Below, piece by piece: positions 1 through 64,000 of a stretch of 64,000 nt of DNA. This stretch comes from Curtobacterium sp. MCLR17_032. GTDB taxonomy: Bacteria > Actinomycetota > Actinomycetes > Actinomycetales > Microbacteriaceae. Within the stretch, counting starts at the first letter, position 1; every line of letters starts with the position of its first letter. Below the pieces are notes generated by a model. It made no database searches. It was not told the DNA's origin and was given only the letters and a program-made list of their open reading frames with translations. The translations under genes were made by a program, and so were the position numbers. The stretch is taken from positions 2,170,001 to 2,234,000 of the forward strand of contig NZ_CP126268.1 of assembly GCF_003234795.2 (NCBI RefSeq), written 5' to 3'.

Positions 1-2
1 AC

Positions 3-2444
3 CTCGACCGGGAGTTCGTGACCGGTGGCCTCGCCGGCACCACGACCGCACCGCTCCGTGACGTGCTCGGCATCCTCCGGGACGCCTACTGTCGGACGGT
101 CGGCATCGAGTACATGCACATCCAGGACCCGGAGCAGCGTCGTTGGGTGCAGGAGCACATCGAGGTCCCCTACTCGAAGCCGTCGAAGGACGAGCAGCTG
201 CGGGTCCTCGGCAAGCTCAACGAGGCCGAGGCGTTCGAGACCTTCCTGCAGACCAAGTACGTCGGACAGAAGCGCTTCTCGCTCGAGGGCGGCGAGTCGA
301 CCATCGCGTTCCTCGACACCCTGATCCAGCACGCCTCGGTCGCCGGCCTCGACGAGGTCGCGATCGGCATGGCCCACCGCGGCCGCCTCAACGTCCTGAC
401 GAACATCGCCGGCAAGACCTACGGGCAGATCTTCCGGGAGTTCGAGGGCACCCAGCTCCCCGGCACGGTGTCCGGGCAGGGCTCCGGCGACGTCAAGTAC
501 CACGTCGGCACCGAGGGCGTCTTCCGCGCCTCGGACGGCTCCCGCATCCCGGTGACGATCGCGGCGAACCCGTCGCACCTCGAAGCCGTCGACGGCGTGC
601 TCGAGGGCATCGTCCGTGCCAAGCAGGACCGGAAGCCCGCCGGCACGTTCGGCACGCTGCCGGTGCTCGTGCACGGTGACGCCGCGATGGCCGGCCAGGG
701 CGTGGTCGTCGAGACCCTGCAGATGTCGCAGCTGCGTGGCTACCGCACCGGTGGCACCGTGCACCTGGTCATCAACAACCAGGTCGGCTTCACCACCCCG
801 CCGGAGTCGGCGCGCACGTCGGTCTACTCGACCGATGTGGCCAAGACGATCCAGGCGCCGGTCTTCCACGTGAACGGCGACGACCCGGAAGCGGTGGCGC
901 GCGTCGCCGACCTGGCGTTCGCGTACCGCGAGGAGTTCCACCGCGACGTCGTCATCGACCTGGTCTGCTACCGCCGACGCGGCCACAACGAGGGCGACGA
1001 CCCCTCGATGACCCAGCCGCTGATGTACAACCTCATCGAGGCGAAGCGCTCCGTCCGCACCCTGTACACCGAGGCCCTCGTCGGCCGTGGTGACATCACG
1101 CAGCAGGAGTACGACGACGCACACCGCGACTTCCAGGACCGCCTGGAGCGCGCGTTCGCCGAGACGCACGAGGCGCAGACCGGCACCATGCCGACCGTCG
1201 TCGGGGACGACTCCGGCGCGGTGAACGGGCTCGAGCGCCCGACCGCCCAGCGCGACGACTCCGAGATCGAGGTGCACGACACCGCGATCTCGCAGGAGCT
1301 CGTCGAACTCATCGGCGACGCGCACAGCAACCCGCCGTCGGGCTTCTCGATCCACCCGAAGCTGCAGCAGCTCCTCACCAAGCGCCGCGAGATGACCCGC
1401 GCCGGTGGGGTCGACTGGGCGATGGCCGAGCTGATGGCGATCGGCTCCGTCCTGGTCGAGGGCAAGCCCGTCCGGCTCGCCGGACAGGACGCCCGACGCG
1501 GCACGTTCGTGCAGCGCCAGGCGGTGTTCCACGACCGGACGAACGGCCAGGAGTGGCTGCCGCTCGCGAACCTCACCGAGGACCAGGCCCGCTTCTTCAT
1601 CTACGACTCGCTGCTCAGCGAGTACGCGGCGATGGCGTTCGAGTACGGCTACTCGGTCGAACGTCCCGAGGCGCTCGTGCTCTGGGAAGCGCAGTTCGGT
1701 GACTTCGCCAACGGCGCCCAGACCGTGATCGACGAGTTCATCTCGTCCGCCGAGCAGAAGTGGGGCCAGCGCTCCGGCCTGGTGCTCCTGCTCCCCCACG
1801 GGTACGAGGGCCAGGGACCGGACCACTCCTCCGGCCGCATCGAGCGGTACCTGCAGCTCTGCGCGCAGGACAACATGGTGGTGGCACGGCCGTCGACCCC
1901 GGCGTCCTACTTCCACCTGCTCCGTCGGCAGGCGTGGGCGAAGCCGCAGAAGCCGCTCGTCGTGTTCTCCCCGAAGGCGATGCTCCGCCTGCGGCAGGCG
2001 ACGAGTGCGGTCGACGACTTCACGACCGGCACCTTCGAAGAGGTCCTGGACGACGACCGTCTGGCAGCCAAGGGCGTCGACCGGGGTTCGGTGCGGCGCG
2101 TCGTCCTGCACTCGGGCAAGATCCACCACGACCTGCGGACCGAGGCGGAGAAGCGCGGCGTCGACGACGTCGCACTCGTCCGGCTCGAGCAGCTCGCGCC
2201 GCTGCCGCTCGACCGGATCCTCGAGGTCCTGGCGAGCTACCCGGAGGCCGAGGTCGTCTTCGCGCAGGAGGAGCCCGAGAACCAGGGCGCCTGGCCGTTC
2301 GTCTGCATGAACCTCTCGCCGCACCTGGACGGCCGCCCGCTGTCCGTCGCGTCCCGCTCAGCGAGCGCGGCCCCGGCGACCGGTTCCTCGAAGCGCAGCG
2401 CGCAGGAGGCCGCCGACGTCATCGACCGGGCATTGAGCGCTTGA
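3..2444 (+). CDS. kgd: 2-oxoglutarate dehydrogenase E1 / decarboxylase (Kgd/OdhA type), 5' end outside window
   Basis: C-terminal 813 residues of the thiamine-diphosphate enzyme that oxidatively decarboxylates 2-oxoglutarate in the TCA cycle. The frame is open from the window edge, so the GTG at 18 is only internal. Visible signatures are the ThDP-binding stretch GDAAMAGQG followed by INNQVGFTT, the HLEAVDGVLEG segment, and a transketolase-like pyrimidine domain from about residue 480 (GQDARRGTFVQRQAVFHD) to a C-terminus with EEPENQGAW. Actinobacterial Kgd/OdhA proteins are about 1,200-1,250 residues and carry an N-terminal E2-like acyltransferase domain. That part would lie upstream, so the multifunctional architecture is inferred from family knowledge, not seen. 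It is followed by a strong hairpin at 2469. Confidence 0.95.
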   Translation, partial: LDREFVTGGLAGTTTAPLRDVLGILRDAYCRTVGIEYMHIQDPEQRRWVQEHIEVPYSKPSKDEQLRVLGKLNEAEAFETFLQTKYVGQKRFSLEGGESTIAFLDTLIQHASVAGLDEVAIGMAHRGRLNVLTNIAGKTYGQIFREFEGTQLPGTVSGQGSGDVKYHVGTEGVFRASDGSRIPVTIAANPSHLEAVDGVLEGIVRAKQDRKPAGTFGTLPVLVHGDAAMAGQGVVVETLQMSQLRGYRTGGTVHLVINNQVGFTTPPESARTSVYSTDVAKTIQAPVFHVNGDDPEAVARVADLAFAYREEFHRDVVIDLVCYRRRGHNEGDDPSMTQPLMYNLIEAKRSVRTLYTEALVGRGDITQQEYDDAHRDFQDRLERAFAETHEAQTGTMPTVVGDDSGAVNGLERPTAQRDDSEIEVHDTAISQELVELIGDAHSNPPSGFSIHPKLQQLLTKRREMTRAGGVDWAMAELMAIGSVLVEGKPVRLAGQDARRGTFVQRQAVFHDRTNGQEWLPLANLTEDQARFFIYDSLLSEYAAMAFEYGYSVERPEALVLWEAQFGDFANGAQTVIDEFISSAEQKWGQRSGLVLLLPHGYEGQGPDHSSGRIERYLQLCAQDNMVVARPSTPASYFHLLRRQAWAKPQKPLVVFSPKAMLRLRQATSAVDDFTTGTFEEVLDDDRLAAKGVDRGSVRRVVLHSGKIHHDLRTEAEKRGVDDVALVRLEQLAPLPLDRILEVLASYPEAEVVFAQEEPENQGAWPFVCMNLSPHLDGRPLSVASRSASAAPATGSSKRSAQEAADVIDRALSA

Positions 2445-2468
2445 GCGCGTCGGTGTAGCCGACCAGGA

Positions 2469-2511
2469 AGCGCCTCGTGCAGCAGTCCGCTGGACTCCCG
2501 CACGAGGCGCT
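2469..2511. terminator. bidirectional hairpin between convergent genes
   Basis: A perfect 12-bp stem (AGCGCCTCGTGC and its complement) closes a loop that itself contains AGTCC/GGACT. It sits 25 nt after the kgd stop and before the 3' end of the opposing acetyltransferase gene, so it can serve both. Confidence 0.75.
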
Positions 2512-2516
2512 CCGAC

Positions 2517-2549
2517 GTTCGCGAGGAATGCAACAGCGTTCGCGAGGAA
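2517..2549. repeat. 12-bp direct repeat pair
   Basis: GTTCGCGAGGAA occurs at 2517-2528 and 2538-2549 with a 9-nt spacer, so the repeat period is 21 bp. It lies just beyond the kgd hairpin and before the 3' end of the acetyltransferase gene. Role unknown. Confidence 0.6.
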
Positions 2550-2557
2550 CGTACAGA

Positions 2558-2995
2558 TCAGACCAACCTCGTGTACCGGACGCCCGCCTCGTGGTACCCG
2601 CGACGCTGGTAGAAGCGGTGCGCGTTGTCCGTCGCCGCAGCGCTGACGGCGGACAGTCGGCGCGCGCCCTGCTCCGCCGCCCACGTCTCGAAGGTGCCGA
2701 GCAGCGCGGAACCGGTGCCGCTCCTCCTGGCCGTCGGGTCGACGACGAGCAGCAGCAGCTGCGCGGTCGGCTCGTCGCTGGCGTAGGTCCACGTGACCTG
2801 CGCGCCGGCGACGGCGATCGGTCGGCCGTCGTCACCGCGGACCACCCAGGTACGGTGTCCGGCCTCGGCGGTGAGGCGATCGAGTCGGGCCTGCATCGCG
2901 GCGGGTTCGACCTGGTGGCCGAGGAGGCGCACCAGGTCGGTCACCGTGGCGACGTCGGGTTCGGTCCAGGTGCTGATCGGCTCGGCGTCGGTCAT
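2558..2995 (-). CDS. GNAT-family N-acetyltransferase
   Basis: 145-residue single-domain GNAT protein. The acetyl-CoA pyrophosphate-binding motif appears as VVDPTARRSGTGSALL at about residues 84-99, and the C-terminal motif is NAHRFYQRRGYHEAG. The substrate cannot be read from the sequence; small GNATs of this kind acetylate amines, antibiotics or protein N-termini. The ATG at 2995 is preceded by TAGGGT with a 6-nt gap and no Shine-Dalgarno, which fits a leaderless message. It is transcribed alone and converges on kgd. Confidence 0.85.
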   Translation of the reverse strand: MTDAEPISTWTEPDVATVTDLVRLLGHQVEPAAMQARLDRLTAEAGHRTWVVRGDDGRPIAVAGAQVTWTYASDEPTAQLLLLVVDPTARRSGTGSALLGTFETWAAEQGARRLSAVSAAATDNAHRFYQRRGYHEAGVRYTRLV

Positions 2996-3007
2996 GTCCG
3001 CACCCTA
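2996..3007 (-). promoter_or_regulatory. leaderless -10 element of the GNAT gene
   Basis: TAGGGT at 3007-3002 (minus strand) lies 6 nt before the ATG. Transcription would start on or next to the start codon. Confidence 0.5.
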
Positions 3008-3057
3008 CCCGTTCGCGGGGCCGTGACCGCCGGTGTGACGGGCCGGCCGGGCCGCAG

Positions 3058-3300
3058 TCAGTGGGTCGACTGCACCGCGCGGAGTCGGGCGAGGACCTCG
3101 TCGCGGAGCTGCTCCGGCGCGGTCTCGCGGCAGGCACGCTTGACGGTCTCCATCAGGACGACACCGACGCGGTGTTCGGTGAGGCAGTCCTCGCAGCCGT
3201 CCATGTGCTCGCGGATGTCCGCGGCGTCCTCGTGTCGGAGCTCGTCGTGCAGGAACTCCTCGAGTTCTGCCTTCGCCTTCGAGCAGTCGCACCCGCTCAT
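3058..3300 (-). CDS. rsrA: anti-sigma factor RsrA, mycothiol-system zinc protein
   Basis: 80-residue zinc anti-sigma factor that holds the partner sigma factor inactive until disulfide stress oxidises its cysteines. The ZAS signature H-x3-C-x2-C is complete (H32, C36, C39), with an extra Cys6 (and Cys4) at the N-terminus equivalent to the fourth metal or redox ligand. Its ATG (3300) overlaps the sigma-factor stop codon in an ATGA junction, so the two are translationally coupled, as in the Streptomyces sigR-rsrA pair. A longer frame running upstream to 3780 is a shadow of the sigma gene. Confidence 0.93.
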
Positions 3301-4211
3301 CGTGCGTCCTTCCGCGTCGTGCGGGTGCCGGCCGTCGTGGCCGCCCGCGTGCCTGCACCTCGGCCTCGTCCGCGCATCGTCGCCGTCGACGCTGCGTCCG
3401 GGACGATGCCGGTCTCTCGTGCGTGTTCCGCCAGGAGCCCCCGCAAGAGCCGGCGTCCACGGTGGAGGCGGCTCATGACCGTCCCCACGGGGGTCTTCAT
3501 GATGTCGGCGATCTCCTGGTACGAGAACCCTTCGACATCGGCGAAGTAGACGGCCATCCGGAAGTCCTCCGGGATGGCCTGGAGCGCGTCCTTCACGGCG
3601 GAGGACGGCAGGTGGTCGATGGCGTCGGCCTCGGCGGAGCGCGCCGAGATCGACTGCGTGACGCTCTCCGCGCCGCCCAGCTGCCAGTCCTCGAGCTCGT
3701 CGATGGTGCCCTGGTACGGGTTCCGCTGGTTCTTGCGGTACGTGTTGATGAACGTGTTCGTGAGGATCCGGTAGAGCCACGCCTTGAGGTTCGTGCCCTG
3801 GCGGAACTGCCGGAAAGCGGCGAACGCCTTCACGAAGGTCTCCTGCACCAGGTCGGAGGCGTCGGCCGGGTTCCGGGTCATCCGCATCGCGGCGCCGTAC
3901 AGCTGGTCCATGAACGGCAGTGCCTGGTCCTCGAACAGCCGTCGCAGCTCGTGCTCGGACACGGTCTTCGCGTCGACGGGCTCCGGTCCGGCGTCGGCGT
4001 CGAGTCCGGCGAGGTCCTCGTCCTCGACGGCGTCGAGCTGGTCCTCGGTCTCGTCGACCAGGTCGTCCGGTGCGTGCTGCGGTTCGTCGGTCGTCATCGC
4101 CCGCCAGTCTAGGCGGACGGTGGTGTCCGGGCCCTGTGGCTCGGCGAGCGTCGTGACGGCCCGAGGCAGCAGTGCTGTGTCGGCCGTTCGTGACGGTGCG
4201 AGTGCGATCAC
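3297..4211 (-). CDS. sigR: ECF sigma factor SigR/SigH, thiol-oxidative stress; two possible start codons
   Basis: Extracytoplasmic-function sigma factor. Region 2 is the stretch [20 protein letters not shown] to [18 protein letters not shown]; region 4 ends in [22 protein letters not shown]. An acidic N-terminus precedes region 2, and a Thr/Arg/Gly-rich tail of about 35 residues follows region 4. Two starts are plausible. The GTG at 4211 has a strong ribosome-binding site (GGGAGGAG) and adds 38 residues. The ATG at 4097 has no such site but lies 8 nt after a TAGACT box. Streptomyces sigR is known to make a short stable form and a long unstable form from two promoters, and the layout here resembles that. 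It is coupled to rsrA by an ATGA overlap. Confidence 0.92.
4098..4111 (-). promoter_or_regulatory. putative P1 promoter -10 (TAGACT), short SigR form
   Basis: TAGACT at 4111-4106 is followed by 8 nt and then the internal ATG (4097) of sigR. This position would give a leaderless mRNA encoding the short sigma factor. It lies inside the coding part of the long form. Confidence 0.5.
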
Positions 4212-4234
4212 CGTGCTCCTCCCGATGGGTTCAG

Positions 4235-4249
4235 TAGTGTTGTGAACCG
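4235..4249 (+). promoter_or_regulatory. leaderless -10 of aroA, overlapping the sigR promoter
   Basis: TAGTGT (4235-4240) lies 9 nt before the aroA ATG, with no ribosome-binding site. It physically overlaps the divergent SigR-type promoter. Confidence 0.45.
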
Positions 4250-4270
4250 ATGGCAGCCACGACGCATTCC
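4245..4270 (-). promoter_or_regulatory. SigR-type autoregulatory promoter (GGAAT-N18-GTT)
   Basis: On the minus strand GGGAAT (GGAAT at 4270-4266) is followed by exactly 18 nt and GTT (4247-4245). This is the published consensus of SigR/SigH-dependent promoters. The expected start of transcription is near 4238, leaving a leader of about 27 nt with GGGAGGAG at 4223-4216 before the GTG at 4211. The element overlaps the first codons of aroA and that gene's own -10 box. Confidence 0.75.
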
Positions 4271-5620
4271 CACCCCTGGTCCGCCCCGGTCGCGCGCGGC
4301 CCGCTGGCCGGCGACGTCGCCCTGCCGGGCTCGAAGTCGCTGACCAACCGGGAGCTGGTGCTCGCCGCCCTGGCCGACGGCCCGTCGACGATCCACCTGC
4401 CGCTGCACTCCCGCGACTCCGCGCTGATGACGGCCGCGCTCCGGCAGCTCGGCGTCGGCATCGACGAGGTCGAGCCGGCCGCCGGGGACCCGGCGAACCC
4501 GTACGGCCCCGACCTGCGGGTGACGCCCGGTCCGATGCACGGCGACGTCCGCGTGGACTGCGGGCTCGCAGGCACCGTGATGCGCTTCCTGCCGCCGCTC
4601 GCCGCCCTGGCCGAGGGACCGGTCACGATCGACGGCGACCCCTACGCGCGGAAGCGCCCGATGGCCGCGATCGTCCAGGCACTCGTCGACCTGGGCGTGC
4701 AGGTCACCGACGACGGCGGCGGCGCGATGCCCTTCAGCTTCGTCGGGACCGGCTCGGTCCGCGGCGGCACGCTCGACATCGACGCCTCGGCATCCTCCCA
4801 GTTCGTCTCCGGCCTGCTGCTCTCCGCACCGCGCTTCACCGAGGGGCTGCACCTCCGGCACACCGGTGAGCGACTGCCGAGCCTGCCGCACATCGCGATG
4901 ACGGTGGAGGTCCTGCGTGCCCGGGGCGTGCAGGTCGACGAACCCGCGGTCGGCGAGTGGGTCGTGCACCCCGGACCGATCCGGCCGCGTGACGTCACGA
5001 TCGAACCGGACCTCTCGAACGCGGCCCCGTTCGCCGTCGCCGCCCTCGTCGCCGGCGGGACGGTGCGGATCCGGACCTGGCCGACCGAGACGACGCAGGT
5101 CGGTGCCGACCTCGAGTCGCTCCTGCCGCTGTGGGGCGCGACCGTGACACGCGACGGTGACGACCTGGTGTTCGACGGCGGCGTCGGGATCCGGGGTGGG
5201 GCCTCCGTCCCGGGGGTGGACCTGGACCTGACACGCGGCGGCGAACTCGCCCCCGCGCTCGTCGCGCTCGCGGCGCTGGCCGACGGCCCGAGCGAGGTCT
5301 CCGGCATCGGGCACCTGCGCGGCCATGAGACAGACCGGCTGGCCGCGCTGGCGGCGGACGTCAACGGCCTGGGAGGCGCGGTGACGGAACGTCCCGAGGG
5401 CCTGCGGATCGACCCGGCGCGGCTCCACGGCGGCGACTGGGCCGCCTACGAGGACCACCGGATGGCCACCGCCGGGGCCGTCATCGGCCTGGTGACCGAG
5501 GGCGTGGCCGTCGACGACATCGGCTCGACCGCGAAGACGCTGCCGCAGTTCCCCGAGCTGTGGGCCGACCTGCTCGCGACGAGCACGGACGCCGACACCA
5601 CCGAGGGGGACCCGGCATGA
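4250..5620 (+). CDS. aroA: 3-phosphoshikimate 1-carboxyvinyltransferase (EPSP synthase)
   Basis: 456-residue enzyme of the shikimate pathway that joins shikimate-3-phosphate and phosphoenolpyruvate. The N-terminal substrate-binding motif reads [18 protein letters not shown], with the conserved Lys29, Ser30 and Arg34. Other family blocks are [25 protein letters not shown] and the C-terminal [14 protein letters not shown]. The motif variants are those of actinobacterial enzymes; I make no claim on glyphosate sensitivity. Its stop overlaps the rsgA start (ATGA at 5617-5620), and it is divergent from sigR. The same sigR-rsrA/aroA/rsgA neighbourhood is common in Micrococcales. Confidence 0.96.
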
Positions 5621-6669
5621 GCTGGTGGGACGACAACGACGGCGGCGACGAGGACGAGCCGTACGGCCAGTACGACGAGTCCAGCGTCCGCGTGCGCCCG
5701 AACCCGAAGGGCAACCGGCCGCGCACCAAGACCCGCCCCACGTACGACGACGCCCCGACCGGCTGGGTGACGAACGTCGACCGCGGTCGGTTCGGCGTCC
5801 TCGTGACGAACGAGGACGGCGAGCACGTCGTCACCGCCACGAAGGCACGGGAACTCGGCCGGAAGTCCGTCGTGACCGGGGACCACGTGTCGCTCGCCGG
5901 GGACGTCTCGGGCGACGAGGGCTCGCTGGCCCGCATCGTCCGGGTGGCCGAGCGCACCTCGTTGCTCCGACGCAGTGCCGACGACTCGGACGAGGTCGAG
6001 CGCGTCATCGTCGCCAACGCCGACCAGATGCTCATCGTGGTGGCCGCGGCCGACCCGGAGCCCCGGACGCGTCTGATCGACCGGTACCTGGTGGCGGCGT
6101 TCGACGCGGGGCTCGACCCGATCCTCTGCATCACGAAGACCGACCTCGCCGACCCGACACCGTTCCTGGCGCACTTCGCCTGCCTGGACCTGCGCATCGT
6201 GACGAGCCGCTCGGACGACGTCCCGTTCGCGGCCCTGCACGACCTGCTCGACGACAAGGTCACCGTGACGGTCGGGCACTCCGGTGTCGGCAAGTCGACG
6301 CTCGTGAACGCCCTGACCGGGTCGACGCGGGCGATCGGCGTCGTGAACTCGGTGACCGGGCGCGGGCGGCACACGTCGTCGTCCTCGATCGCGCTGCGGG
6401 TGCGGGACGGCGGCTGGATCATCGACACCCCGGGCGTCCGGTCGTTCGGGCTGGGGCACGTGCAGCCGGAGAACGTGTTCCGGGCGTTCGCCTCGCACGC
6501 GGTGACCGTGCAGGACTCCCCCGACGGCATCCCGCTCGACCAGGCGCACGACTGGGAGATCGTCGACCGGGTGCAGAACGGCGAGCTCGGGGCGACGGGT
6601 GTGGAGCGGCTGGACTCGTTCCGGGCGCTGCTCACGGGCATGGGCGCCGAGGACCCCGGGACGGCGTAG
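5617..6669 (+). CDS. rsgA: small ribosomal subunit biogenesis GTPase RsgA
   Basis: 350-residue circularly permuted GTPase acting in late 30S maturation. An acidic, Trp-containing N-terminus precedes the OB-fold (about residues 45-115). The GTPase motifs come in permuted order: G4 TKTD (173-176), G1 GHSGVGKST (220-228), then G3 DTPG (270-273). The C-terminal helical part lacks the Cys-rich zinc motif of the E. coli and Bacillus proteins; no cysteine is visible after the G domain. The start at 5617 was chosen for the ATGA coupling with aroA rather than the longer frame from 5560. Confidence 0.92.
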   Translation: MSWWDDNDGGDEDEPYGQYDESSVRVRPNPKGNRPRTKTRPTYDDAPTGWVTNVDRGRFGVLVTNEDGEHVVTATKARELGRKSVVTGDHVSLAGDVSGDEGSLARIVRVAERTSLLRRSADDSDEVERVIVANADQMLIVVAAADPEPRTRLIDRYLVAAFDAGLDPILCITKTDLADPTPFLAHFACLDLRIVTSRSDDVPFAALHDLLDDKVTVTVGHSGVGKSTLVNALTGSTRAIGVVNSVTGRGRHTSSSSIALRVRDGGWIIDTPGVRSFGLGHVQPENVFRAFASHAVTVQDSPDGIPLDQAHDWEIVDRVQNGELGATGVERLDSFRALLTGMGAEDPGTA

Positions 6670-6720
6670 GCCCGCCGCGTCGCTCGAGCTGCGTCGCTCG
6701 ACTTCGGGCACGGGCGGGCG

Positions 6721-6734
6721 TACGCTGTCCCCTC
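6721..6734 (+). promoter_or_regulatory. leaderless -10 (TACGCT) of the YhgE-like gene
   Basis: TACGCT (6721-6726) is 8 nt before the GTG at 6735, with no ribosome-binding site between. Confidence 0.45.
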
Positions 6735-7880
6735 GTGTCCGAAGTTGCAAAGTACAACTATGCGCCGAGCGCGTCGTCCCCCTCCACCCCTGGCCCGACC
6801 GCCACCCACGGCCACGCTGCCCAGCGCCCGCCGCACCGCGCCCCCGGCGTGCTGCGCCCGCAGGGACTCGCCGGGGTGCTCCGCTCCTTCGGCTCGCACA
6901 TCCTGGTGCCGCTCTTCCTGGCGGTCGGCATGACGCTGGCCTACCTCGGCGCCTTCCACGCCCCCACCCCGCACGACCTGCCCGTCGGCATCGTCGGCAC
7001 GACCCCGGCCACCCAGGTGTTCGCGCAGACCGTGACCGACCAGTCCGACGGCGCCCTCGTCGCCCATGTCGTCGGCAACACGAAGACCGCCGAGCAGCAG
7101 GTCCGCGACCGCGACCTGGCTGCCGTGTACGCCCCGAGCGACTCGGCCGCGACGCTCTACGTCTCGACCGCTGCCAGCGAGACCACCGCCTCGGCCGCAC
7201 AGAAGGTCTTCGTGCCGATCGCCTTCGAGCAGCACCTGCCGTTCCACGTCGTCGACGTCGTCCCGACCGGTGACCAGGACACCACCGGCCAGGGGCTGTT
7301 CTTCCTGCTGGTCGGCCTGAGCGTCGGCGGGTACTCGTCCGCGATCGCCGTCGCCGCGTTCGCCACGCGCCTCCGTCCGGTGTGGACCGCCGTCGTCGGG
7401 CTCGTCACCGCGGGCGTCGTCGCGGGCATCGGCATCGTCGTCGCCGGACCGGTGTACGGCGTGCTGACGACCCACCAGTGGCAGGTCTTCCTGTTCGCGT
7501 GGCTCTACGACGCGGTCATCATCGCACTCGGTGTCGGCCTGCACCCGCTCATCGGCCGGTGGACCACACCGGTGCTCACGATGCTGTTCGTGATGCTCAA
7601 CTTCACGTCCTCGGGCGGGATCTTCCAGCCGGCGTTCCAGCCCGGGTTCTTCGCCGGCCTCAACACGTTCTGGAGCGGCGCCGCCTGGCTGCAGGCCGCG
7701 CAGGACCTGCAGTACTTCCCGGGCGCCTCGCTGGGCCGGAGCGGTCTGGTGCTGGCGCTCTGGCTGGTCGCCGCACTGCTGCTCTGCGTCGTCGTGCACG
7801 GACTCGTCGCCCGCCGGACCCGCATCGCCCGCGAGCGCGCCGTCACGCTGCTCGAGGAGGAAGAGGTCGTGGCGGCCTGA
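6735..7880 (+). CDS. YhgE/Pip-like (DUF3533/ABC-2 type) membrane protein
   Basis: 381-residue integral membrane protein. After a Pro/Ser/His-rich cytoplasmic N-terminus, one membrane helix (about residues 55-75, ending MTLAYLGAFH) leads to an extracellular domain of some 110 residues starting LPVGIVGTTP. Five hydrophobic helices follow, including VGGYSSAIAVAAFATRL and LTMLFVMLNFTSSGGIFQPAF, and the tail is basic then acidic. This topology is that of YhgE/phage-infection-protein and ABC-2 permease relatives, often linked to export of envelope molecules; there is no ATPase partner here. The GTG start was chosen for the leaderless -10 box and because the upstream continuation of the frame is rsgA shadow. 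Confidence 0.8.
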   Translation: MSEVAKYNYAPSASSPSTPGPTATHGHAAQRPPHRAPGVLRPQGLAGVLRSFGSHILVPLFLAVGMTLAYLGAFHAPTPHDLPVGIVGTTPATQVFAQTVTDQSDGALVAHVVGNTKTAEQQVRDRDLAAVYAPSDSAATLYVSTAASETTASAAQKVFVPIAFEQHLPFHVVDVVPTGDQDTTGQGLFFLLVGLSVGGYSSAIAVAAFATRLRPVWTAVVGLVTAGVVAGIGIVVAGPVYGVLTTHQWQVFLFAWLYDAVIIALGVGLHPLIGRWTTPVLTMLFVMLNFTSSGGIFQPAFQPGFFAGLNTFWSGAAWLQAAQDLQYFPGASLGRSGLVLALWLVAALLLCVVVHGLVARRTRIARERAVTLLEEEEVVAA

Positions 7881-7929
7881 GGTCCGCAGCCGGACAGCCA
7901 CCACCCCGCACCCGCGCGCACTCCCCCGC

Positions 7930-7942
7930 TACGCTGGCCCCC
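7930..7942 (+). promoter_or_regulatory. leaderless -10 (TACGCT) of hisN
   Basis: TACGCT (7930-7935), 7 nt before the GTG at 7943; same hexamer and arrangement as the preceding gene. Confidence 0.45.
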
Positions 7943-8728
7943 GTGGACCTCAGCGCCGACCTGGACTTCGCCCGTTCCCTCGCCGACACCGCCGACGCGA
8001 TCAGCCTCGACCGGTTCCGCGCCGCCGACCTGCACGTGTCACGGAAGGCCGACCACACCGCGGTCACCGACGCCGACCAGGCCGTCGAGCGGGCGCTGCG
8101 GGAGCGGCTCACGGCGGAACGCCCGGACGACGCGTTCCTCGGCGAGGAGACCACCGCTGACTCCGGCGCCGACGCGCTGAGCGAGGGGCACCGTCAGTGG
8201 GTCGTCGACCCGATCGACGGCACCGCGAACTACCTGCGAGGCGTCCCGGTGTGGGCGACCCTCATCGCGCTGGCGGTCGACGGCCGTCCGGTCCTCGGCG
8301 TGGTGAGCGCCCCGGCGCTCGGCAAGCGCTGGTGGGCAGCCACCGGCCTCGGCGCGCACTCGCTCGAGGGGCCGCTGCACGTGTCGGGTGTCAGCACGCT
8401 CGAGGACGCCAGCCTCAGCTACAACTCACTGCAGCAGTGGGACGACGACGACCGGCTCGACGCCCTGGTCGCGCTGTCCCGGACGGTCTGGCGCACCCGC
8501 GCCTACGGCGACATGTGGTCCTACATGATGGTCGCCGAGGGGGTCCTCGACGTCGCGGGCGAGCCGGACCTCAAGCCGTGGGACATCGCCGCCCTGGTGC
8601 CGATCGTCGAGGAAGCGGGCGGACGCTTCACCTCGCTCGACGGCGACCCGGGTCCCTGGCACGGCAGCGCGCTGGCGTCGAACGGACTGGTCCACGACGC
8701 GGTCGTCGAGGTCGTCCGCCGCAGCTGA
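7943..8728 (+). CDS. hisN: inositol-monophosphatase family phosphatase, probable histidinol-phosphatase
   Basis: 261-residue Mg-dependent phosphatase. The metal-binding motifs are complete: LGEE at 66-69, WVVDPIDGTANY with Asp89 and Asp92, and the C-terminal LKPWDIAALVPIVEEAGG. In actinobacteria this subfamily supplies the histidinol-phosphate phosphatase step (HisN), and its position after aroA and rsgA matches actinobacterial hisN. A general inositol- or sugar-phosphatase activity cannot be excluded from sequence alone. The GTG start is supported by the upstream TACGCT. Confidence 0.85.
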   Translation: MDLSADLDFARSLADTADAISLDRFRAADLHVSRKADHTAVTDADQAVERALRERLTAERPDDAFLGEETTADSGADALSEGHRQWVVDPIDGTANYLRGVPVWATLIALAVDGRPVLGVVSAPALGKRWWAATGLGAHSLEGPLHVSGVSTLEDASLSYNSLQQWDDDDRLDALVALSRTVWRTRAYGDMWSYMMVAEGVLDVAGEPDLKPWDIAALVPIVEEAGGRFTSLDGDPGPWHGSALASNGLVHDAVVEVVRRS

Positions 8729-8771
8729 CGGGAGCCCCCGCCGCCGACGACCGGACGGGAGGCACGCCCCC

Positions 8772-10319
8772 TCAGTCCTGCCGCCCCGCCTCCGCCCCGT
8801 GCTGGCCGTCGGGCACGCCGCCCCGGCCCTCCTCGCGAGCGGCAGCGCGCCGCCGGACCACGAGGTCGGCGACCGCGAGCACGAGCGCCACCGCGATGAG
8901 CGAGACCGTGAACGTCGTCCCGCTCCGGAAGGCGTCGTGGTACGCGTCCAACCGGCCGCCGGCACCCGCCCCGCCACCCGACCCTGCGGACTCGCTCCGG
9001 ACGATCCCGTAGAAGATGCTCGTCGCCACCGCGGTGCCGATCGCCGTGCCGACGCGCTGCCCGAGCTGCTGCATGGACCCGGCGACCCCGGACTGTTCGA
9101 CCGGCACCTCGGCGAGCGTCAGGGTCTGGTTCGGCGAGACCACGAACCCGCCGCCGAGTCCACCGACCAGGAAGGCCCCGGCCATCGCCCACGGGGTGAC
9201 CTCGGGCGGGGTGAGGACCGCGGCCAGCATGAGCAGCACGAAGCCGACGACGACCGCACCGAGCCCGGCGACGACGAGCGCCCGACCGATCCGGTTCACC
9301 AGGCGTCCGCCGACGTAGGAGCCGACCGCGCTCGTGATCGCGAACGGGATGCTCACCATGCCGGCGAACACCGGAGCGAGCCCGAGTCCCTCCTGCAGGT
9401 AGAGCGTGACCATGAGGAACGACGCCGGCAGCGCCGCGAAGTAGACGGCGACGATCGCCAGGCCGTTCCGGTAGGACGACCGGCGGAACAGCTCGAAGTG
9501 GACGACCGGGGACTTCCCCCGGCGTTTGTACCCCTGTTCCCACAGTACGAAGCCGACGAGGAAGACCGCCGAGACCGCCAGCCAGAGCCACCGGGCGGCC
9601 GATCCGCCACCGCCCGAGGTGGTCACGAACGGCAGCATCAGGGCGACGATCGCGACCCCGAGCAGCAGGATCCCGACGACGTCGAGCTCGCGGTCCGTGG
9701 CCCGGCCCTGGTCACCGCGGGGCAGCAACCGCCAGGCGGCGACGAGCGCCGCGACGCCGAGCGGCACGTTCATCCAGAACAGCAGACGCCATCCGTCCTG
9801 CTCGCCGCCGAGCGCGATGAGGCCGCCGCCGATCGTGGGGCCGAGTGCCGTGGACACCCCGATCACCGCGCCGAACAGCCCGAACGCCCGACCGCGTTCC
9901 TCGCCGCGGAACAGCTGCTGCACCAGGCCGATCACCTGCGGCATCTGGGTCCCCGCGGCGAAGCCCTGCAGGATCCGGGTGACGGTGAGCACCTCGATCG
10001 TCGGTGCCAGGGCGCAGAGCAGGCTCGACACGGTGAAGGCGACGAGCCCGATGACGAACAGGCGCCGCCGGTTCGTCAGGTCGCCCAGCCGACCGGCCGG
10101 CACCAGCGCCAGGCCGAACGCCAGGGCGTACCCGGCGACGATGAGCTGCAACGAGGAGCTCGTGGCGTGCAGCGACTGCTCGATCGACGGCAGGCCGACG
10201 TTGACCTTCGACAGGTCCAGGATCGTCAGTGCCGCGACCGCGACGCAGACCCCGAACGCCCGCCACCGCTGTCGGTCCGCTGTCCGTTCGTCCGCCTGCT
10301 CGCCCGTCCGCTCACTCAC
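8772..10319 (-). CDS. MFS multidrug exporter, DHA2 (14-helix) family
   Basis: 515-residue proton-driven exporter. Motif A is seen as AGRLGDLTNRRRLFVIG, and the antiporter-type motif C as GAVIGVSTALGPTIGGGL, after RILQGFAAGTQMP. The number of hydrophobic segments fits 14 membrane helices. The substrate is probably drugs or toxic metabolites but is not determinable. The GTG start (10319) is followed by a hydrophilic N-terminus rich in Glu, Arg and Gln. It is divergent from the LuxR regulator with a 490-bp gap, so the regulator could control it; that is only inference. Confidence 0.88.
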   Translation of the reverse strand: MSERTGEQADERTADRQRWRAFGVCVAVAALTILDLSKVNVGLPSIEQSLHATSSSLQLIVAGYALAFGLALVPAGRLGDLTNRRRLFVIGLVAFTVSSLLCALAPTIEVLTVTRILQGFAAGTQMPQVIGLVQQLFRGEERGRAFGLFGAVIGVSTALGPTIGGGLIALGGEQDGWRLLFWMNVPLGVAALVAAWRLLPRGDQGRATDRELDVVGILLLGVAIVALMLPFVTTSGGGGSAARWLWLAVSAVFLVGFVLWEQGYKRRGKSPVVHFELFRRSSYRNGLAIVAVYFAALPASFLMVTLYLQEGLGLAPVFAGMVSIPFAITSAVGSYVGGRLVNRIGRALVVAGLGAVVVGFVLLMLAAVLTPPEVTPWAMAGAFLVGGLGGGFVVSPNQTLTLAEVPVEQSGVAGSMQQLGQRVGTAIGTAVATSIFYGIVRSESAGSGGGAGAGGRLDAYHDAFRSGTTFTVSLIAVALVLAVADLVVRRRAAAREEGRGGVPDGQHGAEAGRQD

Positions 10320-10578
10320 CGCCCCGTTCGTACCCGGGCCGTGCTCCGGGCAGACCCACGGTTCTGTACCCCGTCTCCTACCACGGCGTCCGGACGGGGG
10401 TCCGCCTGTCCCCCCGGACTGGGGGCACGCGTATCGAGACCTTTGCCTGACGGACGGCTCAGCATCGCCGAAGAGGGGTTAGCGTTCTCCTGACGGAAGG
10501 TCATGTGACCGCACCGGGATCCCTAGTCCCAGCGAGCACGGACCCGCCGTCATTCGTCCGAAGACCCTAACCCGAGGG
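10320..10578. other. divergent intergenic region, exporter / LuxR regulator
   Basis: This is the gap between the divergent exporter and LuxR genes, minus a doubtful small ORF. It holds GGTCA-TG-TGACC at 10499-10510, a near-perfect inverted repeat that could be an operator, and TAGCGT at 10480-10485 as a possible rightward -10 hexamer. No RNA gene was recognised. Confidence 0.4.
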
Positions 10579-10803
10579 GTGATCAAGACGATGACATCAT
10601 CGTTCCCGAGCGGAACCGAGCCCACCCAGGCTCGTCATCCGCGATCTGTCCACACGTCGACCCTGCCAGCGAACCGGGCCACCCACCCGTCGTCCGCCGG
10701 CACCACCCACCGCGGAGCCACCCACTCCGCTGCGGGCTCCCACGTCGCCGGCTTCCCCGCCGGTGCGTCACGCTTCCCCGTCCCTGGCGCCGGAGGCCGG
10801 TGA
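10579..10803 (+). CDS. doubtful small ORF ahead of the LuxR regulator
   Basis: A 74-codon frame starting at GTG (alternative ATG at 10591) and ending 6 nt before the regulator start. The peptide is rich in Ser, Thr, His, Pro and Ala, with no signal peptide, helix or known motif. GC use at third positions is less extreme at its beginning than in neighbouring genes. It could be a translated leader peptide coupled to the regulator or simply an open stretch of leader. Confidence 0.25.
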   Translation: MIKTMTSSFPSGTEPTQARHPRSVHTSTLPANRATHPSSAGTTHRGATHSAAGSHVAGFPAGASRFPVPGAGGR

Positions 10804-10809
10804 GTCCTG

Positions 10810-13509
10810 ATGGAACTCACCGGTCGACGCACTGAGGTCGACCGGATCACGACCCTCGCCGTACTCCCCCGGGAGTCCGCGCTGGTCGTCGTCGGCGATC
10901 CCGGCTCCGGACGCACGAGCGTCCTCGACGCGGCCAGCAGCCGCGTCTCCCTCCCCGTCGTCCGCATCGGCGTGAACGGCAGCGAATCCCGCTGGCCGCT
11001 CGGTGGTGTGACGACGCTCTTCAGCGCACTCGACGACCCCCGGGCCGCCGCACACGTCTCCCGGATCCTCGGGACCGTGCGTGACGCGGACCCCGCGCAG
11101 GTCATCGTCGTGGCGCACGAACTCCTCGACACCCTGCGCACCCTCCAGATGGCGCCGACGCTGGTGCTCATCGACGACCTCGACCGGATGGACGCGGCGA
11201 GCCAGACGCTCATCGCGTTCCTCGCCGGCCGACTCGTCGGGACATCCCTCCGCGTCGTCGCCACGGTGGCGACCGTGCCGTCGGACAGCCCGCTCGCGGC
11301 CCTGCCGTCGCTGCGCCTGGCGCCCCTGCACCCGGACGAGGCACTGCTGCTCGCCCGGGAGCTGGCCGCCGACGACGCGAACGACGGTGTCCTGGCGGTC
11401 ATCGCCGAGCAGACCGCCGGCAACCCCGGTGTGCTCCGTGAACAGCTCGGCATGCTCCGCCGTGAGCAGCTGCTCGGCACGGAACCCCTCGTGCTGCCGC
11501 TGCGTCCCACCCCGACGACGGACCGCATCGTGGCACCCGTGGTCGCGGCGGTCCCCGGACGCGATCTGGACGTCCTGGCCCGCCTCGCCCTGGTCCCCGT
11601 CACGAAGGCGGGCGGTCCGGAGTGGGACCGCGACGTCGTCGAGGACCTCGCGTCCGTCGGGCTCGTCACGGTCCGCGGCCAGTCGATCTCGGTCCGGTCC
11701 CCGCTCGTGCGCTCCTTCCTGCACTGGCGGATGACGGCCCGCGACCGCCGCGCGGCACACGCCGAGCTCGCCGTGTCCGCAGCCGCTCACGACCCGCGTG
11801 CGGCGTCGTGGCACCGGAGCTTCACGGACGACCTGCCGGACGCCGTGGCCCTGCTGCACGCCGCCCTGGCGTACGCGGCGGACGGCGACTCGGCGGCGGC
11901 GGTGACGCTCACCGAGCGTGCGCTGCACGTCGGCACCCGGTCGGAGCGCGAGCACCTGGCGCTCCTCGCGGTCGCCGAGGTCCTGCTCGCCCACCGCCTG
12001 CTCGGCTACGCAGCGCGCTACCTCGCCGCGATCGCGCCGTTCCGGTCCCGCCTCGACGACGTGCGCCGCCTGCGGCTGCACTACTCGGTGCAGTACCTCA
12101 GCGGCGAGGCCGTCGAGGCGGACGAGCTGCTCGTCCCCGCCGACGCGACCGACGCCGCCGAGGCGGAGGCCGTCACGGGCCTCCTGGCCATGGTCGCCAG
12201 CTTCCGGGCCGAGGCCTGGGAGCTGGAGCACGCCCGCGACCTGCTGCAGCGTGCCGAACCGTTCGAACCGGCACTGCCGCCGCACACGGCGCAGATCCTG
12301 CAGGCCGCACGGCAGATGGTCGCCGCGGTCGACGGACACCTGCCGCCGGACCGGGACCTGCACGACGGTCTCGCGACGACCAGCCTGCTGGCCCTCTCCG
12401 ACCCGACGCTGCTGCTGCTCGCCCACGCGCTCAGCCTGTCCGAGCGGTACCGCAGTGCCCGCCGGGTGTTCGCGCTGGTCCTGGCACGCTCGTCGCACAC
12501 CGCTCCGGTGTGGGTCGAGGCCGCCCGGTACCTGACCGCGGAGAACGAGGTGCGCTCGGGCAACTTCCGGCTCGCCCTCCGCGCGATCGACGCCTGGGAG
12601 ACCGGGTCGAGCGTCGTCGAGCGACTGCGGGAGCCCTCGCGGGCCATCGCGATCGCTTGGCGGCACTTCCTCGAGGGTCGCCCGGTGGCCACCCTCGAGG
12701 TGCTCGACCGGTGCCTCGCGCTCCGCTCCACGAGCGGCCTCTGGGGTGCGACGGCGAAGCTGCACGCGTTCCGTGGCCGGGTCCTGCTGTTCGAGGGTCG
12801 TGCCGAGGAAGCCGCGGCGGCACTCGAGACCGCCGACGCGATCGGCCGGACGGTCCGGAACCCGACGGTGCTCCGGCACCTCGGCGACCTGATCGAGGCG
12901 TACGTGCGGCTCGGCCGGACCGACGACGCGCGGACCACGACGGCCCGTCTCGCCGCCGACCACCGGGCACACCCGTCGCGCTGGGGCGCCCTCGTCCTGG
13001 CACGGAGTCTGGCACTCGTCAGCGACGACACCACCCGCGAGGCCGCACGACACCGTGCGCTCGAGCTGTTCGAGCCCACGGACTCGCAGTTCGAGCGCGC
13101 CCGGACCCTCGCCGCGCTCGCGTCGACGGGCACCGGTCCGGACCGCGCACGGCTCGGGGCAGCGTCCGCCGCGGCCTACGAGGCAGCGGGGCTCCGTCGT
13201 CCGCTCGCCGCCCCGCAGGGCGTCGCCGCGATGCCGCCGGCCGTCGGGTCGTCGGCGCTCCGGCAGTCGCAGTTCGACTCGACGCCGTCGCCGACGACGC
13301 CGCGGAGCGCACCGGACGGCACGCCGGTCCTCACCCTGCTCACCGCCGAGGAGCAGGCAGTGGTCCAGAAGGTCACGGAGGGCTACCGGAACCGCGAGAT
13401 CGCCTCGTCGCTGTACATGTCGCAGCGGACGGTGGAGCTCCGACTCACGCAGATCTACCGGAAGGTCGGGGCGCGCTCGCGCTCGCACCTGGTGGCGCTG
13501 CTGGGGTAG
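10810..13509 (+). CDS. large LuxR-family regulator with N-terminal ATPase domain (LAL-like)
   Basis: 899 residues. The N-terminal P-loop domain has a Walker A-like GDPGSGRT (29-36) in which the usual lysine is arginine, and a Walker B TLVLIDDLDRMD (117-128). A long helical, TPR-like middle (about 300-780) is typical of signal-integrating STAND regulators. The C-terminus (about 840-895) is a GerE/LuxR helix-turn-helix, LTAEEQAVVQKVTEGYRNRE through SQRTVELRLTQIYRKVG. It faces the polysaccharide locus tail-to-tail with the glycosyltransferase, and the exporter lies on its other side; either could be a target. The inducer is unknown. The start has no obvious ribosome-binding site. Confidence 0.88.
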   Translation: MELTGRRTEVDRITTLAVLPRESALVVVGDPGSGRTSVLDAASSRVSLPVVRIGVNGSESRWPLGGVTTLFSALDDPRAAAHVSRILGTVRDADPAQVIVVAHELLDTLRTLQMAPTLVLIDDLDRMDAASQTLIAFLAGRLVGTSLRVVATVATVPSDSPLAALPSLRLAPLHPDEALLLARELAADDANDGVLAVIAEQTAGNPGVLREQLGMLRREQLLGTEPLVLPLRPTPTTDRIVAPVVAAVPGRDLDVLARLALVPVTKAGGPEWDRDVVEDLASVGLVTVRGQSISVRSPLVRSFLHWRMTARDRRAAHAELAVSAAAHDPRAASWHRSFTDDLPDAVALLHAALAYAADGDSAAAVTLTERALHVGTRSEREHLALLAVAEVLLAHRLLGYAARYLAAIAPFRSRLDDVRRLRLHYSVQYLSGEAVEADELLVPADATDAAEAEAVTGLLAMVASFRAEAWELEHARDLLQRAEPFEPALPPHTAQILQAARQMVAAVDGHLPPDRDLHDGLATTSLLALSDPTLLLLAHALSLSERYRSARRVFALVLARSSHTAPVWVEAARYLTAENEVRSGNFRLALRAIDAWETGSSVVERLREPSRAIAIAWRHFLEGRPVATLEVLDRCLALRSTSGLWGATAKLHAFRGRVLLFEGRAEEAAAALETADAIGRTVRNPTVLRHLGDLIEAYVRLGRTDDARTTTARLAADHRAHPSRWGALVLARSLALVSDDTTREAARHRALELFEPTDSQFERARTLAALASTGTGPDRARLGAASAAAYEAAGLRRPLAAPQGVAAMPPAVGSSALRQSQFDSTPSPTTPRSAPDGTPVLTLLTAEEQAVVQKVTEGYRNREIASSLYMSQRTVELRLTQIYRKVGARSRSHLVALLG

Positions 13510-13526
13510 ACGCGACCGCAGACGAA

Positions 13527-13564
13527 ACGGGAGGCCCGGTACCAGCTGGTACCGGGCCTCCCGT
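13527..13564. terminator. 38-bp perfect palindrome, copy 1 of 3
   Basis: Each half is ACGGGAGGCCCGGTACCAG; the two halves are exact complements with no loop. It lies between the convergent LuxR and glycosyltransferase genes. The sequence is identical to the copy at 38625 and nearly identical to the copy at 61582. Confidence 0.8.
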
Positions 13565-13589
13565 TCGTCGTGGGGTCGCGCCAGCCGTG

Positions 13590-14894
13590 TCAGACGGTGG
13601 CCGCCCGCCGCGTGGGGCTGTGCCAGACCCCGCTGGAACCACCGCGGAAGGCGAGGAACAGGGCGCGGAGGCACAGGTACGAGTCGAGGACCCGGAGGAG
13701 CGGGAAGGTCAGGCCGTACAGGACGTAGACGCCGCGGCGGGAGACCACCGCGACGACGATGGTGAGCAGGTAGTCGGGCAGCAGCACACCGACCACGATC
13801 CCGGTGACCGGGTCGACGGCGAGCACGGCGTCCGGGAACCCGGCGCCCATGCCGAGCGCCACGAGGACCGCAGCGGTCCCGGCGAGCGCCACCGCGGGCA
13901 GCAGCAGGAGCATCATCACGCTCGACGTCAGGAGCTCGAGCACGAACAGTCCGGTGGCGAGTCCGAAACGGCGGAGGCCGAAGCGGTGGCGCCGGAGGGT
14001 CTGCCAGAAGCCGAGGTTCCAGCGTCGGACCTGTTTCGCGTAGTCGCGGAGGGTGTCGGGGTCCTGCGTGTAGGCGATGGCGGCGCCGGGGCGGAACGCG
14101 ACGCGGCCGAGCTCCTTGGCGTGCACCTCGAACGTCATGTTGAAGTCCTCGATGGCCAGCCCCTCGGCGGTGATGTCGATGTCGCGGAGGATCCGGGTGC
14201 GGTACATCGAGGCGAAGCCGGGGACGATGGCGACGACGTTGGCGGCGGGGGCGGCCTGGCCGAACTTCTGCAGGTACTGGACGGCGACGTAGACGCGTTC
14301 GCGGTACGCGACGAGCAGGCGGCCGGAGAAGGTGGGTGCGCGGGGCTCCAGGATCGTGGTGGCGCGACCGGCGACGGCGACGACGTCGGGGGCGGAGAAC
14401 TCCGGCAGCCCGGTGGTGAAGTAGTCGGTGGACAGGTGGGTGTCGGCGTCCAGGAGCATCATCACCTCGAAGCGCTCCGGGATCGAGAAGTGCTCGATGG
14501 CGGCCGCGATGGCACCGGCCTTGCCGCGGTTCGGCTGCAGGTCGTACACCTGGGCACCGGCGGCGCGGGCGATCTCGACGGTGCGGTCCGAGGACCCGTC
14601 GGAGACGACGAGGATCTGCTCGGGTGGCAGGTGCTCGGCCGCGGAGCGGATGGTGCGTTCGATGACGAGCTCCTCGTCGTGCGCGGCGACGAGGACGGCG
14701 ACGTCGGCGGTCGTCGGCGGTCGGTAGCCCCGCGGGACGGGTGCTGGCATGCCGCGGCGGTGGGCCCGACGACCGCGGCCGTCGGCGCCGACGCGGTGCA
14801 GACGGGCGGTGACGACCCGGGTCGCGCCGACCGTGGTCCAGAGGATCGTGTTGACGCCGAGGACGAGCACGAGGGCGACGACGAACGTGAGCAT
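13590..14894 (-). CDS. membrane processive family-2 glycosyltransferase (polysaccharide synthase)
   Basis: 434 residues. One N-terminal membrane helix (1-22) is followed by a cytosolic GT-A domain with DGSSD (99-103), the metal-binding DAD (149-151), an acidic pair ED (249-250) as catalytic base region, and Q-V-R-R-W (288-292). Q(Q/R)xRW is the hallmark of processive synthases such as cellulose, hyaluronan and PgaC/IcaA enzymes. At least four hydrophobic C-terminal segments would form the export channel. The product cannot be fixed from sequence. Neighbouring glmS, UDP-sugar dehydrogenase and deacetylase suggest an amino-sugar or uronic-acid-containing polymer. The ATG is preceded by TAGCGT with a 6-nt gap. 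Confidence 0.88.
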   Translation of the reverse strand: MLTFVVALVLVLGVNTILWTTVGATRVVTARLHRVGADGRGRRAHRRGMPAPVPRGYRPPTTADVAVLVAAHDEELVIERTIRSAAEHLPPEQILVVSDGSSDRTVEIARAAGAQVYDLQPNRGKAGAIAAAIEHFSIPERFEVMMLLDADTHLSTDYFTTGLPEFSAPDVVAVAGRATTILEPRAPTFSGRLLVAYRERVYVAVQYLQKFGQAAPAANVVAIVPGFASMYRTRILRDIDITAEGLAIEDFNMTFEVHAKELGRVAFRPGAAIAYTQDPDTLRDYAKQVRRWNLGFWQTLRRHRFGLRRFGLATGLFVLELLTSSVMMLLLLPAVALAGTAAVLVALGMGAGFPDAVLAVDPVTGIVVGVLLPDYLLTIVVAVVSRRGVYVLYGLTFPLLRVLDSYLCLRALFLAFRGGSSGVWHSPTRRAATV

Positions 14895-15279
14895 GGGGCG
14901 ACGCTAAGCGGCGCGGCGGAGGCCCCGCACCGCATTCCCGCACCCGGGGCCGCATGCGCTTGCGGGAGTCCGCATGCGGTCCCGCAGTCGCCGCCACGGT
15001 GCTGCGGGGCACCGCAAGACCGGCTCCGTGGCGTTGCCGGCGGGTGGCCCGACCCGTGATGGTGGCAACGCACCGACCGCCGGCCCCGTCATCGGGGCAG
15101 GACCGCGTACCCGAGATCGGTACCCGACCGGCCGCACCCGGACCGCCACCGTCCGCCCCCGCCTGATCCGGGGACGGACGGTGGCCCGGACACGGCCCAC
15201 CCGATCCCGCGGTCCCACCCGACGGCGGTCGGTGCCTGCCGGGACTTCCCGGTTGTGTCCCGACCCGAGGGGAACCCGC
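14895..15279. promoter_or_regulatory. divergent control region of the polysaccharide locus
   Basis: It separates the leftward glycosyltransferase from the rightward sugar-nucleotide operon. Seen here: TAGCGT at 14906-14901 (minus), the leaderless -10 of the glycosyltransferase; and two copies of the palindrome CGCATGCG at 14951-14958 and 14971-14978, 20 bp apart. The second copy is centred in a larger inverted repeat, TGCGGGA...TCCCGCA (14961-14986). These look like operator half-sites on one DNA face. A GAGGGGAAC ribosome-binding region lies just before the ATG at 15280. Confidence 0.5.
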
Positions 15280-16692
15280 ATGTCCATCGCACCTCCGTCG
15301 TCCGACGCCCTGTCGGTCCGCACGTCGCCGGTCGCTCCGACGACGACGACCGTCCCGACGTCCCCGGACGTCTCGGCCCCCCTGAGCAGCAGCGTGCCGC
15401 TCACCCGGGGCACCACCGCACACGGCGGGACCCGCGGCTTCGAGTTCGACGTGGCGATCGTGGGTCTCGGCTACGTCGGGCTGCCGACGGCCCTGGCGTA
15501 CCACCACTCGGGCACCTCGGTGATCGGCCTCGACGTGTCGCAGCGCCGTCTCGAGACCATCCGCTCCCGCGGCGCCGACCTGCTCGACGACGACCGGGTG
15601 CGGCTCGAGTCCGCGTTCCTGGCGGACGACTTCGTCCTCACCGACGACCCGTCGATGCTCGCCCGTGCGGCGGCCGTGATCGTCTGCGTGCCGACGCCGG
15701 TCGACGAGTACCTGGTGCCGGACCTGGCGATCCTCCGCGGTGCCGCCGCGACGGTCGTCGAGCACGCCGTGCCCGGGCAGCTCCTGATGCTGACGAGCAC
15801 CACCTACGTCGGGTGCACCGACGACCTGCTCGTGCAGCCCCTCACCGAGCGTGGGCTGCTGCCGGGTCGGGACGTGTTCGTCGCGTTCAGCCCGGAGCGC
15901 ATCGACCCGGGCAACGCCTCGGTCGCGCACGAGGACGTGCCGCGTGTGCTCGGTGCGGCGACGCCCGAGTGCGCCGAGATCGCGGACGAGATGCTCGGCC
16001 GCTACGCCCGGGTGCACCGCGTGCCCTCGCTCGCCGCGGCCGAGATGACGAAGCTGCTCGAGAACACCTTCCGCGCGGTGAACATCGCGCTGGCGAACGA
16101 GTTCTCGGACATCTGCCGGACGATGGGCATCGACGTGGCGGACGTCGTGGACGCCGCGGCGACGAAGCCGTACGGGTTCATGGCGTTCATGCCGGGCCCG
16201 GGCGTCGGCGGTCACTGCATCCCCTGCGACCCGCACTACCTGCTCTGGCAGCTCAAGGCCGACCGCCAGGCCGCGCCGATGATCACCCAGGCGATGACCG
16301 AGATCGCAGCCCGTCCTGGTCGGGTCGTCGACCGCACCCGCGAGGTCCTCTCGGACGCGGGCCGTGGCCTCCGCGGTGCCCGGGTGCTCGTCGTCGGCAT
16401 CGCCTACAAGCGTGACGTCGCTGACCTCCGCGAGTCCCCCGCACTCGAGATCCTCGAGGGTCTGATCGCCGCCGGTGCCGAGGTCGGGTTCGCCGACCAC
16501 CGCTTCGACTCGGTCCGCCTGCACGACGGCACGGTCCTCGACGACGTCGTCGACGAGACCGCGTTCGCTGCGGACGTCGTGCTGCTGCACACCCGGCACA
16601 CCGACGCCGACCTGTCCTGGATCACCGGCGAGCAGCTCGTGATCGACACCACCTACCGGGCTGCGGACCTCACCGGCCGCATCCTCCTCTGA
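15280..16692 (+). CDS. UDP-sugar 6-dehydrogenase, WbpA/TviB-like (UDP-HexNAc type by motif)
   Basis: 470-residue NAD-dependent enzyme oxidising the C6 of a UDP-sugar to the uronic acid. A 50-residue Thr/Ser/Pro-rich N-terminus precedes the Rossmann motif VAIVGLGYVGLPTA (58-71). The catalytic cysteine is Cys313 in GVGGHCIPCDPHYL. GGHCIP is the form found in UDP-N-acetyl-hexosamine dehydrogenases (WbpA, WbpO, TviB), whereas classical UDP-glucose dehydrogenases usually read FGGSCFPKD. UDP-GlcNAc or its epimers are therefore more likely substrates than UDP-glucose, but this needs assay. The next gene starts 11 nt downstream, so they form an operon. Confidence 0.88.
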   Translation: MSIAPPSSDALSVRTSPVAPTTTTVPTSPDVSAPLSSSVPLTRGTTAHGGTRGFEFDVAIVGLGYVGLPTALAYHHSGTSVIGLDVSQRRLETIRSRGADLLDDDRVRLESAFLADDFVLTDDPSMLARAAAVIVCVPTPVDEYLVPDLAILRGAAATVVEHAVPGQLLMLTSTTYVGCTDDLLVQPLTERGLLPGRDVFVAFSPERIDPGNASVAHEDVPRVLGAATPECAEIADEMLGRYARVHRVPSLAAAEMTKLLENTFRAVNIALANEFSDICRTMGIDVADVVDAAATKPYGFMAFMPGPGVGGHCIPCDPHYLLWQLKADRQAAPMITQAMTEIAARPGRVVDRTREVLSDAGRGLRGARVLVVGIAYKRDVADLRESPALEILEGLIAAGAEVGFADHRFDSVRLHDGTVLDDVVDETAFAADVVLLHTRHTDADLSWITGEQLVIDTTYRAADLTGRILL

Positions 16693-16703
16693 AAGGGAAC
16701 GCC

Positions 16704-17708
16704 ATGAAGTCCATCGTCACCGGAGGTGCCGGGTTCATCGGCAGCCACCTCGTCGAACGCCTGCTCGCCGACGGCGACGACGTCGTCGTCCTCGACGACT
16801 TCTCGACCGGTCGTGCCGACAACCTGGCCGCCGTCGCCGGACACGAGCGACTGCGCGTCGTCGAGGGCAGCATCCTCGACCGCGAGCTCGTCGCCGAACT
16901 GGTCGCCGGTTCGGACCGGGTCTTCCACCTGGCCGCCGCGGTCGGCGTGAAGCTCATCGTGGACCACCCGCTGCAGGGGCTCCGCACGAACATCCACGGC
17001 AGCGAGAACGTCCTGGACGCCTGTGTCGCCGCCGGCGCGAAGCTGCTCCTCGTCTCCACCAGCGAGATCTACGGCAAGAACACCGCCGACGCGCTGCACG
17101 AGACCGCCGACCGCGTGCTCGGTTCGCCGCTCGTGGCCCGCTGGACCTACGCCGCGGCGAAGGGCATCGACGAGGCCTTCGCGCACGCCTACTTCAAGGA
17201 GTACGGCCTGCGGGTCGCCATCGCCCGTCCGTTCAACACGGTCGGTCCGCGCCAGACCGGTCGCTACGGCATGGTCGTCCCGAACCTCGTCGGTCAGGCC
17301 GTCCGCGGCGAGCCGCTGACCGTGTACGGCGACGGCGTCCAGTCGCGCTGCTTCTCGTTCGTCGGCGACGTCGTCCCCGCGATGGTCGCGCTCATCGAGC
17401 ACGACGCGGCCTACGGCGAGGCGTTCAACCTCGGCGGCGAGCGCGAGATCAGCATCGCCGAGCTGGCGGAGCTCGTCATCGACATCGTCGGTTCGGACAG
17501 CCAGATCACCTACGTCCCCTACGACGAGGCGTACGGCGAGGGCTACGAGGACATGCGCCGTCGTGTCCCGGACAACACGCGTGCCAAGGCCGCCGTCGGG
17601 TTCGCCCCGGTGACCCCCCTGGAGGCCGTGGTCCGGTTGGTCGCGGAGGACGTGCGTTCCCGCGCGGTCGCCGACTCGACTCCGGCGAGCGCGACGGCGG
17701 CGGTCTAG
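16704..17708 (+). CDS. NAD-dependent nucleotide-sugar epimerase/decarboxylase (extended SDR)
   Basis: 334-residue extended short-chain dehydrogenase. GGAGFIG (7-13) binds NAD; the catalytic set is Ser120 in the TSE segment and Y149-x3-K153 (TYAAAKG). The C-terminal RPFNTVGPRQTGRYG and the VYGDGVQSRCFSFVGD segments match UDP-glucose 4-epimerase, UDP-glucuronate decarboxylase and TviC/WbpP relatives. Together with the preceding dehydrogenase it may make a 4-epimerised or decarboxylated uronic UDP-sugar; the exact reaction is not determinable. AAAGGGAACGCC before the ATG is a good ribosome-binding site. Confidence 0.88.
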   Translation: MKSIVTGGAGFIGSHLVERLLADGDDVVVLDDFSTGRADNLAAVAGHERLRVVEGSILDRELVAELVAGSDRVFHLAAAVGVKLIVDHPLQGLRTNIHGSENVLDACVAAGAKLLLVSTSEIYGKNTADALHETADRVLGSPLVARWTYAAAKGIDEAFAHAYFKEYGLRVAIARPFNTVGPRQTGRYGMVVPNLVGQAVRGEPLTVYGDGVQSRCFSFVGDVVPAMVALIEHDAAYGEAFNLGGEREISIAELAELVIDIVGSDSQITYVPYDEAYGEGYEDMRRRVPDNTRAKAAVGFAPVTPLEAVVRLVAEDVRSRAVADSTPASATAAV

Positions 17709-17710
17709 CC

Positions 17711-19540
17711 GTGTGCGGCATCATCGCGGCGCGGGTGGCGGACGACGCCACCCCGTACCTCCTGGACGGGCTGGAGCGTCTGGAGTACCGCGGCTACGAC
17801 TCGGCCGGAATCGCCGTCCGCACCAGCACCGGCCGCACCGAGACGATCCGTTCGGTGTCCCGCGTCGGCGACCTGCGCACGCTGGTCGCCGCCCGCTCCG
17901 GTGACCCGTTCACGGGCATCGGCATCGGCCACACCCGCTGGGCGACGCACGGCGCCGTCCGTGAGACGAACGCGCACCCGCACGCCGACTGCTCCGGTCG
18001 GATCAGCGTCGTGCACAACGGCATCATCGAGAACGCGGACCTGCTCCGCGAGCAGCTGAGCGCCCAGGGACACGTGTTCGTGTCCGAGGTCGACTCGGAG
18101 GTCATCACGCACCTCGTCGAGCGTGCCCTGGCGGTCGACCCGGACCTGATGCTCGCGGTGCAGATCGCGACCGCGCAGCTCGAGGGCTCCTGGGCCATCG
18201 TGGTCCTCGACGCCCGGGACGGCCGGATGGTCGTCGCCGCCGACCGGTCCCCGCTCGTGGTGGCCCGTGCCGCCCGCGGTGACTTCGTCGCGAGCGACAT
18301 CGGTGCGATCGCCACGTGGGCGGAGACCTTCGTGGCGCTCCGGGACGGGGACGTCGTCGAGCTCGGCGAGAGCTGGACGTGGTCCTCCCGCGGCGAGGTC
18401 GTGGCGGTGCCGTTCGCGACACCGTCGCCGTTCGCCGCCGAGGCGCTCGAGCTCGGTGACCACACCGACCACATGGCGAAGGAGATCGAGGAGCAGCCCG
18501 CCGTCGTCGCGGAGATCCTCGACCGGATCGCCGGCCGCGCGGTCGACGGCTCGATGTGGCGCGGCCTCGGGCTCGCGCCGTTCGAGCGCGTCGCCGTCGT
18601 GGCGTGCGGGACCTCGTTGAACGCCGGGCAGGTCATCGCGACCGCGCTCCGCGGACTCGGCGGTGTCCCCACCGACACCGTCGTCGCCAGCGAGGCCGAC
18701 CAGGCCGTCCTGACGCCCGGCACCCTGGTCGTCGCGATCAGCCAGTCGGGCGAGACCGCGGACGTTCTCCGCGCGCTCGACCGGTTCGCGGACCAGTACC
18801 AGGTGCTCGCGTTGACGAACAACCTGCACTCGTCGCTCGCCCGTCGGGCCGACGCGGTGCTCGACTGCCACGCCGGTCCGGAGATCGGTGTCGCCGCGAC
18901 GAAGACGTTCACGGCGCAGGTCGTCGTCGGCGTCTCGGCGATGATCTCCGCACTGGTGGCGTCCGGCCGGATCGACCGCTCGCGTGCACTGGCGCTCGTG
19001 GGCGACATGCAGCGGCTGCCGGGCCTCCTGGCCGGCGCGGCCGAAGCGTCCCTCGACCGGATCCCGCTGCTCGTCTCGAGCGTGCGCGACGCCTCCGGGT
19101 TCCTGTTCCTGGGACGTGGGGCGGGCCTCCCGTTCGCCGCCGAGGGTGCGCTGAAGCTCAAGGAGCTGTCCTACCGGTGGGCCGAGGCCTACCCGGCCGG
19201 CGAGCTCAAGCACGGCCCGCTCGCACTCGTCACCGACGGCACCCCGGTGGTCGTCGTCGACAACGGCGAGCACAAGATCCAGGCGAGCGTCGCCGAGGTC
19301 CGCGCCCGCGGTGGCTTCGTCATCACCATCGGTGGTGTCGGCGCCGACGTGCCCGCGCTCGGTCGCGACGCCGGCCGGCTGCTCTCCCGACGGACCGACG
19401 TGACCGACCAGGGCATGTCGCTCTGGGGGCCGCTCGAGTCCGTCGTCCCCCTCCAGATGCTCGCCCGCGAGCTCGCGCTGCAGCTCGGCTGCGACGTGGA
19501 CAAGCCCCGCAACCTCGCGAAGTCGGTGACGGTCGAATGA
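17711..19540 (+). CDS. glmS: glutamine-fructose-6-phosphate aminotransferase (isomerizing)
   Basis: 609-residue GlmS making glucosamine-6-phosphate, the first step to UDP-GlcNAc. The GTG-encoded Met is followed by the nucleophile Cys2 (CGII). Glutaminase motifs include EYRGYDSAGIA, IGHTRWATHG and HNGIIEN. Two SIS domains follow (VACGTSLNAGQ; ISQSGETADVLRAL), and the C-terminus is AYPAGELKHGPLAL to DVDKPRNLAKSVTVE. It begins only 2 nt after the epimerase stop and overlaps the deacetylase start, so it is embedded in the sugar-nucleotide operon rather than next to glmM or ribosomal genes. Whether another glmS exists elsewhere cannot be seen; a dedicated second copy is possible. Confidence 0.95.
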   Translation: MCGIIAARVADDATPYLLDGLERLEYRGYDSAGIAVRTSTGRTETIRSVSRVGDLRTLVAARSGDPFTGIGIGHTRWATHGAVRETNAHPHADCSGRISVVHNGIIENADLLREQLSAQGHVFVSEVDSEVITHLVERALAVDPDLMLAVQIATAQLEGSWAIVVLDARDGRMVVAADRSPLVVARAARGDFVASDIGAIATWAETFVALRDGDVVELGESWTWSSRGEVVAVPFATPSPFAAEALELGDHTDHMAKEIEEQPAVVAEILDRIAGRAVDGSMWRGLGLAPFERVAVVACGTSLNAGQVIATALRGLGGVPTDTVVASEADQAVLTPGTLVVAISQSGETADVLRALDRFADQYQVLALTNNLHSSLARRADAVLDCHAGPEIGVAATKTFTAQVVVGVSAMISALVASGRIDRSRALALVGDMQRLPGLLAGAAEASLDRIPLLVSSVRDASGFLFLGRGAGLPFAAEGALKLKELSYRWAEAYPAGELKHGPLALVTDGTPVVVVDNGEHKIQASVAEVRARGGFVITIGGVGADVPALGRDAGRLLSRRTDVTDQGMSLWGPLESVVPLQMLARELALQLGCDVDKPRNLAKSVTVE

Positions 19541-21162
19541 CCAAGGACCAGTCCTTCAACCGCCTGACGGTGATCCTCGCCGTCCTGGCGGCCGTGGCGA
19601 TCGTCGTCACGGGTCTCCTCGGAGCCGCCCCGGCACGCGCCGCGACGGTCACGAAGCCCGTCACGGTCAGCCTGACCTTCGACGACGGCGACGCCGATCA
19701 GATCCCGGCCGCGCAGGTGCTGCAGCAGAACGGCCTGACCGGCACGTTCTACATCATCACCGGGTACCTCAACGCCCCCGGCTACATGCAGCAGTCGGAC
19801 CTGGCGACCCTCGCGGCCGCCGGCAACGAGATCGGTGGCCACAGCGTCACCCACCCCGACATGTCGGCGCTGTCCCAGGCCGAGGCGCAGCGGCAGGCCT
19901 GCCAGTCGCGTGCCACGCTGTCGTCGTGGGGCTACACCGTCCGGAGCTTCGCCTACCCCTTCGCGGAGTCGACCAAGAAGACGCGTGACGCCGTCCGCGC
20001 CTGCGGGTACACCAGCGCCCGCGGCCTCGGCGACGTGCAGACCCCGTACGACTGCACCGGCTGCGTCACGGCGGAGACCCTGCCGCCCCGCAACGCCATG
20101 CTGACCCGGGCACCGAGCCAGGTCGAGGCGGACTGGACCCTGGCCGACCTGCAGAAGCAGGTCACCCAGGCGAAGACCGACAGGGGCGGCTGGGTGCAGC
20201 TCACCTTCCACCACATCAGCGACGACACCTCGCTCGACCCGACGACCTCACCGGCCCTGTTCGCGCAGTTCGCCCAGTGGCTCGCCGCGTACTCGGCAGA
20301 CCCGGCGAACGCCACCACCGTCAAGACGGTCGGCGACGCGGTCGGCACCCCGGTGCAGCCGGTCGTGCAGTCACCGGTCCCCGGACCGGCAGCACCCGGC
20401 GTCAACGCCGTGCAGAACCCGTCGTTCCAGACGACCTCCTCCACCAGCCCGAGCGGCCAGAAGTGCTGGCAGTACGGCGGGTACGGGTCGAACACGGCGG
20501 CGTTCAGCACCGTCAGCCCGGGTCGCACCGGCACCACCACCAAGGCGACGTCGCTCACCGTCAGCGACTACACGGACGGCGACGCCAAGTGGCTGCCGAC
20601 GTTCGACCTCGGCGACTGCGCCCCCACCGTCGTCGCCGGGCACACGTACTCGCTCCGCGAGTACTACAAGGCGAACACGGTGACGCAGTTCACGGTCTAC
20701 CTGCGCGACTCGACCACCGGGTCGTGGCACTACTGGACCTCGAGCCCCTGGTACGCCTCGGCCACCACGTGGACCCAGGCGGTGTGGACGACGGACCAGA
20801 TCCCGGCCGGGTTCAACGGCATCAGCTTCGGCCTGAACCTGTTCACCAACGGCACGCTGACCACCGACGACGTCGCCGCCTACGACACGGTCGGTGCGCC
20901 GCCTCTCTCGACCACCACGACGACGACGAACAGCGCGACCACGTCGGCGAAGACGAGCAGCAGCGTCAGCCGGATCGCCCCGGCCGTCGACGCCCTGGCC
21001 GTCCGGTCCCGCGCGGTCCTCGGGCAGCTCGACACGTCGGGCATGGCGACCCCGCTCGACACCCCGGCGCAGCCCGCCGGACCCTCGGTGCCCACCCCGG
21101 CGGCGCCCGCCGCTCCGGCAGCGCCCGCAGCGCCCGCAGCGCCCGGCACGATCGGCCGGTGA
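19537..21162 (+). CDS. secreted polysaccharide deacetylase (NodB domain) with C-terminal beta-sandwich-like domain
   Basis: 541 residues. A signal peptide (helix about 10-30, probable cleavage after APARA at 35) leads to a carbohydrate esterase 4 domain. Motif 1 is TFDDGD (Asp49, Asp50), motif 2 HSVTH (His102 and His106 as metal ligands), motif 3 SFAYPF, and motif 5 LTFHHI. After a Pro linker, residues 290-430 (NPSFQ..., QKCWQYGGYG) look like a carbohydrate-binding beta-sandwich. A Thr/Ser tract and an Ala-Pro repeat tail follow. It would remove acetyl groups from an extracellular N-acetylated polymer. Start chosen by the ATGA overlap with glmS. Confidence 0.88.
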   Translation: MTKDQSFNRLTVILAVLAAVAIVVTGLLGAAPARAATVTKPVTVSLTFDDGDADQIPAAQVLQQNGLTGTFYIITGYLNAPGYMQQSDLATLAAAGNEIGGHSVTHPDMSALSQAEAQRQACQSRATLSSWGYTVRSFAYPFAESTKKTRDAVRACGYTSARGLGDVQTPYDCTGCVTAETLPPRNAMLTRAPSQVEADWTLADLQKQVTQAKTDRGGWVQLTFHHISDDTSLDPTTSPALFAQFAQWLAAYSADPANATTVKTVGDAVGTPVQPVVQSPVPGPAAPGVNAVQNPSFQTTSSTSPSGQKCWQYGGYGSNTAAFSTVSPGRTGTTTKATSLTVSDYTDGDAKWLPTFDLGDCAPTVVAGHTYSLREYYKANTVTQFTVYLRDSTTGSWHYWTSSPWYASATTWTQAVWTTDQIPAGFNGISFGLNLFTNGTLTTDDVAAYDTVGAPPLSTTTTTTNSATTSAKTSSSVSRIAPAVDALAVRSRAVLGQLDTSGMATPLDTPAQPAGPSVPTPAAPAAPAAPAAPAAPGTIGR

Positions 21163-21163
21163 C

Positions 21164-21976
21164 GTGCGGAAGACACCCCAGCCCCGACCCCGGGAGACCC
21201 GCCTCCGCGGCTCCCGGGGCCGGGGCGTCCGGCTGCGCAGGGCGGCGGCCCTCGTCGGCACGCTCGCGCTCACCGCGGTCCTCGCCGGCTGCGGCAGCCC
21301 GTCCGGCGGTGGAGCGGTCGCCCGCACCTACCCGTGGCACACCAGGATCGTCTCCACCACGTTCTGGGTCGGCGAGGTGTTCGACCCGGACGCCGACGAC
21401 GGCAGCCAGGTCTACTCCACCTACGACGACGACTGGCAGGGCAGCTACGGCGGCTGCGACGGTGTGATCGTCAAGCGCATCTGCCAGACCGAACGCCGCA
21501 CGGCCGGCAACGGGTACTTCCCGGTGCACATGAAGCCGAAGGAGAACCCGTTCTACCTCGACGTGCCGTACGACGACGTCAACGACCGCATCGGCTTCCG
21601 TGACCGGGACCGGGTGGTGCCCTGGGCCGGCGACACCGCCTACCGGAAGCACCGCGGCGACGACGGCTTCAGCTACCTCAAGAACCGGTGGGTCCAGCTC
21701 ACCAAGGACGGACGCACCTGCTACGGCCAGGTCCAGGACGCCGGCCCCGGCACGTACCACGACAGCGCCTACGTCTTCGGCTCCACGAACGCGCGGCCAG
21801 CCAACAAGCGGTACAACGGCGCCGGGGTGGACGTCTCCCCCGCGCTGAACGGCTGTCTGCACTACGCCGAACTCGACGGCGAGGACGACCGGATCGCCTG
21901 GCGGTTCATCGAGGCCGACAAGGTCCCGAACGGCCCCTGGCGCCGGGTGATCACGACCAGCCAGGTCTCCCAGTGA
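21164..21976 (+). CDS. unclassified lipoprotein, possible double-psi beta-barrel domain
   Basis: 270 residues. A basic N-terminus and hydrophobic segment end in the lipobox AVLAGC (Cys43). The mature part is Trp/Tyr/Asp-rich with four further cysteines (98, 107, 186, 231) able to form two disulfides. The stretch CYGQVQDAGPGTYHD followed about 25 residues later by GVDVSPAL resembles the paired aspartates of RlpA/expansin-type barrels (D192 and D223), which bind or cut cell-wall polysaccharide; that fold is my inference. It begins 1 nt after the deacetylase stop, so it is the last gene of the operon. I do not recognise a named family. Confidence 0.75.
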   Translation: MRKTPQPRPRETRLRGSRGRGVRLRRAAALVGTLALTAVLAGCGSPSGGGAVARTYPWHTRIVSTTFWVGEVFDPDADDGSQVYSTYDDDWQGSYGGCDGVIVKRICQTERRTAGNGYFPVHMKPKENPFYLDVPYDDVNDRIGFRDRDRVVPWAGDTAYRKHRGDDGFSYLKNRWVQLTKDGRTCYGQVQDAGPGTYHDSAYVFGSTNARPANKRYNGAGVDVSPALNGCLHYAELDGEDDRIAWRFIEADKVPNGPWRRVITTSQVSQ

Positions 21977-21995
21977 ACCGCCGAGGACGGTCTGC

Positions 21996-22007
21996 CACGA
22001 TGTCGGC
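21996..22007 (+). promoter_or_regulatory. leaderless -10 (CACGAT) of the M50 gene
   Basis: CACGAT (21996-22001) lies 6 nt before the TTG at 22008. Confidence 0.4.
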
Positions 22008-22727
22008 TTGACCTCCCTGCCCGCCTCCGCCGTGTTCGCCGCCCTGCTCATCGGCGCCGTGCTCCCCCTCGTGCCGTTCCTCGGCCGGATCGCCCGCCTG
22101 GCCGCGACGATCGTGCACGAGGTCGGGCACTGCGTCGTCGTGGTCCCCTTCGGTGGCCGTATCCGCCGCATCGACCTGCACCCGGACGGCTCCGGCGAGG
22201 CCTGGGTGCAGCTCGGCCGCGTCCCGGGAGCGGTCCGCTGGCTGGTGCGGCTGCTCAACCTGTTCGCCGGCTACAGCGCACCGATCTGGGCCGGTGTCCT
22301 GCTCGTCACCGGGGCGGTGGTCGGCTCGCCCTGGCTGCCCGTCGCCGTGCTCGGCGTCGTGGGCCTGGTCGCGCTCCTGTTCGTCCGGAACTGGTTCGGG
22401 CTGCTCGTGGTGATCGGGTTCGACGCGCTCGCCGTGTGGGTCGCCGTCCGCCCGTCGGACCTGACCCTGCTGGTCGTCGCGGCCCTCGGCGCAGCGCTCC
22501 TCGTCGACGGACTGCGCTCCCTCGTGCAGGTCGTCCGGTGGCTGTTCACCGGAGCACGGGTGCAGACCGACTTCCACATCGCGGCCGCCGAGATGCGTCT
22601 GCCCGCGGTCGTCTGGTTCGTGCTGTTCCTGGCGGGCAACGGCGTCGCGGTGTGGGCGGCCCGTGGCCCACTGCTGGCGGTCGGCGAGACCGTCCTGACC
22701 GGCATCCGGGCGCTCGTCGGCTCCTAG
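22008..22727 (+). CDS. M50-family (site-2-protease-like) membrane metallopeptidase
   Basis: 239-residue polytopic protein with the zinc motif HEVGH (His37, Glu38, His41) in its first conserved membrane segment. A short basic loop (RIRRIDLHPDGSGEAW) is followed by at least five further hydrophobic helices. It lacks PDZ and CBS domains, so it belongs with the small M50B-like proteins of actinobacteria, whose substrates are mostly unknown. The third metal ligand, normally an Asp in an NxxPxxxxDG motif, is not obvious. The start is a TTG. It lies 31 nt after the lipoprotein gene but seems to have its own promoter. Confidence 0.8.
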   Translation: MTSLPASAVFAALLIGAVLPLVPFLGRIARLAATIVHEVGHCVVVVPFGGRIRRIDLHPDGSGEAWVQLGRVPGAVRWLVRLLNLFAGYSAPIWAGVLLVTGAVVGSPWLPVAVLGVVGLVALLFVRNWFGLLVVIGFDALAVWVAVRPSDLTLLVVAALGAALLVDGLRSLVQVVRWLFTGARVQTDFHIAAAEMRLPAVVWFVLFLAGNGVAVWAARGPLLAVGETVLTGIRALVGS

Positions 22728-22857
22728 CCCGCCGACCGCGCACAGCGTCGCCGTAACCCGACGCCGCATTCGACGCGGGACCGCTCCGAGCCTGGGAGAG
22801 TACGGCGCAACGACCGGACGCCCGAGCGGCCGGACGACCCGGCACGGAGGTTGACGC

Positions 22858-24282
22858 ATGACGGACGAACGACCCGGTTTCGCGACCGAACAGGTGCACG
22901 GCGGCTTCCTGCCCGACACCGCCCACGGCGCCCGGGTGCCCGCGATCCACATGTCCTCCGGCTTCCTGTTCGAGGACGCCGCGCAGGCCCGCGACCGGTT
23001 CGCCGGCACCGACGACGGCTACACGTACACCCGGCTCGGCAACCCGACGAACGCCGACGTCGAGCGGCGCATCGCCCTGCTCGAGCGTGGAGCCGACGCG
23101 CTCCTGGTGAGCAGCGGTCAGGCGGCCGCGACGGTCGCCTTCCTCGGACTCCTCGCCGCGGGCGACCACGTGGTCAGCGCCGCCAGCATCTACGAGGGCA
23201 CCCGCGGGCTGCTGCTGCAGAACCTCGGCCGGCTCGGCATCCACGTCGACTTCGTCACCGACGCCCGGGACCTCGACGCCTGGGCCGCCGCCGTCCGACC
23301 CGAGACGAAGCTGTTCTTCGCCGAGACGATCCCGAACCCGAAGAACGACGTCCTCGACATCGCCTGCGTCGCCGAGGTCGCCCACCGCGCCGGCGTCCCG
23401 CTCGTCGTCGACAACACGCTCGCGACCCCGTACCTCGTGCAACCCGTCGAGCACGGCGCCGACGTGGTGGTCCACTCCGCGTCGAAGTTCCTGTCCGGAC
23501 ACGGTTCGGGGCTCGGCGGCGTCGTCGTCGACGGCGGACGGTTCGACTGGACCGCCACCCCGGAACGCTGGCCGCACCTCACCCAGCCCGACCGGGCCCT
23601 CGGCGGTGCCAGCTACGTGGACCGCGCCGGCACCGGTGCGTTCCTCGCCTACGCGCGGGACGTCGTCGCCTCCCGGATCGGCCCGACGCCCTCCCCCTTC
23701 AACGCGTTCCTCCTCCGGCAGGGCATCGAGACGCTGTCGCTCCGCGTCGAGCGGCACGTGGCGAACGCGCTGACGGTCGCCACGTGGCTGGAGTCGCAGC
23801 CCGAGGTGACGAGCGTCGACCACGCGGGTCTGGCCTCCAGTCCGTACCACGACCTCGCCCGGCGCTACCTGCCCCGCGGAGCCGGGTCCGTCTTCGCGTT
23901 CACGTTCGCCGGCGGCGAGGCGGCCGCCCACGCGTTCATCGACGCGGTCGAGCTGTTCAGCCGGATGACCCACCTGGGCGACGTGCGGTCGCTGGTGCTG
24001 CACCCCGCGACGACCACCCATGCCGGACGGACGCCCGCCGAGCGGGCTGCGCTCGGCATCGGTGACGGGCTCGTCCGCCTGTCGATCGGCATCGAGGACG
24101 TCGCCGACCTGCTCCGCGACCTGGAACGCGGGTTCGCCGCGGTCCGCGCGGGCGCGTCGGTCGCGCCAGTGCCCTCGGTCGCGTCCGTGCCCTCGGTCGA
24201 GTCCGTCGTCTCGGTCGTCGGCCGGGAGGCACGCCCCGCCCCCGTCACGTCCGTCACGGTGCTCGACGGGGCCGGCCGATGA
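22858..24282 (+). CDS. metY: O-acetylhomoserine sulfhydrylase / Cys-Met metabolism PLP enzyme (MetY-like)
   Basis: 474-residue pyridoxal-phosphate enzyme. The cofactor lysine is Lys210 in HSASKFLSGHGSG. Other family blocks are YTYTRLGNPT, SSGQAA and VVDNTLATPYL. HLGDVRSLVLHPATTTH near the C-terminus is typical of MetY-type enzymes that put sulfide on O-acetylhomoserine. The last 45 residues are an unusual Val/Pro/Ser repeat tail (VPSVAS/VPSVES units) absent from ordinary homologues as far as I know. GGAGG lies 6 nt upstream of the ATG. Translation is coupled to the next gene by ATGA. Confidence 0.88.
   Translation: MTDERPGFATEQVHGGFLPDTAHGARVPAIHMSSGFLFEDAAQARDRFAGTDDGYTYTRLGNPTNADVERRIALLERGADALLVSSGQAAATVAFLGLLAAGDHVVSAASIYEGTRGLLLQNLGRLGIHVDFVTDARDLDAWAAAVRPETKLFFAETIPNPKNDVLDIACVAEVAHRAGVPLVVDNTLATPYLVQPVEHGADVVVHSASKFLSGHGSGLGGVVVDGGRFDWTATPERWPHLTQPDRALGGASYVDRAGTGAFLAYARDVVASRIGPTPSPFNAFLLRQGIETLSLRVERHVANALTVATWLESQPEVTSVDHAGLASSPYHDLARRYLPRGAGSVFAFTFAGGEAAAHAFIDAVELFSRMTHLGDVRSLVLHPATTTHAGRTPAERAALGIGDGLVRLSIGIEDVADLLRDLERGFAAVRAGASVAPVPSVASVPSVESVVSVVGREARPAPVTSVTVLDGAGR
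24150..24230 (+). repeat. in-frame imperfect tandem repeat in the metY tail
   Basis: Units related to GTGCCCTCGGTCGCGTCC recur two to four times, encoding VPSVAS/VPSVES. Unit size is a multiple of 3, so copy-number change would alter length without frameshift. Confidence 0.55.
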
Positions 24283-25583
24283 CCCGGATGCAACACGTCG
24301 GGTACTTCTTCTCGCGCGGGTTCGGTCCGCAGGCGTGGGGTCGCGCGGACTGGCACTGGGGACACGACTGGACGAAGCCGGAGCTGTACCAGCAGTCGGT
24401 GCGGGCCCTCGAGGACGCCGGACTCGACCTGGTCATCGCCGAGGACGCGATCTCCCTCGGCAACCCGTCGACCCTCGACCTGCGCATCCGGCAGGCGTAC
24501 GGCGGGCCCAAGCACGACCCGCTGCTGCTCGCCCCGTGGCTGTTCGCCGCGACCCGGCACATCGGCATCGCACCGACCGTGAACGCCGGCGTCACCCCGC
24601 CGTACCTGGCCGCCCGACAGCTGGCGACGCTCGCGCACCTGTCGTCGGACCGGCTCGGCGTCAACGTCGTCACCGACGTGGGCAGCGCCCGGCACGCCGG
24701 CCTCGACCCGCTGCCGCACGACGCCGCCTACGACCGCGCCGAGGAGTGGATGGGACTGCTCCGCCGACTCTGGCACTCGTGGGGCTCCGGGCACCTGCAG
24801 TCCGAGTCCGACTGGCACTTCGCCGACGGCGCCGAACTCGACGCGTTCCAGCACGAGGGCGAGTACTTCCGGACAGCGGGACCCCTCAACGCGCTGCCGC
24901 TCGAGTCCGACCCCGTCGTGGTCTCCCCCGGCGGCTCCGGACGCGGACTGGGCTTCGCCGGGACGCACTCCGACGTGCAGCTCGCCCTCGCTCCCCTGTC
25001 GGCCACCGCGGTCGCCGCCTACCGGGCGAAGGTGCACGCCGCCGCAGCCGAGGTCGGACGGCGACCGGAGGACCTGCGGGTCCTGTTCGTCCTCAAGCCC
25101 GTCGTGGCGTCCTCGCCTGACGAGGCCGACCGCATCGTCGAGGCGTCCCGGCACCCGTCCGACGAGGCCCTGCGCACCGTCGCGCTGGCGTGGTCGAGCG
25201 ACTCGGAGACCGACCTGCTCGCACTCGACCTCGACGCACCGATCCCCGAGGGCACCTTCGCCGACCACGTCTCGGCCGGTACCGTCCGCGGGCTCCTCGG
25301 GGACACGCCGGACGCCCCGTTGCGCGAACTGCTCACCCGGAAGGCACGGCTCGGCCGGGTCGCCGACCGCTCGGGCTTCGTCGGGACGGCCGACGAGTTC
25401 GCGGACTTCATCGAGGAGCTCGGGTCCGATGCCGACAACGACGGAGTGATCCTGTCCGGCGACCTGCACCCGGCGCAGGTGTACCGGATGCTCGGTGACC
25501 TGGTGCCGGTGCTCCGGCAGCGCGGGATCCTCCGTCGGGAGTACGGCGCAGGCGGGCTGCGCTCGAACCTGTTCGACTTCTGA
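24279..25583 (+). CDS. flavin-dependent monooxygenase, LLM class (NtaA/SnaA/DszA family)
   Basis: 434-residue bacterial luciferase-like monooxygenase of the NtaA/SnaA/SoxA(DszA) group, using FMNH2 from a separate reductase. Features are the Trp/His-rich N-terminus, the barrel strand IAPTVNAGVTPPYLAARQLATL, RLGVNVVTDVGSARHAGL, and HEGEYFRTAGPLNALP. The SPGGSGRGLGFAGTHSD segment is the flavin-phosphate loop. Coupling to MetY (ATGA) suggests it releases sulfite or sulfide, or processes an S-alkylated compound, for sulfur scavenging; that role is inferred from context. No flavin reductase is in the window. Confidence 0.87.
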   Translation: MTRMQHVGYFFSRGFGPQAWGRADWHWGHDWTKPELYQQSVRALEDAGLDLVIAEDAISLGNPSTLDLRIRQAYGGPKHDPLLLAPWLFAATRHIGIAPTVNAGVTPPYLAARQLATLAHLSSDRLGVNVVTDVGSARHAGLDPLPHDAAYDRAEEWMGLLRRLWHSWGSGHLQSESDWHFADGAELDAFQHEGEYFRTAGPLNALPLESDPVVVSPGGSGRGLGFAGTHSDVQLALAPLSATAVAAYRAKVHAAAAEVGRRPEDLRVLFVLKPVVASSPDEADRIVEASRHPSDEALRTVALAWSSDSETDLLALDLDAPIPEGTFADHVSAGTVRGLLGDTPDAPLRELLTRKARLGRVADRSGFVGTADEFADFIEELGSDADNDGVILSGDLHPAQVYRMLGDLVPVLRQRGILRREYGAGGLRSNLFDF

Positions 25584-25592
25584 CCCCTCGCG

Positions 25593-25656
25593 GAACGCAA
25601 CCCCGGCGTCAGGACGTCACGCGACAGCGGTGCGTCTCGACGCCGGGGTTGCGTTC
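25593..25656. terminator. long bidirectional hairpin between convergent genes
   Basis: GAACGCAACCCCGGCGTC and its exact complement form an 18-bp stem around a 28-nt loop, between the monooxygenase and the Lys-rich protein gene. Confidence 0.8.
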
Positions 25657-25662
25657 TGCGGC

Positions 25663-25802
25663 CTACTTCTTCTTGCCGTCCTTCTTCTTGTCGTCCTTCT
25701 TCTTCGACGACTTCTTGCTGTCCTTCTTCTTGCTGTCCTTCTTGTCGTCGTCCTTCTTCTTCGACTTCTTCTTCTTCGACGACTTCTCGTCGACGTCCTT
25801 CT
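25663..25802 (-). repeat. low-complexity tract encoding the poly-Lys tail
   Basis: Degenerate 9-24 nt units built from TCCTTCTTCTTG and GACGACTTCTTC (plus-strand view) repeat through the tract. This is the longest pyrimidine-rich, AT-richer coding patch in the window. Confidence 0.6.
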
Positions 25803-26442
25803 GCTTCGGCTGCTCCGGCTCGGGTGCGACGGGCTCGACCGGCTCGACGCCGTCGACGGGCTCGACCACGACAGCGGAACCGGTGTCCGCCAGGACGTCG
25901 ACGGCCTGCTCGGTGACGACCGGGGCGAGGGCGTCCTCGACCCGCTCGACCAGCACCTCGGCACCGGACTCCGCGAGCCGCAGGAGCGACTGCGCAGCAC
26001 GGAGTCGCGTCGTCGACTTCCGGGCCAGCGCATCCGCACGGGCACCCTCGAGGAACGTCCGCAGCGCCCGCTCGGGCACCGACCGGCCACGCGGCGCGGA
26101 ACGGTCGAGCCGGTCGAGCTCGCCCGCGATGCCGGCGACGTCGTCCTCGACGCGCTCGTGCCGGACCGACTCCAGCAGCGCCGCCACCGCAGCTGCCGCC
26201 CGCTCGACGCCCGGGGTGCGCTGGTCCATCACGACGAGCATCTCGAACACCGTGCCGTAGGACATCGTCTCGAGCCGGACCGGTTCGGCACCACGCCCGC
26301 GCAGCACCAACCGGGCATCGGGCGTCGGCAGCCAGGCGACCACGGCGGCGACCGAGGCGACGGAGCCCACGATGCGCTCGTACTCGGCCAGGCCCAGACG
26401 GTCCTGCTCCCGCAGACGGACTCGGATCGCGATCTCCTGCAC
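25663..26442 (-). CDS. uncharacterised protein with a Lys/Asp/Ser-rich C-terminal tail
   Basis: 259 residues, no recognised family. The first 200 residues are predicted soluble and mostly helical (repeated Ala/Val/Leu/Arg/Glu), starting QEIAIRVRLREQDRLGL. The last 50 or so are almost only Lys, Asp and Ser (KKKKSKKKDDDKK-type blocks), preceded by a Val/Glu/Pro linker. Such tails bind nucleic acid or ribosomes in other actinobacterial proteins. The GTG at 26442 was chosen because AGAGG lies 6 nt upstream; the longer frame to 26535 runs into the tmRNA terminator region. Confidence 0.75.
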   Translation of the reverse strand: MQEIAIRVRLREQDRLGLAEYERIVGSVASVAAVVAWLPTPDARLVLRGRGAEPVRLETMSYGTVFEMLVVMDQRTPGVERAAAAVAALLESVRHERVEDDVAGIAGELDRLDRSAPRGRSVPERALRTFLEGARADALARKSTTRLRAAQSLLRLAESGAEVLVERVEDALAPVVTEQAVDVLADTGSAVVVEPVDGVEPVEPVAPEPEQPKQKDVDEKSSKKKKSKKKDDDKKDSKKKDSKKSSKKKDDKKKDGKKK

Positions 26443-26510
26443 GGTGTACCTCTCGTTCGGGACGATGCCGACGGGCTGCGGCACCGTGCCTCGGAGCGTA
26501 GTCCCCTCCG

Positions 26511-26563
26511 CCGGGCATGCCGAAGGCCCGAGCATGCAGATGGCCCGGGCATGCCGAAGGCCC
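26511..26563. repeat. 19-bp direct repeat next to the tmRNA terminator
   Basis: CCGGGCATGCCGAAGGCCC occurs at 26511-26529 and 26545-26563. The second copy forms the left part of the tmRNA terminator stem, suggesting a partial duplication of the terminator. Confidence 0.6.
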
Positions 26564-26594
26564 CGCGACGTCCGGGGACGATGCGGGGCCTTCG
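26555..26594 (-). terminator. tmRNA terminator
   Basis: CGAAGGCCCCGC and its exact complement form a 12-bp stem 39 nt beyond the CCA end of the tmRNA. Confidence 0.75.
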
Positions 26595-26632
26595 ATGGCG
26601 ACTCACGTGACAGCGGTCCGACGATCGGCAGG

Positions 26633-27009
26633 TGGTGGAGATGGGGGGAATCGAACCCCCGTCCATCGCTGCAATTCGACGTCTTCTACGGGCGTATCCG
26701 GATGTTCGTTCTGCTCGGCCCCGTCCGTTGCTACCGGCTTCTCGGACGACGGGCCCAGTCTCAGTGCAAGTCCCGCACGGCCCTGAGGCGCAACCGTGCA
26801 GCAAGTCCTCTGGATGACGCCGGAACTCAGGTTAGAAGACGATCACCTGGCCGACGGACTTCATGTGCTGGGCTGCTTACGCAGCGAGAGCGAAGTCAGT
26901 GCGCTTGGAATTGGCACTTGTTGGTTTCCACGGATCGTTGACGAGATGACCGTGGGTCCTCGGCCCGCTTCCCGTCGGCACACAGGCAATGTCGAAACCG
27001 ATCATCCCC
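26633..27009 (-). ncRNA. ssrA: tmRNA (SsrA)
   Basis: 377-nt transfer-messenger RNA that rescues stalled ribosomes with SmpB. The 5' end GGGGATG pairs with CATCTCC before the encoded ACCA (one G-U pair), forming the acceptor stem. GGTTTCGACA and GGGGGTTCGATTCCCCC give the D-like and T-arm signatures. The tag frame is at 26915-26877 (minus): resume codon GCC (Ala), then NSKRTDFALAA and TAA. ALAA is the usual ClpXP/ClpAP-recognised end. It lies just downstream of smpB, its protein partner. Confidence 0.95.
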
Positions 27010-27135
27010 ATGCAGGCCGATGTGCGAGCCGCTGTCACGCTGTTGAGTTGCCATGCCTGCGTCCGGAGTTCGTCCGGGTCAGGCAGCTATTCAGCCTACC
27101 GACTGAACGAGTCTGACGCTAGTCGACTCGGCTGA
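27010..27135 (-). promoter_or_regulatory. tmRNA promoter region
   Basis: TAGGCT at 27098-27093 (minus) is a plausible -10 hexamer about 85 nt before the mature 5' end, leaving a precursor leader to be cut by RNase P. No clear -35 was seen. Confidence 0.3.
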
Positions 27136-27612
27136 TCAGTCGCCGAGACGGTTGCGGGAGCGCATGGCCCGCTCGGCCTCACGCTTGTCGGTCTTCTCGC
27201 GCAGGGCCTGGCGCTTGTCGAACTCGCGCTTGCCCTTCGCGACCGCGATCTCGACCTTGGCCCGACCGTCGTGGAAGTAGATCTTCATCGGCACGAGCGT
27301 GTAGCCGCCCTGCGACGTCTTGTGCGAGATCTTCACGATCTCCTGCTTGTGCAGGAGCAGCTTCCGCTTCCGCCGCGGTGCGTGGTTGTTCCACGTGCCC
27401 TCGGTGTACTCGGGGATGTGCACGGCGTCGAGCCACGCTTCACCGGCGTCGACGAAGGCGTACCCGTCGACGAGCGACGCCCGGCCTTCGCGCAGCGACT
27501 TCACCTCGGTCCCGCTGAGGACCATGCCGGCCTCGTAGGTGTCCTCGATGAGGTAGTCGTGGCGCGCACGACGGTTCGTCGCGACGACCTTCTCCCCGCG
27601 TTCCTTCGCCAT
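27136..27612 (-). CDS. smpB: SsrA-binding protein SmpB
   Basis: 158 residues, normal length for SmpB, which binds tmRNA and places it in the ribosomal A site. Conserved blocks are [51 protein letters not shown] and the basic C-terminal tail [20 protein letters not shown]. The ATG at 27612 was chosen for the family start (MAKERGEK); upstream codons are not conserved in type. It lies between ftsX and ssrA, as in many actinobacteria. Confidence 0.96.
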
Positions 27613-27677
27613 GACCGGCTCCTCTTCGTTGGGTGCGCACCCGCTTGCGTGCGAGCCGCCCAGCATACCGAACGCCG

Positions 27678-27730
27678 GGAGGCCCGCACACCTTCCCGGG
27701 ATCCCTCCCGTTCTCGGTGTGCGGGCCTCC
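27678..27730. terminator. hairpin after ftsX
   Basis: GGAGGCCCGCACACC and its exact complement form a 15-bp stem around a 23-nt loop, just beyond the ftsX stop and upstream of smpB. The end GGAGGCCCG is shared with the 38-bp palindrome family. Confidence 0.75.
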
Positions 27731-27754
27731 AGACGGGACGACCTGCGGTCGCGA

Positions 27755-28669
27755 TCAGACCTTGAGGTACCGCCGGATCGCGATGGAGGCGGAGACCGCC
27801 GCCAGGACCACACCGATGACGATGACCGCCGGCACGACGATCGCCGCGTCGTCCATGCCGATGAACGCGGTGCCGGAGAACCGTTTCGTCAGGTAGTTGC
27901 GGACGAAGAACCAGACCACGGCCGTGATCGCACCACCCGCGAGGACGGCTCCGACCGCAGCGGCGATCACCCCCTCGAGTACGAACGGCGTCTGGATGAA
28001 CCGGTTCGAGGCGCCCACCAACCGCATGATGCCGAGCTCCCGTCGTCTCGAGAACGCCGACAACCGGATCGTGGTGGCGATGAGGAGCACCGCGGCGACG
28101 AGCATCAGCCCCGCGATGCCGATCGCCGTGTAGGACGACGCGTTGAGCAGGTTGAAGATCGGTTGCAGGTACCCGCGCTGGTCGACGACGCTCTGCACGC
28201 CGGCGACCTTCGACAGGCTCTCGACCAGGACGTCGGCCTGCGACGGGTTCTTCAGGTTCACCCAGAAGGTCTCGTTGAGGTACTCGGGCTTGACGAACTC
28301 GGTCGCGGGCGAGTCCTTGAACTGCTGCTTGAACCGGGTGTACGCGTCCTGCTGGTCCTCGAAGTACGACTTCTCGATGTACGGCTTCAGCGTGGACGAC
28401 GCCAGCTGCTGCTTGATCTGCGCGCGCTGGTCGTCGGTCGCCTTCGCCCCGGTGCAGTTGCCGGTGGTGTCGGTCTCGGTGCAGAGGTAGACGGCGACCT
28501 GGGCTCGGTCGTACCAGTACCCCTTCATCTGGTTGATCTGCATCTGCAGCAGGATCGCGGTGCCGACGAAGGTCAGCGAGATGAAGGTCACCAGGACGAC
28601 GGAGACCACCATCGAGGCGTTGCGACGGAGGCCGGAACCGACCTCGGCCATGACGAGTCCGAGCCTCAT
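27755..28669 (-). CDS. ftsX: cell division protein FtsX, permease-like
   Basis: 304-residue membrane subunit of FtsEX, which controls peptidoglycan hydrolases at the septum. It has one N-terminal helix ([20 protein letters not shown]), an extracellular domain of about 130 residues with a Cys pair ([10 protein letters not shown]), then three C-terminal helices with [21 protein letters not shown] between them. The start overlaps the ftsE stop (ATGA at 28669-28666). The order prfB-ftsE-ftsX-smpB is standard in actinobacteria. Confidence 0.95.
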
Positions 28670-29421
28670 CGGATGAGCCCCGGGATGGTCTGGATGCCGG
28701 TCGTGTTCGAGACGCCACCACGCTGGATGGGCAGGGCCTGGGTCTGGTAGCCGCCGGCCTGCTCGTCGCGGAGGACACTGCCGCCGGAGAGCTCGATGAC
28801 CCGGCGCTGCATCTGGTTCACGATGCTCGCGTCGTGCGTCGCCATCAGGATCGTCGTGCCTCCTTGGTTGATGCGTTCGAGGAGCGCCATGATGCCCGCC
28901 GAGGTCGTCGGGTCGAGGTTGCCGGTCGGTTCGTCGGCCAGCAGGACCGCGGGCTTGTTCACGACGGCGCGGGCGATCGCGACGCGCTGCTGCTCACCAC
29001 CGGAGAGCTCGTGCGGCATGCGGGTCGCCTTGCCGGAGAGCCCGACGAGCTTGAGCACGTCGGTGACGGACTCACTGATGAAGCCCTTGCTCTTGCCGAT
29101 CACCTGCAGCGAGAACGCGACGTTGTCGAAGACGTTCTTGTTCGGCAGCAGCCGGAAGTCCTGGAACACCACGCCGAGGTTGCGGCGGAAGTACGGGACC
29201 TTGCGGGAGGAGAGCGCGCCGAGACGCTGCCCGAGCACGTGGATCTGCCCGCGGGAGGGCTTCTCCTCCTTCAGCACGAGCCGGAGGAAGCTCGACTTCC
29301 CGGAGCCGGACGCACCGACGAGGAAGACGAACTCGCCCTTGAGGATCTCGAGGGTGACGTTGTCGAGAGCGGGACTCGGGTTGCCCGAGTACACCTTGGT
29401 GACCTGGTCGAATTTGATCAT
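28666..29421 (-). CDS. ftsE: cell division ATP-binding protein FtsE
   Basis: 251-residue ABC ATPase. Walker A is GASGSGKSS (Lys42), the signature LSGGEQQR is at 139-146, and Walker B is VLLADEP (Asp163, Glu164). The catalytic core ends near residue 215; about 35 further residues rich in Gly, Gln, Ile and Thr make it longer than the usual 220-230 residues. The ATG at 29421 follows TACCCT by 9 nt without a ribosome-binding site. Confidence 0.95.
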
Positions 29422-29436
29422 GACCGGATCAGGGTA
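29422..29436 (-). promoter_or_regulatory. near-leaderless -10 (TACCCT) of ftsE
   Basis: TACCCT at 29436-29431 (minus), 9 nt before the ATG. Confidence 0.4.
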
Positions 29437-29515
29437 GGTCGCGAACCGGTGATCCTGCTCCAGGCGCGCGGCTCAGGAACCGGTGGGGTCGCTCAGATCC
29501 GACCCCGTTCGACGC

Positions 29516-30625
29516 TCAGTCCTCGTCGGGACGCTTGCGCCAGCGGATGCCGGCGTTGATGAAGCCGTCCAGGTCGCCGTCGAAGACCGCCGACGGGTTG
29601 TTGACCTCGTACTCGGTCCGCAGGTCCTTGACCATCTGGTACGGCGCCAGCACGTAGTTGCGGATCTGGTCCCCCCAGCTGGCGGTGATCGTGCCGGCGA
29701 GTTCCTTCTTCTTCGCGTTCTCCTCTTCCTTCTTCAGGAGCAGGAGGCGCGACTGCAGCACGCGCATGGCCGCGGCACGGTTCTGGATCTGCGACTTCTC
29801 GTTCTGCATCGACACGACCGTGCCGGTCGGCAGGTGGGTCAGGCGCACGGCGGAGTCGGTCGTGTTGACGGACTGTCCACCGGGGCCGGATGAGCGGAAC
29901 ACGTCGACGCGGATGTCGTTCTCCGGGATGTCGATGACCGCGGTCTCCGGCATCAGCGGGATGACCTCGACCGCGGCGAAGGACGTCTGGCGCTTGCCCG
30001 CGGCGCCGAACGGCGACATGCGGACCAGGCGGTGCGTGCCGGCCTCGACCGACAGGGTGCCGAACGCGTGCGGGCCGTCCACCTCGAACGTGGCGGACTT
30101 GATGCCCGCCTCTTCGGCGTAGGAGGTGTCCATCACGGTCACCTTCTGGTCGTGCTGCTCGGCGTAGCGCAGGTACATGCGCATGAGCATCTCGGCGAAG
30201 TCGGCGGCGTCGACACCACCGGCACCGGCACGGATCGTGATGACGGCGGGACGGTCGTCGTACTCGCCGTCGAGGAGCGTCTGGACCTCGAGGTCGCCCA
30301 TCGTCTTCGTTATGGCCTTGAGCTCCTCGGCCGCTTCGTCGGCGGACTCCTGGTCCTCGGCCTCGTTCGCCAACTCGACCAGGACCTCGAGGTCGTCGAG
30401 GCGCTGCTCGGTCGCCGTGAGCTTCTTCAGCTGGGACTGCCGGTGGGCGAGCGCGCTGGTGACCTGCTGCGCGTGGTCGGTGTCCTCCCACAGGTCGGGG
30501 GCACCGGCCTGCTCGCTGAGTTCGGCGATCTCACGCTCGAGGCGGTCGACGTCGACCACGGAGCGGATGTTCCCGAAGGTCACTCGGAGGGCGTTGACCT
30601 GCTCGCTGATGTCCAGTTCGACCAT
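29516..30625 (-). CDS. prfB: peptide chain release factor 2
   Basis: 369 residues, recognising UGA/UAA stops. The codon-discriminating SPF motif is at 204-206 and the peptidyl-hydrolysis motif GGQ at 249-251. The frame is uninterrupted, without the programmed +1 frameshift of many bacterial prfB genes. The ATG at 30625 fits the family N-terminus and follows TAGGAT by 8 nt; the longer frame to 30790 is a shadow of the neighbour. Confidence 0.96.
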
Positions 30626-30639
30626 GGTCCCCGATCCTA
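30626..30639 (-). promoter_or_regulatory. leaderless -10 (TAGGAT) of prfB
   Basis: TAGGAT at 30639-30634 (minus), 8 nt before the ATG. Confidence 0.4.
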
Positions 30640-30656
30640 CCGGCCGGGCGTCCGGG

Positions 30657-31820
30657 TCAGCGCCCGAGCGAGGGCTCCCGCCGCGCCATGCCCGCCGCAC
30701 CGGCACGCTCGACGGCCACCGGCAGCGCGGCGAGGAAGGCATCGACGTCCTGCTCGGTCGAGGTGTGGCCGAGGGTGATCCGGAGCGCACCGCGGGCGGC
30801 GTCCTCGCTGAGGCCCATCGCGAGCAGCACGTGCGAGGCCTCGGGCACCCCGGCCTGGCACGCCGACCCGGTGGACACGGCGACCCCGGCGGCGTCGAGC
30901 AGGAACAGCAGCGAGTCCCCCTCGCAGCCCGGGAACGTGAAGTGCGCGTTGTTCGGCAGCCGGTCGACCGGGTCCCCCATCAGCACCGCGGACGGCACGG
31001 CGGCCCGGACCCCGTCGACGAGGCGGTCCCGCAGGTGCCGGACGTCGGCGTGCGGCGCGGCTGCGGCGACCCCGAAGGCCGCGGCGGCCGGGGCGTCCTG
31101 CGTGCCACTCCGGACCTGGCGCTGCTGACCCCCGCCGTGGATGAGCGGCTCGACGACCGCGCGTCGGCCGAGCACCAGCGCCCCGACCCCGACCGGGCCG
31201 CCGATCTTGTGCGCCGAGACGCTCAACGCGTCGAGGCCGGACGCGGCGAAGTCCACCGGCACCTGGCCGTACGCGGCCACGGCGTCGCTGTGCACCGGGA
31301 CACCGGCGGCGTGGGCGAGCGCGACGATCCGCTCGACGGGCTGCATGGTGCCGACCTCGTTGTTCGCCCACAGGAACGTGACCAGGGCGACGTCGTCGGC
31401 GGAGGCGAGTCGTGCCTCCAGTCCGGCGAGGTCGACGCGACCCTCGGCGTCGAGCGGGACGACGTCGACGACGGCGCCCTCGTGGCGCTCCAGCCAGTCG
31501 ACCGTGTCGACCGTCGCGTGGTGCTCCCCCGCCGGGACGACGATGCGGGGACGGCGTCGGTCGCGCTGCCGGGCCCAGAACAGGCCCTTGACGGCGAGGT
31601 TGATGCTCTCGGTGCCGCCGGAGGTGAAGACGACCTCCACCGGGTCGGCACCGAGCGACGCGGCGACCCGGGCACGGCCGTCCTCGAGCAGCATCTTGGC
31701 GCGCTGGCCGGCGCTGTGGATCGACGACGGGTTGCCGACGGTGGTCAGCGCGTCGGTGAACGCGGCGAGCGCTTCCGGCAGGATCGGCGTGGTGGCGGCG
31801 TGGTCGAGGTAGACGGGCAC
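30657..31820 (-). CDS. cysteine desulfurase, IscS/NifS family
   Basis: 387-residue PLP enzyme that takes sulfur from cysteine as a persulfide for Fe-S clusters or tRNA thiolation. The cofactor lysine is Lys205 (SAHKIGG); the active Cys321 is in STGSACQAG, in the position of group I (IscS-like) enzymes. In many actinobacteria the next gene is the tRNA thiolase mnmA; here it is prfB, with a 31-nt gap. The GTG start has AAGGGG upstream. Confidence 0.93.
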
Positions 31821-31866
31821 GGGGTACCCCTTTCTGGAGCGTTTTCAGGATACCCGGCTGGCCTCG

Positions 31867-31878
31867 TACCCTGGTGGC
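31867..31878 (+). promoter_or_regulatory. leaderless -10 (TACCCT) of glgX
   Basis: TACCCT (31867-31872), 6 nt before the GTG at 31879. Confidence 0.45.
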
Positions 31879-33903
31879 GTGTACGAGACCGCGACCGAGA
31901 CCACGCCCGGCTTCCGGGTCGACGACGGGGACCCCCGGATGACGGTGCGGTCCGCCTCGGCGACCGCGGTGACGGTGGTCGTCGACGGCCGAGGTGCCTT
32001 CCCCTTGGCGCGCATCGACGAGACCGACGAGTGGAGCGCCGCCACGCCCGGCGTGCAGGTCGGGGACACCTACCACCTGCTCGTCGACGGGCCGACCGGG
32101 CCGCGGCACGAGTTCGACCCGACCCGCCCGCTCCTCGACCCGTACGCACGCGGCATCGTCGCGACCGGCGACGCCCCGCGGTGGACCAGTGTCGTCATCG
32201 ACGGCACCTTCGACTGGGGCGGCGTCACCAAGCCGGTCGTCCCCCTGGACCGCGCCGTGGTGTACGAGGCGAACGTCCGGACCCTCACCAGCGCGAACCC
32301 GGCGATCCCCGAGGAACTCCGCGGCACGTACGCCGGCGTCGCCCACGAGAGCACCATCGCGCACCTGCAGCGCATCGGCGTGACCACGCTCGAGCTCCTG
32401 CCCGTGCAGGCGTTCGACACCGAGCGGTGGCTGCGCGAGGCCGGGCGCGAGAACGCCTGGGGCTACAACACGCTCGGGTTCTTCGCCCCGCACGCCGGAC
32501 ACGCCTCCGCCGGCGCCCGGGCCGCGGGTGCCGATGCGGTGCTCCGCGAGTTCAAGGGCATGATCCGGCTGCTGCACGAGGCCGGGATCCAGGTCGTCCT
32601 CGACGTCGTCTACAACCACACCGCGGAAGAGGGCCTCGGCGGTCCCACCACCTCCCTGCGCGGGATCGACGGCGCCGGCCGGTACCGCTGGTCCGACACG
32701 GACACCTACTACGACACGACCGGGTGCGGCAACACGCTCGACACCTCGGTGACCGCGACCGCCGACCTCATCCTCGACAGCCTCCGCTACTGGGCGCGCG
32801 AGGTGCAGGTCGACGGGTTCCGCTTCGACCTCATGGCGTCCCTGGCCCGCGACGGCGACCACGTCTTCGACCCGGAGCACCCGCTGCTCGAACGGATCCG
32901 GAACCACCCCGACCTGCAGGACACCCTGGTCATCGCCGAACCGTGGGACGTCGGCCCGGACGGCTGGCGCACCGGCTCGTTCGGCGCCCGCACGCTCGAG
33001 TGGAACGACGGGTTCCGCGACACGGTCCGGAAGTTCTGGCTCGAGGACCTCGCCGACGAACGACGCCGCGGAGCCCCGGAGTCCGGCATCGGGGCGCTCG
33101 CCGGAGCCCTCACCGGCTCGCGTCATCTGTTCGGCCCGGAGCGCGGTCCGCTGTCCGGCGTCAACTTCGTCACCGCCCACGACGGCTTCACCCTGCACGA
33201 CCTGGTGTCCTTCGACGCGAAGCACAACGAGGCGAACGGCGAGGAGAACCGCGACGGGTCGAACGACAACCGCTCGTTCAACCACGGCATCGAGGGCGAC
33301 ACGGCCGACCGCGGTGTCCGTGCGGCGCGCGGGCGGTCGATGCGGAACCTGATGGCGACCGTGCTGCTCTCCGCCGGGGTGCCCATGATCACCGCGGGTG
33401 ACGAGCGCAGCCGCACCCAGCACGGCAACAACAACGCGTACGTCGTCTCGGACGACCTGACGCCGGTGGACTGGTCGGACGACGAGGACGCCGAGTCGAT
33501 GACCGAGGCGATGGCGGCCCTGACCCGGCTCCGCGCCGCGCACCCGGCCCTCCGGCCGTCGCGCTTCGGCGTCCCCGGCCAGACCACGCCGTCGGCGTCG
33601 CGGATGACCTGGTACGGCCCGGACGGCCAGGCGATGACCGCCGAGGGCTGGGACCAGCCCATCCACCGCGCGCTGCAGTACTTCGTCGAGTCGACGCCCG
33701 AGCACGAGCCGTACGACCGCGTGCTGGTCGTGGTGCACGGCAGCGGGCGGACCCGCGACCTCACCCTGCCGACGCGCGAGGACGTCTTCGCGTACCGGCT
33801 GGCATGGTCGAGCGAGAAGCACCGCGACCACGACCGGCACCGCCCCGCCGGTACCGTGTTCAGCGCCTACGGCCCCGGCATCCACGTCTTCGACGTCATC
33901 TGA
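31879..33903 (+). CDS. glgX: glycogen debranching enzyme GlgX-like (isoamylase family, GH13)
   Basis: 674 residues. An N-terminal CBM48-like domain (to about 115) precedes the GH13 barrel. Catalytic residues are the nucleophile Asp317 in DGFRFDL, the acid/base Glu354 in VIAEPWD, and the transition-state Asp in TAHDGF. It hydrolyses alpha-1,6 branches of glycogen-like glucan. Its position just upstream of glgE and glgB, all on the same strand, makes an alpha-glucan locus. The GTG start is leaderless by the TACCCT box. Confidence 0.9.
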   Translation: MYETATETTPGFRVDDGDPRMTVRSASATAVTVVVDGRGAFPLARIDETDEWSAATPGVQVGDTYHLLVDGPTGPRHEFDPTRPLLDPYARGIVATGDAPRWTSVVIDGTFDWGGVTKPVVPLDRAVVYEANVRTLTSANPAIPEELRGTYAGVAHESTIAHLQRIGVTTLELLPVQAFDTERWLREAGRENAWGYNTLGFFAPHAGHASAGARAAGADAVLREFKGMIRLLHEAGIQVVLDVVYNHTAEEGLGGPTTSLRGIDGAGRYRWSDTDTYYDTTGCGNTLDTSVTATADLILDSLRYWAREVQVDGFRFDLMASLARDGDHVFDPEHPLLERIRNHPDLQDTLVIAEPWDVGPDGWRTGSFGARTLEWNDGFRDTVRKFWLEDLADERRRGAPESGIGALAGALTGSRHLFGPERGPLSGVNFVTAHDGFTLHDLVSFDAKHNEANGEENRDGSNDNRSFNHGIEGDTADRGVRAARGRSMRNLMATVLLSAGVPMITAGDERSRTQHGNNNAYVVSDDLTPVDWSDDEDAESMTEAMAALTRLRAAHPALRPSRFGVPGQTTPSASRMTWYGPDGQAMTAEGWDQPIHRALQYFVESTPEHEPYDRVLVVVHGSGRTRDLTLPTREDVFAYRLAWSSEKHRDHDRHRPAGTVFSAYGPGIHVFDVI

Positions 33904-33995
33904 GCCGACGTCGGTGCGGCCTGACGGCCTCCCGCCCGCCACCCCGGCCGGGAGGCGCGACACGCTTCCCGGGGAACACGGACGGCCCAGCCGGG

Positions 33996-34008
33996 TAGCG
34001 TCTGGTCC
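33996..34008 (+). promoter_or_regulatory. leaderless -10 (TAGCGT) of glgE
   Basis: TAGCGT (33996-34001), 7 nt before the GTG at 34009, so glgE-glgB can be transcribed separately from glgX. Confidence 0.45.
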
Positions 34009-36066
34009 GTGGCCTCCGTAGACCGACCCCGGCGTCCGAAGATCGGGCGCATCCCGATCACCGAACTCGCCCCGACGACGCCGAACGGCTTCCCGGGCAA
34101 GGGCTTCGACGGGGAGGTGATCACGTTCGGTGCGACCGTCTTCCGCGAGGGGCACGGCATCATCGGCGCGGACCTCGTCCTCGTCCGCCCCGCGGGCCAG
34201 CAGCCCGAGACGACCCAGGCCGTCGCCCAGCAGACCCCCGCCCCGCCGGCGCTGCAGGTCGACGAGCGCACCCTCCGCGTCCCGCTGACCCTCGTCGCCG
34301 CCGGCACCGACCGGTACGAGGCGACCGTGCAGGTCGAGGGCACCGGCGTCTGGGAGTGGCACGTCGAGGCGTACTCCGACGACTGGGCGACCTGGGTGCA
34401 CGGCGCCCGACTGAAGATCGCCGCCGGTGTCGACACCGAGGCGACCCTGCTCGACGGCGCCGCGCTGCTCGAGCGTCAGGGCTCCGCCGTGGCCGCCCGC
34501 GCCGCCGTCCGCCTGCGCGACACCGACCTCGACCCGGCTGAGCGGCTGGCAGCGGTGGACGACCCCCGCGTCGTCGCCGAGATCGACGAGACCCCGATCG
34601 ACTCCCTGCGGACGAGCTCCGCCCTGCAGCTGCTCGACGTCGAGCGCACCCGCGCCGGTGTCGGCGCCTGGTACGAGTTCTTCCCCCGCAGCGAGGGTGC
34701 CAAGCGCAACCCGGACGGCTCGTGGAAGAGCGGCGACTTCCGCACCGCGGCCCGCCGTCTGCCCGCCGTCGCCCGGATGGGCTTCGAGATCGTCTACCTG
34801 CCGCCGATCCACCCGATCGGCCGCACCGCACGCAAGGGCCCGAACAACACGCTCGAGGCCGGGCCGAACGACCCGGGCAGCCCCTGGGCGATCGGTGGTC
34901 CCGAGGGTGGCCACGACGCCATCCACCCGGACCTCGGCACCGAGGACGACTTCCGCGCCTTCGTCGAGACGGCGAAGAACACCGGCATGGAGGTCGCCCT
35001 CGACTTCGCGCTGCAGTGCTCCCCGGACCACCCCTGGGTCACCGAGCACCCGGAGTGGTTCACGGTGCGCGCCGACGGCTCCATCGCCACCGCCGAGAAC
35101 CCGCCGAAGCGCTACCAGGACATCTACCCGATCCAGTTCGACACCGACCCCGAGGGCCTGGTCGCCGAGGTGCTCCGGGTGCTCCGTCACTGGATCACGT
35201 TCGGCGTCAAGGTGTTCCGCGTCGACAACCCGCACACCAAGCCGCTGTGGTTCTGGGAGCGCGTGATCCGCGAGGTCCGCGACGAGCACCCGGACGTCGT
35301 GTTCCTGGCCGAGGCGTTCACCCGCCCGGCGATGATGCGCGCCCTGGCCGAGACCGGGTTCCAGCAGTCGTACTCGTACTTCACCTGGCGCAACACGAAG
35401 GAGGAGATCGAGACGTACTTCGACGAGCTCTCCCACGAGACGAGCGCCTACCTGCGCCCGAACCTCTTCGTGAACACGCCCGACATCCTCACCGAGTTCC
35501 TGCAGTACGGCGGCCGCGCCGGCTACAAGGTGCGCGCTGCCCTCGCCGCGACCGGCGCCCCGACGTGGGGCATGTACTCCGGCTACGAGCTCTTCGAGGA
35601 CGTCGCCCGCCCGGGCTCCGAAGAGAACATCGACAACGAGAAGTACGAGTACAAGCCGCGGGACTTCGCGCTCGCCGAGGCGGAGGGCGCGAGCCTCGCC
35701 CCGTACGTGACGATGCTCAACCGCCTCCGCTCGGCGCACCCCGCGCTCCGGCAGCTGCGGAACACCACCGTGCACAGCGCCGAGGACGACGCCATCGTCG
35801 TGTACTCGAAGCACCTGCCCGGGCGGTTCACCCGGTCCGGTCGGGACGACACGGTGATCGTCGTCGCGAACGTCGACCCGCACTCCGCCCGTGAGACCAC
35901 CGTGCACCTCGACCTCGCCGCCCTCGGTCTCGAGCCCGGCACCGAGTTCGACGTCCGCGACGTCGTGACCGGCGCCCGCTGGACCTGGGGCTCCTCGAAC
36001 TACGTGCGCCTGGATGCCTTCCAGGAGCCCGTGCACCTGCTCGTCGTGGAAGGACCGCACCGATGA
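34009..36066 (+). CDS. glgE: alpha-1,4-glucan:maltose-1-phosphate maltosyltransferase GlgE
   Basis: 685 residues, GH13_3. It extends alpha-glucan using maltose-1-phosphate. An N-terminal beta domain (to about 140) and helical linker precede the barrel; [20 protein letters not shown] is the characteristic N-terminal barrel strand. The nucleophile is Asp406 in [12 protein letters not shown] and the acid/base Glu435 in [11 protein letters not shown]. treS and pep2, which make maltose-1-phosphate, are not in the window. Its stop overlaps the glgB start (ATGA at 36063-36066). Confidence 0.95.
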
Positions 36067-38606
36067 CCGATCCCACCAACCCCGGGCAGCCCAGCGCACC
36101 CCAGACCAGCGCACCCCAGCAGGGCGCGCCGCAGCCGCCCCGCGGTCCCGGCCTGCCGCCGGTCCCGCCGCCGCCTCCCGCGATCCCACGCCAGGCGGTC
36201 CGCACCGAGCCGAACACCTCGGCTCCCGGTGAGGACCTCCCGGGCGCACCGGTCGCCCCGCCCGAGTCCCCCTCCCGCGACGTGCCGGAGTCGGCCACGC
36301 TCGCCGGCGGGCTGACGTCGGCGACGCCGGACGCGACGGACGAGGCGGAGGCAGCCAGCGCCTCCCGGACGGAGGACGCGCCCGCCACGCCCACGTCCGC
36401 AGCGACCACGTCCACCACGCTGACGTCCGACAGCACGGCCGTCGCGACGACCGAGCCCGTCCCCGGCCCCGTCGACGAGTGGGTCCGCCAGCAGGTCGCG
36501 GAGGGACGTTGGTCCCAGCCGCACGACGTGCTCGGCCCGCACCCCGTCGCCGGTGGCACGAGCGTCCGTGTGGTCCGCCACCTGGCGACCGCGGTCCGCA
36601 TCGTCCGACCCGACGGTGACGACGTCGAACTCCGTCACGAGGGCGAGGGTGTCTGGGCCGGCGCGACCGTCGGCGAGCTCGGCCGGTACCGCGTCGAGGC
36701 CGACTACGAGGACGACGAGACCTGGACCACCGACGACGCGTACCGGTTCCCGCCGACGCTCGGCGAGCTCGACCTGCACCTGTTCGGTGAGGGTCGCGAC
36801 GAGCAGCTCTGGCACCACCTCGGCGCGCACGTGCAGACGGTCGACGGTGTCGACGGTGTGGCGTTCGCCGTGTGGGCGCCGCGTGCCACCGCCGTCCGCG
36901 TGATCGGCGACTTCGAGGGCTGGGAGGGCCGCACCACCGCGATGCGCCGCCTGAACGACCTCGGCGTGTGGGAGCTGTTCTGGCCCGGCGCCCTCGAGGG
37001 GCAGCGGTACAAGTTCCAGATCCTCACCGACAGCGGCTGGGTGGAGCGGGCCGACCCGTTCGCCCGCCGCACCGAGGTCCCGCCGCTCACCGCGTCCGTG
37101 ATCACGAGCGCCCACCACACCTGGTCCGAGGGCGACGCCCGCTGGATGGCCGAGCGCGCCAACGCGACAACCCACGACGCGCCGATGAGCGTCTACGAGG
37201 TACACCTCGGCTCGTGGCGTCCGGGGCTGAGCTACCGCGAGGTGGCCGACGACCTCATCGGGCACCTGCAGTACACCGGCTTCACCCACGTCCAGTTCCT
37301 GCCCCTCGCCGAGCACCCGTTCGGCGGCTCGTGGGGCTACCAGGTCACCGGGTACTACTCGCCGACCGCCCGCTTCGGCTCCCCCGACGACCTGCGGTAC
37401 CTCATCGACCGGCTGCACTCGGCCGGCATCGGCGTCATCATGGACTGGGTCCCCGGGCACTTCCCGAAGGACGAGTGGGCGCTGGCGAAGTTCGACGGCT
37501 ACGCCCTGTTCGAGCACCCGGACCCCCGCCGCGGCGAACAGCTCGACTGGGGCACCTACGTGTTCGACTTCGGGCAGCCGCAGGTGCGCAACTTCCTCGT
37601 CGCCAACGCGCTCTACTGGCTCGAGGAGTTCCACATCGACGGCCTCCGGGTCGACGCCGTGGCCTCGATGCTGTACCTGGACTACTCCCGCACCGAGTGG
37701 CTGCCGAACATCCACGGCGGTCGCGAGAACCTCGAGGCGATCTCGCTCCTGCAGGAGACGAACGCCACCGCGTACAAGCGCTACCCCGGCATCGTGATGA
37801 TCGCCGAGGAGTCGACCTCGTGGCCCGGCGTCACGCAGCCGACCAGCGCCGGCGGCCTCGGGTTCGGCCAGAAGTGGAACATGGGCTGGATGCACGACAC
37901 GCTGCAGTACGTCGAGCGTGACCCGGCGTACCGCTCGTACCACCACGACGAGATCACGTTCTCGTTCGTCTACGCGTTCAGCGAGCAGTTCACGCTGCCG
38001 ATCAGTCACGACGAGGTCGTGCACGGCAAGGGCTCGCTCTACGGCAAGATGCCCGGCGACGAGTGGCAGAAGCTCGCCAACGTGCGTGCCTACCTGGCCT
38101 TCATGTGGGCACACCCCGGCAAGCAGCTGCTCTTCATGGGCCAGGAGTTCGCCCAGCCCACCGAGTGGAGCGAGGCCAACGGTCTCGACTGGTGGCTGCT
38201 CGACGACCCGGGCCACCGCGGCGTGCAGGACCTGGTCGCCGAGCTGAACCGCGTGTACAAGGAGAACCCGGCGCTCTGGACGTTCGACTCCAGCGCCGAG
38301 GGCTTCGAGTGGCTCGAGAGCGGCGACGCACCGCACTCCACGCTCGGGTTCCTCCGCAAGGCGGGCGACGAGAAGCTGGCGGTCTTCGTCAACTTCTCCG
38401 GCGTCCCGGTCGAGCACCGCTTCGGCCTGCCCACGGCGGGCACCTGGAACGAGGTGCTCAACACCGACGCGTCGGCGTACGGCGGGTCCGGTGTCGGCAA
38501 CCTCGGTTCGGTCCAGGCCGAGGACGTCCCCTGGGCCGGTCGCCCGGCCTCGGCGAACCTCGTGGTGCCCCCGCTGGGCGCCGTCTGGCTGCGCCTGGCC
38601 GACTAG
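36063..38606 (+). CDS. glgB: 1,4-alpha-glucan branching enzyme GlgB with long disordered N-terminal extension
   Basis: 847 residues, longer than the usual 720-740. The first 130 or so are Pro/Ala/Thr/Ser-rich and appear disordered. Then come the branching-enzyme N-domain ([13 protein letters not shown]..., HDVLGPHPV), a CBM48, and the GH13_9 barrel. The nucleophile Asp is near residue 531 ([16 protein letters not shown]), the acid/base Glu near 581 ([13 protein letters not shown]), and the HD motif is in [15 protein letters not shown]. It introduces alpha-1,6 branches into the GlgE product. It is followed by the 38-bp palindrome. Confidence 0.95.
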
Positions 38607-38624
38607 CACCCACGGGCACGACGG

Positions 38625-38662
38625 ACGGGAGGCCCGGTACCAGCTGGTACCGGGCCTCCCGT
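38625..38662. terminator. 38-bp perfect palindrome, copy 2 of 3
   Basis: Identical over all 38 bp to the copy at 13527 (half-site ACGGGAGGCCCGGTACCAG). It lies between the convergent glgB and thioredoxin-like genes. Confidence 0.8.
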
Positions 38663-38693
38663 CGTGCTCCGTGTCGCGTCGCGCGACCCGCGC

Positions 38694-39716
38694 TCAGTAG
38701 AGCGCGTTGGCGAGTCGCCGCCGGGCGGCGACGACGCGCGGGTCCTCGGCGCCGATCAGCTCGAAGTACTCGACGAGGCGCACGCGGAGCGCTTCGCGGT
38801 CGTCGCCGAACACCGTCGGTACGAGGTCGAGGAGGCGTCCGAAGGCGTCCTCGACGTGTCCACCGCTGATGTCGAGGTCGGCGACGGCGAGCTGGGCCGC
38901 GACGTCCGCCGGGCCGGCACCGGCCGCCGCGCGGATCTCGTCCGCGGTCCTGCCGGAGAGCCGGTCGAGCAGCGACACCTGGGCCAGACCGGCCACGGCC
39001 ATCTGGTCGTGCGGGTCCTGCAGGATCGCGGTGCGGTACTCGCTGATCGCGGTGGCGTAGTCCCCGGCCTCGATCGCGTCGTACGCGGCCTGGTGGTGCG
39101 GCGGCAGGGGCTCCGGTTCCGGCTCGCCCTGCTCCGCGTCGTCGGCCTCGACGGCTCCGTCGACCTGGACCCGGCCGGCGACGCCGTTCTGCTCCGCCGC
39201 CTGCAGGACCTGCTCGAAGACGTCGCGGACCTCGGCCTCGGGCAGGGCACCGACGAACAGTCCGAGCGGACGGCCACCGATGACGGCCGCGACGGTCGGG
39301 ATCGACTGTGCCTGGAACGCCTGGACGAGCTGCGGGTTCGTGTCGGCGTCGACCTTGGCCAGGACGATGCGTCCCGCGTACTCCTCGGTCAGCCGCTCGA
39401 GGACCGGCGACAGCTGCTTGCACGGACCGCACCACTCGGCCCAGATGTCCACGATGACCGGGACGACGGTGGAGAGCTGGACGATGTCCTGGAAGCTCTG
39501 GTCGGTGACGTCCATCACGAGGGACGGGACGCTCAGGACACTGTCCGTGGGCCCGGCACCGGCTGCCGGACCGGCCGTCGCGCCAGCGTTGCCCGGCGTG
39601 GCGGGGCTCCCGGCGGGTCCGGCGGCACCCTGCGGCGGACGCTGGGCCCGGTCGACGAGGGACGAGAGGTCGACTGCTCCGCGCAGGCTGGACGGGGTCG
39701 GGGGGACGTTGGTCAT
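38694..39716 (-). CDS. thioredoxin-TPR co-chaperone of the CnoX/YbbN type
   Basis: 340 residues. A Pro/Gly/Ala linker of about 60 residues precedes a thioredoxin fold with the intact CxxC of WAEWCGPC (Cys96, Cys99). An acidic Pro-Glu linker and a C-terminal TPR-like helical domain (AYDAIEAGDYATAISEYRTA) follow. This resembles CnoX/YbbN, a holdase linked to GroEL in proteobacteria; actinobacterial homologues keep the CxxC. Its start overlaps the stop of the upstream membrane protein gene (ATGA), so the two are co-translated. Confidence 0.88.
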   Translation of the reverse strand: MTNVPPTPSSLRGAVDLSSLVDRAQRPPQGAAGPAGSPATPGNAGATAGPAAGAGPTDSVLSVPSLVMDVTDQSFQDIVQLSTVVPVIVDIWAEWCGPCKQLSPVLERLTEEYAGRIVLAKVDADTNPQLVQAFQAQSIPTVAAVIGGRPLGLFVGALPEAEVRDVFEQVLQAAEQNGVAGRVQVDGAVEADDAEQGEPEPEPLPPHHQAAYDAIEAGDYATAISEYRTAILQDPHDQMAVAGLAQVSLLDRLSGRTADEIRAAAGAGPADVAAQLAVADLDISGGHVEDAFGRLLDLVPTVFGDDREALRVRLVEYFELIGAEDPRVVAARRRLANALY

Positions 39717-41455
39717 TGCACCTCACTCGCTGCGATCAGGCCCTGAGTGAACCCGAGGAGTTCTATCTTGTCGTCCGAACCCACCGGGGGCACGGAGAAG
39801 AGCAACTGGACGCCGTACGTGGCGGTCACGCCCTTGGTGCTCGAGTCGACGCCGGACAGTGCCTTGACGGCACCCTCGGGGTTGACCTCGGCACCGGCGG
39901 CCGTCGGGGTGACCTTCTCGATCTCGTTGAGGTCGACGGAGACGAGCGCACCAGCGGTGTTCGTGGCGAGGGCCAGGGCCGAGTCCTCGGGGACCTCGGA
40001 CGAGTACTCGATCTTCGCGGTGTCCGGCAGCCCCTTCGCCTTCTCGTCCTTGTACGACTTGCCGATCCGCGAGCGCAGGTCGTCGCCGTCGCTGTCGAAC
40101 AGGTCGGCGGACTCGCTCGCGGTGTCCTTCGACAGGATGTCGCCGTAGGCCGCGGCGACGGCGTTCGGGGCCAGCGCCAGGAGCTTCGTGTCCGGTGCGA
40201 GCTGGGCGGCACCGACGGAGGTCGGCGCGAGCGACGGCAGCTGGGCATCGGCCTCGAGCGAGACAGCGTACTCGACCTTGTAGTCCGAGCGGGCGTCCTG
40301 CTGCACGAGGGTCAACGCCTGCGGGGCCGTCTTCTTGTCGGTGCAGTCCGCAGCGACGACGGCGAAGACGGTGCGCGGCCAGGTGTCAGTCTGCTGCGGC
40401 AGCGCCACGCAGACGTCGTCGGCGGCCACGGCGGGCAGGGCCTGCGCCTTGGCGTCACTGTCGCGGATCGTGTAGTTCGCCTTGCGGATCTCGAGCGCCG
40501 GTCCGGCGAAGCGGGTCGCGGCGAGACTGGCGTCCTTGTCGGCGTCGGCCTTCTCGGCGACCTCGGCCACGCGGGACACGATGCGGGCGATCTGTTGCTT
40601 CGTGGCGGCGGTCGAGGCGTCGGGGACCGCGGCGCCGGTGGCCGTGGCGGTCGGTGTCGGGGTCGCGTCCGCTCCGCTGCCGGTCGGCCAGTACTCCGAC
40701 GAGCACCCGCTCAGCACGAGGGCGCCGGCGACGAGCACCGGGACGGCGATGATGGCGCGACGACCGCGACGGCTCCGTGCCGGCACCTGGGCACCGGCGG
40801 CGGCGGCGCGACGGGAGGCACGCACGCGCGGCGGGCGGCCACCACCGCTCCGACGGCGCGGACCACGGGAGCGGCGCTGGTGCAGGAAGGCCCAGACGAG
40901 CATGACCAGGCCACCGAGCACGAAGACCCCACCGGCCGTCAGCAGCGGCCCGACGGAGGGCGTCGCGGTGTCACGCGGCCACGTCACGGAGATGTCGGAG
41001 GGTGCGGCGTCCGAGCCGTCGCCCATCACCACGAGCGACACGTCGGCGGGCAGTCGGACGGTGAACTGACGGGCATCGTCGTACTCCTGGTACCAGAGGT
41101 CGCTGCCCTTCGGGTCGGGCAGGTCGGAGCCGGATCCGGTGGTGCGGGACTTCAGGGAAGCCTCCTCGGCGTCGTAGCGGAGGGTCGTGTGCTCGGTGTC
41201 GCCGATCCAGGCGTCGACGTCGGACGTCTTGCCGTAGGCGGCGAACACCTTGCCCGTGCCCGACACGTTGACGCGCTGGTAGCCCGGGTTCGCGTTGAGC
41301 ACGCTGCCGGGCAGCACGGTGACGGGAGCGGCGTTCGACCCGCTCGTCGCCGCGACGATCGAGGTGGGTGGCGCGAACACGGTCCGCTGCCCGACTCCCA
41401 GGCCGACGAGGAGCACCCCGATGACGAAGCTGACGATCGCCAGGACGAATCGCAC
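39713..41455 (-). CDS. membrane protein with an internal lipobox-like segment (apparent membrane protein/lipoprotein fusion)
   Basis: 580 residues, family not recognised by name (homologues are often loosely labelled glycosyltransferase). The N-terminal part has helix 1 (1-22), an extracytoplasmic beta-rich domain (25-165), helix 2 (about 168-192) and a strongly basic loop (RRSRGPRRRSGGGR, RRGRR). A third hydrophobic segment, 234-250, ends in LVLSGC (Cys251), which looks like a lipoprotein signal. The remaining 330 residues are extracytoplasmic, Ala/Asp/Thr-rich, with repeat-like predicted folds. A GTG at codon 211 (40825) could start a separate lipoprotein but has no good ribosome-binding site. 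The main GTG has GGAGGGAG upstream. Confidence 0.78.
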   Translation of the reverse strand: MRFVLAIVSFVIGVLLVGLGVGQRTVFAPPTSIVAATSGSNAAPVTVLPGSVLNANPGYQRVNVSGTGKVFAAYGKTSDVDAWIGDTEHTTLRYDAEEASLKSRTTGSGSDLPDPKGSDLWYQEYDDARQFTVRLPADVSLVVMGDGSDAAPSDISVTWPRDTATPSVGPLLTAGGVFVLGGLVMLVWAFLHQRRSRGPRRRSGGGRPPRVRASRRAAAAGAQVPARSRRGRRAIIAVPVLVAGALVLSGCSSEYWPTGSGADATPTPTATATGAAVPDASTAATKQQIARIVSRVAEVAEKADADKDASLAATRFAGPALEIRKANYTIRDSDAKAQALPAVAADDVCVALPQQTDTWPRTVFAVVAADCTDKKTAPQALTLVQQDARSDYKVEYAVSLEADAQLPSLAPTSVGAAQLAPDTKLLALAPNAVAAAYGDILSKDTASESADLFDSDGDDLRSRIGKSYKDEKAKGLPDTAKIEYSSEVPEDSALALATNTAGALVSVDLNEIEKVTPTAAGAEVNPEGAVKALSGVDSSTKGVTATYGVQLLFSVPPVGSDDKIELLGFTQGLIAASEVQ

Positions 41456-41582
41456 GGATCTCTCTCCCTCCGCGCCGGGATGGGTGGATCGGCGCAGGAC
41501 AACGGCCCAGGGTACCCAGGACAGCTGGGAGGCGCATCCCCGGGGTCACCGTCGGCCTCAGGAGCCGTCGCGGACGCACCAC

Positions 41583-41588
41583 TACAAT
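41583..41588 (+). promoter_or_regulatory. -10 hexamer TACAAT of the DivIVA-like gene
   Basis: TACAAT lies about 50 nt before the GTG at 41639, with GGGAG 6 nt before the start; a conventional leader. No clear -35. Confidence 0.4.
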
Positions 41589-41638
41589 CGGGGTCCGGAC
41601 TGCACGGGGTGGTCCGGGACGACCACAGGGAGCGACAC

Positions 41639-43480
41639 GTGGCGAACGACGAGGCAGAGTTCGGGACCGAGCTGCGGGGCTACCGCAAGGACGAGGTCGA
41701 ACGGGCTCTGAACGACCTCCGCCGCGAGCTGATCAAGTCGAACACCGACCGGGCCGAGGCCGCGAAGGAGATCCGTCTCCTGCAGTCCCGCGTCTCGGAC
41801 CTGCAGGGCGAGCTGGACGAGGCCGGCACCCCCACCTACAGCGGTCTGGGCACGCGGCTCGAGTCCACCCTCCGCGTCGCCGAGGAACAGTCCACGCGGC
41901 TGATCAGCCAGGCCGACATCGACGCCCAGCGCCTCCGGGCCACCAGTCGCACCGAGGCCGAGCGCACCCTCCGCGAAGCCCGCGACGAAGCCCAGGTCAC
42001 CCTGGAGGACGCCCGCACCCGTGCGACCAACGAGCTCTCCCGTGCCCGGGCCGAGTCCGCCGACACCGTCGAGCGCGCCCGCTCCGAAGCCGGCATCCTC
42101 GTGCAGGACGCCCGCAACGAAGCCGCCGCCGTGCGCGGAGCCGCGGTCACCGAGGCCGCCGAGGTCCGCTCGGTCGCCATCCGCGAGACCAACGCCCTCC
42201 GCGCCGAGGTCCAGCACGAGGTCGCCGAGCTGCGCGAGGTCGCCCAGCGGGAGTCCGCCGACGCCCGTCGCGCGGCCGCCGACCTCGACCGCGAGACCGA
42301 GCACCGTCGCAGCGTGTTCGAGGCCGACCAGGCACGCCGCCTGGAGGACCTCGACCGCGAGGAGACCACCCGTCGCGAACAGCTCGACCGCACGCTGGCC
42401 GAGTCCCGCACGGCGTGGGAGCGCGAGCACGGTGAAGCCCGCCGCGCTCTCGAACTCGAACTCGAGACCGGCCGTGCCGAACTCGCGGCCGAGGTCGAGC
42501 AGCGTCGTGCCGAACTGGCCGCCGAGATCGACGACCGCCGCAGTGCCCTCGACGAGGAACTCGCCGCCGCCCGCGCCGAGTGGGACCGTGAGCTCGCCGT
42601 CGCCCGCACCGACCTCGAGCAGGAGATCGCCGCAGCCCGTGCCCAGCTCCGCGTCGACACGGAGCAGACCGCGGCCGAGAACGCCCGGCGCGTGCAGGAG
42701 ACCACCGACCGCATCGAGCGCGAGACCGCCGAGCACGCCGCCCGCATCGAGCGCGAGCGGGAGACCGCCGCTGCCGAGGCCGAGCGCGCCGCCCGCGAAC
42801 ACGAGAACGAACTCGCCGCACGCCGGGAGCGCGAGCACGCCGAGGTCGACACCGAGATCGCCGACCGTCGCACCGCCGAACTCGACGACCTGTTCGCCGA
42901 GCGCACGGCTCTCCGCCAGGAGATCGACACCGCGCGCGCCGGTCTCACCCAGGAGCGTGACGAGGTCCGCGCCGAGATCGCCCGCGAACGGGACGACGCA
43001 CGTGCCGCTCTCGAGACCGAACTCGCCGCGCGTCGCGACGACGCCGAGCAGGAGTACCTCGACCGGCACCGGGCCACGGTCACCGAGACCCAGAAGTACC
43101 TGGACGAGGCGAACCTGCAGCTCGCCGAGGCCACGCGCCGCGCCACCACCGCCCGCGAGACCGCAGACCGCCTCGAGCGGGAAGCCGCCGACCTGGCACG
43201 CGAACAGGAGACGGCCGCCCAGGAGCACGCCGCCGACCTGGTGCGTGACGCACAGGAACGTGCGCACCGGCTCGTCGCGGACGCCGAGGACCGCACCGCG
43301 GAACTGCTCGCCGACGCCGAGGACCGACTCGGGGCCATCCGGACCGAGCGGGAGGCCGTCGCGGGGTACCTGGAGAACCTCCGGGGTGTCCTCAGCCACG
43401 CGGCGGGCGTCATCGACCAGCAGGCACCGGCGCCGGGCGACCCCGTGGACGCCGACGAACCGGACGCGACCGTCCGCTGA
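41639..43480 (+). CDS. DivIVA-domain long coiled-coil protein
   Basis: 613 residues. The N-terminus EFGTELRGYRKDEVERALNDLRRELIKS matches the DivIVA lipid-binding/dimerisation motif (FxxxLRGYxxDEV). Nearly all the rest (35-580) is predicted continuous coiled coil dominated by Glu, Arg, Ala, Asp and Leu, without Cys. Relatives such as Wag31, FilP and Scy organise polar growth and division in actinobacteria. It is much longer than Wag31 (about 250-300). The frame upstream to 39716 is a shadow of the opposite-strand gene. Confidence 0.85.
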   Translation: MANDEAEFGTELRGYRKDEVERALNDLRRELIKSNTDRAEAAKEIRLLQSRVSDLQGELDEAGTPTYSGLGTRLESTLRVAEEQSTRLISQADIDAQRLRATSRTEAERTLREARDEAQVTLEDARTRATNELSRARAESADTVERARSEAGILVQDARNEAAAVRGAAVTEAAEVRSVAIRETNALRAEVQHEVAELREVAQRESADARRAAADLDRETEHRRSVFEADQARRLEDLDREETTRREQLDRTLAESRTAWEREHGEARRALELELETGRAELAAEVEQRRAELAAEIDDRRSALDEELAAARAEWDRELAVARTDLEQEIAAARAQLRVDTEQTAAENARRVQETTDRIERETAEHAARIERERETAAAEAERAAREHENELAARREREHAEVDTEIADRRTAELDDLFAERTALRQEIDTARAGLTQERDEVRAEIARERDDARAALETELAARRDDAEQEYLDRHRATVTETQKYLDEANLQLAEATRRATTARETADRLEREAADLAREQETAAQEHAADLVRDAQERAHRLVADAEDRTAELLADAEDRLGAIRTEREAVAGYLENLRGVLSHAAGVIDQQAPAPGDPVDADEPDATVR

Positions 43481-43505
43481 GGGGACGCCAGGCCGCTGAG
43501 GGCAC

Positions 43506-43529
43506 CCACCCCGTCTCCGGACCGGGTGG
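43506..43529. terminator. weak hairpin between convergent genes
   Basis: CCACCC/GGGTGG arms separated by 12 nt, between the DivIVA-like and hydrolase genes. Confidence 0.35.
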
Positions 43530-43542
43530 CTGCCGGCTGCCG

Positions 43543-44313
43543 CTACGGTCGCTGGTCCGCCGCGGGCCAGTGCGTCGGCAGCGGCGCACTGCCCGGCACG
43601 ACGAGGTCGACGATCGTGTCGAGCACGATGCGCACGTACTTCTCCCCCACCCAGAGGTGCTTCGCCCCGGCGACGGGGACGACCCGGACCGTCGGCGCGA
43701 TGGCGAACCGTCGCGCTGCCTGGTCGGGCTGCAGGAAGTCGTCGTGCTCGGGGACGAGGGCGACGACCGGCACGTCGACCGCGGCCCAGCGTGCGAGCTC
43801 CGCGTCCGACGTGCGGTGCAGTGGCGGCGAAAGGAGCACCACGCCGGCCACGTGTCCGGCCTCGACGTGCTCGAGGGCGTGTTTCAGGACGACCTCCGTC
43901 CCGAAGGACCAGCCGACCAGCCACGGCGTGGGGAGTCCCCGGTCGACGACGTCCTGCACGGCGGCTCGGAGGTCGAACCCCTCGGACACCCCGTCGCCGA
44001 AGACACCCTCCGAAGTCCCCCGGGGTGAGGTCACCGATCGGAAGTTGAAGCGCAGCACCGCGATGTCGGCCAGGGCGGGCAGACGAGCCGCGGCCTTCTT
44101 GAGGACGTGCGAGTCCATGAAGCCCTGCGCAGTCGGCAGTGGGTGCAACGCCACAACGGTCCCCCGCGCGACCCGGTCGAGCGGTTCGGCGAGCTCCCCG
44201 ACCAGTGTCAGGTGGTCGTCGGTGACCAGCTCGATGTCGGTCCGACGACCGGGCAGGACGCTGCCGGACCGGATCTCGGCGCTGTCTCCGACGGAGGTCG
44301 GCTCGGAGGTCAT
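43543..44313 (-). CDS. alpha/beta hydrolase
   Basis: 256 residues. The nucleophile Ser136 is in the elbow GWSFG; the acid is probably Asp in VPEHDDFLQP and the base His in GAKHLW. The oxyanion-hole strand contains LHPLPTAQGF. It is close to dienelactone-hydrolase/peptidase-like intracellular esterases; the substrate is unknown. Its ATG overlaps the stop of the small zinc protein (ATGA at 44313-44310). Confidence 0.87.
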   Translation of the reverse strand: MTSEPTSVGDSAEIRSGSVLPGRRTDIELVTDDHLTLVGELAEPLDRVARGTVVALHPLPTAQGFMDSHVLKKAAARLPALADIAVLRFNFRSVTSPRGTSEGVFGDGVSEGFDLRAAVQDVVDRGLPTPWLVGWSFGTEVVLKHALEHVEAGHVAGVVLLSPPLHRTSDAELARWAAVDVPVVALVPEHDDFLQPDQAARRFAIAPTVRVVPVAGAKHLWVGEKYVRIVLDTIVDLVVPGSAPLPTHWPAADQRP

Positions 44314-44615
44314 GCGATGCTCCAGCAGTGGTGGTGCCAGTGACGGCGTGCCGCCAGGTCGGCTGCGTCACCGAGGACGCCGTCGGCACGCCAGACCACG
44401 ACGTGGGCGACGCCGGGTTCGATCGTCAGTCCGCAGCCGGGGCAGACGTACTCCTTCTGCGCCGAGGCTGCGGAGATGGGCTGCACCGACCACTCACGGC
44501 CGCGCCGGTGTTCGGTGCGCCGCCAGCCGTTGAGCATGCGGTCGAAACCGGAGTCCTCCGGCTCGACGTCATGGCCTCGGCCGCGTGGGTTCCGCGGCCG
44601 GTTGCTCCGCGGCAC
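44310..44615 (-). CDS. small conserved actinobacterial protein with a Cys/His metal-binding pattern
   Basis: 101 residues, conserved in actinobacteria under the unsupported name ATP/GTP-binding protein; no P-loop is present. A basic N-terminus is followed by GWRRTEHRRGREWSVQPI, then VCPGCG and, after PGVAHVVVWR, a HWHHHCW cluster. The pattern C-x2-C...H...H-x4-C suggests a zinc ribbon or HNH-like fold, which is inference. It is co-translated with the hydrolase and begins 12 nt after the Apf-like gene ends. Confidence 0.8.
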   Translation of the reverse strand: MPRSNRPRNPRGRGHDVEPEDSGFDRMLNGWRRTEHRRGREWSVQPISAASAQKEYVCPGCGLTIEPGVAHVVVWRADGVLGDAADLAARRHWHHHCWSIA

Positions 44616-44627
44616 CCCGGACGCCGA

Positions 44628-45602
44628 TCAGTACCAGTTGTACGAGACGCTGTGGGCCCAGGCGCCACACGGGGTGCCGTAGACACCCGTGATGTAGTTG
44701 AGGCCCCAGGTGATCTGCGTGGCGGGGTTGGTCTGCCAGTCGGCACCGGCGGACGCCATCTTGCTGCCCGGCAGCGACTGCGGGATGCCGTAGGCACCGC
44801 TCGGGTTGTAGGCGTTGACCCGCCAGCCGGACTCCTTGTTCCACAGGGAGACGAGGCAGCTGTACTGGTCGTTGCCCCAGCCGCGGGCGGCGACCATCTG
44901 CTGGCCGATGGCCTGGGCGCTGCCCGGGTCCGGCGTGGCGACGGGCGCGACCGGCGTGCTCGCGACGGGCTGCTGCGCGGCGGTGGACGTCGCGGCTGCA
45001 TCCGTGTCGGTCGCGTCGGCGTCCGGCGTTGCTGTGGGGGTCGGCGTCGGCGTGGGCTTCGGCGCCGGCTTCGTGACGTCGAAGCCGTCGCGGGCTGCGT
45101 CGAAGTCGCCGTAGGTGCCGTGGGCCGAGAACTGCTGCGGCACCGAGATCGGCGCCGGGGCCAGGACGGGCGCTGCCGAAGCGGCGTCCGTCTGCATCGG
45201 GTTGAAGAGCGACCCGCCGACGAACGCCGAAACGGCGAAGAACGAGAGGACGGGGATGGTCGAGCGCTGCCGCACGAAGCCCCCGAACGACCGCGGGGTC
45301 GTCGGCTTGACCGGGGCGAGCGCACGGGTGCGGGCGACGCGGACGACGCGCGGCGACTCCGACGTCGGCGCGACCGCAGCGCGGGCCACCGCGGCGTCCG
45401 AGACCCGGTTCGCGGCGACGGACACCGGCGCGATGACGGGAGCCGCGTGCTGCTCCGCCTGCGGTGCAGTCACCGGACGGACGACCGTGGTCTCCGCCGT
45501 GTCGGTTCGGTTCTTCGCCGCGCGGCGCTCACTGACGATCTGGTGATCGTCCAGTGCGCGGGTTGCGCGGTCGGATCGCTGGTCTGCCGTGTGCCTGCCC
45601 AT
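44628..45602 (-). CDS. secreted or membrane-anchored lytic transglycosylase-like protein (Apf/Rpf-like)
   Basis: 324 residues. A long basic cytoplasmic N-terminus (1-112) is followed by one membrane helix (116-131), an Ala/Pro/Thr spacer with PTPTPTPT and QQPVAS, and a C-terminal lysozyme-like domain (235-324). Glu257 in LWNKESGWR is the expected catalytic acid, and GAYGIPQSLPGSKM plus two cysteines (C249, C312) match actinobacterial transglycosylase domains. It probably cleaves peptidoglycan during growth. The ATG start at 45602 lies 10 nt after TATCCT. Confidence 0.85.
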   Translation of the reverse strand: MGRHTADQRSDRATRALDDHQIVSERRAAKNRTDTAETTVVRPVTAPQAEQHAAPVIAPVSVAANRVSDAAVARAAVAPTSESPRVVRVARTRALAPVKPTTPRSFGGFVRQRSTIPVLSFFAVSAFVGGSLFNPMQTDAASAAPVLAPAPISVPQQFSAHGTYGDFDAARDGFDVTKPAPKPTPTPTPTATPDADATDTDAAATSTAAQQPVASTPVAPVATPDPGSAQAIGQQMVAARGWGNDQYSCLVSLWNKESGWRVNAYNPSGAYGIPQSLPGSKMASAGADWQTNPATQITWGLNYITGVYGTPCGAWAHSVSYNWY

Positions 45603-45618
45603 GAGTCTGACCAGGATA
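45603..45618 (-). promoter_or_regulatory. -10 hexamer TATCCT of the Apf-like gene
   Basis: TATCCT at 45618-45613 (minus), 10 nt before the ATG; near-leaderless. Confidence 0.4.
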
Positions 45619-45706
45619 ACGGAACGATCACGGAAAGCGAAGCACCTGGGGCAGGTGAGTCCGGTCCGTCCGGACGGGAGGCTCGGGTCGGCCCCGGTAC
45701 GGGTCC

Positions 45707-46255
45707 TCAGCGGACGGCGAGCATGACCTCGATGACGGCGTCGAGCAGGGCGTCCACCTGCGCTTCGCGGTAGCCGCCGTGCTTCGGGCGGAACACCACC
45801 GAGCGCACCTCGGTGAGGCTGAGCGGCTTGCCGTCCTTGAAGTACCCGTGCAGCCGACGGGAGAACGCGTCGACGTCCTTCGGGTGGTACCCGGTCGTCA
45901 GGAAGCTGACGCGCTGGAACCGTTGCGCGTCGGGACGCCCGAGACGCGCGACGACGTCCGAGGCCTTGCCACGGGCCTCCGCGTACCAGGCCTTCTGGCC
46001 GACGTCGGCGATCTCGCGCTCGCGCTCCCGGGCGGCGAAGGCGTCCTCGAGACGCTCGAGCGCGGCGTCCACGTGCACCGTGGAGTAGCCGCCCTTCTTC
46101 ATCGAGAACGCGGTCGCGCGGATCTTGGCGGCCTCGATCCCCGGGGCGCTGTCGTTCGCGGTGTAGGCGCGACGAGCGTCCTCGAGGAATCGATCGACCT
46201 CGTCGGAGTCGTAGCCGAGGACCGAGCGGGGGGCAGTCGGGAACGTCGATGGCAC
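45707..46255 (-). CDS. small DivIVA-domain protein
   Basis: 182 residues. Two copies of a DivIVA-like motif are seen: GYDSDEVDRFLEDARRAY near the N-terminus and GYHPKDVDAFSRRL in the middle. Two related helices, KKGGYSTVHVDAALERLEDAF and KHGGYREAQVDALLDAVIEV (positions about 53-73 and 158-176), also recur. Such proteins accompany Wag31-type division scaffolds. It lies downstream of cdsA on the same strand. The GTG at 46255 follows CACAAT by 6 nt. Confidence 0.85.
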   Translation of the reverse strand: MPSTFPTAPRSVLGYDSDEVDRFLEDARRAYTANDSAPGIEAAKIRATAFSMKKGGYSTVHVDAALERLEDAFAAREREREIADVGQKAWYAEARGKASDVVARLGRPDAQRFQRVSFLTTGYHPKDVDAFSRRLHGYFKDGKPLSLTEVRSVVFRPKHGGYREAQVDALLDAVIEVMLAVR

Positions 46256-46267
46256 GGCGCCATTGTG
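46256..46267 (-). promoter_or_regulatory. leaderless -10 (CACAAT) of the small DivIVA gene
   Basis: CACAAT at 46267-46262 (minus), 6 nt before the GTG. Confidence 0.4.
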
Positions 46268-46358
46268 CCAGGCTCCGACCAGTGCGCCACCTGGACGCGC
46301 GGACTCGGGACCTGAGTGCCCGGCGCCTGGTCACACGCGCCCGAGCGGCCGAACGAGC

Positions 46359-47351
46359 TCAGTGGTTGACGACGAGGTACATCAGGTACGCGATCGCGGC
46401 CGACGGCAGGATGCTGTCGATGCGGTCGAGCAGTCCGCCGTGCCCGGGCAGGAACGACGAGATGTCCTTGATGCCGAGGTCGCGTTTGATCATCGACTCG
46501 GTGAGGTCCCCGAGCGTCGCCGACCCGGAGATGAGCACGCCGAGGATGATCCCGGTCCACCAGGGCAGACCGAGCATCAACCAGGTGACGAGGATGCCGA
46601 CGATGATGCTCGCGCCGACCGAGCCCCCGAAGCCCTCCCAGGTCTTCTTCGGGCTGATCTTCGGCGCCATCGGGTGCTTCCCGAGGTTGATCCCGGTGGC
46701 GTAGGCCCCGGTGTCGACCGCGACGACCACCAGGATGAACCCGACGACCCACAGCTGACCCTGCGGCTGTGCCGACAGGAGCACCACACAGGCGCCGAGC
46801 AGGGTCACGTAGGCCTGGACGAACAGCCCGTTCGTCAGGTCACGCGCCACGCTCGAGGCCGGTGGCTTCGTGCGCGACACGGCGACCTCGACCAGGCGCC
46901 AGAGCGAGATGAACACGACGCCGCCGAGCAACGTGAACAGCGCCCAGATCTGTCCACCGAGGAACGCGGCCGGCACCGTGGCGATCGCGACCGCGACGCT
47001 CGGGATCCGGGGGACGTCACGGCCGGCGAAGCGCATCGCACTCGCGAGCTCGTACACGCCGAGCCCGAGCAGGAACGCCGCCACGATCATGAACGACGGC
47101 GTGTACAGCAGCAGCGAGCCGAGCATGACCACCGCGAACGCCAGGGCGATCGCTATGGCCGCCGGCAGGTTGCGACCCGTCCGTGCGGTCAGTGCCTCGT
47201 TCCGGGCACCGAACTCTGCTCGGCGCTGCCGGATCTGCGCCTCGAAGTCGTTCCGGGCCGCCCTCGCCCGCGCATCGAAGTCCTGTCGGAACCCCGACAT
47301 GCGGCGGTCATCAGATGTGGGGCGGTCGTCGCCCTGGTCGGGACGGCGCAT
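46359..47351 (-). CDS. cdsA: phosphatidate cytidylyltransferase
   Basis: 330 residues, making CDP-diacylglycerol for phospholipid synthesis. A charged N-terminus of about 60 residues precedes eight or so membrane helices. The CDS signature is complete at the C-terminus: MIKRDLGIKDISSFLPGHGG followed by LLDRIDS. It overlaps the frr stop by one nucleotide (TGATG at 47351). It belongs to the rpsB-tsf-pyrH-frr-cdsA block. Confidence 0.95.
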   Translation of the reverse strand: MRRPDQGDDRPTSDDRRMSGFRQDFDARARAARNDFEAQIRQRRAEFGARNEALTARTGRNLPAAIAIALAFAVVMLGSLLLYTPSFMIVAAFLLGLGVYELASAMRFAGRDVPRIPSVAVAIATVPAAFLGGQIWALFTLLGGVVFISLWRLVEVAVSRTKPPASSVARDLTNGLFVQAYVTLLGACVVLLSAQPQGQLWVVGFILVVVAVDTGAYATGINLGKHPMAPKISPKKTWEGFGGSVGASIIVGILVTWLMLGLPWWTGIILGVLISGSATLGDLTESMIKRDLGIKDISSFLPGHGGLLDRIDSILPSAAIAYLMYLVVNH

Positions 47352-47905
47352 CAGACCTCGAGGAGTTCGGCTTCCTTCTTCTTCAGCGCCTCGTCGATCT
47401 GGTCGACGTGCTTCTTGGTGAGCGCGTCGAGCTCCTTGTCGCTGCGGGCGATGTCGTCGTCGGACACCTCGCCCTTCAGCGCGTCGAGGTCGTCCTTCGC
47501 CTTGCGGCGGATGTTGCGCAGGACCACCTTGTGGTCTTCGCCCTTGCTCTTGACGATCTTCACGAACTCCTTGCGGCGCTCGGCCGACAGTTCGGGGATC
47601 GTCACGCGGACGATCTCGCCGTCGTTGGTCGGGCTGGCCCCGAGGTTCGGGAAGGTCGCGATGGCCCGCTCGATCTCCTTGAGCGCCGTCTTGTCGTACG
47701 GCGTCACGATCAGCGTGCGGGCTTCCGGCGTCTGCAGGGACGCGAGCTGCGCGAGGGGGGTCGGCGAACCGTAGTACTCGACCGGGATCTTCTGGAAGAG
47801 GGCGGCGTTGATGCGGCCGGTGCGCACGGTGCCGAAGTCGTCCTTCGCCACGTCGACGGCCTTGGCCATCTTCTCGGTCGCATCGGTCATGACGTCACTG
47901 ATCAC
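47351..47905 (-). CDS. frr: ribosome recycling factor
   Basis: 184 residues, the usual length. Recognisable blocks are [23 protein letters not shown], the LVVTPYDK-like [27 protein letters not shown] [18 protein letters not shown], and the C-terminal [20 protein letters not shown]. The GTG at 47905 has AAGGAG 7 nt upstream; the internal ATG at 47890 is less likely. Confidence 0.96.
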
Positions 47906-47959
47906 GGTGGTTCTCCTTCGGTACGGGTCGAGTCTAGTCAGTCGGCGACGAGGCGCCGG

Positions 47960-48679
47960 TCAGTTGCTGACCACGGTGCCGATGCGCTCACCCTGGATGG
48001 CGGCGCGGACGTTGCCCTCGCCCTCCATGCCGAAGACGTGCATCGGCATGCCGTTGTCCATGCAGAGCGAGAACGCGGTGGCGTCGACGACCTTGAGGCC
48101 CTTGAGCAGTGCGTCCTGGTAGGTCACGTGGTGCAGCTTCTCGGCGGTCGGGTCCTTCTTCGGGTCCGCGGAGTAGACGCCGTCGACGCCGTTCTTGGCG
48201 ACGAGGACCTCGTCGGCACCGATCTCGAGCGCCCGCTGCGCCGCGACGGTGTCCGTCGAGAAGTACGGCAGGCCGGCACCCGCGCCGAAGATGACGACGC
48301 GGCCCTTCTCGAGGTGGCGCTCGGCACGCCGCGGGATGTACGGCTCGGCGACCTGGGTCATGCTGATCGCCGACTGCACACGGGTGGCGGCACCGGCCTG
48401 CTCCAGGAAGTCCTGCAGCGCGAGCGCGTTCATGACCGTCCCGAGCATGCCCATGTAGTCGGCGCGTCCGCGGTCCATGCCGCGCTGCGAGAGCTCGGCG
48501 CCGCGGAAGAAGTTGCCACCGCCGACGACGATCGCGACCTCGACCTCGTGGGCGGCTGCGGCGATCTGCTTGGCGATGGTGCCGATGACGTCCGGGTTGA
48601 CGCCCAGGGAACCGGCGCCGAACGCCTCTCCCGAGAGCTTCAGCAGGACTCGTCGGCGTCCGGTCTTCTCGTCGGTCAT
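47960..48679 (-). CDS. pyrH: UMP kinase
   Basis: 239 residues, a hexameric amino-acid-kinase-fold enzyme making UDP. Motifs are [36 protein letters not shown], and [20 protein letters not shown]. The ATG at 48679 is preferred to the longer frame (48736), which runs through the region after the tsf terminator. Confidence 0.96.
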
Positions 48680-48740
48680 GTCGGGGCACCCTTCGTCGTG
48701 GTCTCGTGGAAATGTACTCGGTGCGCGGGGGCGCACGACA

Positions 48741-48774
48741 ACGGGGCCAGGAACCGGTTGGTTCCTGGCCCCGT
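48741..48774 (-). terminator. hairpin between tsf and pyrH
   Basis: ACGGGGCCAGGAACC and its exact complement form a 15-bp stem with a GGTT loop, just past the tsf stop. It may separate pyrH transcription from rpsB-tsf. Confidence 0.8.
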
Positions 48775-48784
48775 CATGGGTTCG

Positions 48785-49612
48785 TTACGCGCCGACCTTG
48801 ACGCGGGCGAAGCCCTGGATCGTGATGCCGGCGTTCTCGGCGGCCTTCGCGACGGAGATCTTGTTGTCCTTCGCGTAGTCCTGGTCGAGGAGCGAGATGC
48901 CCTTGATGAAGGCGTTCACGCGGCCCTCGACGATCTTCGGGAGCGCAGCCTCCGGCTTGCCCTCTTCGCGCGTGATCGCCTCGACGGTCGCACGCTCCTT
49001 CTCGATGGCCTCGGTCGGGACCTCGTCGCGCGTCAGGTACGACGGGTTCGCGAACGCGACGTGCTGCGCGATCGAACGTGCCTCGGCGGCGTTGTCACCC
49101 TGGTAGGCGACGACGACGGCGATCTGCGGCGGCAGGTCCTGGCTGGTCTTGTGCAGGTAGATCTCGAAGGCCGAGCCCTCGACACGGCGGACCGTGCGGA
49201 CCTCGAGCTTCTCGCCGAGTGCGGCGGCGTTCTCGTTGATGACCTCGAGCACCGTCTTGCCGTCGAGCGGCGCGGCGTTCGCGGAGGCGACGTCGGTGGC
49301 ACCGGCTGCGGCGACCGCACCGAGCACCTTGTCGGCCAGGGTCGTGAACTTCTCGTTCTTGGCGACGAAGTCGGTCTCGCTGGCGAGCTCGACGACGGTC
49401 GCGGCGCCGTTGTCGGCGGTGGCGACGACGACACCCTCGGAGGTCGCGCGGTCGTCGCGCTTGGCGACGGCCTTCGCGCCCTTGATGCGGAGCAGCTCGA
49501 CGGCCTTGTCGTAGTCGCCGTCAGCCTCGACGAGCGCGTTCTTCGCGTCCATCATGCCGGCCCCGAGGTCCTCGCGGAGCTTCTTCACGTCCTGTGCGGT
49601 GAAGTTTGCCAT
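48785..49612 (-). CDS. tsf: translation elongation factor Ts
   Basis: 275 residues, nucleotide exchange factor of EF-Tu. N-terminal UBA-like helix VKKLREDLGAGMMDAKNALVEADGD; core ELASETDFVAKNEKF and LREKGLA-equivalent AVAKRDDRATSEGVV. Length matches actinobacterial EF-Ts. AAAGGA lies 5 nt upstream of the ATG. It is downstream of rpsB, separated by a hairpin. Confidence 0.97.
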   Translation of the reverse strand: MANFTAQDVKKLREDLGAGMMDAKNALVEADGDYDKAVELLRIKGAKAVAKRDDRATSEGVVVATADNGAATVVELASETDFVAKNEKFTTLADKVLGAVAAAGATDVASANAAPLDGKTVLEVINENAAALGEKLEVRTVRRVEGSAFEIYLHKTSQDLPPQIAVVVAYQGDNAAEARSIAQHVAFANPSYLTRDEVPTEAIEKERATVEAITREEGKPEAALPKIVEGRVNAFIKGISLLDQDYAKDNKISVAKAAENAGITIQGFARVKVGA

Positions 49613-49662
49613 TGACAGGCGTCCTTTCTGGACTGTGCGTGTGTGGAGAGTGGGGAGCGAGG

Positions 49663-49698
49663 CAGGGGCGCCGGACCGATGCCGGTCCGGCGCCCCTG
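49663..49698 (-). terminator. hairpin between rpsB and tsf
   Basis: GGGGCGCCGGACC and its complement, extended to 15 bp by CA/TG, with a 6-nt loop. A partial terminator or processing stem that could set the rpsB:tsf ratio. Confidence 0.7.
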
Positions 49699-49702
49699 GT
49701 GA

Positions 49703-50629
49703 TCACTCGGCGGGAGTGGTCTCCGCGGCCTTCTCGGCCTCGGCGGTCGGCTCGGCGTTCTTGTCGGCGTCGGCGATCGGCTCGCCGATCTCCTTCGCGG
49801 CGACCTGCGCGTCGGCGTCGTTCTCCTGGACGGTCGCGCCCTCCGGAGCGGCGTCGGCGGCCGGGGTCGCGCTGACGCCACCGAGGAGCTCCTGCTCCCA
49901 CTCGGCGAGCGGCTCGGTGGCCTCGTCGTCGTTGCCGCCGTTGTGGCGGGTCTTCAGGCCCTCGGCCGCGGCGTCGGCGACGATGCGGGTCAGGAGGCCG
50001 ACGGAGCGGATCGCGTCGTCGTTGCCCGGGATCGGGTACGTGATCTCGTCCGGGTCGCAGTTGGTGTCGAGGATGCCGATGATCGGGATCCCGAGCTTCT
50101 GCGCCTCGTCGACGGCGAGGTGCTCCTTCTTCGTGTCGACGATCCAGAGCGCGCTCGGGGTCCGCGTGAGGTTGCGGATACCACCGAGGGTCTTGTGGAG
50201 CTTGTCCAGCTCGCGCTTCTTGATGAGGAGCTCCTTCTTGGTGAAGCCCTTCGTCGTGTCGTCGAAGTCGATCTCCTCGAGCTCCTTCATGCGCGCGAGG
50301 CGCTTGGAGACCGTCTGGAAGTTCGTGAGCAGACCGCCGAGCCAACGCTGGTTGACGTACGGCTGGCCGACGCGGGTCGCCTGCTCGGCGATGGAGCCCT
50401 GCGCCTGCTTCTTGGTGCCCACGAAGAGGATCGTGCCACCGTGCGCGACCGTCTCCTTGACGAAGTCGTACGCGCGGTCGATGAAGGCCAGCGACTGCTG
50501 CAGGTCGATGATGTGGATGCCCGAGCGCTCGGCGAGGATGAAGCGCTTCACCTTCGGGTTCCACCGACGGGTCTGGTGTCCGAAGTGGACGCCGCTGTCG
50601 AGCAGCTGGCGGATGGTGACGACGGCCAT
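49703..50629 (-). CDS. rpsB: small ribosomal subunit protein uS2
   Basis: 308 residues, with the S2 signatures [20 protein letters not shown] and [31 protein letters not shown]. After residue 245 there is an Ala/Glu/Asp-rich extension of some 60 residues, common in high-GC actinobacteria. GGAGGAC precedes the ATG by about 5 nt. A structured leader lies upstream. Confidence 0.97.
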
Positions 50630-50812
50630 GTGCCGTCCTCCTTCTGTGTTCTCGGCGCACGGCATGGCCGTGCACCTGGTGCGGTTGTGTCGACCACGAC
50701 CGGAGGTCGTGGTCCCTGGTGCCCTGACACACAGCCGCCCGCTCGCGAGAGCGGGACCGATGACCATGTGTTCTGCGTGGACACGCGAAGTCAGCGCGCT
50801 CGGCGCGCTGCT
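50630..50812 (-). ncRNA. structured leader of rpsB, candidate autoregulatory element
   Basis: After TAGCAT (50824-50819), a leader of about 183 nt contains three stable hairpins in transcript order: 50755-50738 (CCCGCTC/GAGCGGG, 4-nt loop), 50714-50692 (GACCACGACC/GGTCGTGGTC, 3-nt loop) and 50673-50657 (GCACGGC/GCCGTGC, 3-nt loop). S2 leaders regulate rpsB-tsf in several bacteria; whether this one does is inference. Confidence 0.45.
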
Positions 50813-50818
50813 GGAGAA

Positions 50819-50824
50819 ATGCTA
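50819..50824 (-). promoter_or_regulatory. rpsB promoter -10 (TAGCAT)
   Basis: TAGCAT in the AT-richest spot of the region (TGTTAGCATTTC on the minus strand). Expected start near 50812. Confidence 0.5.
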
Positions 50825-50834
50825 ACAGAAGAGC

Positions 50835-50876
50835 GGCCCGGATCACGTGCGCCGATCGGCGATGGTGATCCGGGCC
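50835..50876 (-). terminator. terminator of the sugar-transporter gene
   Basis: GGCCCGGATCAC and its exact complement form a 12-bp stem around an 18-nt loop that holds CGCCGATCGGCG. It lies 25 nt past the transporter stop and just upstream of the rpsB promoter. Confidence 0.75.
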
Positions 50877-50900
50877 TCCCGTCCGGTACTGCGGAGGTGA

Positions 50901-52343
50901 CTAGGCCTTGGCGGCGCTGGTCTCCCCCTCGGCGCTGATGCCCATCTCCTCGAGGGAGCGGCCCTTGGTCTCGGGGATCTTCGCGATGACGAAGAAGAAC
51001 GAGATCAACGCGAACAGGGCGTAGATGCCGTACGTGACCGTGAGGTTGAAGCCGGACAGCACCGGGAACGAGATCGTGACGATGAAGTTGGCGATCCAGT
51101 TGGCTGCCGACCCGATGCCGAGCGCGGTGGCGCGGATGCGGTTCGGGAACATCTCGCCGAGGAGCACCCACATGAGCGGACCCCACGTGGCGCCGAACGA
51201 CACGACGAAGAGGTTCGCGAAGATCAGCGCGATGATGCCCCAGGCACCCGGCAGGCTCGGCTCACCGTCGACCATCACGGACTGCGAGAACGCGATCGCG
51301 ACCATCGCCAACGAGACGAACATGCCCGCGGAACCGGCGACCAGGAGCGGCTTGCGGCCGACCTTGTCCACCAGGAAGATCGCGATGAACGTGACCGCGA
51401 CGTTGACCACCGAGGTGATCGTCGAGATGAGGAACGAGTCGTTCTCCTTGAACCCGACGGCCTGCCAGAGGGTGGTCGAGTAGTAGAAGATCACGTTGAT
51501 GCCGACGAACTGCTGCAGCACGGCCAGGATGATGCCGACCCAGACGATGGGCTGCAGACCGAAGCGGTCGCCGCGGATCGAGCCCTTCTTCTCGTTGGCT
51601 TCCTTGGTGATGCCGTCCTGGATCTCCTCCAGGCTCGTGTTCACGGTGTCACGCGGCACGATCTTCGTCATGACGTCGCGGGCGTCGTCCTTCCGGCCCT
51701 TGGTGAGCAGGTAGCGGGGCGACTCCGGCAGGGTGATCGCGAGGATGCCGTAGACGATCGACGGGATCACACCGACCAGGAACATCCAGCGCCAGGCCGG
51801 CAGCCCGGCGACCTCGGCCGAGGCGCTGCCCGCGGTGACGGCGAAGAACTGGTCGGAGAGCAGCGCGGCGAAGATACCGAGCGTGATCGCGAGCTGCTGG
51901 AACGAGGCCAGCCGCCCACGGATCGCCTTCGGGGAGACCTCGGAGATGTACGCGGGGGCGATGACCGACGCGGTGCCGATGCCGAGACCACCGATGAGAC
52001 GCCAGAGGACGAAGTCCCACGTGGCGAACGCGAAGCCGGAACCGATCGACGAGACGAAGAACAGCACGGCGGCCCAGAACATCACCCGGGTGCGACCCCA
52101 ACGGTCCGCGAGACGACCGGCGAAGTAGGCGCCGAACGCACAGCCGATGAGGGCCGAGGCGACCGCGAAGCCGCTGGCGCCCTCGGACAGGTCGAACTCG
52201 CCCTTGATGGCCTCGACGGCGCCGTTGATGACGGACGAGTCGAAACCGAAGAGGAAGCCACCGACTGCCGCCGCGATGGCGAACAGTGTGACCTTCCCCT
52301 TGAACGCACGGTCTTCGCCGTGTCCGGTGGTCGTGTTCGACAC
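50901..52343 (-). CDS. MFS sugar transporter, sugar porter family (XylE/IolT/GlcP-like)
   Basis: 480 residues, 12 helices. Sugar-porter signatures are complete: GRLADRWGRTR after helix 2, PESPRYLLTKGR after helix 6, QQFVGINVIFYYS in helix 7, and PETKGRSLEEM at the C-terminus. It imports a hexose, pentose or inositol by proton symport; the exact sugar is not determinable. The GTG at 52343 has AGGAG 4 nt upstream; the in-frame codon at 52382 lacks a ribosome-binding site. Confidence 0.92.
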   Translation of the reverse strand: MSNTTTGHGEDRAFKGKVTLFAIAAAVGGFLFGFDSSVINGAVEAIKGEFDLSEGASGFAVASALIGCAFGAYFAGRLADRWGRTRVMFWAAVLFFVSSIGSGFAFATWDFVLWRLIGGLGIGTASVIAPAYISEVSPKAIRGRLASFQQLAITLGIFAALLSDQFFAVTAGSASAEVAGLPAWRWMFLVGVIPSIVYGILAITLPESPRYLLTKGRKDDARDVMTKIVPRDTVNTSLEEIQDGITKEANEKKGSIRGDRFGLQPIVWVGIILAVLQQFVGINVIFYYSTTLWQAVGFKENDSFLISTITSVVNVAVTFIAIFLVDKVGRKPLLVAGSAGMFVSLAMVAIAFSQSVMVDGEPSLPGAWGIIALIFANLFVVSFGATWGPLMWVLLGEMFPNRIRATALGIGSAANWIANFIVTISFPVLSGFNLTVTYGIYALFALISFFFVIAKIPETKGRSLEEMGISAEGETSAAKA

Positions 52344-52597
52344 GATGCTCCTGGATTCCCGCCGCCGTGCCGGGTGGTGCACGGTGCCCCGGCGGTCGGC
52401 TGGATCGCCGTCCGAGCGGCGTTGCGGTGTCCGGAGCGGCCCCGACAGTACCCCTTCTGCGGCTGGTCAGCACATCAGGTGTGGTCCAGCTGGTCCTCTC
52501 CTGCACCGGACGGGAGGCCCGGGGAACCGCCCACAGGTCGGCTCCGGCCCGCCTCGCGGCCGCGTCGGACACGGGAACGTGGGCCTGGGAGGACGGG
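52344..52597. promoter_or_regulatory. divergent region, sugar transporter / M23 protein
   Basis: 254 bp. TACTGT around 52444-52449 (minus) could be the -10 of the transporter, giving a leader of about 95 nt. GGGAGGACGGG directly precedes the M23 ATG. Part of the palindrome-family word GACGGGAGGCCCGG occurs at about 52508 without its mate. Confidence 0.3.
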
Positions 52598-52720
52598 ATG
52601 TCGAACGGGTGGACGTGGCGCGGGTGGACCGGGCGCGGGTGGATGCGGAGCCGGTGGATGCGGGGCGGAGGGACGTGGGGCGGATCGACGTGGCGCGGTT
52701 CGCGACGGGCTCGCGTGCTG
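52598..52720 (+). repeat. degenerate tandem repeat at the M23 gene 5' end
   Basis: Units close to GGGTGGACGTGGCGC and GGGTGGATGCGG recur several times, encoding the Trp/Arg/Gly-rich N-terminus. A second short repeat of GCGCTGCCGGTTCGC type follows near 52790-52840. Confidence 0.55.
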
Positions 52721-53350
52721 GCGTGGCGTGTGTCGGCCCGGGCGAGGCTGGTGCTCGCGATGGTCGTGATGCTGCCGGTCGTGGCGCTACCGGTTCGCGC
52801 GCTGCCAGGGCACGCGCTGCCGGTTCGCGCGCTGCCGACGACCGCGCTGTCGGCTTCCGTGCTGGCGGTGTCCGGCGCGCTGCCGGGCGCAACTTCCGCT
52901 CACGCCTGGCTCGCGGACACCGAGGCACCGGCGCGGTGGTCGTGGCCGACGTCGTCCCGCGTCGTGCTCCGGCCGTGGGAGGCGCCGGCGACCGACTACG
53001 GTCCGGGACACCGCGGGCTCGACGTGCCCGCCGGCCCCGGGACGCCGGTGACGGCTCCGTCGGACGGCACCGTCGCGTTCGCCGGGCAGGTCGGGGGCCG
53101 TCCGGTCGTGACGATCGACCACGGCGGCGGGTTGGTGAGCACCCTCGATCCGGTCCTGCCGTCGGTGTCGGCGGGCACGCTCGTCCGACGAGGCGACCCG
53201 GTCGGGACGGTCGGCAGCGGTCACTGTCCGGTGGCGGAGCCGTGCGTGCACCTCGGCGCCCGGGTCGACGGCCGGTACGTGGATCCGTTGCCGCTCCTGT
53301 CGAGACCCGCCTGGCCGGTGCTGCTGCCGGAGTCTCAGGCGCGAGGGTGA
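52598..53350 (+). CDS. M23-family (LytM-like) secreted protein, catalytic site probably incomplete
   Basis: 250 residues. The N-terminus is a Trp/Gly/Arg-rich low-complexity stretch (1-35), a basic region and a hydrophobic signal segment (about 49-64), then an Ala-Leu-Pro repeat (VRALPGHALPVRALP). The LytM domain (120-245) has HRGLD (the HxxxD metal motif) but, where active enzymes have HxH, shows CVHLGARVDG, with only one histidine. Actinobacterial M23 relatives with C-L-H at this site are common and may bind rather than cut peptidoglycan. A start further downstream is possible. It overlaps the xerC end by 16 bp, tail to tail. Confidence 0.8.
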   Translation: MSNGWTWRGWTGRGWMRSRWMRGGGTWGGSTWRGSRRARVLAWRVSARARLVLAMVVMLPVVALPVRALPGHALPVRALPTTALSASVLAVSGALPGATSAHAWLADTEAPARWSWPTSSRVVLRPWEAPATDYGPGHRGLDVPAGPGTPVTAPSDGTVAFAGQVGGRPVVTIDHGGGLVSTLDPVLPSVSAGTLVRRGDPVGTVGSGHCPVAEPCVHLGARVDGRYVDPLPLLSRPAWPVLLPESQARG

Positions 53351-54324
53351 GCGGTGCGGTAGACCTCGCGGAGGCGTGCTGAGGAGACGTGCGTGTAGAT
53401 CTGCGTCGTGCCGAGACTCGCGTGCCCGAGCAGCTCCTGCACCGCCCGGAGGTCCGCTCCCCCGTCGAGCAGGTGCGTCGCCGCGGTGTGCCGGAAGGTG
53501 TGCGGACCGCTCGGGCCCTCGCCGGGCAGGGCCTCGAGCAGCCGGGCGACGATGCGGTAGGCGCTCCGGGTGCCGAGTCGGGCACCGCGGTCGCCGAGGA
53601 ACAGGGCCGCGCCGGCGGGACGCGCGGCAGTGACAGCGGCCTTGTCTGCCGGTCCCCCAGCTGCAACCGCTGCGGCGAGCGCCGGCCGACCACGGTCGAG
53701 CCACGCCTCGAGGGCGTCGTGCGCCGGGACGCCGAACGGCACCACCCGCTCCTTGCCGCCCTTGCCGAGGACGCGGACGGTCAGGCGGCTCCGGTCGACG
53801 TCGCCGAGGTCGAGTCCGACGAGTTCGCTCACCCGGATGCCGGCTGCGTACAGCAGCTCGACCACCGCCCGGTCGCGGAGCGCCGCCGGGTCGTCCCCGG
53901 CGGCGCGGACGGCGAGCCCGTCGAGCATCGACCGCACCTGGTCCTGCGCCACGACACGGGGCAGGTGAGCCGCGCCCTTCGGAGCGCGGAGACGCACCCC
54001 CGGGTCGACGGCCAGCACACCGGTCTCGCTCGCCCACCGGGTGAAGGCCCGGACCGACGCACTCCGGCGCGCGATGGTCGACCGGGCGAGGCCGCGTTCG
54101 GTCGCCGCCCAGAGCCAGTCGCGGAGCACCTCGAGCGTGAGACCCGCGGCCGTGACGACCTGCCGCTCGGCGGCGAACGCCACGAGGTCGTCGAGGTCGG
54201 CACGGTAGGCCCGGACGGTCTGTTCGCTGAGGCCGCGGCCGTGCCGACAGTGGTCGAGGAACACCCGGACGACGGCCGCGAGCGTCCCACCCGCGTGCTG
54301 CTGGTCGTCCTCGGTGTCGTGCAT
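53335..54324 (-). CDS. xerC: tyrosine recombinase XerC
   Basis: 329 residues. N-terminal SAM-like DNA-binding domain (residues 12-105), then the catalytic domain with Arg164, Lys188, His275, Arg278, His301 and Tyr310 all present. It sits after dprA in the yraN-yifB-dprA block, the standard place of chromosomal dimer-resolving recombinase XerC in actinobacteria, so it is not a phage integrase. The ATG at 54324 follows TACTCT by 6 nt. Confidence 0.93.
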   Translation of the reverse strand: MHDTEDDQQHAGGTLAAVVRVFLDHCRHGRGLSEQTVRAYRADLDDLVAFAAERQVVTAAGLTLEVLRDWLWAATERGLARSTIARRSASVRAFTRWASETGVLAVDPGVRLRAPKGAAHLPRVVAQDQVRSMLDGLAVRAAGDDPAALRDRAVVELLYAAGIRVSELVGLDLGDVDRSRLTVRVLGKGGKERVVPFGVPAHDALEAWLDRGRPALAAAVAAGGPADKAAVTAARPAGAALFLGDRGARLGTRSAYRIVARLLEALPGEGPSGPHTFRHTAATHLLDGGADLRAVQELLGHASLGTTQIYTHVSSARLREVYRTAHPRA

Positions 54325-54336
54325 GACGCCAGAGTA
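54325..54336 (-). promoter_or_regulatory. leaderless -10 (TACTCT) of xerC
   Basis: TACTCT at 54336-54331 (minus), 6 nt before the ATG, located 5 nt past the dprA stop. Confidence 0.45.
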
Positions 54337-54340
54337 CGGC

Positions 54341-55678
54341 TCACGTGGTCGTCCATCCCCCGGGGCCCTGCTGGACCAACCCCTGCAGTTCCGCCAGCGC
54401 CAGGGCATCGGTGGTGTCGGCGAGTGAGAGCCCCGACCGCCGGGCGACCTCGTCGAGCGGGGTCCGGCGCCGCGCGGCCAGGGCGTCGACGACACGGAGC
54501 ACCTCGGGGTCGGTCCGCGCTCCGGCGATCGGGACCTCGGCCCCGGCGACGATCCGCTCCCCCGCCCACAGTCGTACTGCCGTCTCGGCCGGGTCGCGCG
54601 GTTGCACCACGATCTCCGCCCGCCGGTCCGCGATCAGCCGGTGACAGCCGACCGACGCCGACGACGAGTAGGGCCCCGGGACGGCGAACACCGTCCGTCC
54701 CAGCTGACCGGCGTGGTTCGCGGTGTTGAGTGCCCCGGAGCGTGCTCCGGCCTCGACGATGACGGTCGTGGTCGCGAGGGCGGCGATCAACCGGTTGCGG
54801 GCGAGGAACCGCCAGCGGGACGGTCGCGTCCCCGGTGGACACTCGGCGAGCAGGGCGCCGTGCTCGGCCACGGCGTGCAGCATCGCGGTGTTCGCGGCCG
54901 GGTAGAGCTGGTCGATCCCGCCGGCGAGCACGGCGACCGTCGGAGCGCCGGCGGCCATCGCGACCCGGTGCGCGACGGCGTCGATGCCGTGCGCGCCCCC
55001 GGAGACGACGACACAGCCGGCATCGGCGGCGGCGGAGGTGATCTCGGCGGCGGCCTCGGCACCGAGGACCGTGTTCGCCCGCGAACCGACGACCGCGACG
55101 GCCGGACGTCCGGCGGTGCACGGTGCTCCGCGCCGCCAGAGGACCAGCGGCGCGTGTGGACCGAGGTCGTCGATCCCCGCGGGCCAGTCCCGGTCGCCGG
55201 GCACGACGAGGGCGCACCCGACCGCTGACGCTGCCGCCAGCACGGCGTCGACGTCGAGCCGGAGCAGCCGGGGCCGCCACCGCGCGAGTGCCGGGACGAG
55301 TGCCGTGGCGGCGGACTCCACCAGACGCTCCCGGATCTCGTCTTCGTCACAGGAACGGACAGCAGACCCCGTCGAACCCCGTACTCCCGCACCCGCACCC
55401 GCACCCGCACCCGCACCCGCACCGACCAGCATCTCCGCCACCTCGAGCGGTCCGGCGTCGAGCGCCTCGAGCACGGCCCGGATCGACCGGCCCGCTCCGA
55501 GGCGCGCGACCAGGTGTCCCGCGTCCGAGTCCCCCGGCTCGACGACGGTCGACCACGCCACCCGGGCCAGGACCTCGTCGTGCTCGTCACCGCCGGTCGA
55601 ACGGCCCGCCGAGGCGCGCAGCCGGCCGAGGGCAGCGTCGCGGTCCGACGGCGACCACCCGGCTCCGGTGCCGCTCAC
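54341..55678 (-). CDS. dprA: DNA-processing protein DprA
   Basis: 445 residues, loading RecA on incoming single-stranded DNA in transformation. An N-terminal region contains an Ala-Gly dipeptide run (about residues 86-98). The Rossmann-like core has VVGSRANT, VVSGGAHGIDAVAH, LAGGIDQLYP and the RNRLIAALATTTVIVEAG stretch. A winged-helix C-terminus (EVLRVVDALAARRRTPLDEVA) follows. The ATG overlaps the yifB stop (ATGA at 55678-55675). Confidence 0.94.
   Translation of the reverse strand: MSGTGAGWSPSDRDAALGRLRASAGRSTGGDEHDEVLARVAWSTVVEPGDSDAGHLVARLGAGRSIRAVLEALDAGPLEVAEMLVGAGAGAGAGAGAGVRGSTGSAVRSCDEDEIRERLVESAATALVPALARWRPRLLRLDVDAVLAAASAVGCALVVPGDRDWPAGIDDLGPHAPLVLWRRGAPCTAGRPAVAVVGSRANTVLGAEAAAEITSAAADAGCVVVSGGAHGIDAVAHRVAMAAGAPTVAVLAGGIDQLYPAANTAMLHAVAEHGALLAECPPGTRPSRWRFLARNRLIAALATTTVIVEAGARSGALNTANHAGQLGRTVFAVPGPYSSSASVGCHRLIADRRAEIVVQPRDPAETAVRLWAGERIVAGAEVPIAGARTDPEVLRVVDALAARRRTPLDEVARRSGLSLADTTDALALAELQGLVQQGPGGWTTT
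55386..55421. repeat. hexanucleotide repeat (CCCGCA) x6 inside dprA
   Basis: Six perfect tandem copies of CCCGCA encode the Gly-Ala run of DprA. The unit is two codons, so copy change keeps frame. Confidence 0.85.
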
Positions 55679-57198
55679 AGCGCTGTCCGCAACGCCAGCG
55701 CCCGTTCGACGTGCCGTCGCTCCGGTCGGTCGTCACCGTCGAGGTCGGCCATCGTCCACGCCAGTCGCATCACCCGGTCCCACCCCCGCATGGTCAGCGT
55801 TCCGAGGTCGAGGCCCCGGTCGAGCAGGTCCGTCGCGCCGTCAGCCGCACGTCCTTCCTCGCGCAACCACGAACCGGTCACCTCGGCGTTCCGGCTCCAC
55901 CCGGTCCCCTGGAGGCGTGTACTCATCCGCTGTCGAGCCTCGAGCACCGTCCGACGGGCCGCGGCGGTGGTGGGCGTCGCACCGCTGTCGGCCCGGAGCA
56001 TGCCGGTCGTCACCCGCGGGACGGCGACCCGGATGTCGATGCGGTCGAGCAGCGGTCCGGACAGCCGACCGAGGTACCGCCGGACCGCACTCGGGACGCA
56101 CGAGCACCCCGCGCCTCCGGTGGACCCGGCGTTGCCGCACGGGCACGGGTTCGCCGCCAGCACGAGCTGACAGCGTGCCGGGAACTCCGCTGATCCCCCG
56201 GCCCGGTGGACCGTGATGCGCCCGGCTTCGAGGGGCTGCCGGAGTGCGTCGAGCACCGCCCGCGGGAACTCGGTCGCCTCGTCGAGGAACAGCACCCCGC
56301 GCGTCGCCCGTGACACCGCTCCCGGTCGGAGTTGCCCGGTCCCGCCGCCGATCAGTGCCGCGGCGGAGGCGGAGTGGTGCGGTGCCTCCCACGGCGGTCG
56401 GAGCGTCCACGAGCGCTCCCCGTGGCCGGCGACGGAGCGGACGGCCGCCACCTCGAGCGCAGCGTCCGGGTCGAGGTCCGGCAGCAGGGCCGGCAGGCGT
56501 TCGGCGAGCATCGTCTTGCCGGCGCCCGGTGGTCCGAGCAGCAGCACGTGGTGCCCGCCGGCCGCCGCGGCGATGACCGCACGCACCCCGATCGCGTTGC
56601 CGACGACGTCCGCCAGCTCCAGCGACGGAAGAGTGTCGTCGGGCACGGGCGGCGGCAGGACCGGGTCGGCGAAGCCGGCGGGCAGGTCGGCCCCCGCGTC
56701 GATCGCCGCGGAGCGGAGCGAGTCCACGGCGGTGAGCGCGATGTCCGGGACCGCCCGCGCTTCGGTGAGGTTGCCCACCGGCAGCACGACCCGTTCGATC
56801 CCGGCGGCCCGCGCGGCCAGGACCACGGGGATGATCCCCGGCACCGGTCGGACCCGCCCGTCGAGCCCGAGCTCCCCGACGTAGACGACCCCGCGATCGG
56901 CCCCGGGTGCGGTGCCGGCAGCGGCGAGCACGGCCATCGCGATCGCCAGGTCGAAGCCGGATCCGCGCTTCGGCACACTCGCCGGGGTGAGGTTCACCGT
57001 GATGCGTCGCGCCGGCAGCGGACAGTCCGCCATCGCCGCCGCGGACCGGACCCGTTCGCGGGCTTCGCCGAGCGAGGTGTCCGGCAGCCCGATGATGCTG
57101 AACGCGGGCAGCTGGCTGGTCAGGTGCGCCTCGACCTCGACGAGGCTGCCCTGCACGCCGACCAGCGCGACCGCCGAGGTCCGTCCGATGTCGCTCAC
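55675..57198 (-). CDS. comM: YifB/ComM-family Mg-chelatase-like AAA+ ATPase
   Basis: 507 residues. An N-terminal Lon-protease-like S5 domain (SIIGLPDTSLGEARERVR; GFDLAIAMAVL) is followed by the AAA+ module with Walker A GPPGAGKTM (Lys228), Walker B GVLFLDEATEF, and the CPCG cysteine cluster (NPCPCGNAGS). ComM is a hexameric helicase promoting branch migration in natural transformation. It is coupled on both sides: to yraN (ATGA at 57198-57195) and dprA. Confidence 0.93.
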   Translation of the reverse strand: MSDIGRTSAVALVGVQGSLVEVEAHLTSQLPAFSIIGLPDTSLGEARERVRSAAAMADCPLPARRITVNLTPASVPKRGSGFDLAIAMAVLAAAGTAPGADRGVVYVGELGLDGRVRPVPGIIPVVLAARAAGIERVVLPVGNLTEARAVPDIALTAVDSLRSAAIDAGADLPAGFADPVLPPPVPDDTLPSLELADVVGNAIGVRAVIAAAAGGHHVLLLGPPGAGKTMLAERLPALLPDLDPDAALEVAAVRSVAGHGERSWTLRPPWEAPHHSASAAALIGGGTGQLRPGAVSRATRGVLFLDEATEFPRAVLDALRQPLEAGRITVHRAGGSAEFPARCQLVLAANPCPCGNAGSTGGAGCSCVPSAVRRYLGRLSGPLLDRIDIRVAVPRVTTGMLRADSGATPTTAAARRTVLEARQRMSTRLQGTGWSRNAEVTGSWLREEGRAADGATDLLDRGLDLGTLTMRGWDRVMRLAWTMADLDGDDRPERRHVERALALRTAL

Positions 57199-57599
57199 CC
57201 GAGCGCCTCGACGTGCTCGATCGCCACGTGGTCAGCGATCATCGTCACCGCGATGCAGTCGATCCGGATCGCACGCGCCGTCTGGTCGCGGTGTGCGTGG
57301 AACCAGGCCGGCACGAGCTGCCGGATGCGTGCGAGCTTCCGGGGCGTCACCGCTTCGAGCGGATGTCCGGTCGTCTGCCCCGTGCGGGTCTTCACCTCGA
57401 TGAAGACGATCGTGTCACCGTCCCGCGCGACGATGTCGACTTCGCCGCGGGCGCATCGCCAGTTCCGGTCGATGATCGAGAAGCCGTGCCGCTCGAGCCA
57501 TTCCACCGCGTGGTCTTCTCCGACATTGCCCGTCGTCCGGCGCGGATCACGTCGGGGAAGAGCGCCGCCGACGTCCGGTCGGTCTGCACGATTCGTCAT
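57195..57599 (-). CDS. yraN: UPF0102 protein YraN, nuclease-fold
   Basis: 134 residues. The restriction-endonuclease-like signature is visible: GEDHAVEWLERHGF, RNWRCARGEVDIVARDGDTIVFIEVKTR (with conserved Glu-Val-Asp and Glu-Val-Lys), and PRKLARIRQLVPAWF. Likely role in recombination or transformation by its neighbours; function unproven. The ATG at 57599 follows CATCGT by 6 nt; the longer frame (57728) is unlikely. Confidence 0.88.
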   Translation of the reverse strand: MTNRADRPDVGGALPRRDPRRTTGNVGEDHAVEWLERHGFSIIDRNWRCARGEVDIVARDGDTIVFIEVKTRTGQTTGHPLEAVTPRKLARIRQLVPAWFHAHRDQTARAIRIDCIAVTMIADHVAIEHVEALG

Positions 57600-57717
57600 G
57601 GAGCAACGATGAATCACCGAGCGAAACGACCGGGCCGGTACCCGCAATCTGGGGACAACCAGGCAGAACGACCGTCCTGTGCAGGAAAGAGCCGGAAATG
57701 TTGCCGCACATGACAAA

Positions 57718-57748
57718 AGCCGGACCATTCCTCACGGAATTTCCGGCT
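57718..57748 (-). terminator. rho-independent terminator of lsr2
   Basis: AGCCGGA/TCCGGCT outer arms and ATTCC/GGAAT inner arms around TCAC. On the lsr2 strand the stem is followed by TTTT, making this the most classical terminator in the window. Confidence 0.85.
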
Positions 57749-57784
57749 CGTGCCGTGATCAGCGCTGATGCGCCGGTCGGATGC

Positions 57785-58135
57785 TCAGTGTGCGGCTGCG
57801 TACGCTTCCTGCACCTGCGTGGAGATACGGCCGCGGGAAGAGACCTCGTACCCGTTCTCCTTGGCCCACTCGCGGATCTTCCCGAGTTCCTCGGAGTTCC
57901 CCCGCTTCGGGGCGGACGGGCTCTTGCCCGTCGAACCGGTGCGGCGACCGGCGGTCTTGCGCGCTGCGGCGATGTAGTCCGAGATCGCGTCCCGGAACTT
58001 GTCGACGTTGTCGTTCGACAGGTCGATCTCGTACGACGAACCGTCGAACGCGAACTCGACCGTTCGGCCATCGCCAGCGGCGATCGGCGAATCGTCGAGA
58101 TCGTCGACGAGCTGGACAGTGACCTTCTGCGCCAT
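57785..58135 (-). CDS. lsr2: Lsr2 nucleoid-associated protein
   Basis: 116 residues. The N-terminal dimerisation domain (MAQKVTVQLVDDLDDS..., VEFAFDGSSYEIDLSNDN) is followed by a basic linker (RKTAGRRTGSTGKS) and a C-terminal helix-RGR-helix (IREWAKENGYEVSSRGRIS) that grips AT-rich minor grooves. Lsr2 silences AT-rich foreign DNA in actinobacteria. GAAGGAG precedes the ATG. It is monocistronic with its own terminator. Confidence 0.96.
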   Translation of the reverse strand: MAQKVTVQLVDDLDDSPIAAGDGRTVEFAFDGSSYEIDLSNDNVDKFRDAISDYIAAARKTAGRRTGSTGKSPSAPKRGNSEELGKIREWAKENGYEVSSRGRISTQVQEAYAAAH

Positions 58136-58213
58136 CGTGCACTCCTTCAGAGTCGTTATTGCAACTCAGAGTATCGCAGCACAATGCGGAACGGTCGAAT
58201 TGCCCGGCGCGCC

Positions 58214-58537
58214 TCATTCGTCGAGCGCGAGTTCCTTCGGCAGTTCGAGTTCACGCGCGGTGAGTTCTTCCACGTTCACGTCCTTGAACGTCAGCACCCG
58301 GACCGACTTCACGAAGCGGTCGGAACGGTAGACGTCCCAGACCCACACGTCGTTCATCGTCAATTCGAAGTAGAAGTCGTGCTCGGTGTCCCGGCGCACG
58401 AGTTCGACCTCGTTCGCCAGGTAGAACCGCCGCTCGGTCTCGACCACGTACCGGAACTGCCCCACGACGTCGCGGTACTCGCGGTACAGGGCCAGTTCGA
58501 CCTCGCGGTCGTAGTCGTCGAATTCTTCGTCATCCAT
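58214..58537 (-). CDS. DUF2469 family protein
   Basis: 107-residue acidic protein found across actinobacteria between rnhB and yraN. It begins DDEEFDDYDREVELALYREY and contains the aromatic stretch ERRFYLANEVELV and FYFELTMNDVWVWDVYRSDRFV. No catalytic motif or membrane segment; function unknown. The ATG follows TAGACT by 9 nt. Confidence 0.9.
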   Translation of the reverse strand: MDDEEFDDYDREVELALYREYRDVVGQFRYVVETERRFYLANEVELVRRDTEHDFYFELTMNDVWVWDVYRSDRFVKSVRVLTFKDVNVEELTARELELPKELALDE

Positions 58538-58552
58538 GGCCCGCTCAGTCTA
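58538..58552 (-). promoter_or_regulatory. near-leaderless -10 (TAGACT) of the DUF2469 gene
   Basis: TAGACT at 58552-58547 (minus), 9 nt before the ATG. Confidence 0.4.
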
Positions 58553-58653
58553 GAGCGACCGACACTCCAGAGCGACCACGGCCTCCTGACCGTCCGACCG
58601 CGGAGAACCGCCGAGAACCGCCGAGAACAGGGGCGAACCGCGCAGGACCGCAC

Positions 58654-59349
58654 TCACCCGCCGACGGTGTCCAGCTCGTCGAACCCGTCCAGCGCGACAC
58701 TCGACGCCGCGTGCAGCCAGGTCTTCCGGTGCAGCTCGTGCGGTCCGACCATGCGGATCGCGTCGTAGTGCGCCGTGGACCCGTAGCCCTTGTTCGACGC
58801 CCAGGCGTAGTGCGGCGCGTCGTCGTGGGCGGCGATCATCAGGTCGTCTCGAGCGACCTTGGCGACGACCGAGGCCGCTGCGACCGACGCGCAGTCCCGG
58901 TCGGCCTTCACCCGCACCTGGACGTCGAGCGGCCGGTGTTCGGCCGGCAGCGCGCGGGTGAGCCAGTCGAACGACCCGTCGAGAACCACCACGGCACCCT
59001 CGAGTGACACGCCGTCCTGCACGAGTGCCCCGATCGCCCGGGCCCCGGCCAGTCCGAGCGCGGCGACGATGCCCTGTTCGTCGACGACCTGCGCCGACGC
59101 CATCCCCACCGCGGTGCGCGCCCAGCGCGTCACGACGGGGACCAGGGCCTCCCGCCGCGCCTGGGTGAGGAGCTTCGAGTCGGCCAGGCCCGGCGGCACC
59201 CGACGGACGTCGAGGGTGACGGCGGCGACGCCGACCCCGACCGGGCCGGCGATCGCGCCACGGCCGACCTCGTCGACGCCGATCACGGTGACCCGCCCGG
59301 CGGCGAGCAGCGACTTCTCGAGCCGCAGTGAGGGCCGGACCGGGGTCAC
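58654..59349 (-). CDS. rnhB: ribonuclease HII
   Basis: 231 residues, removing ribonucleotides and RNA-DNA hybrids. Catalytic carboxylates Asp26 and Glu27 are in GVDEVGRGAIAGP, Asp124 in VVLDGSFDW; VKADRDCASVAAASVVAKVARD and KGYGSTAHYDAI follow. The GTG at 59349 overlaps the lepB stop (GTGA), and fits the family length better than the start at 59421. Confidence 0.94.
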   Translation of the reverse strand: MTPVRPSLRLEKSLLAAGRVTVIGVDEVGRGAIAGPVGVGVAAVTLDVRRVPPGLADSKLLTQARREALVPVVTRWARTAVGMASAQVVDEQGIVAALGLAGARAIGALVQDGVSLEGAVVVLDGSFDWLTRALPAEHRPLDVQVRVKADRDCASVAAASVVAKVARDDLMIAAHDDAPHYAWASNKGYGSTAHYDAIRMVGPHELHRKTWLHAASSVALDGFDELDTVGG

Positions 59350-60095
59350 TTGTCCCGCTGCTCCACCCCGGCGAAGACCTCGGGGTGGTCGTCGAGCCAG
59401 GTCCAGCGGTTGGTCGGCCACGAGATCACGAAGGCCCGGCCGGTGACGTCGGACAGCGGCACGAAGCCCTTCGACGGGGTGTCACCGTTGTAGCGGGAGT
59501 CGCGCGATTTGTCGCGGTTGTCACCCATCACCCAGATGGTGCCCTTCGGCACGGTGACGGAGAACGGTGTCTGCGACGCACGGGTGTCGCCCGCGGGCAG
59601 CTTCAGGTACGGCTCGGTCAGCGGGACCCCGTTGACCGACATCTGTCCGAGGTCGTTGCAGCAGCTCACCTTGTCGCCCGGCAGGCCGATCACGCGCTTG
59701 ATCAGGTGGTCGTCGCTGTCGCCGGTGCCGAGACCGACCTGGGTGAGCAGCCAGTCCGCGGCCTTGCCGATCGGCGTCGTCGGCTGGACGTTCGGCAGGG
59801 TCTCACCGGTGAGCCACCCGCCCGGGTCCTTGAAGACCACGACGTCGCCGCGCTTGAGCTTGACGGCGCCGGGGACGAGTTCGTTGACGATGACGCGGTC
59901 GTTCACCTGCAGGGTGTTCTGCATCGACTCGGACGGGATGTAGAACGAGCGGATCAGGAACGTCTTCACCAGGAACGACACCAGCAGCGCCGCGATGAAG
60001 ATGATGACGAGGTCGCGCAGGAACGTCAGGACCCCGTTGCGCGGCTTCTTCGCCGTTCGTGGCCGACGGGCTTCACCCTCTGTCGTGTCCGTCAT
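59346..60095 (-). CDS. lepB: signal peptidase I
   Basis: 249 residues. One N-terminal membrane helix (about 25-47) precedes the catalytic Ser57 (PSESMQNTL) and Lys133 (HLIKRVIGLPGD). The C-terminal GDNRDKSRDSR box is intact. It cleaves Sec and Tat signal peptides outside the membrane. The position after rplS and before rnhB is standard. Confidence 0.95.
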   Translation of the reverse strand: MTDTTEGEARRPRTAKKPRNGVLTFLRDLVIIFIAALLVSFLVKTFLIRSFYIPSESMQNTLQVNDRVIVNELVPGAVKLKRGDVVVFKDPGGWLTGETLPNVQPTTPIGKAADWLLTQVGLGTGDSDDHLIKRVIGLPGDKVSCCNDLGQMSVNGVPLTEPYLKLPAGDTRASQTPFSVTVPKGTIWVMGDNRDKSRDSRYNGDTPSKGFVPLSDVTGRAFVISWPTNRWTWLDDHPEVFAGVEQRDK

Positions 60096-60172
60096 TTCCG
60101 CTCTCGTCGACCTGTTCCCGGAAGTGCTTCCGAGATGCTCCTGCCCCGGTGGCGACGGGCTCCAGGAACGGA

Positions 60173-60216
60173 CGAGCCCCCCGCCGATGCACAACCGTAC
60201 ATGGACGAGGGGCTCG
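60173..60216 (-). terminator. weak hairpin between rplS and lepB
   Basis: CGAGCCCC/GGGGCTCG 8-bp arms with a 28-nt loop. Confidence 0.35.
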
Positions 60217-60254
60217 CAGAGGAACCGGCTTCCCGGCGCTCCCTGTGAAGACGA

Positions 60255-60608
60255 TCAGTTGTCGCGCTTCTCCTTGATCTTGCGACGGGCTGCCTTGCCG
60301 CGGAGTTCGCGGAGGTAGTAGAGCTTCGCGCGACGGACGTCACCGCGGGTGACGATCTCGACGTGGTCGATGATCGGGGAGTGCACGGGGAACATGCGCT
60401 CGACACCGACCTGGAAGCTCACCTTGCGGACCGTGAAGGTCTCGCCGATGCCGTGGCCCTGGCGGCCGATGACGACACCCTGGAAGACCTGGATACGCGA
60501 GCGCGTGCCTTCGACGATGTTGACGTGGACCTTGACCGTGTCGCCGGGGCGGAAGTCAGGGTGGTCGGTGCGCAGGGCACCGGCGGTCACGTGGTCGAGG
60601 AGCTGCAT
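60255..60608 (-). CDS. rplS: large ribosomal subunit protein bL19
   Basis: 117 residues, normal length. Blocks [49 protein letters not shown] (split here for reading) and [26 protein letters not shown] precedes the ATG. In many bacteria it follows trmD; here map is inserted in the opposite direction between them. Confidence 0.97.
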
Positions 60609-60760
60609 GATGGTGTCACTTCCTGCGGACGCACACGGGTCGCCGCGGATCGAATTCGGAAAGAACGAGACGTGCCCAGTGTCGGCGACTCCCCCGTGGC
60701 AGAGTCCAGCCAGGGCACGATCGATCATCATGCCACAACAAGTGCACTGCGGCCAACCGG

Positions 60761-60772
60761 CAGGATGGTCCC
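60761..60772 (+). promoter_or_regulatory. leaderless -10 (CAGGAT) of map
   Basis: CAGGAT (60761-60766), 6 nt before the ATG. Confidence 0.4.
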
Positions 60773-61555
60773 ATGATCGAACTCCGCACCCCCGCCGAAC
60801 TCGACGGACTGCGTGTCGCCGGCCGTTTCGTCGCTGACGTCCTGGACGCCCTGCTCGAGACCGTCGACGTCGGCGTGAACCTGCTCGACCTCGACCGCGT
60901 CGCAGCACGCATGATCGCCGAGCGCGGGGCGGAGAGCTGCTACGTCGACTACCACCCGTCGTTCGGGAAGTCCCCCTTCGGCAAGAACCTCTGCACCTCG
61001 GTGAACGACGCCGCCCTGCACGGGCTGCCGTACGACCTCGTCCTGCAGGACGGCGACCTGGTCAGCCTGGACTTCGCCGCGAGCGTCGACGGCTGGGTGG
61101 CGGACTCCGCCGTCACGGTCCAGGTCGGCACCCCGCGCGACGAGGACCAGCGACTCATCGCGACCGTCGAGCAGTGCCTGGCCGCGGGCATCGCCCAGGC
61201 GGCCCCCGGCAACAAGCTCGGTGACGTCTCGGCCGCGATCGGCTCGGTCGCCCGTGGCGCCGGCTACGACGTGAACCTGCAGTTCGGCGGACACGGCGTC
61301 GGACACACGATGCACGGCGACCCGCACGTCCCGAACGACGGCCGCCCTGGCCGCGGCCTGAAGCTCCGCCCCGGACTGGTCGTCGCGATCGAGCCGTGGC
61401 TCATGCAGGGCACGGACGAGCTCTACCAGGACGAGGACGGGTGGACCCTCCGCAGCGTCGACGGCTCGCGCGCGGCGCACGTCGAGCACACGGTCGCGGT
61501 GACCGAGCAGGGCCCGGAGGTCCTCACCCTCCGCCGGGCACAGCGCGACGCCTGA
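60773..61555 (+). CDS. map: methionine aminopeptidase, type I
   Basis: 260 residues, removing N-terminal Met. All five metal ligands are present: Asp100, Asp111, His174, Glu207 and Glu238, plus the catalytic His178 ([11 protein letters not shown]). No N-terminal SH3-binding extension, so it is a type Ia-like short form. It is monocistronic, leaderless by its upstream box, and ends before the third palindrome. A second map near secY would be expected in this phylum but is outside the window. Confidence 0.94.
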
Positions 61556-61581
61556 CACCGGCCCGGCCGGCCACACGACGG

Positions 61582-61619
61582 ACGGGAGGCCCGTCACCAG
61601 CTGGTCACGGGCCTCCCGT
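61582..61619. terminator. 38-bp palindrome, copy 3 of 3 (one central mismatch)
   Basis: Left half ACGGGAGGCCCGTCACCAG pairs with the right half except at one position. Compared with copies 1 and 2, GT replaces GGT near the centre and TCAC replaces TACC, and the arms co-vary for most positions. It lies between convergent map and trmD. Confidence 0.75.
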
Positions 61620-61646
61620 GACGTCGACGGCGGGTCCGCGACCCGC

Positions 61647-62333
61647 TCAGTCCGGCAGCAGGTCCGGCCGGACGCGGCGTGTCCGCTCGACCTGCTGCTC
61701 GTGCCGCCAGCCGGCGATCCGCCCATGGTGCCCACTGAGCAGGACGTCCGGCACGTCGAGGCCACGCCAGGAGGCCGGCTTCGTGTACGAGGGGTACTCG
61801 AGCAGGCCGTCCTCGTGGGACTCCTCGACGAGGGACTCGGGGTTGCCGACCACACCGGGGACCAGACGGCCGACGGCTTCGATCATGGCCATCGCCGCGA
61901 CCTCGCCGCCGTTCAGGACGTAGTCGCCGAGCGAGAGCTCGACGACGGTGCTCCGGGTGGCCGCCCACTCGAACACCCGGGCGTCGATGCCCTCGTACCG
62001 CCCGCAGGCGAAGACGAGGTGCTCGTGCTCGGCGAGCGAGCGGGCGATGGTCTGCCGGAAGGGGGTGCCCGCGGGCGTCGGGACGACGAGGGTCGAGGAG
62101 CCGTCGGACCGCAGGATCGAGGACAGCGCCTCGGCCCACGGTTCGGGCTTCATGACCATGCCGGCGCCGCCGCCGTACGGGGTGTCGTCGACGGTGCGGT
62201 GGCGGTCGGTCGTCCACGAGCGCAGGTCGTGCACGTGCAGGTCGAGCAGCCCGCCCTGCCGTGCCTTGCCGAGCAGGGAGACGTCGAGCACCCCGAAGAA
62301 CTCCGGGAAGATCGTGACGATGTCGATCCGCAC
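61647..62333 (-). CDS. trmD: tRNA (guanine37-N1)-methyltransferase
   Basis: 228 residues, trefoil-knot (SPOUT) enzyme modifying G37. Motifs are [63 protein letters not shown] and the C-terminal [19 protein letters not shown]. It lies 3 nt after the rimM stop in the rpsP operon. Confidence 0.96.
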
Positions 62334-62336
62334 GGA

Positions 62337-62975
62337 TCAGTCCTCGGAGTCGGGAGCCGACGTGTCGGATGCCGACGACTCGGCAGCCGGCGACTCGGCA
62401 GCCGACGACTCGTCAGCCGACGTGTCGGGAGCCGGCGTGAACGTCTCGGGACGGCTCATGTCCTCGGGGTCCTCGAACAGCCCCGTCGGCGGCGTCACCG
62501 TGACGGTGCCGGCCTCCAGGTCGACCGAGGGGACGATCGCCGCGACGAACGGCACGAGGACCTCGCCGCGGGACTCGGTGTCGACCGCGAGCAGGTCCTG
62601 GGCCGGCATGTGGTCGACCCGGGCGACGGTGCCGACCTGCACGCCGTCGCGGAGGACCGTCAGGCCGACCAGCTGGTGGTCGTACCAGGCGTCGTCCTCG
62701 CCGGTCTCTTCCTCGGTGTCCTGTTCGACCCAGAGGATGGCGCGTGCGAGGGTCTCGGCGGCGCTCCGGTCGGCGATGCCCTCGAAGAAGGCGACCGGGT
62801 GGGAGTTGTACCAGCGCAGCTCGTCGAGTGCGATGGTCTTCCCCGACCAGGGAGAGTCGTCGGGGACCTGGAGCGTGAAGACCGCTCCTGGCGTGAACCG
62901 ACGATCCGGGTCGTCGGTGTAGAGCTCGAGCTTGATGCCGCCCTTGAGCCCGTGCGCCTTCGTGATGCGACCCAC
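62337..62975 (-). CDS. rimM: ribosome maturation factor RimM with acidic repeat tail; start uncertain
   Basis: 212 residues from the GTG at 62975. The N-terminal RimM domain starts GRITKAHGLKGGIKLELYTDDP; a PRC-barrel follows (LVGLTVLRDGVQVGTVARVDHMPAQDLLAV; VPFVAAIVPSVDLEAGTVTV). After residue 170 the C-terminus is a Ser/Ala/Asp/Glu repeat tail absent from most RimM. Homologues usually start 4-6 residues earlier (TQLRVGRI). That sequence is present in frame upstream, but without an ATG, GTG or TTG; only an ATT at 63002 or near-cognate codons are available. The gene overlaps or abuts the KH gene. Confidence 0.88.
   Translation of the reverse strand: MGRITKAHGLKGGIKLELYTDDPDRRFTPGAVFTLQVPDDSPWSGKTIALDELRWYNSHPVAFFEGIADRSAAETLARAILWVEQDTEEETGEDDAWYDHQLVGLTVLRDGVQVGTVARVDHMPAQDLLAVDTESRGEVLVPFVAAIVPSVDLEAGTVTVTPPTGLFEDPEDMSRPETFTPAPDTSADESSAAESPAAESSASDTSAPDSED
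62341..62445 (-). repeat. 15-bp tandem repeat in the rimM tail
   Basis: Degenerate units like GCAGCCGACGACTCG (plus-strand view) recur six or more times, encoding SADES/SAAES blocks. Confidence 0.7.
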
Positions 62976-62994
62976 CCGGAGTTGGGTCGTCTCC

Positions 62995-63231
62995 CTAGGA
63001 ATCGCTGTCCACCACGTCGACCCGCACGCGCTTGCCGTCGGCCAGGGCCGTGACGAGCGTGCGGAGCGCCTTCGCGGTGCGACCGGCGCGACCGATCACG
63101 CGGCCGAGGTCCTCGGGGTGCACACGCACCTCGAGGACCTCGCCCCGCGGGGAGGTGGAGCTGGCGACGCGCACGTCGTCAGGGTGATCGACGATCCCCT
63201 TGACGAGGTGCGTCAGCGCGGATTCGAGCAA
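62995..63231 (-). CDS. khpA: KH-domain RNA-binding protein (KhpA-like)
   Basis: 78 residues, one KH domain with the GxxG loop in VIGRAGRTAKALRTL. It binds RNA, and in other Gram-positives pairs with KhpB. It sits in the invariant rpsP-KH-rimM-trmD order. The start is a TTG at 63231, 3 nt after the rpsP stop. Confidence 0.92.
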   Translation of the reverse strand: MLESALTHLVKGIVDHPDDVRVASSTSPRGEVLEVRVHPEDLGRVIGRAGRTAKALRTLVTALADGKRVRVDVVDSDS

Positions 63232-63234
63232 GGA

Positions 63235-63645
63235 CTACGCCTCGGTCGTCTCGTCGGCGGTCTCGGCTGCGGCCGGAGCGGCGGGGGCCGTCTTCTCCGA
63301 CTTGGGCTTGAGGACGGCCTTCTTGGAGCTGTCGACCGTGAAGGCCGGCTTCGGCTCGCGGACCTGGACCTTGGACGCGGTGTCCTTCTCGCCCTTGAAC
63401 TTGGCCCAGTCACCGGTCAGCTTGAGGAGTGCGGCGACCTGCTCGGTCGGCTGCGCACCGACGCTGAGCCAGTACTGCGCACGCTCAGACTGCACCTCGA
63501 TGAACGAGGGCTCCTCGGTGGGGTGGTACTTGCCGATCTCCTCGATGACACGACCATCGCGCTTGGTGCGCGAGTCGGCGACGACGATGCGGTAGTAGGG
63601 CGCTCGGATCTTGCCGAGGCGCTTGAGACGGATCTTGACAGCCAC
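63235..63645 (-). CDS. rpsP: small ribosomal subunit protein bS16
   Basis: 136 residues. S16 core [21 protein letters not shown] (residues 2-22) and [17 protein letters not shown]; after residue 85 there is a Lys/Ala/Glu-rich tail ([16 protein letters not shown]) typical of actinobacteria. The GTG at 63645 has AGGAG 5 nt upstream and heads the rpsP-khpA-rimM-trmD operon. Confidence 0.96.
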
Positions 63646-63829
63646 AATGACTCCTGTTGCGTACGTGTTGTGGTTGAACCGGAACCGCGGGCGTGGGGGC
63701 ACACACGGTGGAAGCTCGATGAGATCGCGATCCGCTGGATAGAGGGTCGAGCGGACACGATTCGACCGTTCATTCTTGCAGATTCCGGAGCGGGAAGCGA
63801 GCCACGTCCCGCGGCGCGTCGGCGGCGCC

Positions 63830-64000
63830 CTACGGTGCCAGGCGTCGGACGGCCTCCAGGGCCTCGCTCGTCGCCCGGACGGCGTCGACACTGCGGGCGT
63901 CCCGGGCGCCGCCGACGACCGCGTACGGCACGTCTGCGGACTGGAGGCCCGTGGTCAACTCGTCCCGCGCCTCCTGTCCGGCACAGACCACGACGACGTC
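63830..64000 (-). CDS. C-terminus of a 2,4-dienoyl-CoA reductase-like flavoprotein, 5' end outside window
   Basis: The last 56 codons are visible: [19 protein letters not shown], then [25 protein letters not shown] and RRLAP before TAG. VxCAGQEx...VxGGAxxAxxxDAxRA is the end of the NADPH domain of 2,4-dienoyl-CoA reductase (FadH)/old-yellow-enzyme fusions. Identification rests on this short piece. Confidence 0.6.

Follow-up and report, generated by a model that had tools for sequence, protein, structure and literature searches.

A compact group of genes in the window, by which we mean the whole 64-kb stretch of DNA analysed here (positions 2170001-2234000 of a 3.71-Mb single-contig genome), forms a conserved unit that represents a variant of synthase-dependent exopolysaccharide systems. 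The unit is real and recurs across genera, and a text search of the literature, covering mostly titles and abstracts, found no description of this gene set. The reading favoured here, which we hold to be moderately probable, is that these genes would specify a regulated synthase-dependent exopolysaccharide system, in which a HexNAc polymer carrying a second unit derived from UDP-GlcNAcA would be de-N-acetylated and remodelled outside the cell.

The unit combines a GT2 synthase gene with five tightly packed genes that diverge from it and encode, in order, a dehydrogenase, an extended short-chain dehydrogenase (SDR), GlmS, a NodB-type deacetylase and a lipoprotein (Table 1). The five genes are separated by 11, 2, -4 and 1 nt, and the starts of the synthase and dehydrogenase genes lie 385 nt apart; reading frames, order and gaps are exactly those given by an earlier, sequence-only reading of this DNA. 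For the dehydrogenase, the ATG at 15280 fits as the start, the longer open reading frame from 14974 being the mechanical one. The general class of all six genes except the lipoprotein is backed by Pfam.

Table 1. Features of the unit and of its immediate surroundings, in positions of the window.
Feature	Position	Strand	Remarks
LAL (large ATP-binding LuxR-type) regulator gene, candidate regulator of the unit	10810..13509	+	899 aa; convergent with the synthase gene
Processive GT2 polysaccharide synthase	13590..14894	-	434 aa
Palindrome TGCGG-N4-CCGCA, candidate operator	14961..14974	none	
Second palindrome TGCGG-N4-CCGCA, candidate operator	15003..15016	none	42 bp from the first
UDP-HexNAc 6-dehydrogenase family	15280..16692	+	470 aa
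Extended short-chain dehydrogenase (SDR)	16704..17708	+	334 aa; nearest solved relative UDP-glucuronate decarboxylase (UXS1)
Second GlmS (glutamine-fructose-6-phosphate transaminase)	17711..19540	+	
Secreted CE4/NodB polysaccharide deacetylase with C-terminal module	19537..21162	+	541 aa
Lipoprotein, predicted double-psi beta-barrel	21164..21976	+	270 aa; GTG start; lipobox LAGC

The co-occurrence of these genes exceeds chance. In a sample of 150 Microbacteriaceae genomes drawn evenly over 85 genera, a synthase orthologue (above 340 bits; next match 82 bits) is present in 17, the own genome included, and the lipoprotein (above 290 bits) in 16, all 16 of which fall within the 17; the lipoprotein search at E 0.001 gave matches in 20 of the 150 genomes, of which four weak partial ones were left out. 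At the 16 family synthase loci other than the own, where some hits are partial, dehydrogenase and SDR are found in 16/16, the lipoprotein and NodB in 15 each, a regulator homologue beside the synthase in 14 and GlmS in 11; one of the 17 loci fetched, L025, was left out of these counts, as a weak synthase match without the other genes. Neither synthase nor lipoprotein was found in the two other genomes of the same genus within the family sample. Across a phylum-wide sample of 296 genomes, the lipoprotein turned up three times, once in the own genome and twice as a distant match, and the synthase (at E 1e-60) in the own alone, both searches having scored few candidates per genome; the unit is thus no general trait of actinobacteria.

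When named genomes were scanned with the lipoprotein profile, 181 relatives came up; the analysis went on with the best 80, a choice that biases these loci towards close relatives. They come from Microbacteriaceae, Arthrobacter/Pseudarthrobacter, Aeromicrobium, Nocardioides, Nakamurella, Prescottella, Pseudonocardia, Lentzea, Arsenicicoccus and others. Among these best 80 of 181, the trio of synthase, dehydrogenase and SDR is present in 70, every locus with a synthase having the other two as well (70/70), and all five core genes (the trio, NodB and the lipoprotein) occur in 67. In 38 of these 67 complete loci, drawn from the same best 80, the synthase lies near the dehydrogenase and diverges from it, the arrangement of the window; in 28 it is on the same strand, and one locus shows neither arrangement. 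GlmS and the regulator are present in 32 of the 67 each. Ten of the best 80 lack the complete trio: four lie on short or cut stretches (L049, L073, L088, L111), two appear to be second copies, their genomes having, by record name, a complete locus as well (L095, L096), and four hold the lipoprotein only (L047, L077, L084, L102). The two Nocardioides loci have the lipoprotein alone. The sequence-only reading, which had proposed a conserved exopolysaccharide-type unit, named scattered homologues, or a dehydrogenase and SDR unlinked to the synthase, as what would tell against it; the opposite was found, the homologues recurring together in other genera, mostly in the same order.

The polymerising enzyme is a processive GT2 polysaccharide synthase, as had been proposed from the sequence: it matches Glyco_trans_2_3 in Pfam (6.2e-18), carries DAD (149-151), IED (248-250) and QVRRW (288-292), and has C-terminal membrane helices (309-346, 362-384 and 389-417 in the model). 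The motifs are retained by nearly all of 69 full-length homologues (DxD 68, ED 68, QxxRW 69). Structure prediction, suggested by the sequence-only reading, was carried out with AlphaFold2 on an alignment of 46 of 70 synthase ORFs plus the window's own; the model has a mean pLDDT of 89.5, and its closest solved folds are hyaluronan synthases, so that a hyaluronan synthase fold is predicted. A hyaluronan synthase proper makes GlcNAc-GlcA from UDP-GlcNAc and UDP-GlcA; the dehydrogenase next to the synthase falls outside the UDP-Glc class. The best NCBIfam match, PgaC_IcaA (TIGR03937), reaches 57 bits against an equivalog cut-off of 422.3, and a plain PNAG synthase was rejected on this score.

The dehydrogenase scores above the cut-off of TIGR03026 (7.7e-101) and carries the motif GGHCIP. 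GGHC rather than GGSCF marks UDP-HexNAc dehydrogenases over UDP-Glc dehydrogenases, and GGHC[IL]P is present in 68/68 homologues, GGSCF in none. Among PDB proteins its best match is Cap5O (7.2e-51, 177 bits), followed by an archaeal ManNAc dehydrogenase (170 bits) and CalS8 (118 bits), and entries named UDP-glucose dehydrogenase reach 90 bits or less. By its sequence, the enzyme thus belongs with the UDP-HexNAc dehydrogenases. Of the NCBIfam equivalogs, all below cut-off, ManNAc dehydrogenase (197 bits) exceeds TviB (152 bits); no UDP-GlcNAc 2-epimerase was found among the annotated genes of the unit (Pfam, NCBIfam), which argues mildly against ManNAcA. Two further members of the dehydrogenase family in the genome are only 29-30% identical to that of the unit.

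For the SDR, the best PDB match is the human UDP-glucuronate decarboxylase UXS1 (4lk3; 2.6e-60, 207 bits), the next different protein reaching 163 bits. Its two best NCBIfam models are 4,6-dehydratases (LegB 180, RmlB type 161 bits), ahead of the UDP-xylose synthase model (143.5 bits), all three below cut-off; since 4,6-dehydratases are not known to act on uronic acids, the most likely reaction, as judged from sequence, is that UDP-GlcNAcA is decarboxylated to UDP-XylNAc. The motif S-[TS]-S-E, whose Glu 4-epimerases usually lack, is kept in 70/71 SDR homologues, and an alignment with UXS1 places the STSE and QxR segments in common but not the Arg of YDEGKR; that UXS motif (as in 4gll) occurs in 0/71 homologues, the window SDR having YAAAKG, and the strict YxxxK pattern is present in only 52/71. 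A precedent for the proposed chemistry exists in Bacillus, where a UDP-GlcNAc 6-dehydrogenase and UXNAcS make UDP-XylNAc according to the available portion of PMC5078965.

The sequence-only reading had called this gene an epimerase and the two enzymes a Vi-like TviB/TviC pair. This assignment was rejected: against the 207 bits for UXS1, the HexNAc 4-epimerases WbpP and WbgU reach 95-103 bits and the TviC model PRK15181 79.5 bits (cut-off 760). The same scores, together with the conserved S-[TS]-S-E motif common to UXS1, weigh against the strongest alternative, in which the SDR would act as a C4 epimerase on the route UDP-GlcNAc to UDP-GlcNAcA to UDP-GalNAcA and the polymer would consist of GlcNAc and GalNAcA, or of uronic units only, nearer to Vi/b-Cool chemistry. 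This alternative is possible, although we consider it unlikely; in its favour are the match of the SDR to a UDP-glucose 4-epimerase (4zrm, 139 bits) and the pair of dehydrogenase and 4-epimerase shown for Bordetella BB2925/BB2924, with C4 epimerisation of UDP-GlcNAcA, in the available text of PMC12407052.

Rather improbable, in our estimate, is a polymer of GlcNAc alone, resembling chitin or PNAG, that would be deacetylated to a chitosan-like product, with dehydrogenase and SDR serving another glycan. A homopolymer would suit the deacetylase and the GH18-type partners described below, and PgaC_IcaA, albeit below cut-off, is the best NCBIfam match of the synthase; however, that score lies far under the PNAG equivalog cut-off, the dehydrogenase and SDR accompany the synthase at every synthase-bearing locus among the best 80 of 181, and in 62 of that set's 67 complete loci the two genes share a strand, with under 200 nt between them.

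Decarboxylation, the preferred reading of the SDR, would be accompanied in the unit by functions for precursor supply and extracellular modification. An amino-sugar supply had been proposed from the sequence, and the GlmS of the unit, which matches TIGR01135 at 3.9e-169 (564 bits, cut-off 418), is indeed a second one, 40% identical to another full-length glmS homologue elsewhere in the genome; it is missing from 35 of the 67 complete loci (best 80 of 181) and is therefore accessory. The proposed secreted deacetylase is likewise borne out as a CE4/NodB enzyme by sequence, with a Polysacc_deac_1 match of 7.4e-22 (78.1 bits, gathering score 23.1) and the motifs TFDD and HSVTH. Of 83 homologues, 65 have TFDD, 67 have HxxxH and 33 match a less strict C-terminal His pattern, and the C-terminal module matches twice inside one ORF of locus L017.

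The lipoprotein has no Pfam or NCBIfam match and shares 88-90% identity with its counterparts in Curtobacterium sp. MCPF17_052 and C. salicis, which makes a Curtobacterium the most likely host. A model folded from an alignment of 59 of 98 lipoprotein ORFs plus the window's own predicts a double-psi beta-barrel, the fold of expansin, RlpA and barwin, with invariant Asp residues. Comparison with Pfam DPBB_1 by hhalign gave a probability of 3.3% (P 0.013; unrelated control P 0.21) and, at that probability, placed D192 on the Asp of DRGP; 6 of 20 DPBB_1 and 4 of 25 GH75 sequences were left out of the profile comparison before alignment. Because of the predicted barrel with its invariant Asp residues, it is possible that the protein cuts or loosens the chain, beyond the mere binding that the sequence-only reading had proposed. 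Membership in the GH75 chitosanases (PF07335) is not claimed, the residue patterns being alike by eye and the profile probability 0.5%. Across 65 loci, identities between pairs of lipoproteins follow those of synthase, dehydrogenase and SDR only weakly (correlation 0.16-0.33, against 0.58-0.73 among these three), and the lipoprotein may therefore move or duplicate by itself.

An observation absent from the sequence-only reading concerns relatives: in the named set (best 80 of 181), 24 loci contain a GH18-type gene, although three members of the larger GH18-type group show no match to GH18 in Pfam. The window's own unit has no GH18 gene.

RlpA-type proteins, which act on peptidoglycan, are among the double-psi barrels, and NodB also has sub-cut-off NCBIfam matches to peptidoglycan deacetylases; both would fit a unit that modified teichuronic acid or peptidoglycan in the cell wall instead of making an exopolysaccharide, but the processive synthase with its predicted hyaluronan-synthase fold in the core, and a patchy distribution (17/150 family genomes) unlike that of housekeeping wall genes, make this the least probable of the alternatives.

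Beyond the genes noted earlier, the locus also holds a LuxR-type regulator and a candidate operator array, neither of which figured in the sequence-only reading. The regulator combines an N-terminal AAA_16 domain (2.4e-11) with a C-terminal LuxR-type helix-turn-helix, GerE (1.1e-10; both Pfam), and has a homologue in 35 of the 70 named loci with synthase and dehydrogenase (best 80 of 181) as well as at the family loci given above; we regard its gene as belonging to the unit as a candidate regulator. Intergenic regions of 42 divergent loci (the window and 41 others) are enriched in CCGCA half-sites, with CCCGCA (108 against 16 expected) and ACCGCA (79 against 8.4 expected). The palindrome TGCGG-N4-CCGCA lies in, or within 50 bp of, 28 of the 42 regions, at a density of 1.95 per kb, compared with 0.012 per kb in the remainder of these loci, and a scan of spacer lengths gave 32 matches for 4 nt, 0-4 for 0-3 and 5-10 nt, and 12 for 11 nt. 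Within the window, two matches stand against 0.27 expected, a number reached in 4 of 100 shuffles, so that the weight rests on the comparison across loci. The palindrome is found upstream of synthase or dehydrogenase in 25 of 35 loci with the regulator and 3 of 35 without it (Fisher 8.9e-8, a p-value overstated because the genomes behind these regulator and palindrome counts are related and not independent). Genome-wide, 11 palindromes compare with 9 for a reversed control pattern, and those outside the cluster are therefore at chance level; of 12 loci examined for this, just one has the palindrome ahead of the regulator's own gene. Taken as a sequence pattern, TGCGG-N4-CCGCA is probably an operator bound by the LAL regulator.

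In the pathway we propose, the second GlmS would enlarge the pool of GlcN-6-P and UDP-GlcNAc; the dehydrogenase would convert UDP-GlcNAc to UDP-GlcNAcA; the UXS-like SDR would turn this into a second donor, most likely UDP-N-acetylxylosamine by decarboxylation; a single hyaluronan-synthase-like GT2 would polymerise the UDP-sugars and extrude the chain through the membrane; NodB would strip N-acetyl groups outside the cell; the double-psi-barrel lipoprotein, in relatives also the GH18 enzyme, would bind or cut the chain; and the adjoining LAL regulator would probably work via the TGCGG-N4-CCGCA sites between the divergent promoters. We infer the sugar composition, the decarboxylation and the role of the lipoprotein from sequence, and the second unit is possibly N-acetylxylosamine. 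A far-reaching version, which we advance as a speculation with doubts outweighing confidence, envisages an undescribed polymer class: GlcNAc alternating with N-acetylxylosamine, or N-acetylxylosamine alone (an acetamido-xylan), would be made by a hyaluronan-synthase-like enzyme; de-N-acetylation would yield a polycation, which the double-psi-barrel lipoprotein, as a member of a new glycan-active family, would trim, all of it controlled by a LAL regulator reading TGCGG-N4-CCGCA arrays.

Known systems share individual features with the unit. The Pga/Ica (PNAG) system likewise pairs a membrane GT2 synthase bearing QxxRW with a NodB-family deacetylase acting outside, whereas here the dehydrogenase/SDR pair and GlmS are additional and the synthase scores far below the equivalog; no match to PgaA or PgaD/IcaD was found among the unit's genes (Pfam, NCBIfam). 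Compared with Has (hyaluronan), the unit has a dehydrogenase of the HexNAc class and adds an SDR, a deacetylase, a lipoprotein and, in relatives, GH18. The Vi and b-Cool pairs also place a UDP-HexNAc dehydrogenase before an SDR, but the SDR here is decarboxylase-like rather than TviC-like, and those systems use several glycosyltransferases (five in b-Cool, according to the available text of PMC12407052) where the unit has one processive synthase. With the Bacillus UDP-GlcNAc 6-dehydrogenase and UXNAcS, the likeness lies in the proposed chemistry of the two enzymes, and the available portion of PMC5078965 notes no processive synthase for that UDP-XylNAc pathway. The Gram-positive Pel cluster, in the accessible part of PMC7112168, is alike in joining a synthase-dependent polymer to a deacetylase in Gram-positives, but the GT2 of the unit has a predicted hyaluronan synthase membrane fold, the two being set side by side by description only. 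Going by the available parts of the remaining sources, PMC13390465 deals with a different actinomycete cluster set, PMC8779670 with a polyketide locus, and PMC7112194 surveys synthase-dependent operons, with no hit for hyaluronan in the accessible text.

Altogether, the gene content suggests a system for making, exporting, deacetylating and remodelling an extracellular polymer akin to chitin or hyaluronan. If this is true, soil- and plant-associated actinobacteria in a patchy distribution (e.g., Curtobacterium, Microbacterium, Cryobacterium, Arthrobacter, Nakamurella and Prescottella) would possess a matrix polymer system of their own, in which donor synthesis, polymerisation, deacetylation, remodelling and regulation are gathered in one compact and hence directly testable unit, and which could reveal a pentosamine-containing polymer and provide a role for a family of lipoproteins that neither Pfam nor NCBIfam matches.

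Additional CCGCA half-sites accompany the conserved TGCGG-N4-CCGCA palindromes, a candidate operator, in the divergent promoter region between the GT2 synthase gene and the dehydrogenase-to-lipoprotein genes, and comparison across loci ties the occurrence of these palindromes to the presence of the LuxR-type regulator gene. Coordinates are collected in the table.

Among the named loci (the best 80 of 181 lipoprotein relatives in named genomes), 18, mostly Arthrobacter-type (L048 to L113), have the cluster flanked by further large LuxR-type ATPase regulator genes, 56 in all, one of which was covered by the Pfam check; many of these 18 also have an additional lipoprotein copy, in divergent orientation, behind the synthase gene. 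One genome, G304, which belongs to a remote family within the phylum, contains three distant lipoprotein relatives (L119, L121 and L123; 140-157 bits). In the window, the immediate 3' neighbour of the lipoprotein gene encodes a Peptidase M50B-like membrane protein.

Palindromes and associated genes in the window and in other stretches of the same genome (L187 to L189)
Feature	Stretch position	Own-genome position	Setting
TGCGG-N4-CCGCA palindromes, conserved	window 14961-14974 and 15003-15016		divergent promoter region of cluster
Peptidase M50B-like membrane protein gene	window 22008-22727		same strand as lipoprotein gene
Palindrome TGCGGTTTCCCGCA	L188:3190	1822189	~70 bp upstream of gene for a probably secreted protein
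Palindrome TGCGGTTTCCCGCA	L189:3057	1396556	5' end of longest ORF, Ig-domain surface protein
TGCGG-N4-CCGCA palindrome	L187:6257-6270	1432256	half-sites nearby
Gene for a second large GT2 synthase (815 aa)	L187:6402-8849	1432401-1434848	

Elsewhere in the genome, the L188 and L189 palindromes are identical to each other, and the product of the gene following the former is probably secreted. The L187 palindrome lies ~130 bp upstream of a second large GT2 synthase gene, for whose product cellulose synthase is the top NCBIfam match, below cut-off. This gene is a possible second target of the LuxR-type regulator, although palindrome numbers across the genome are at chance level.
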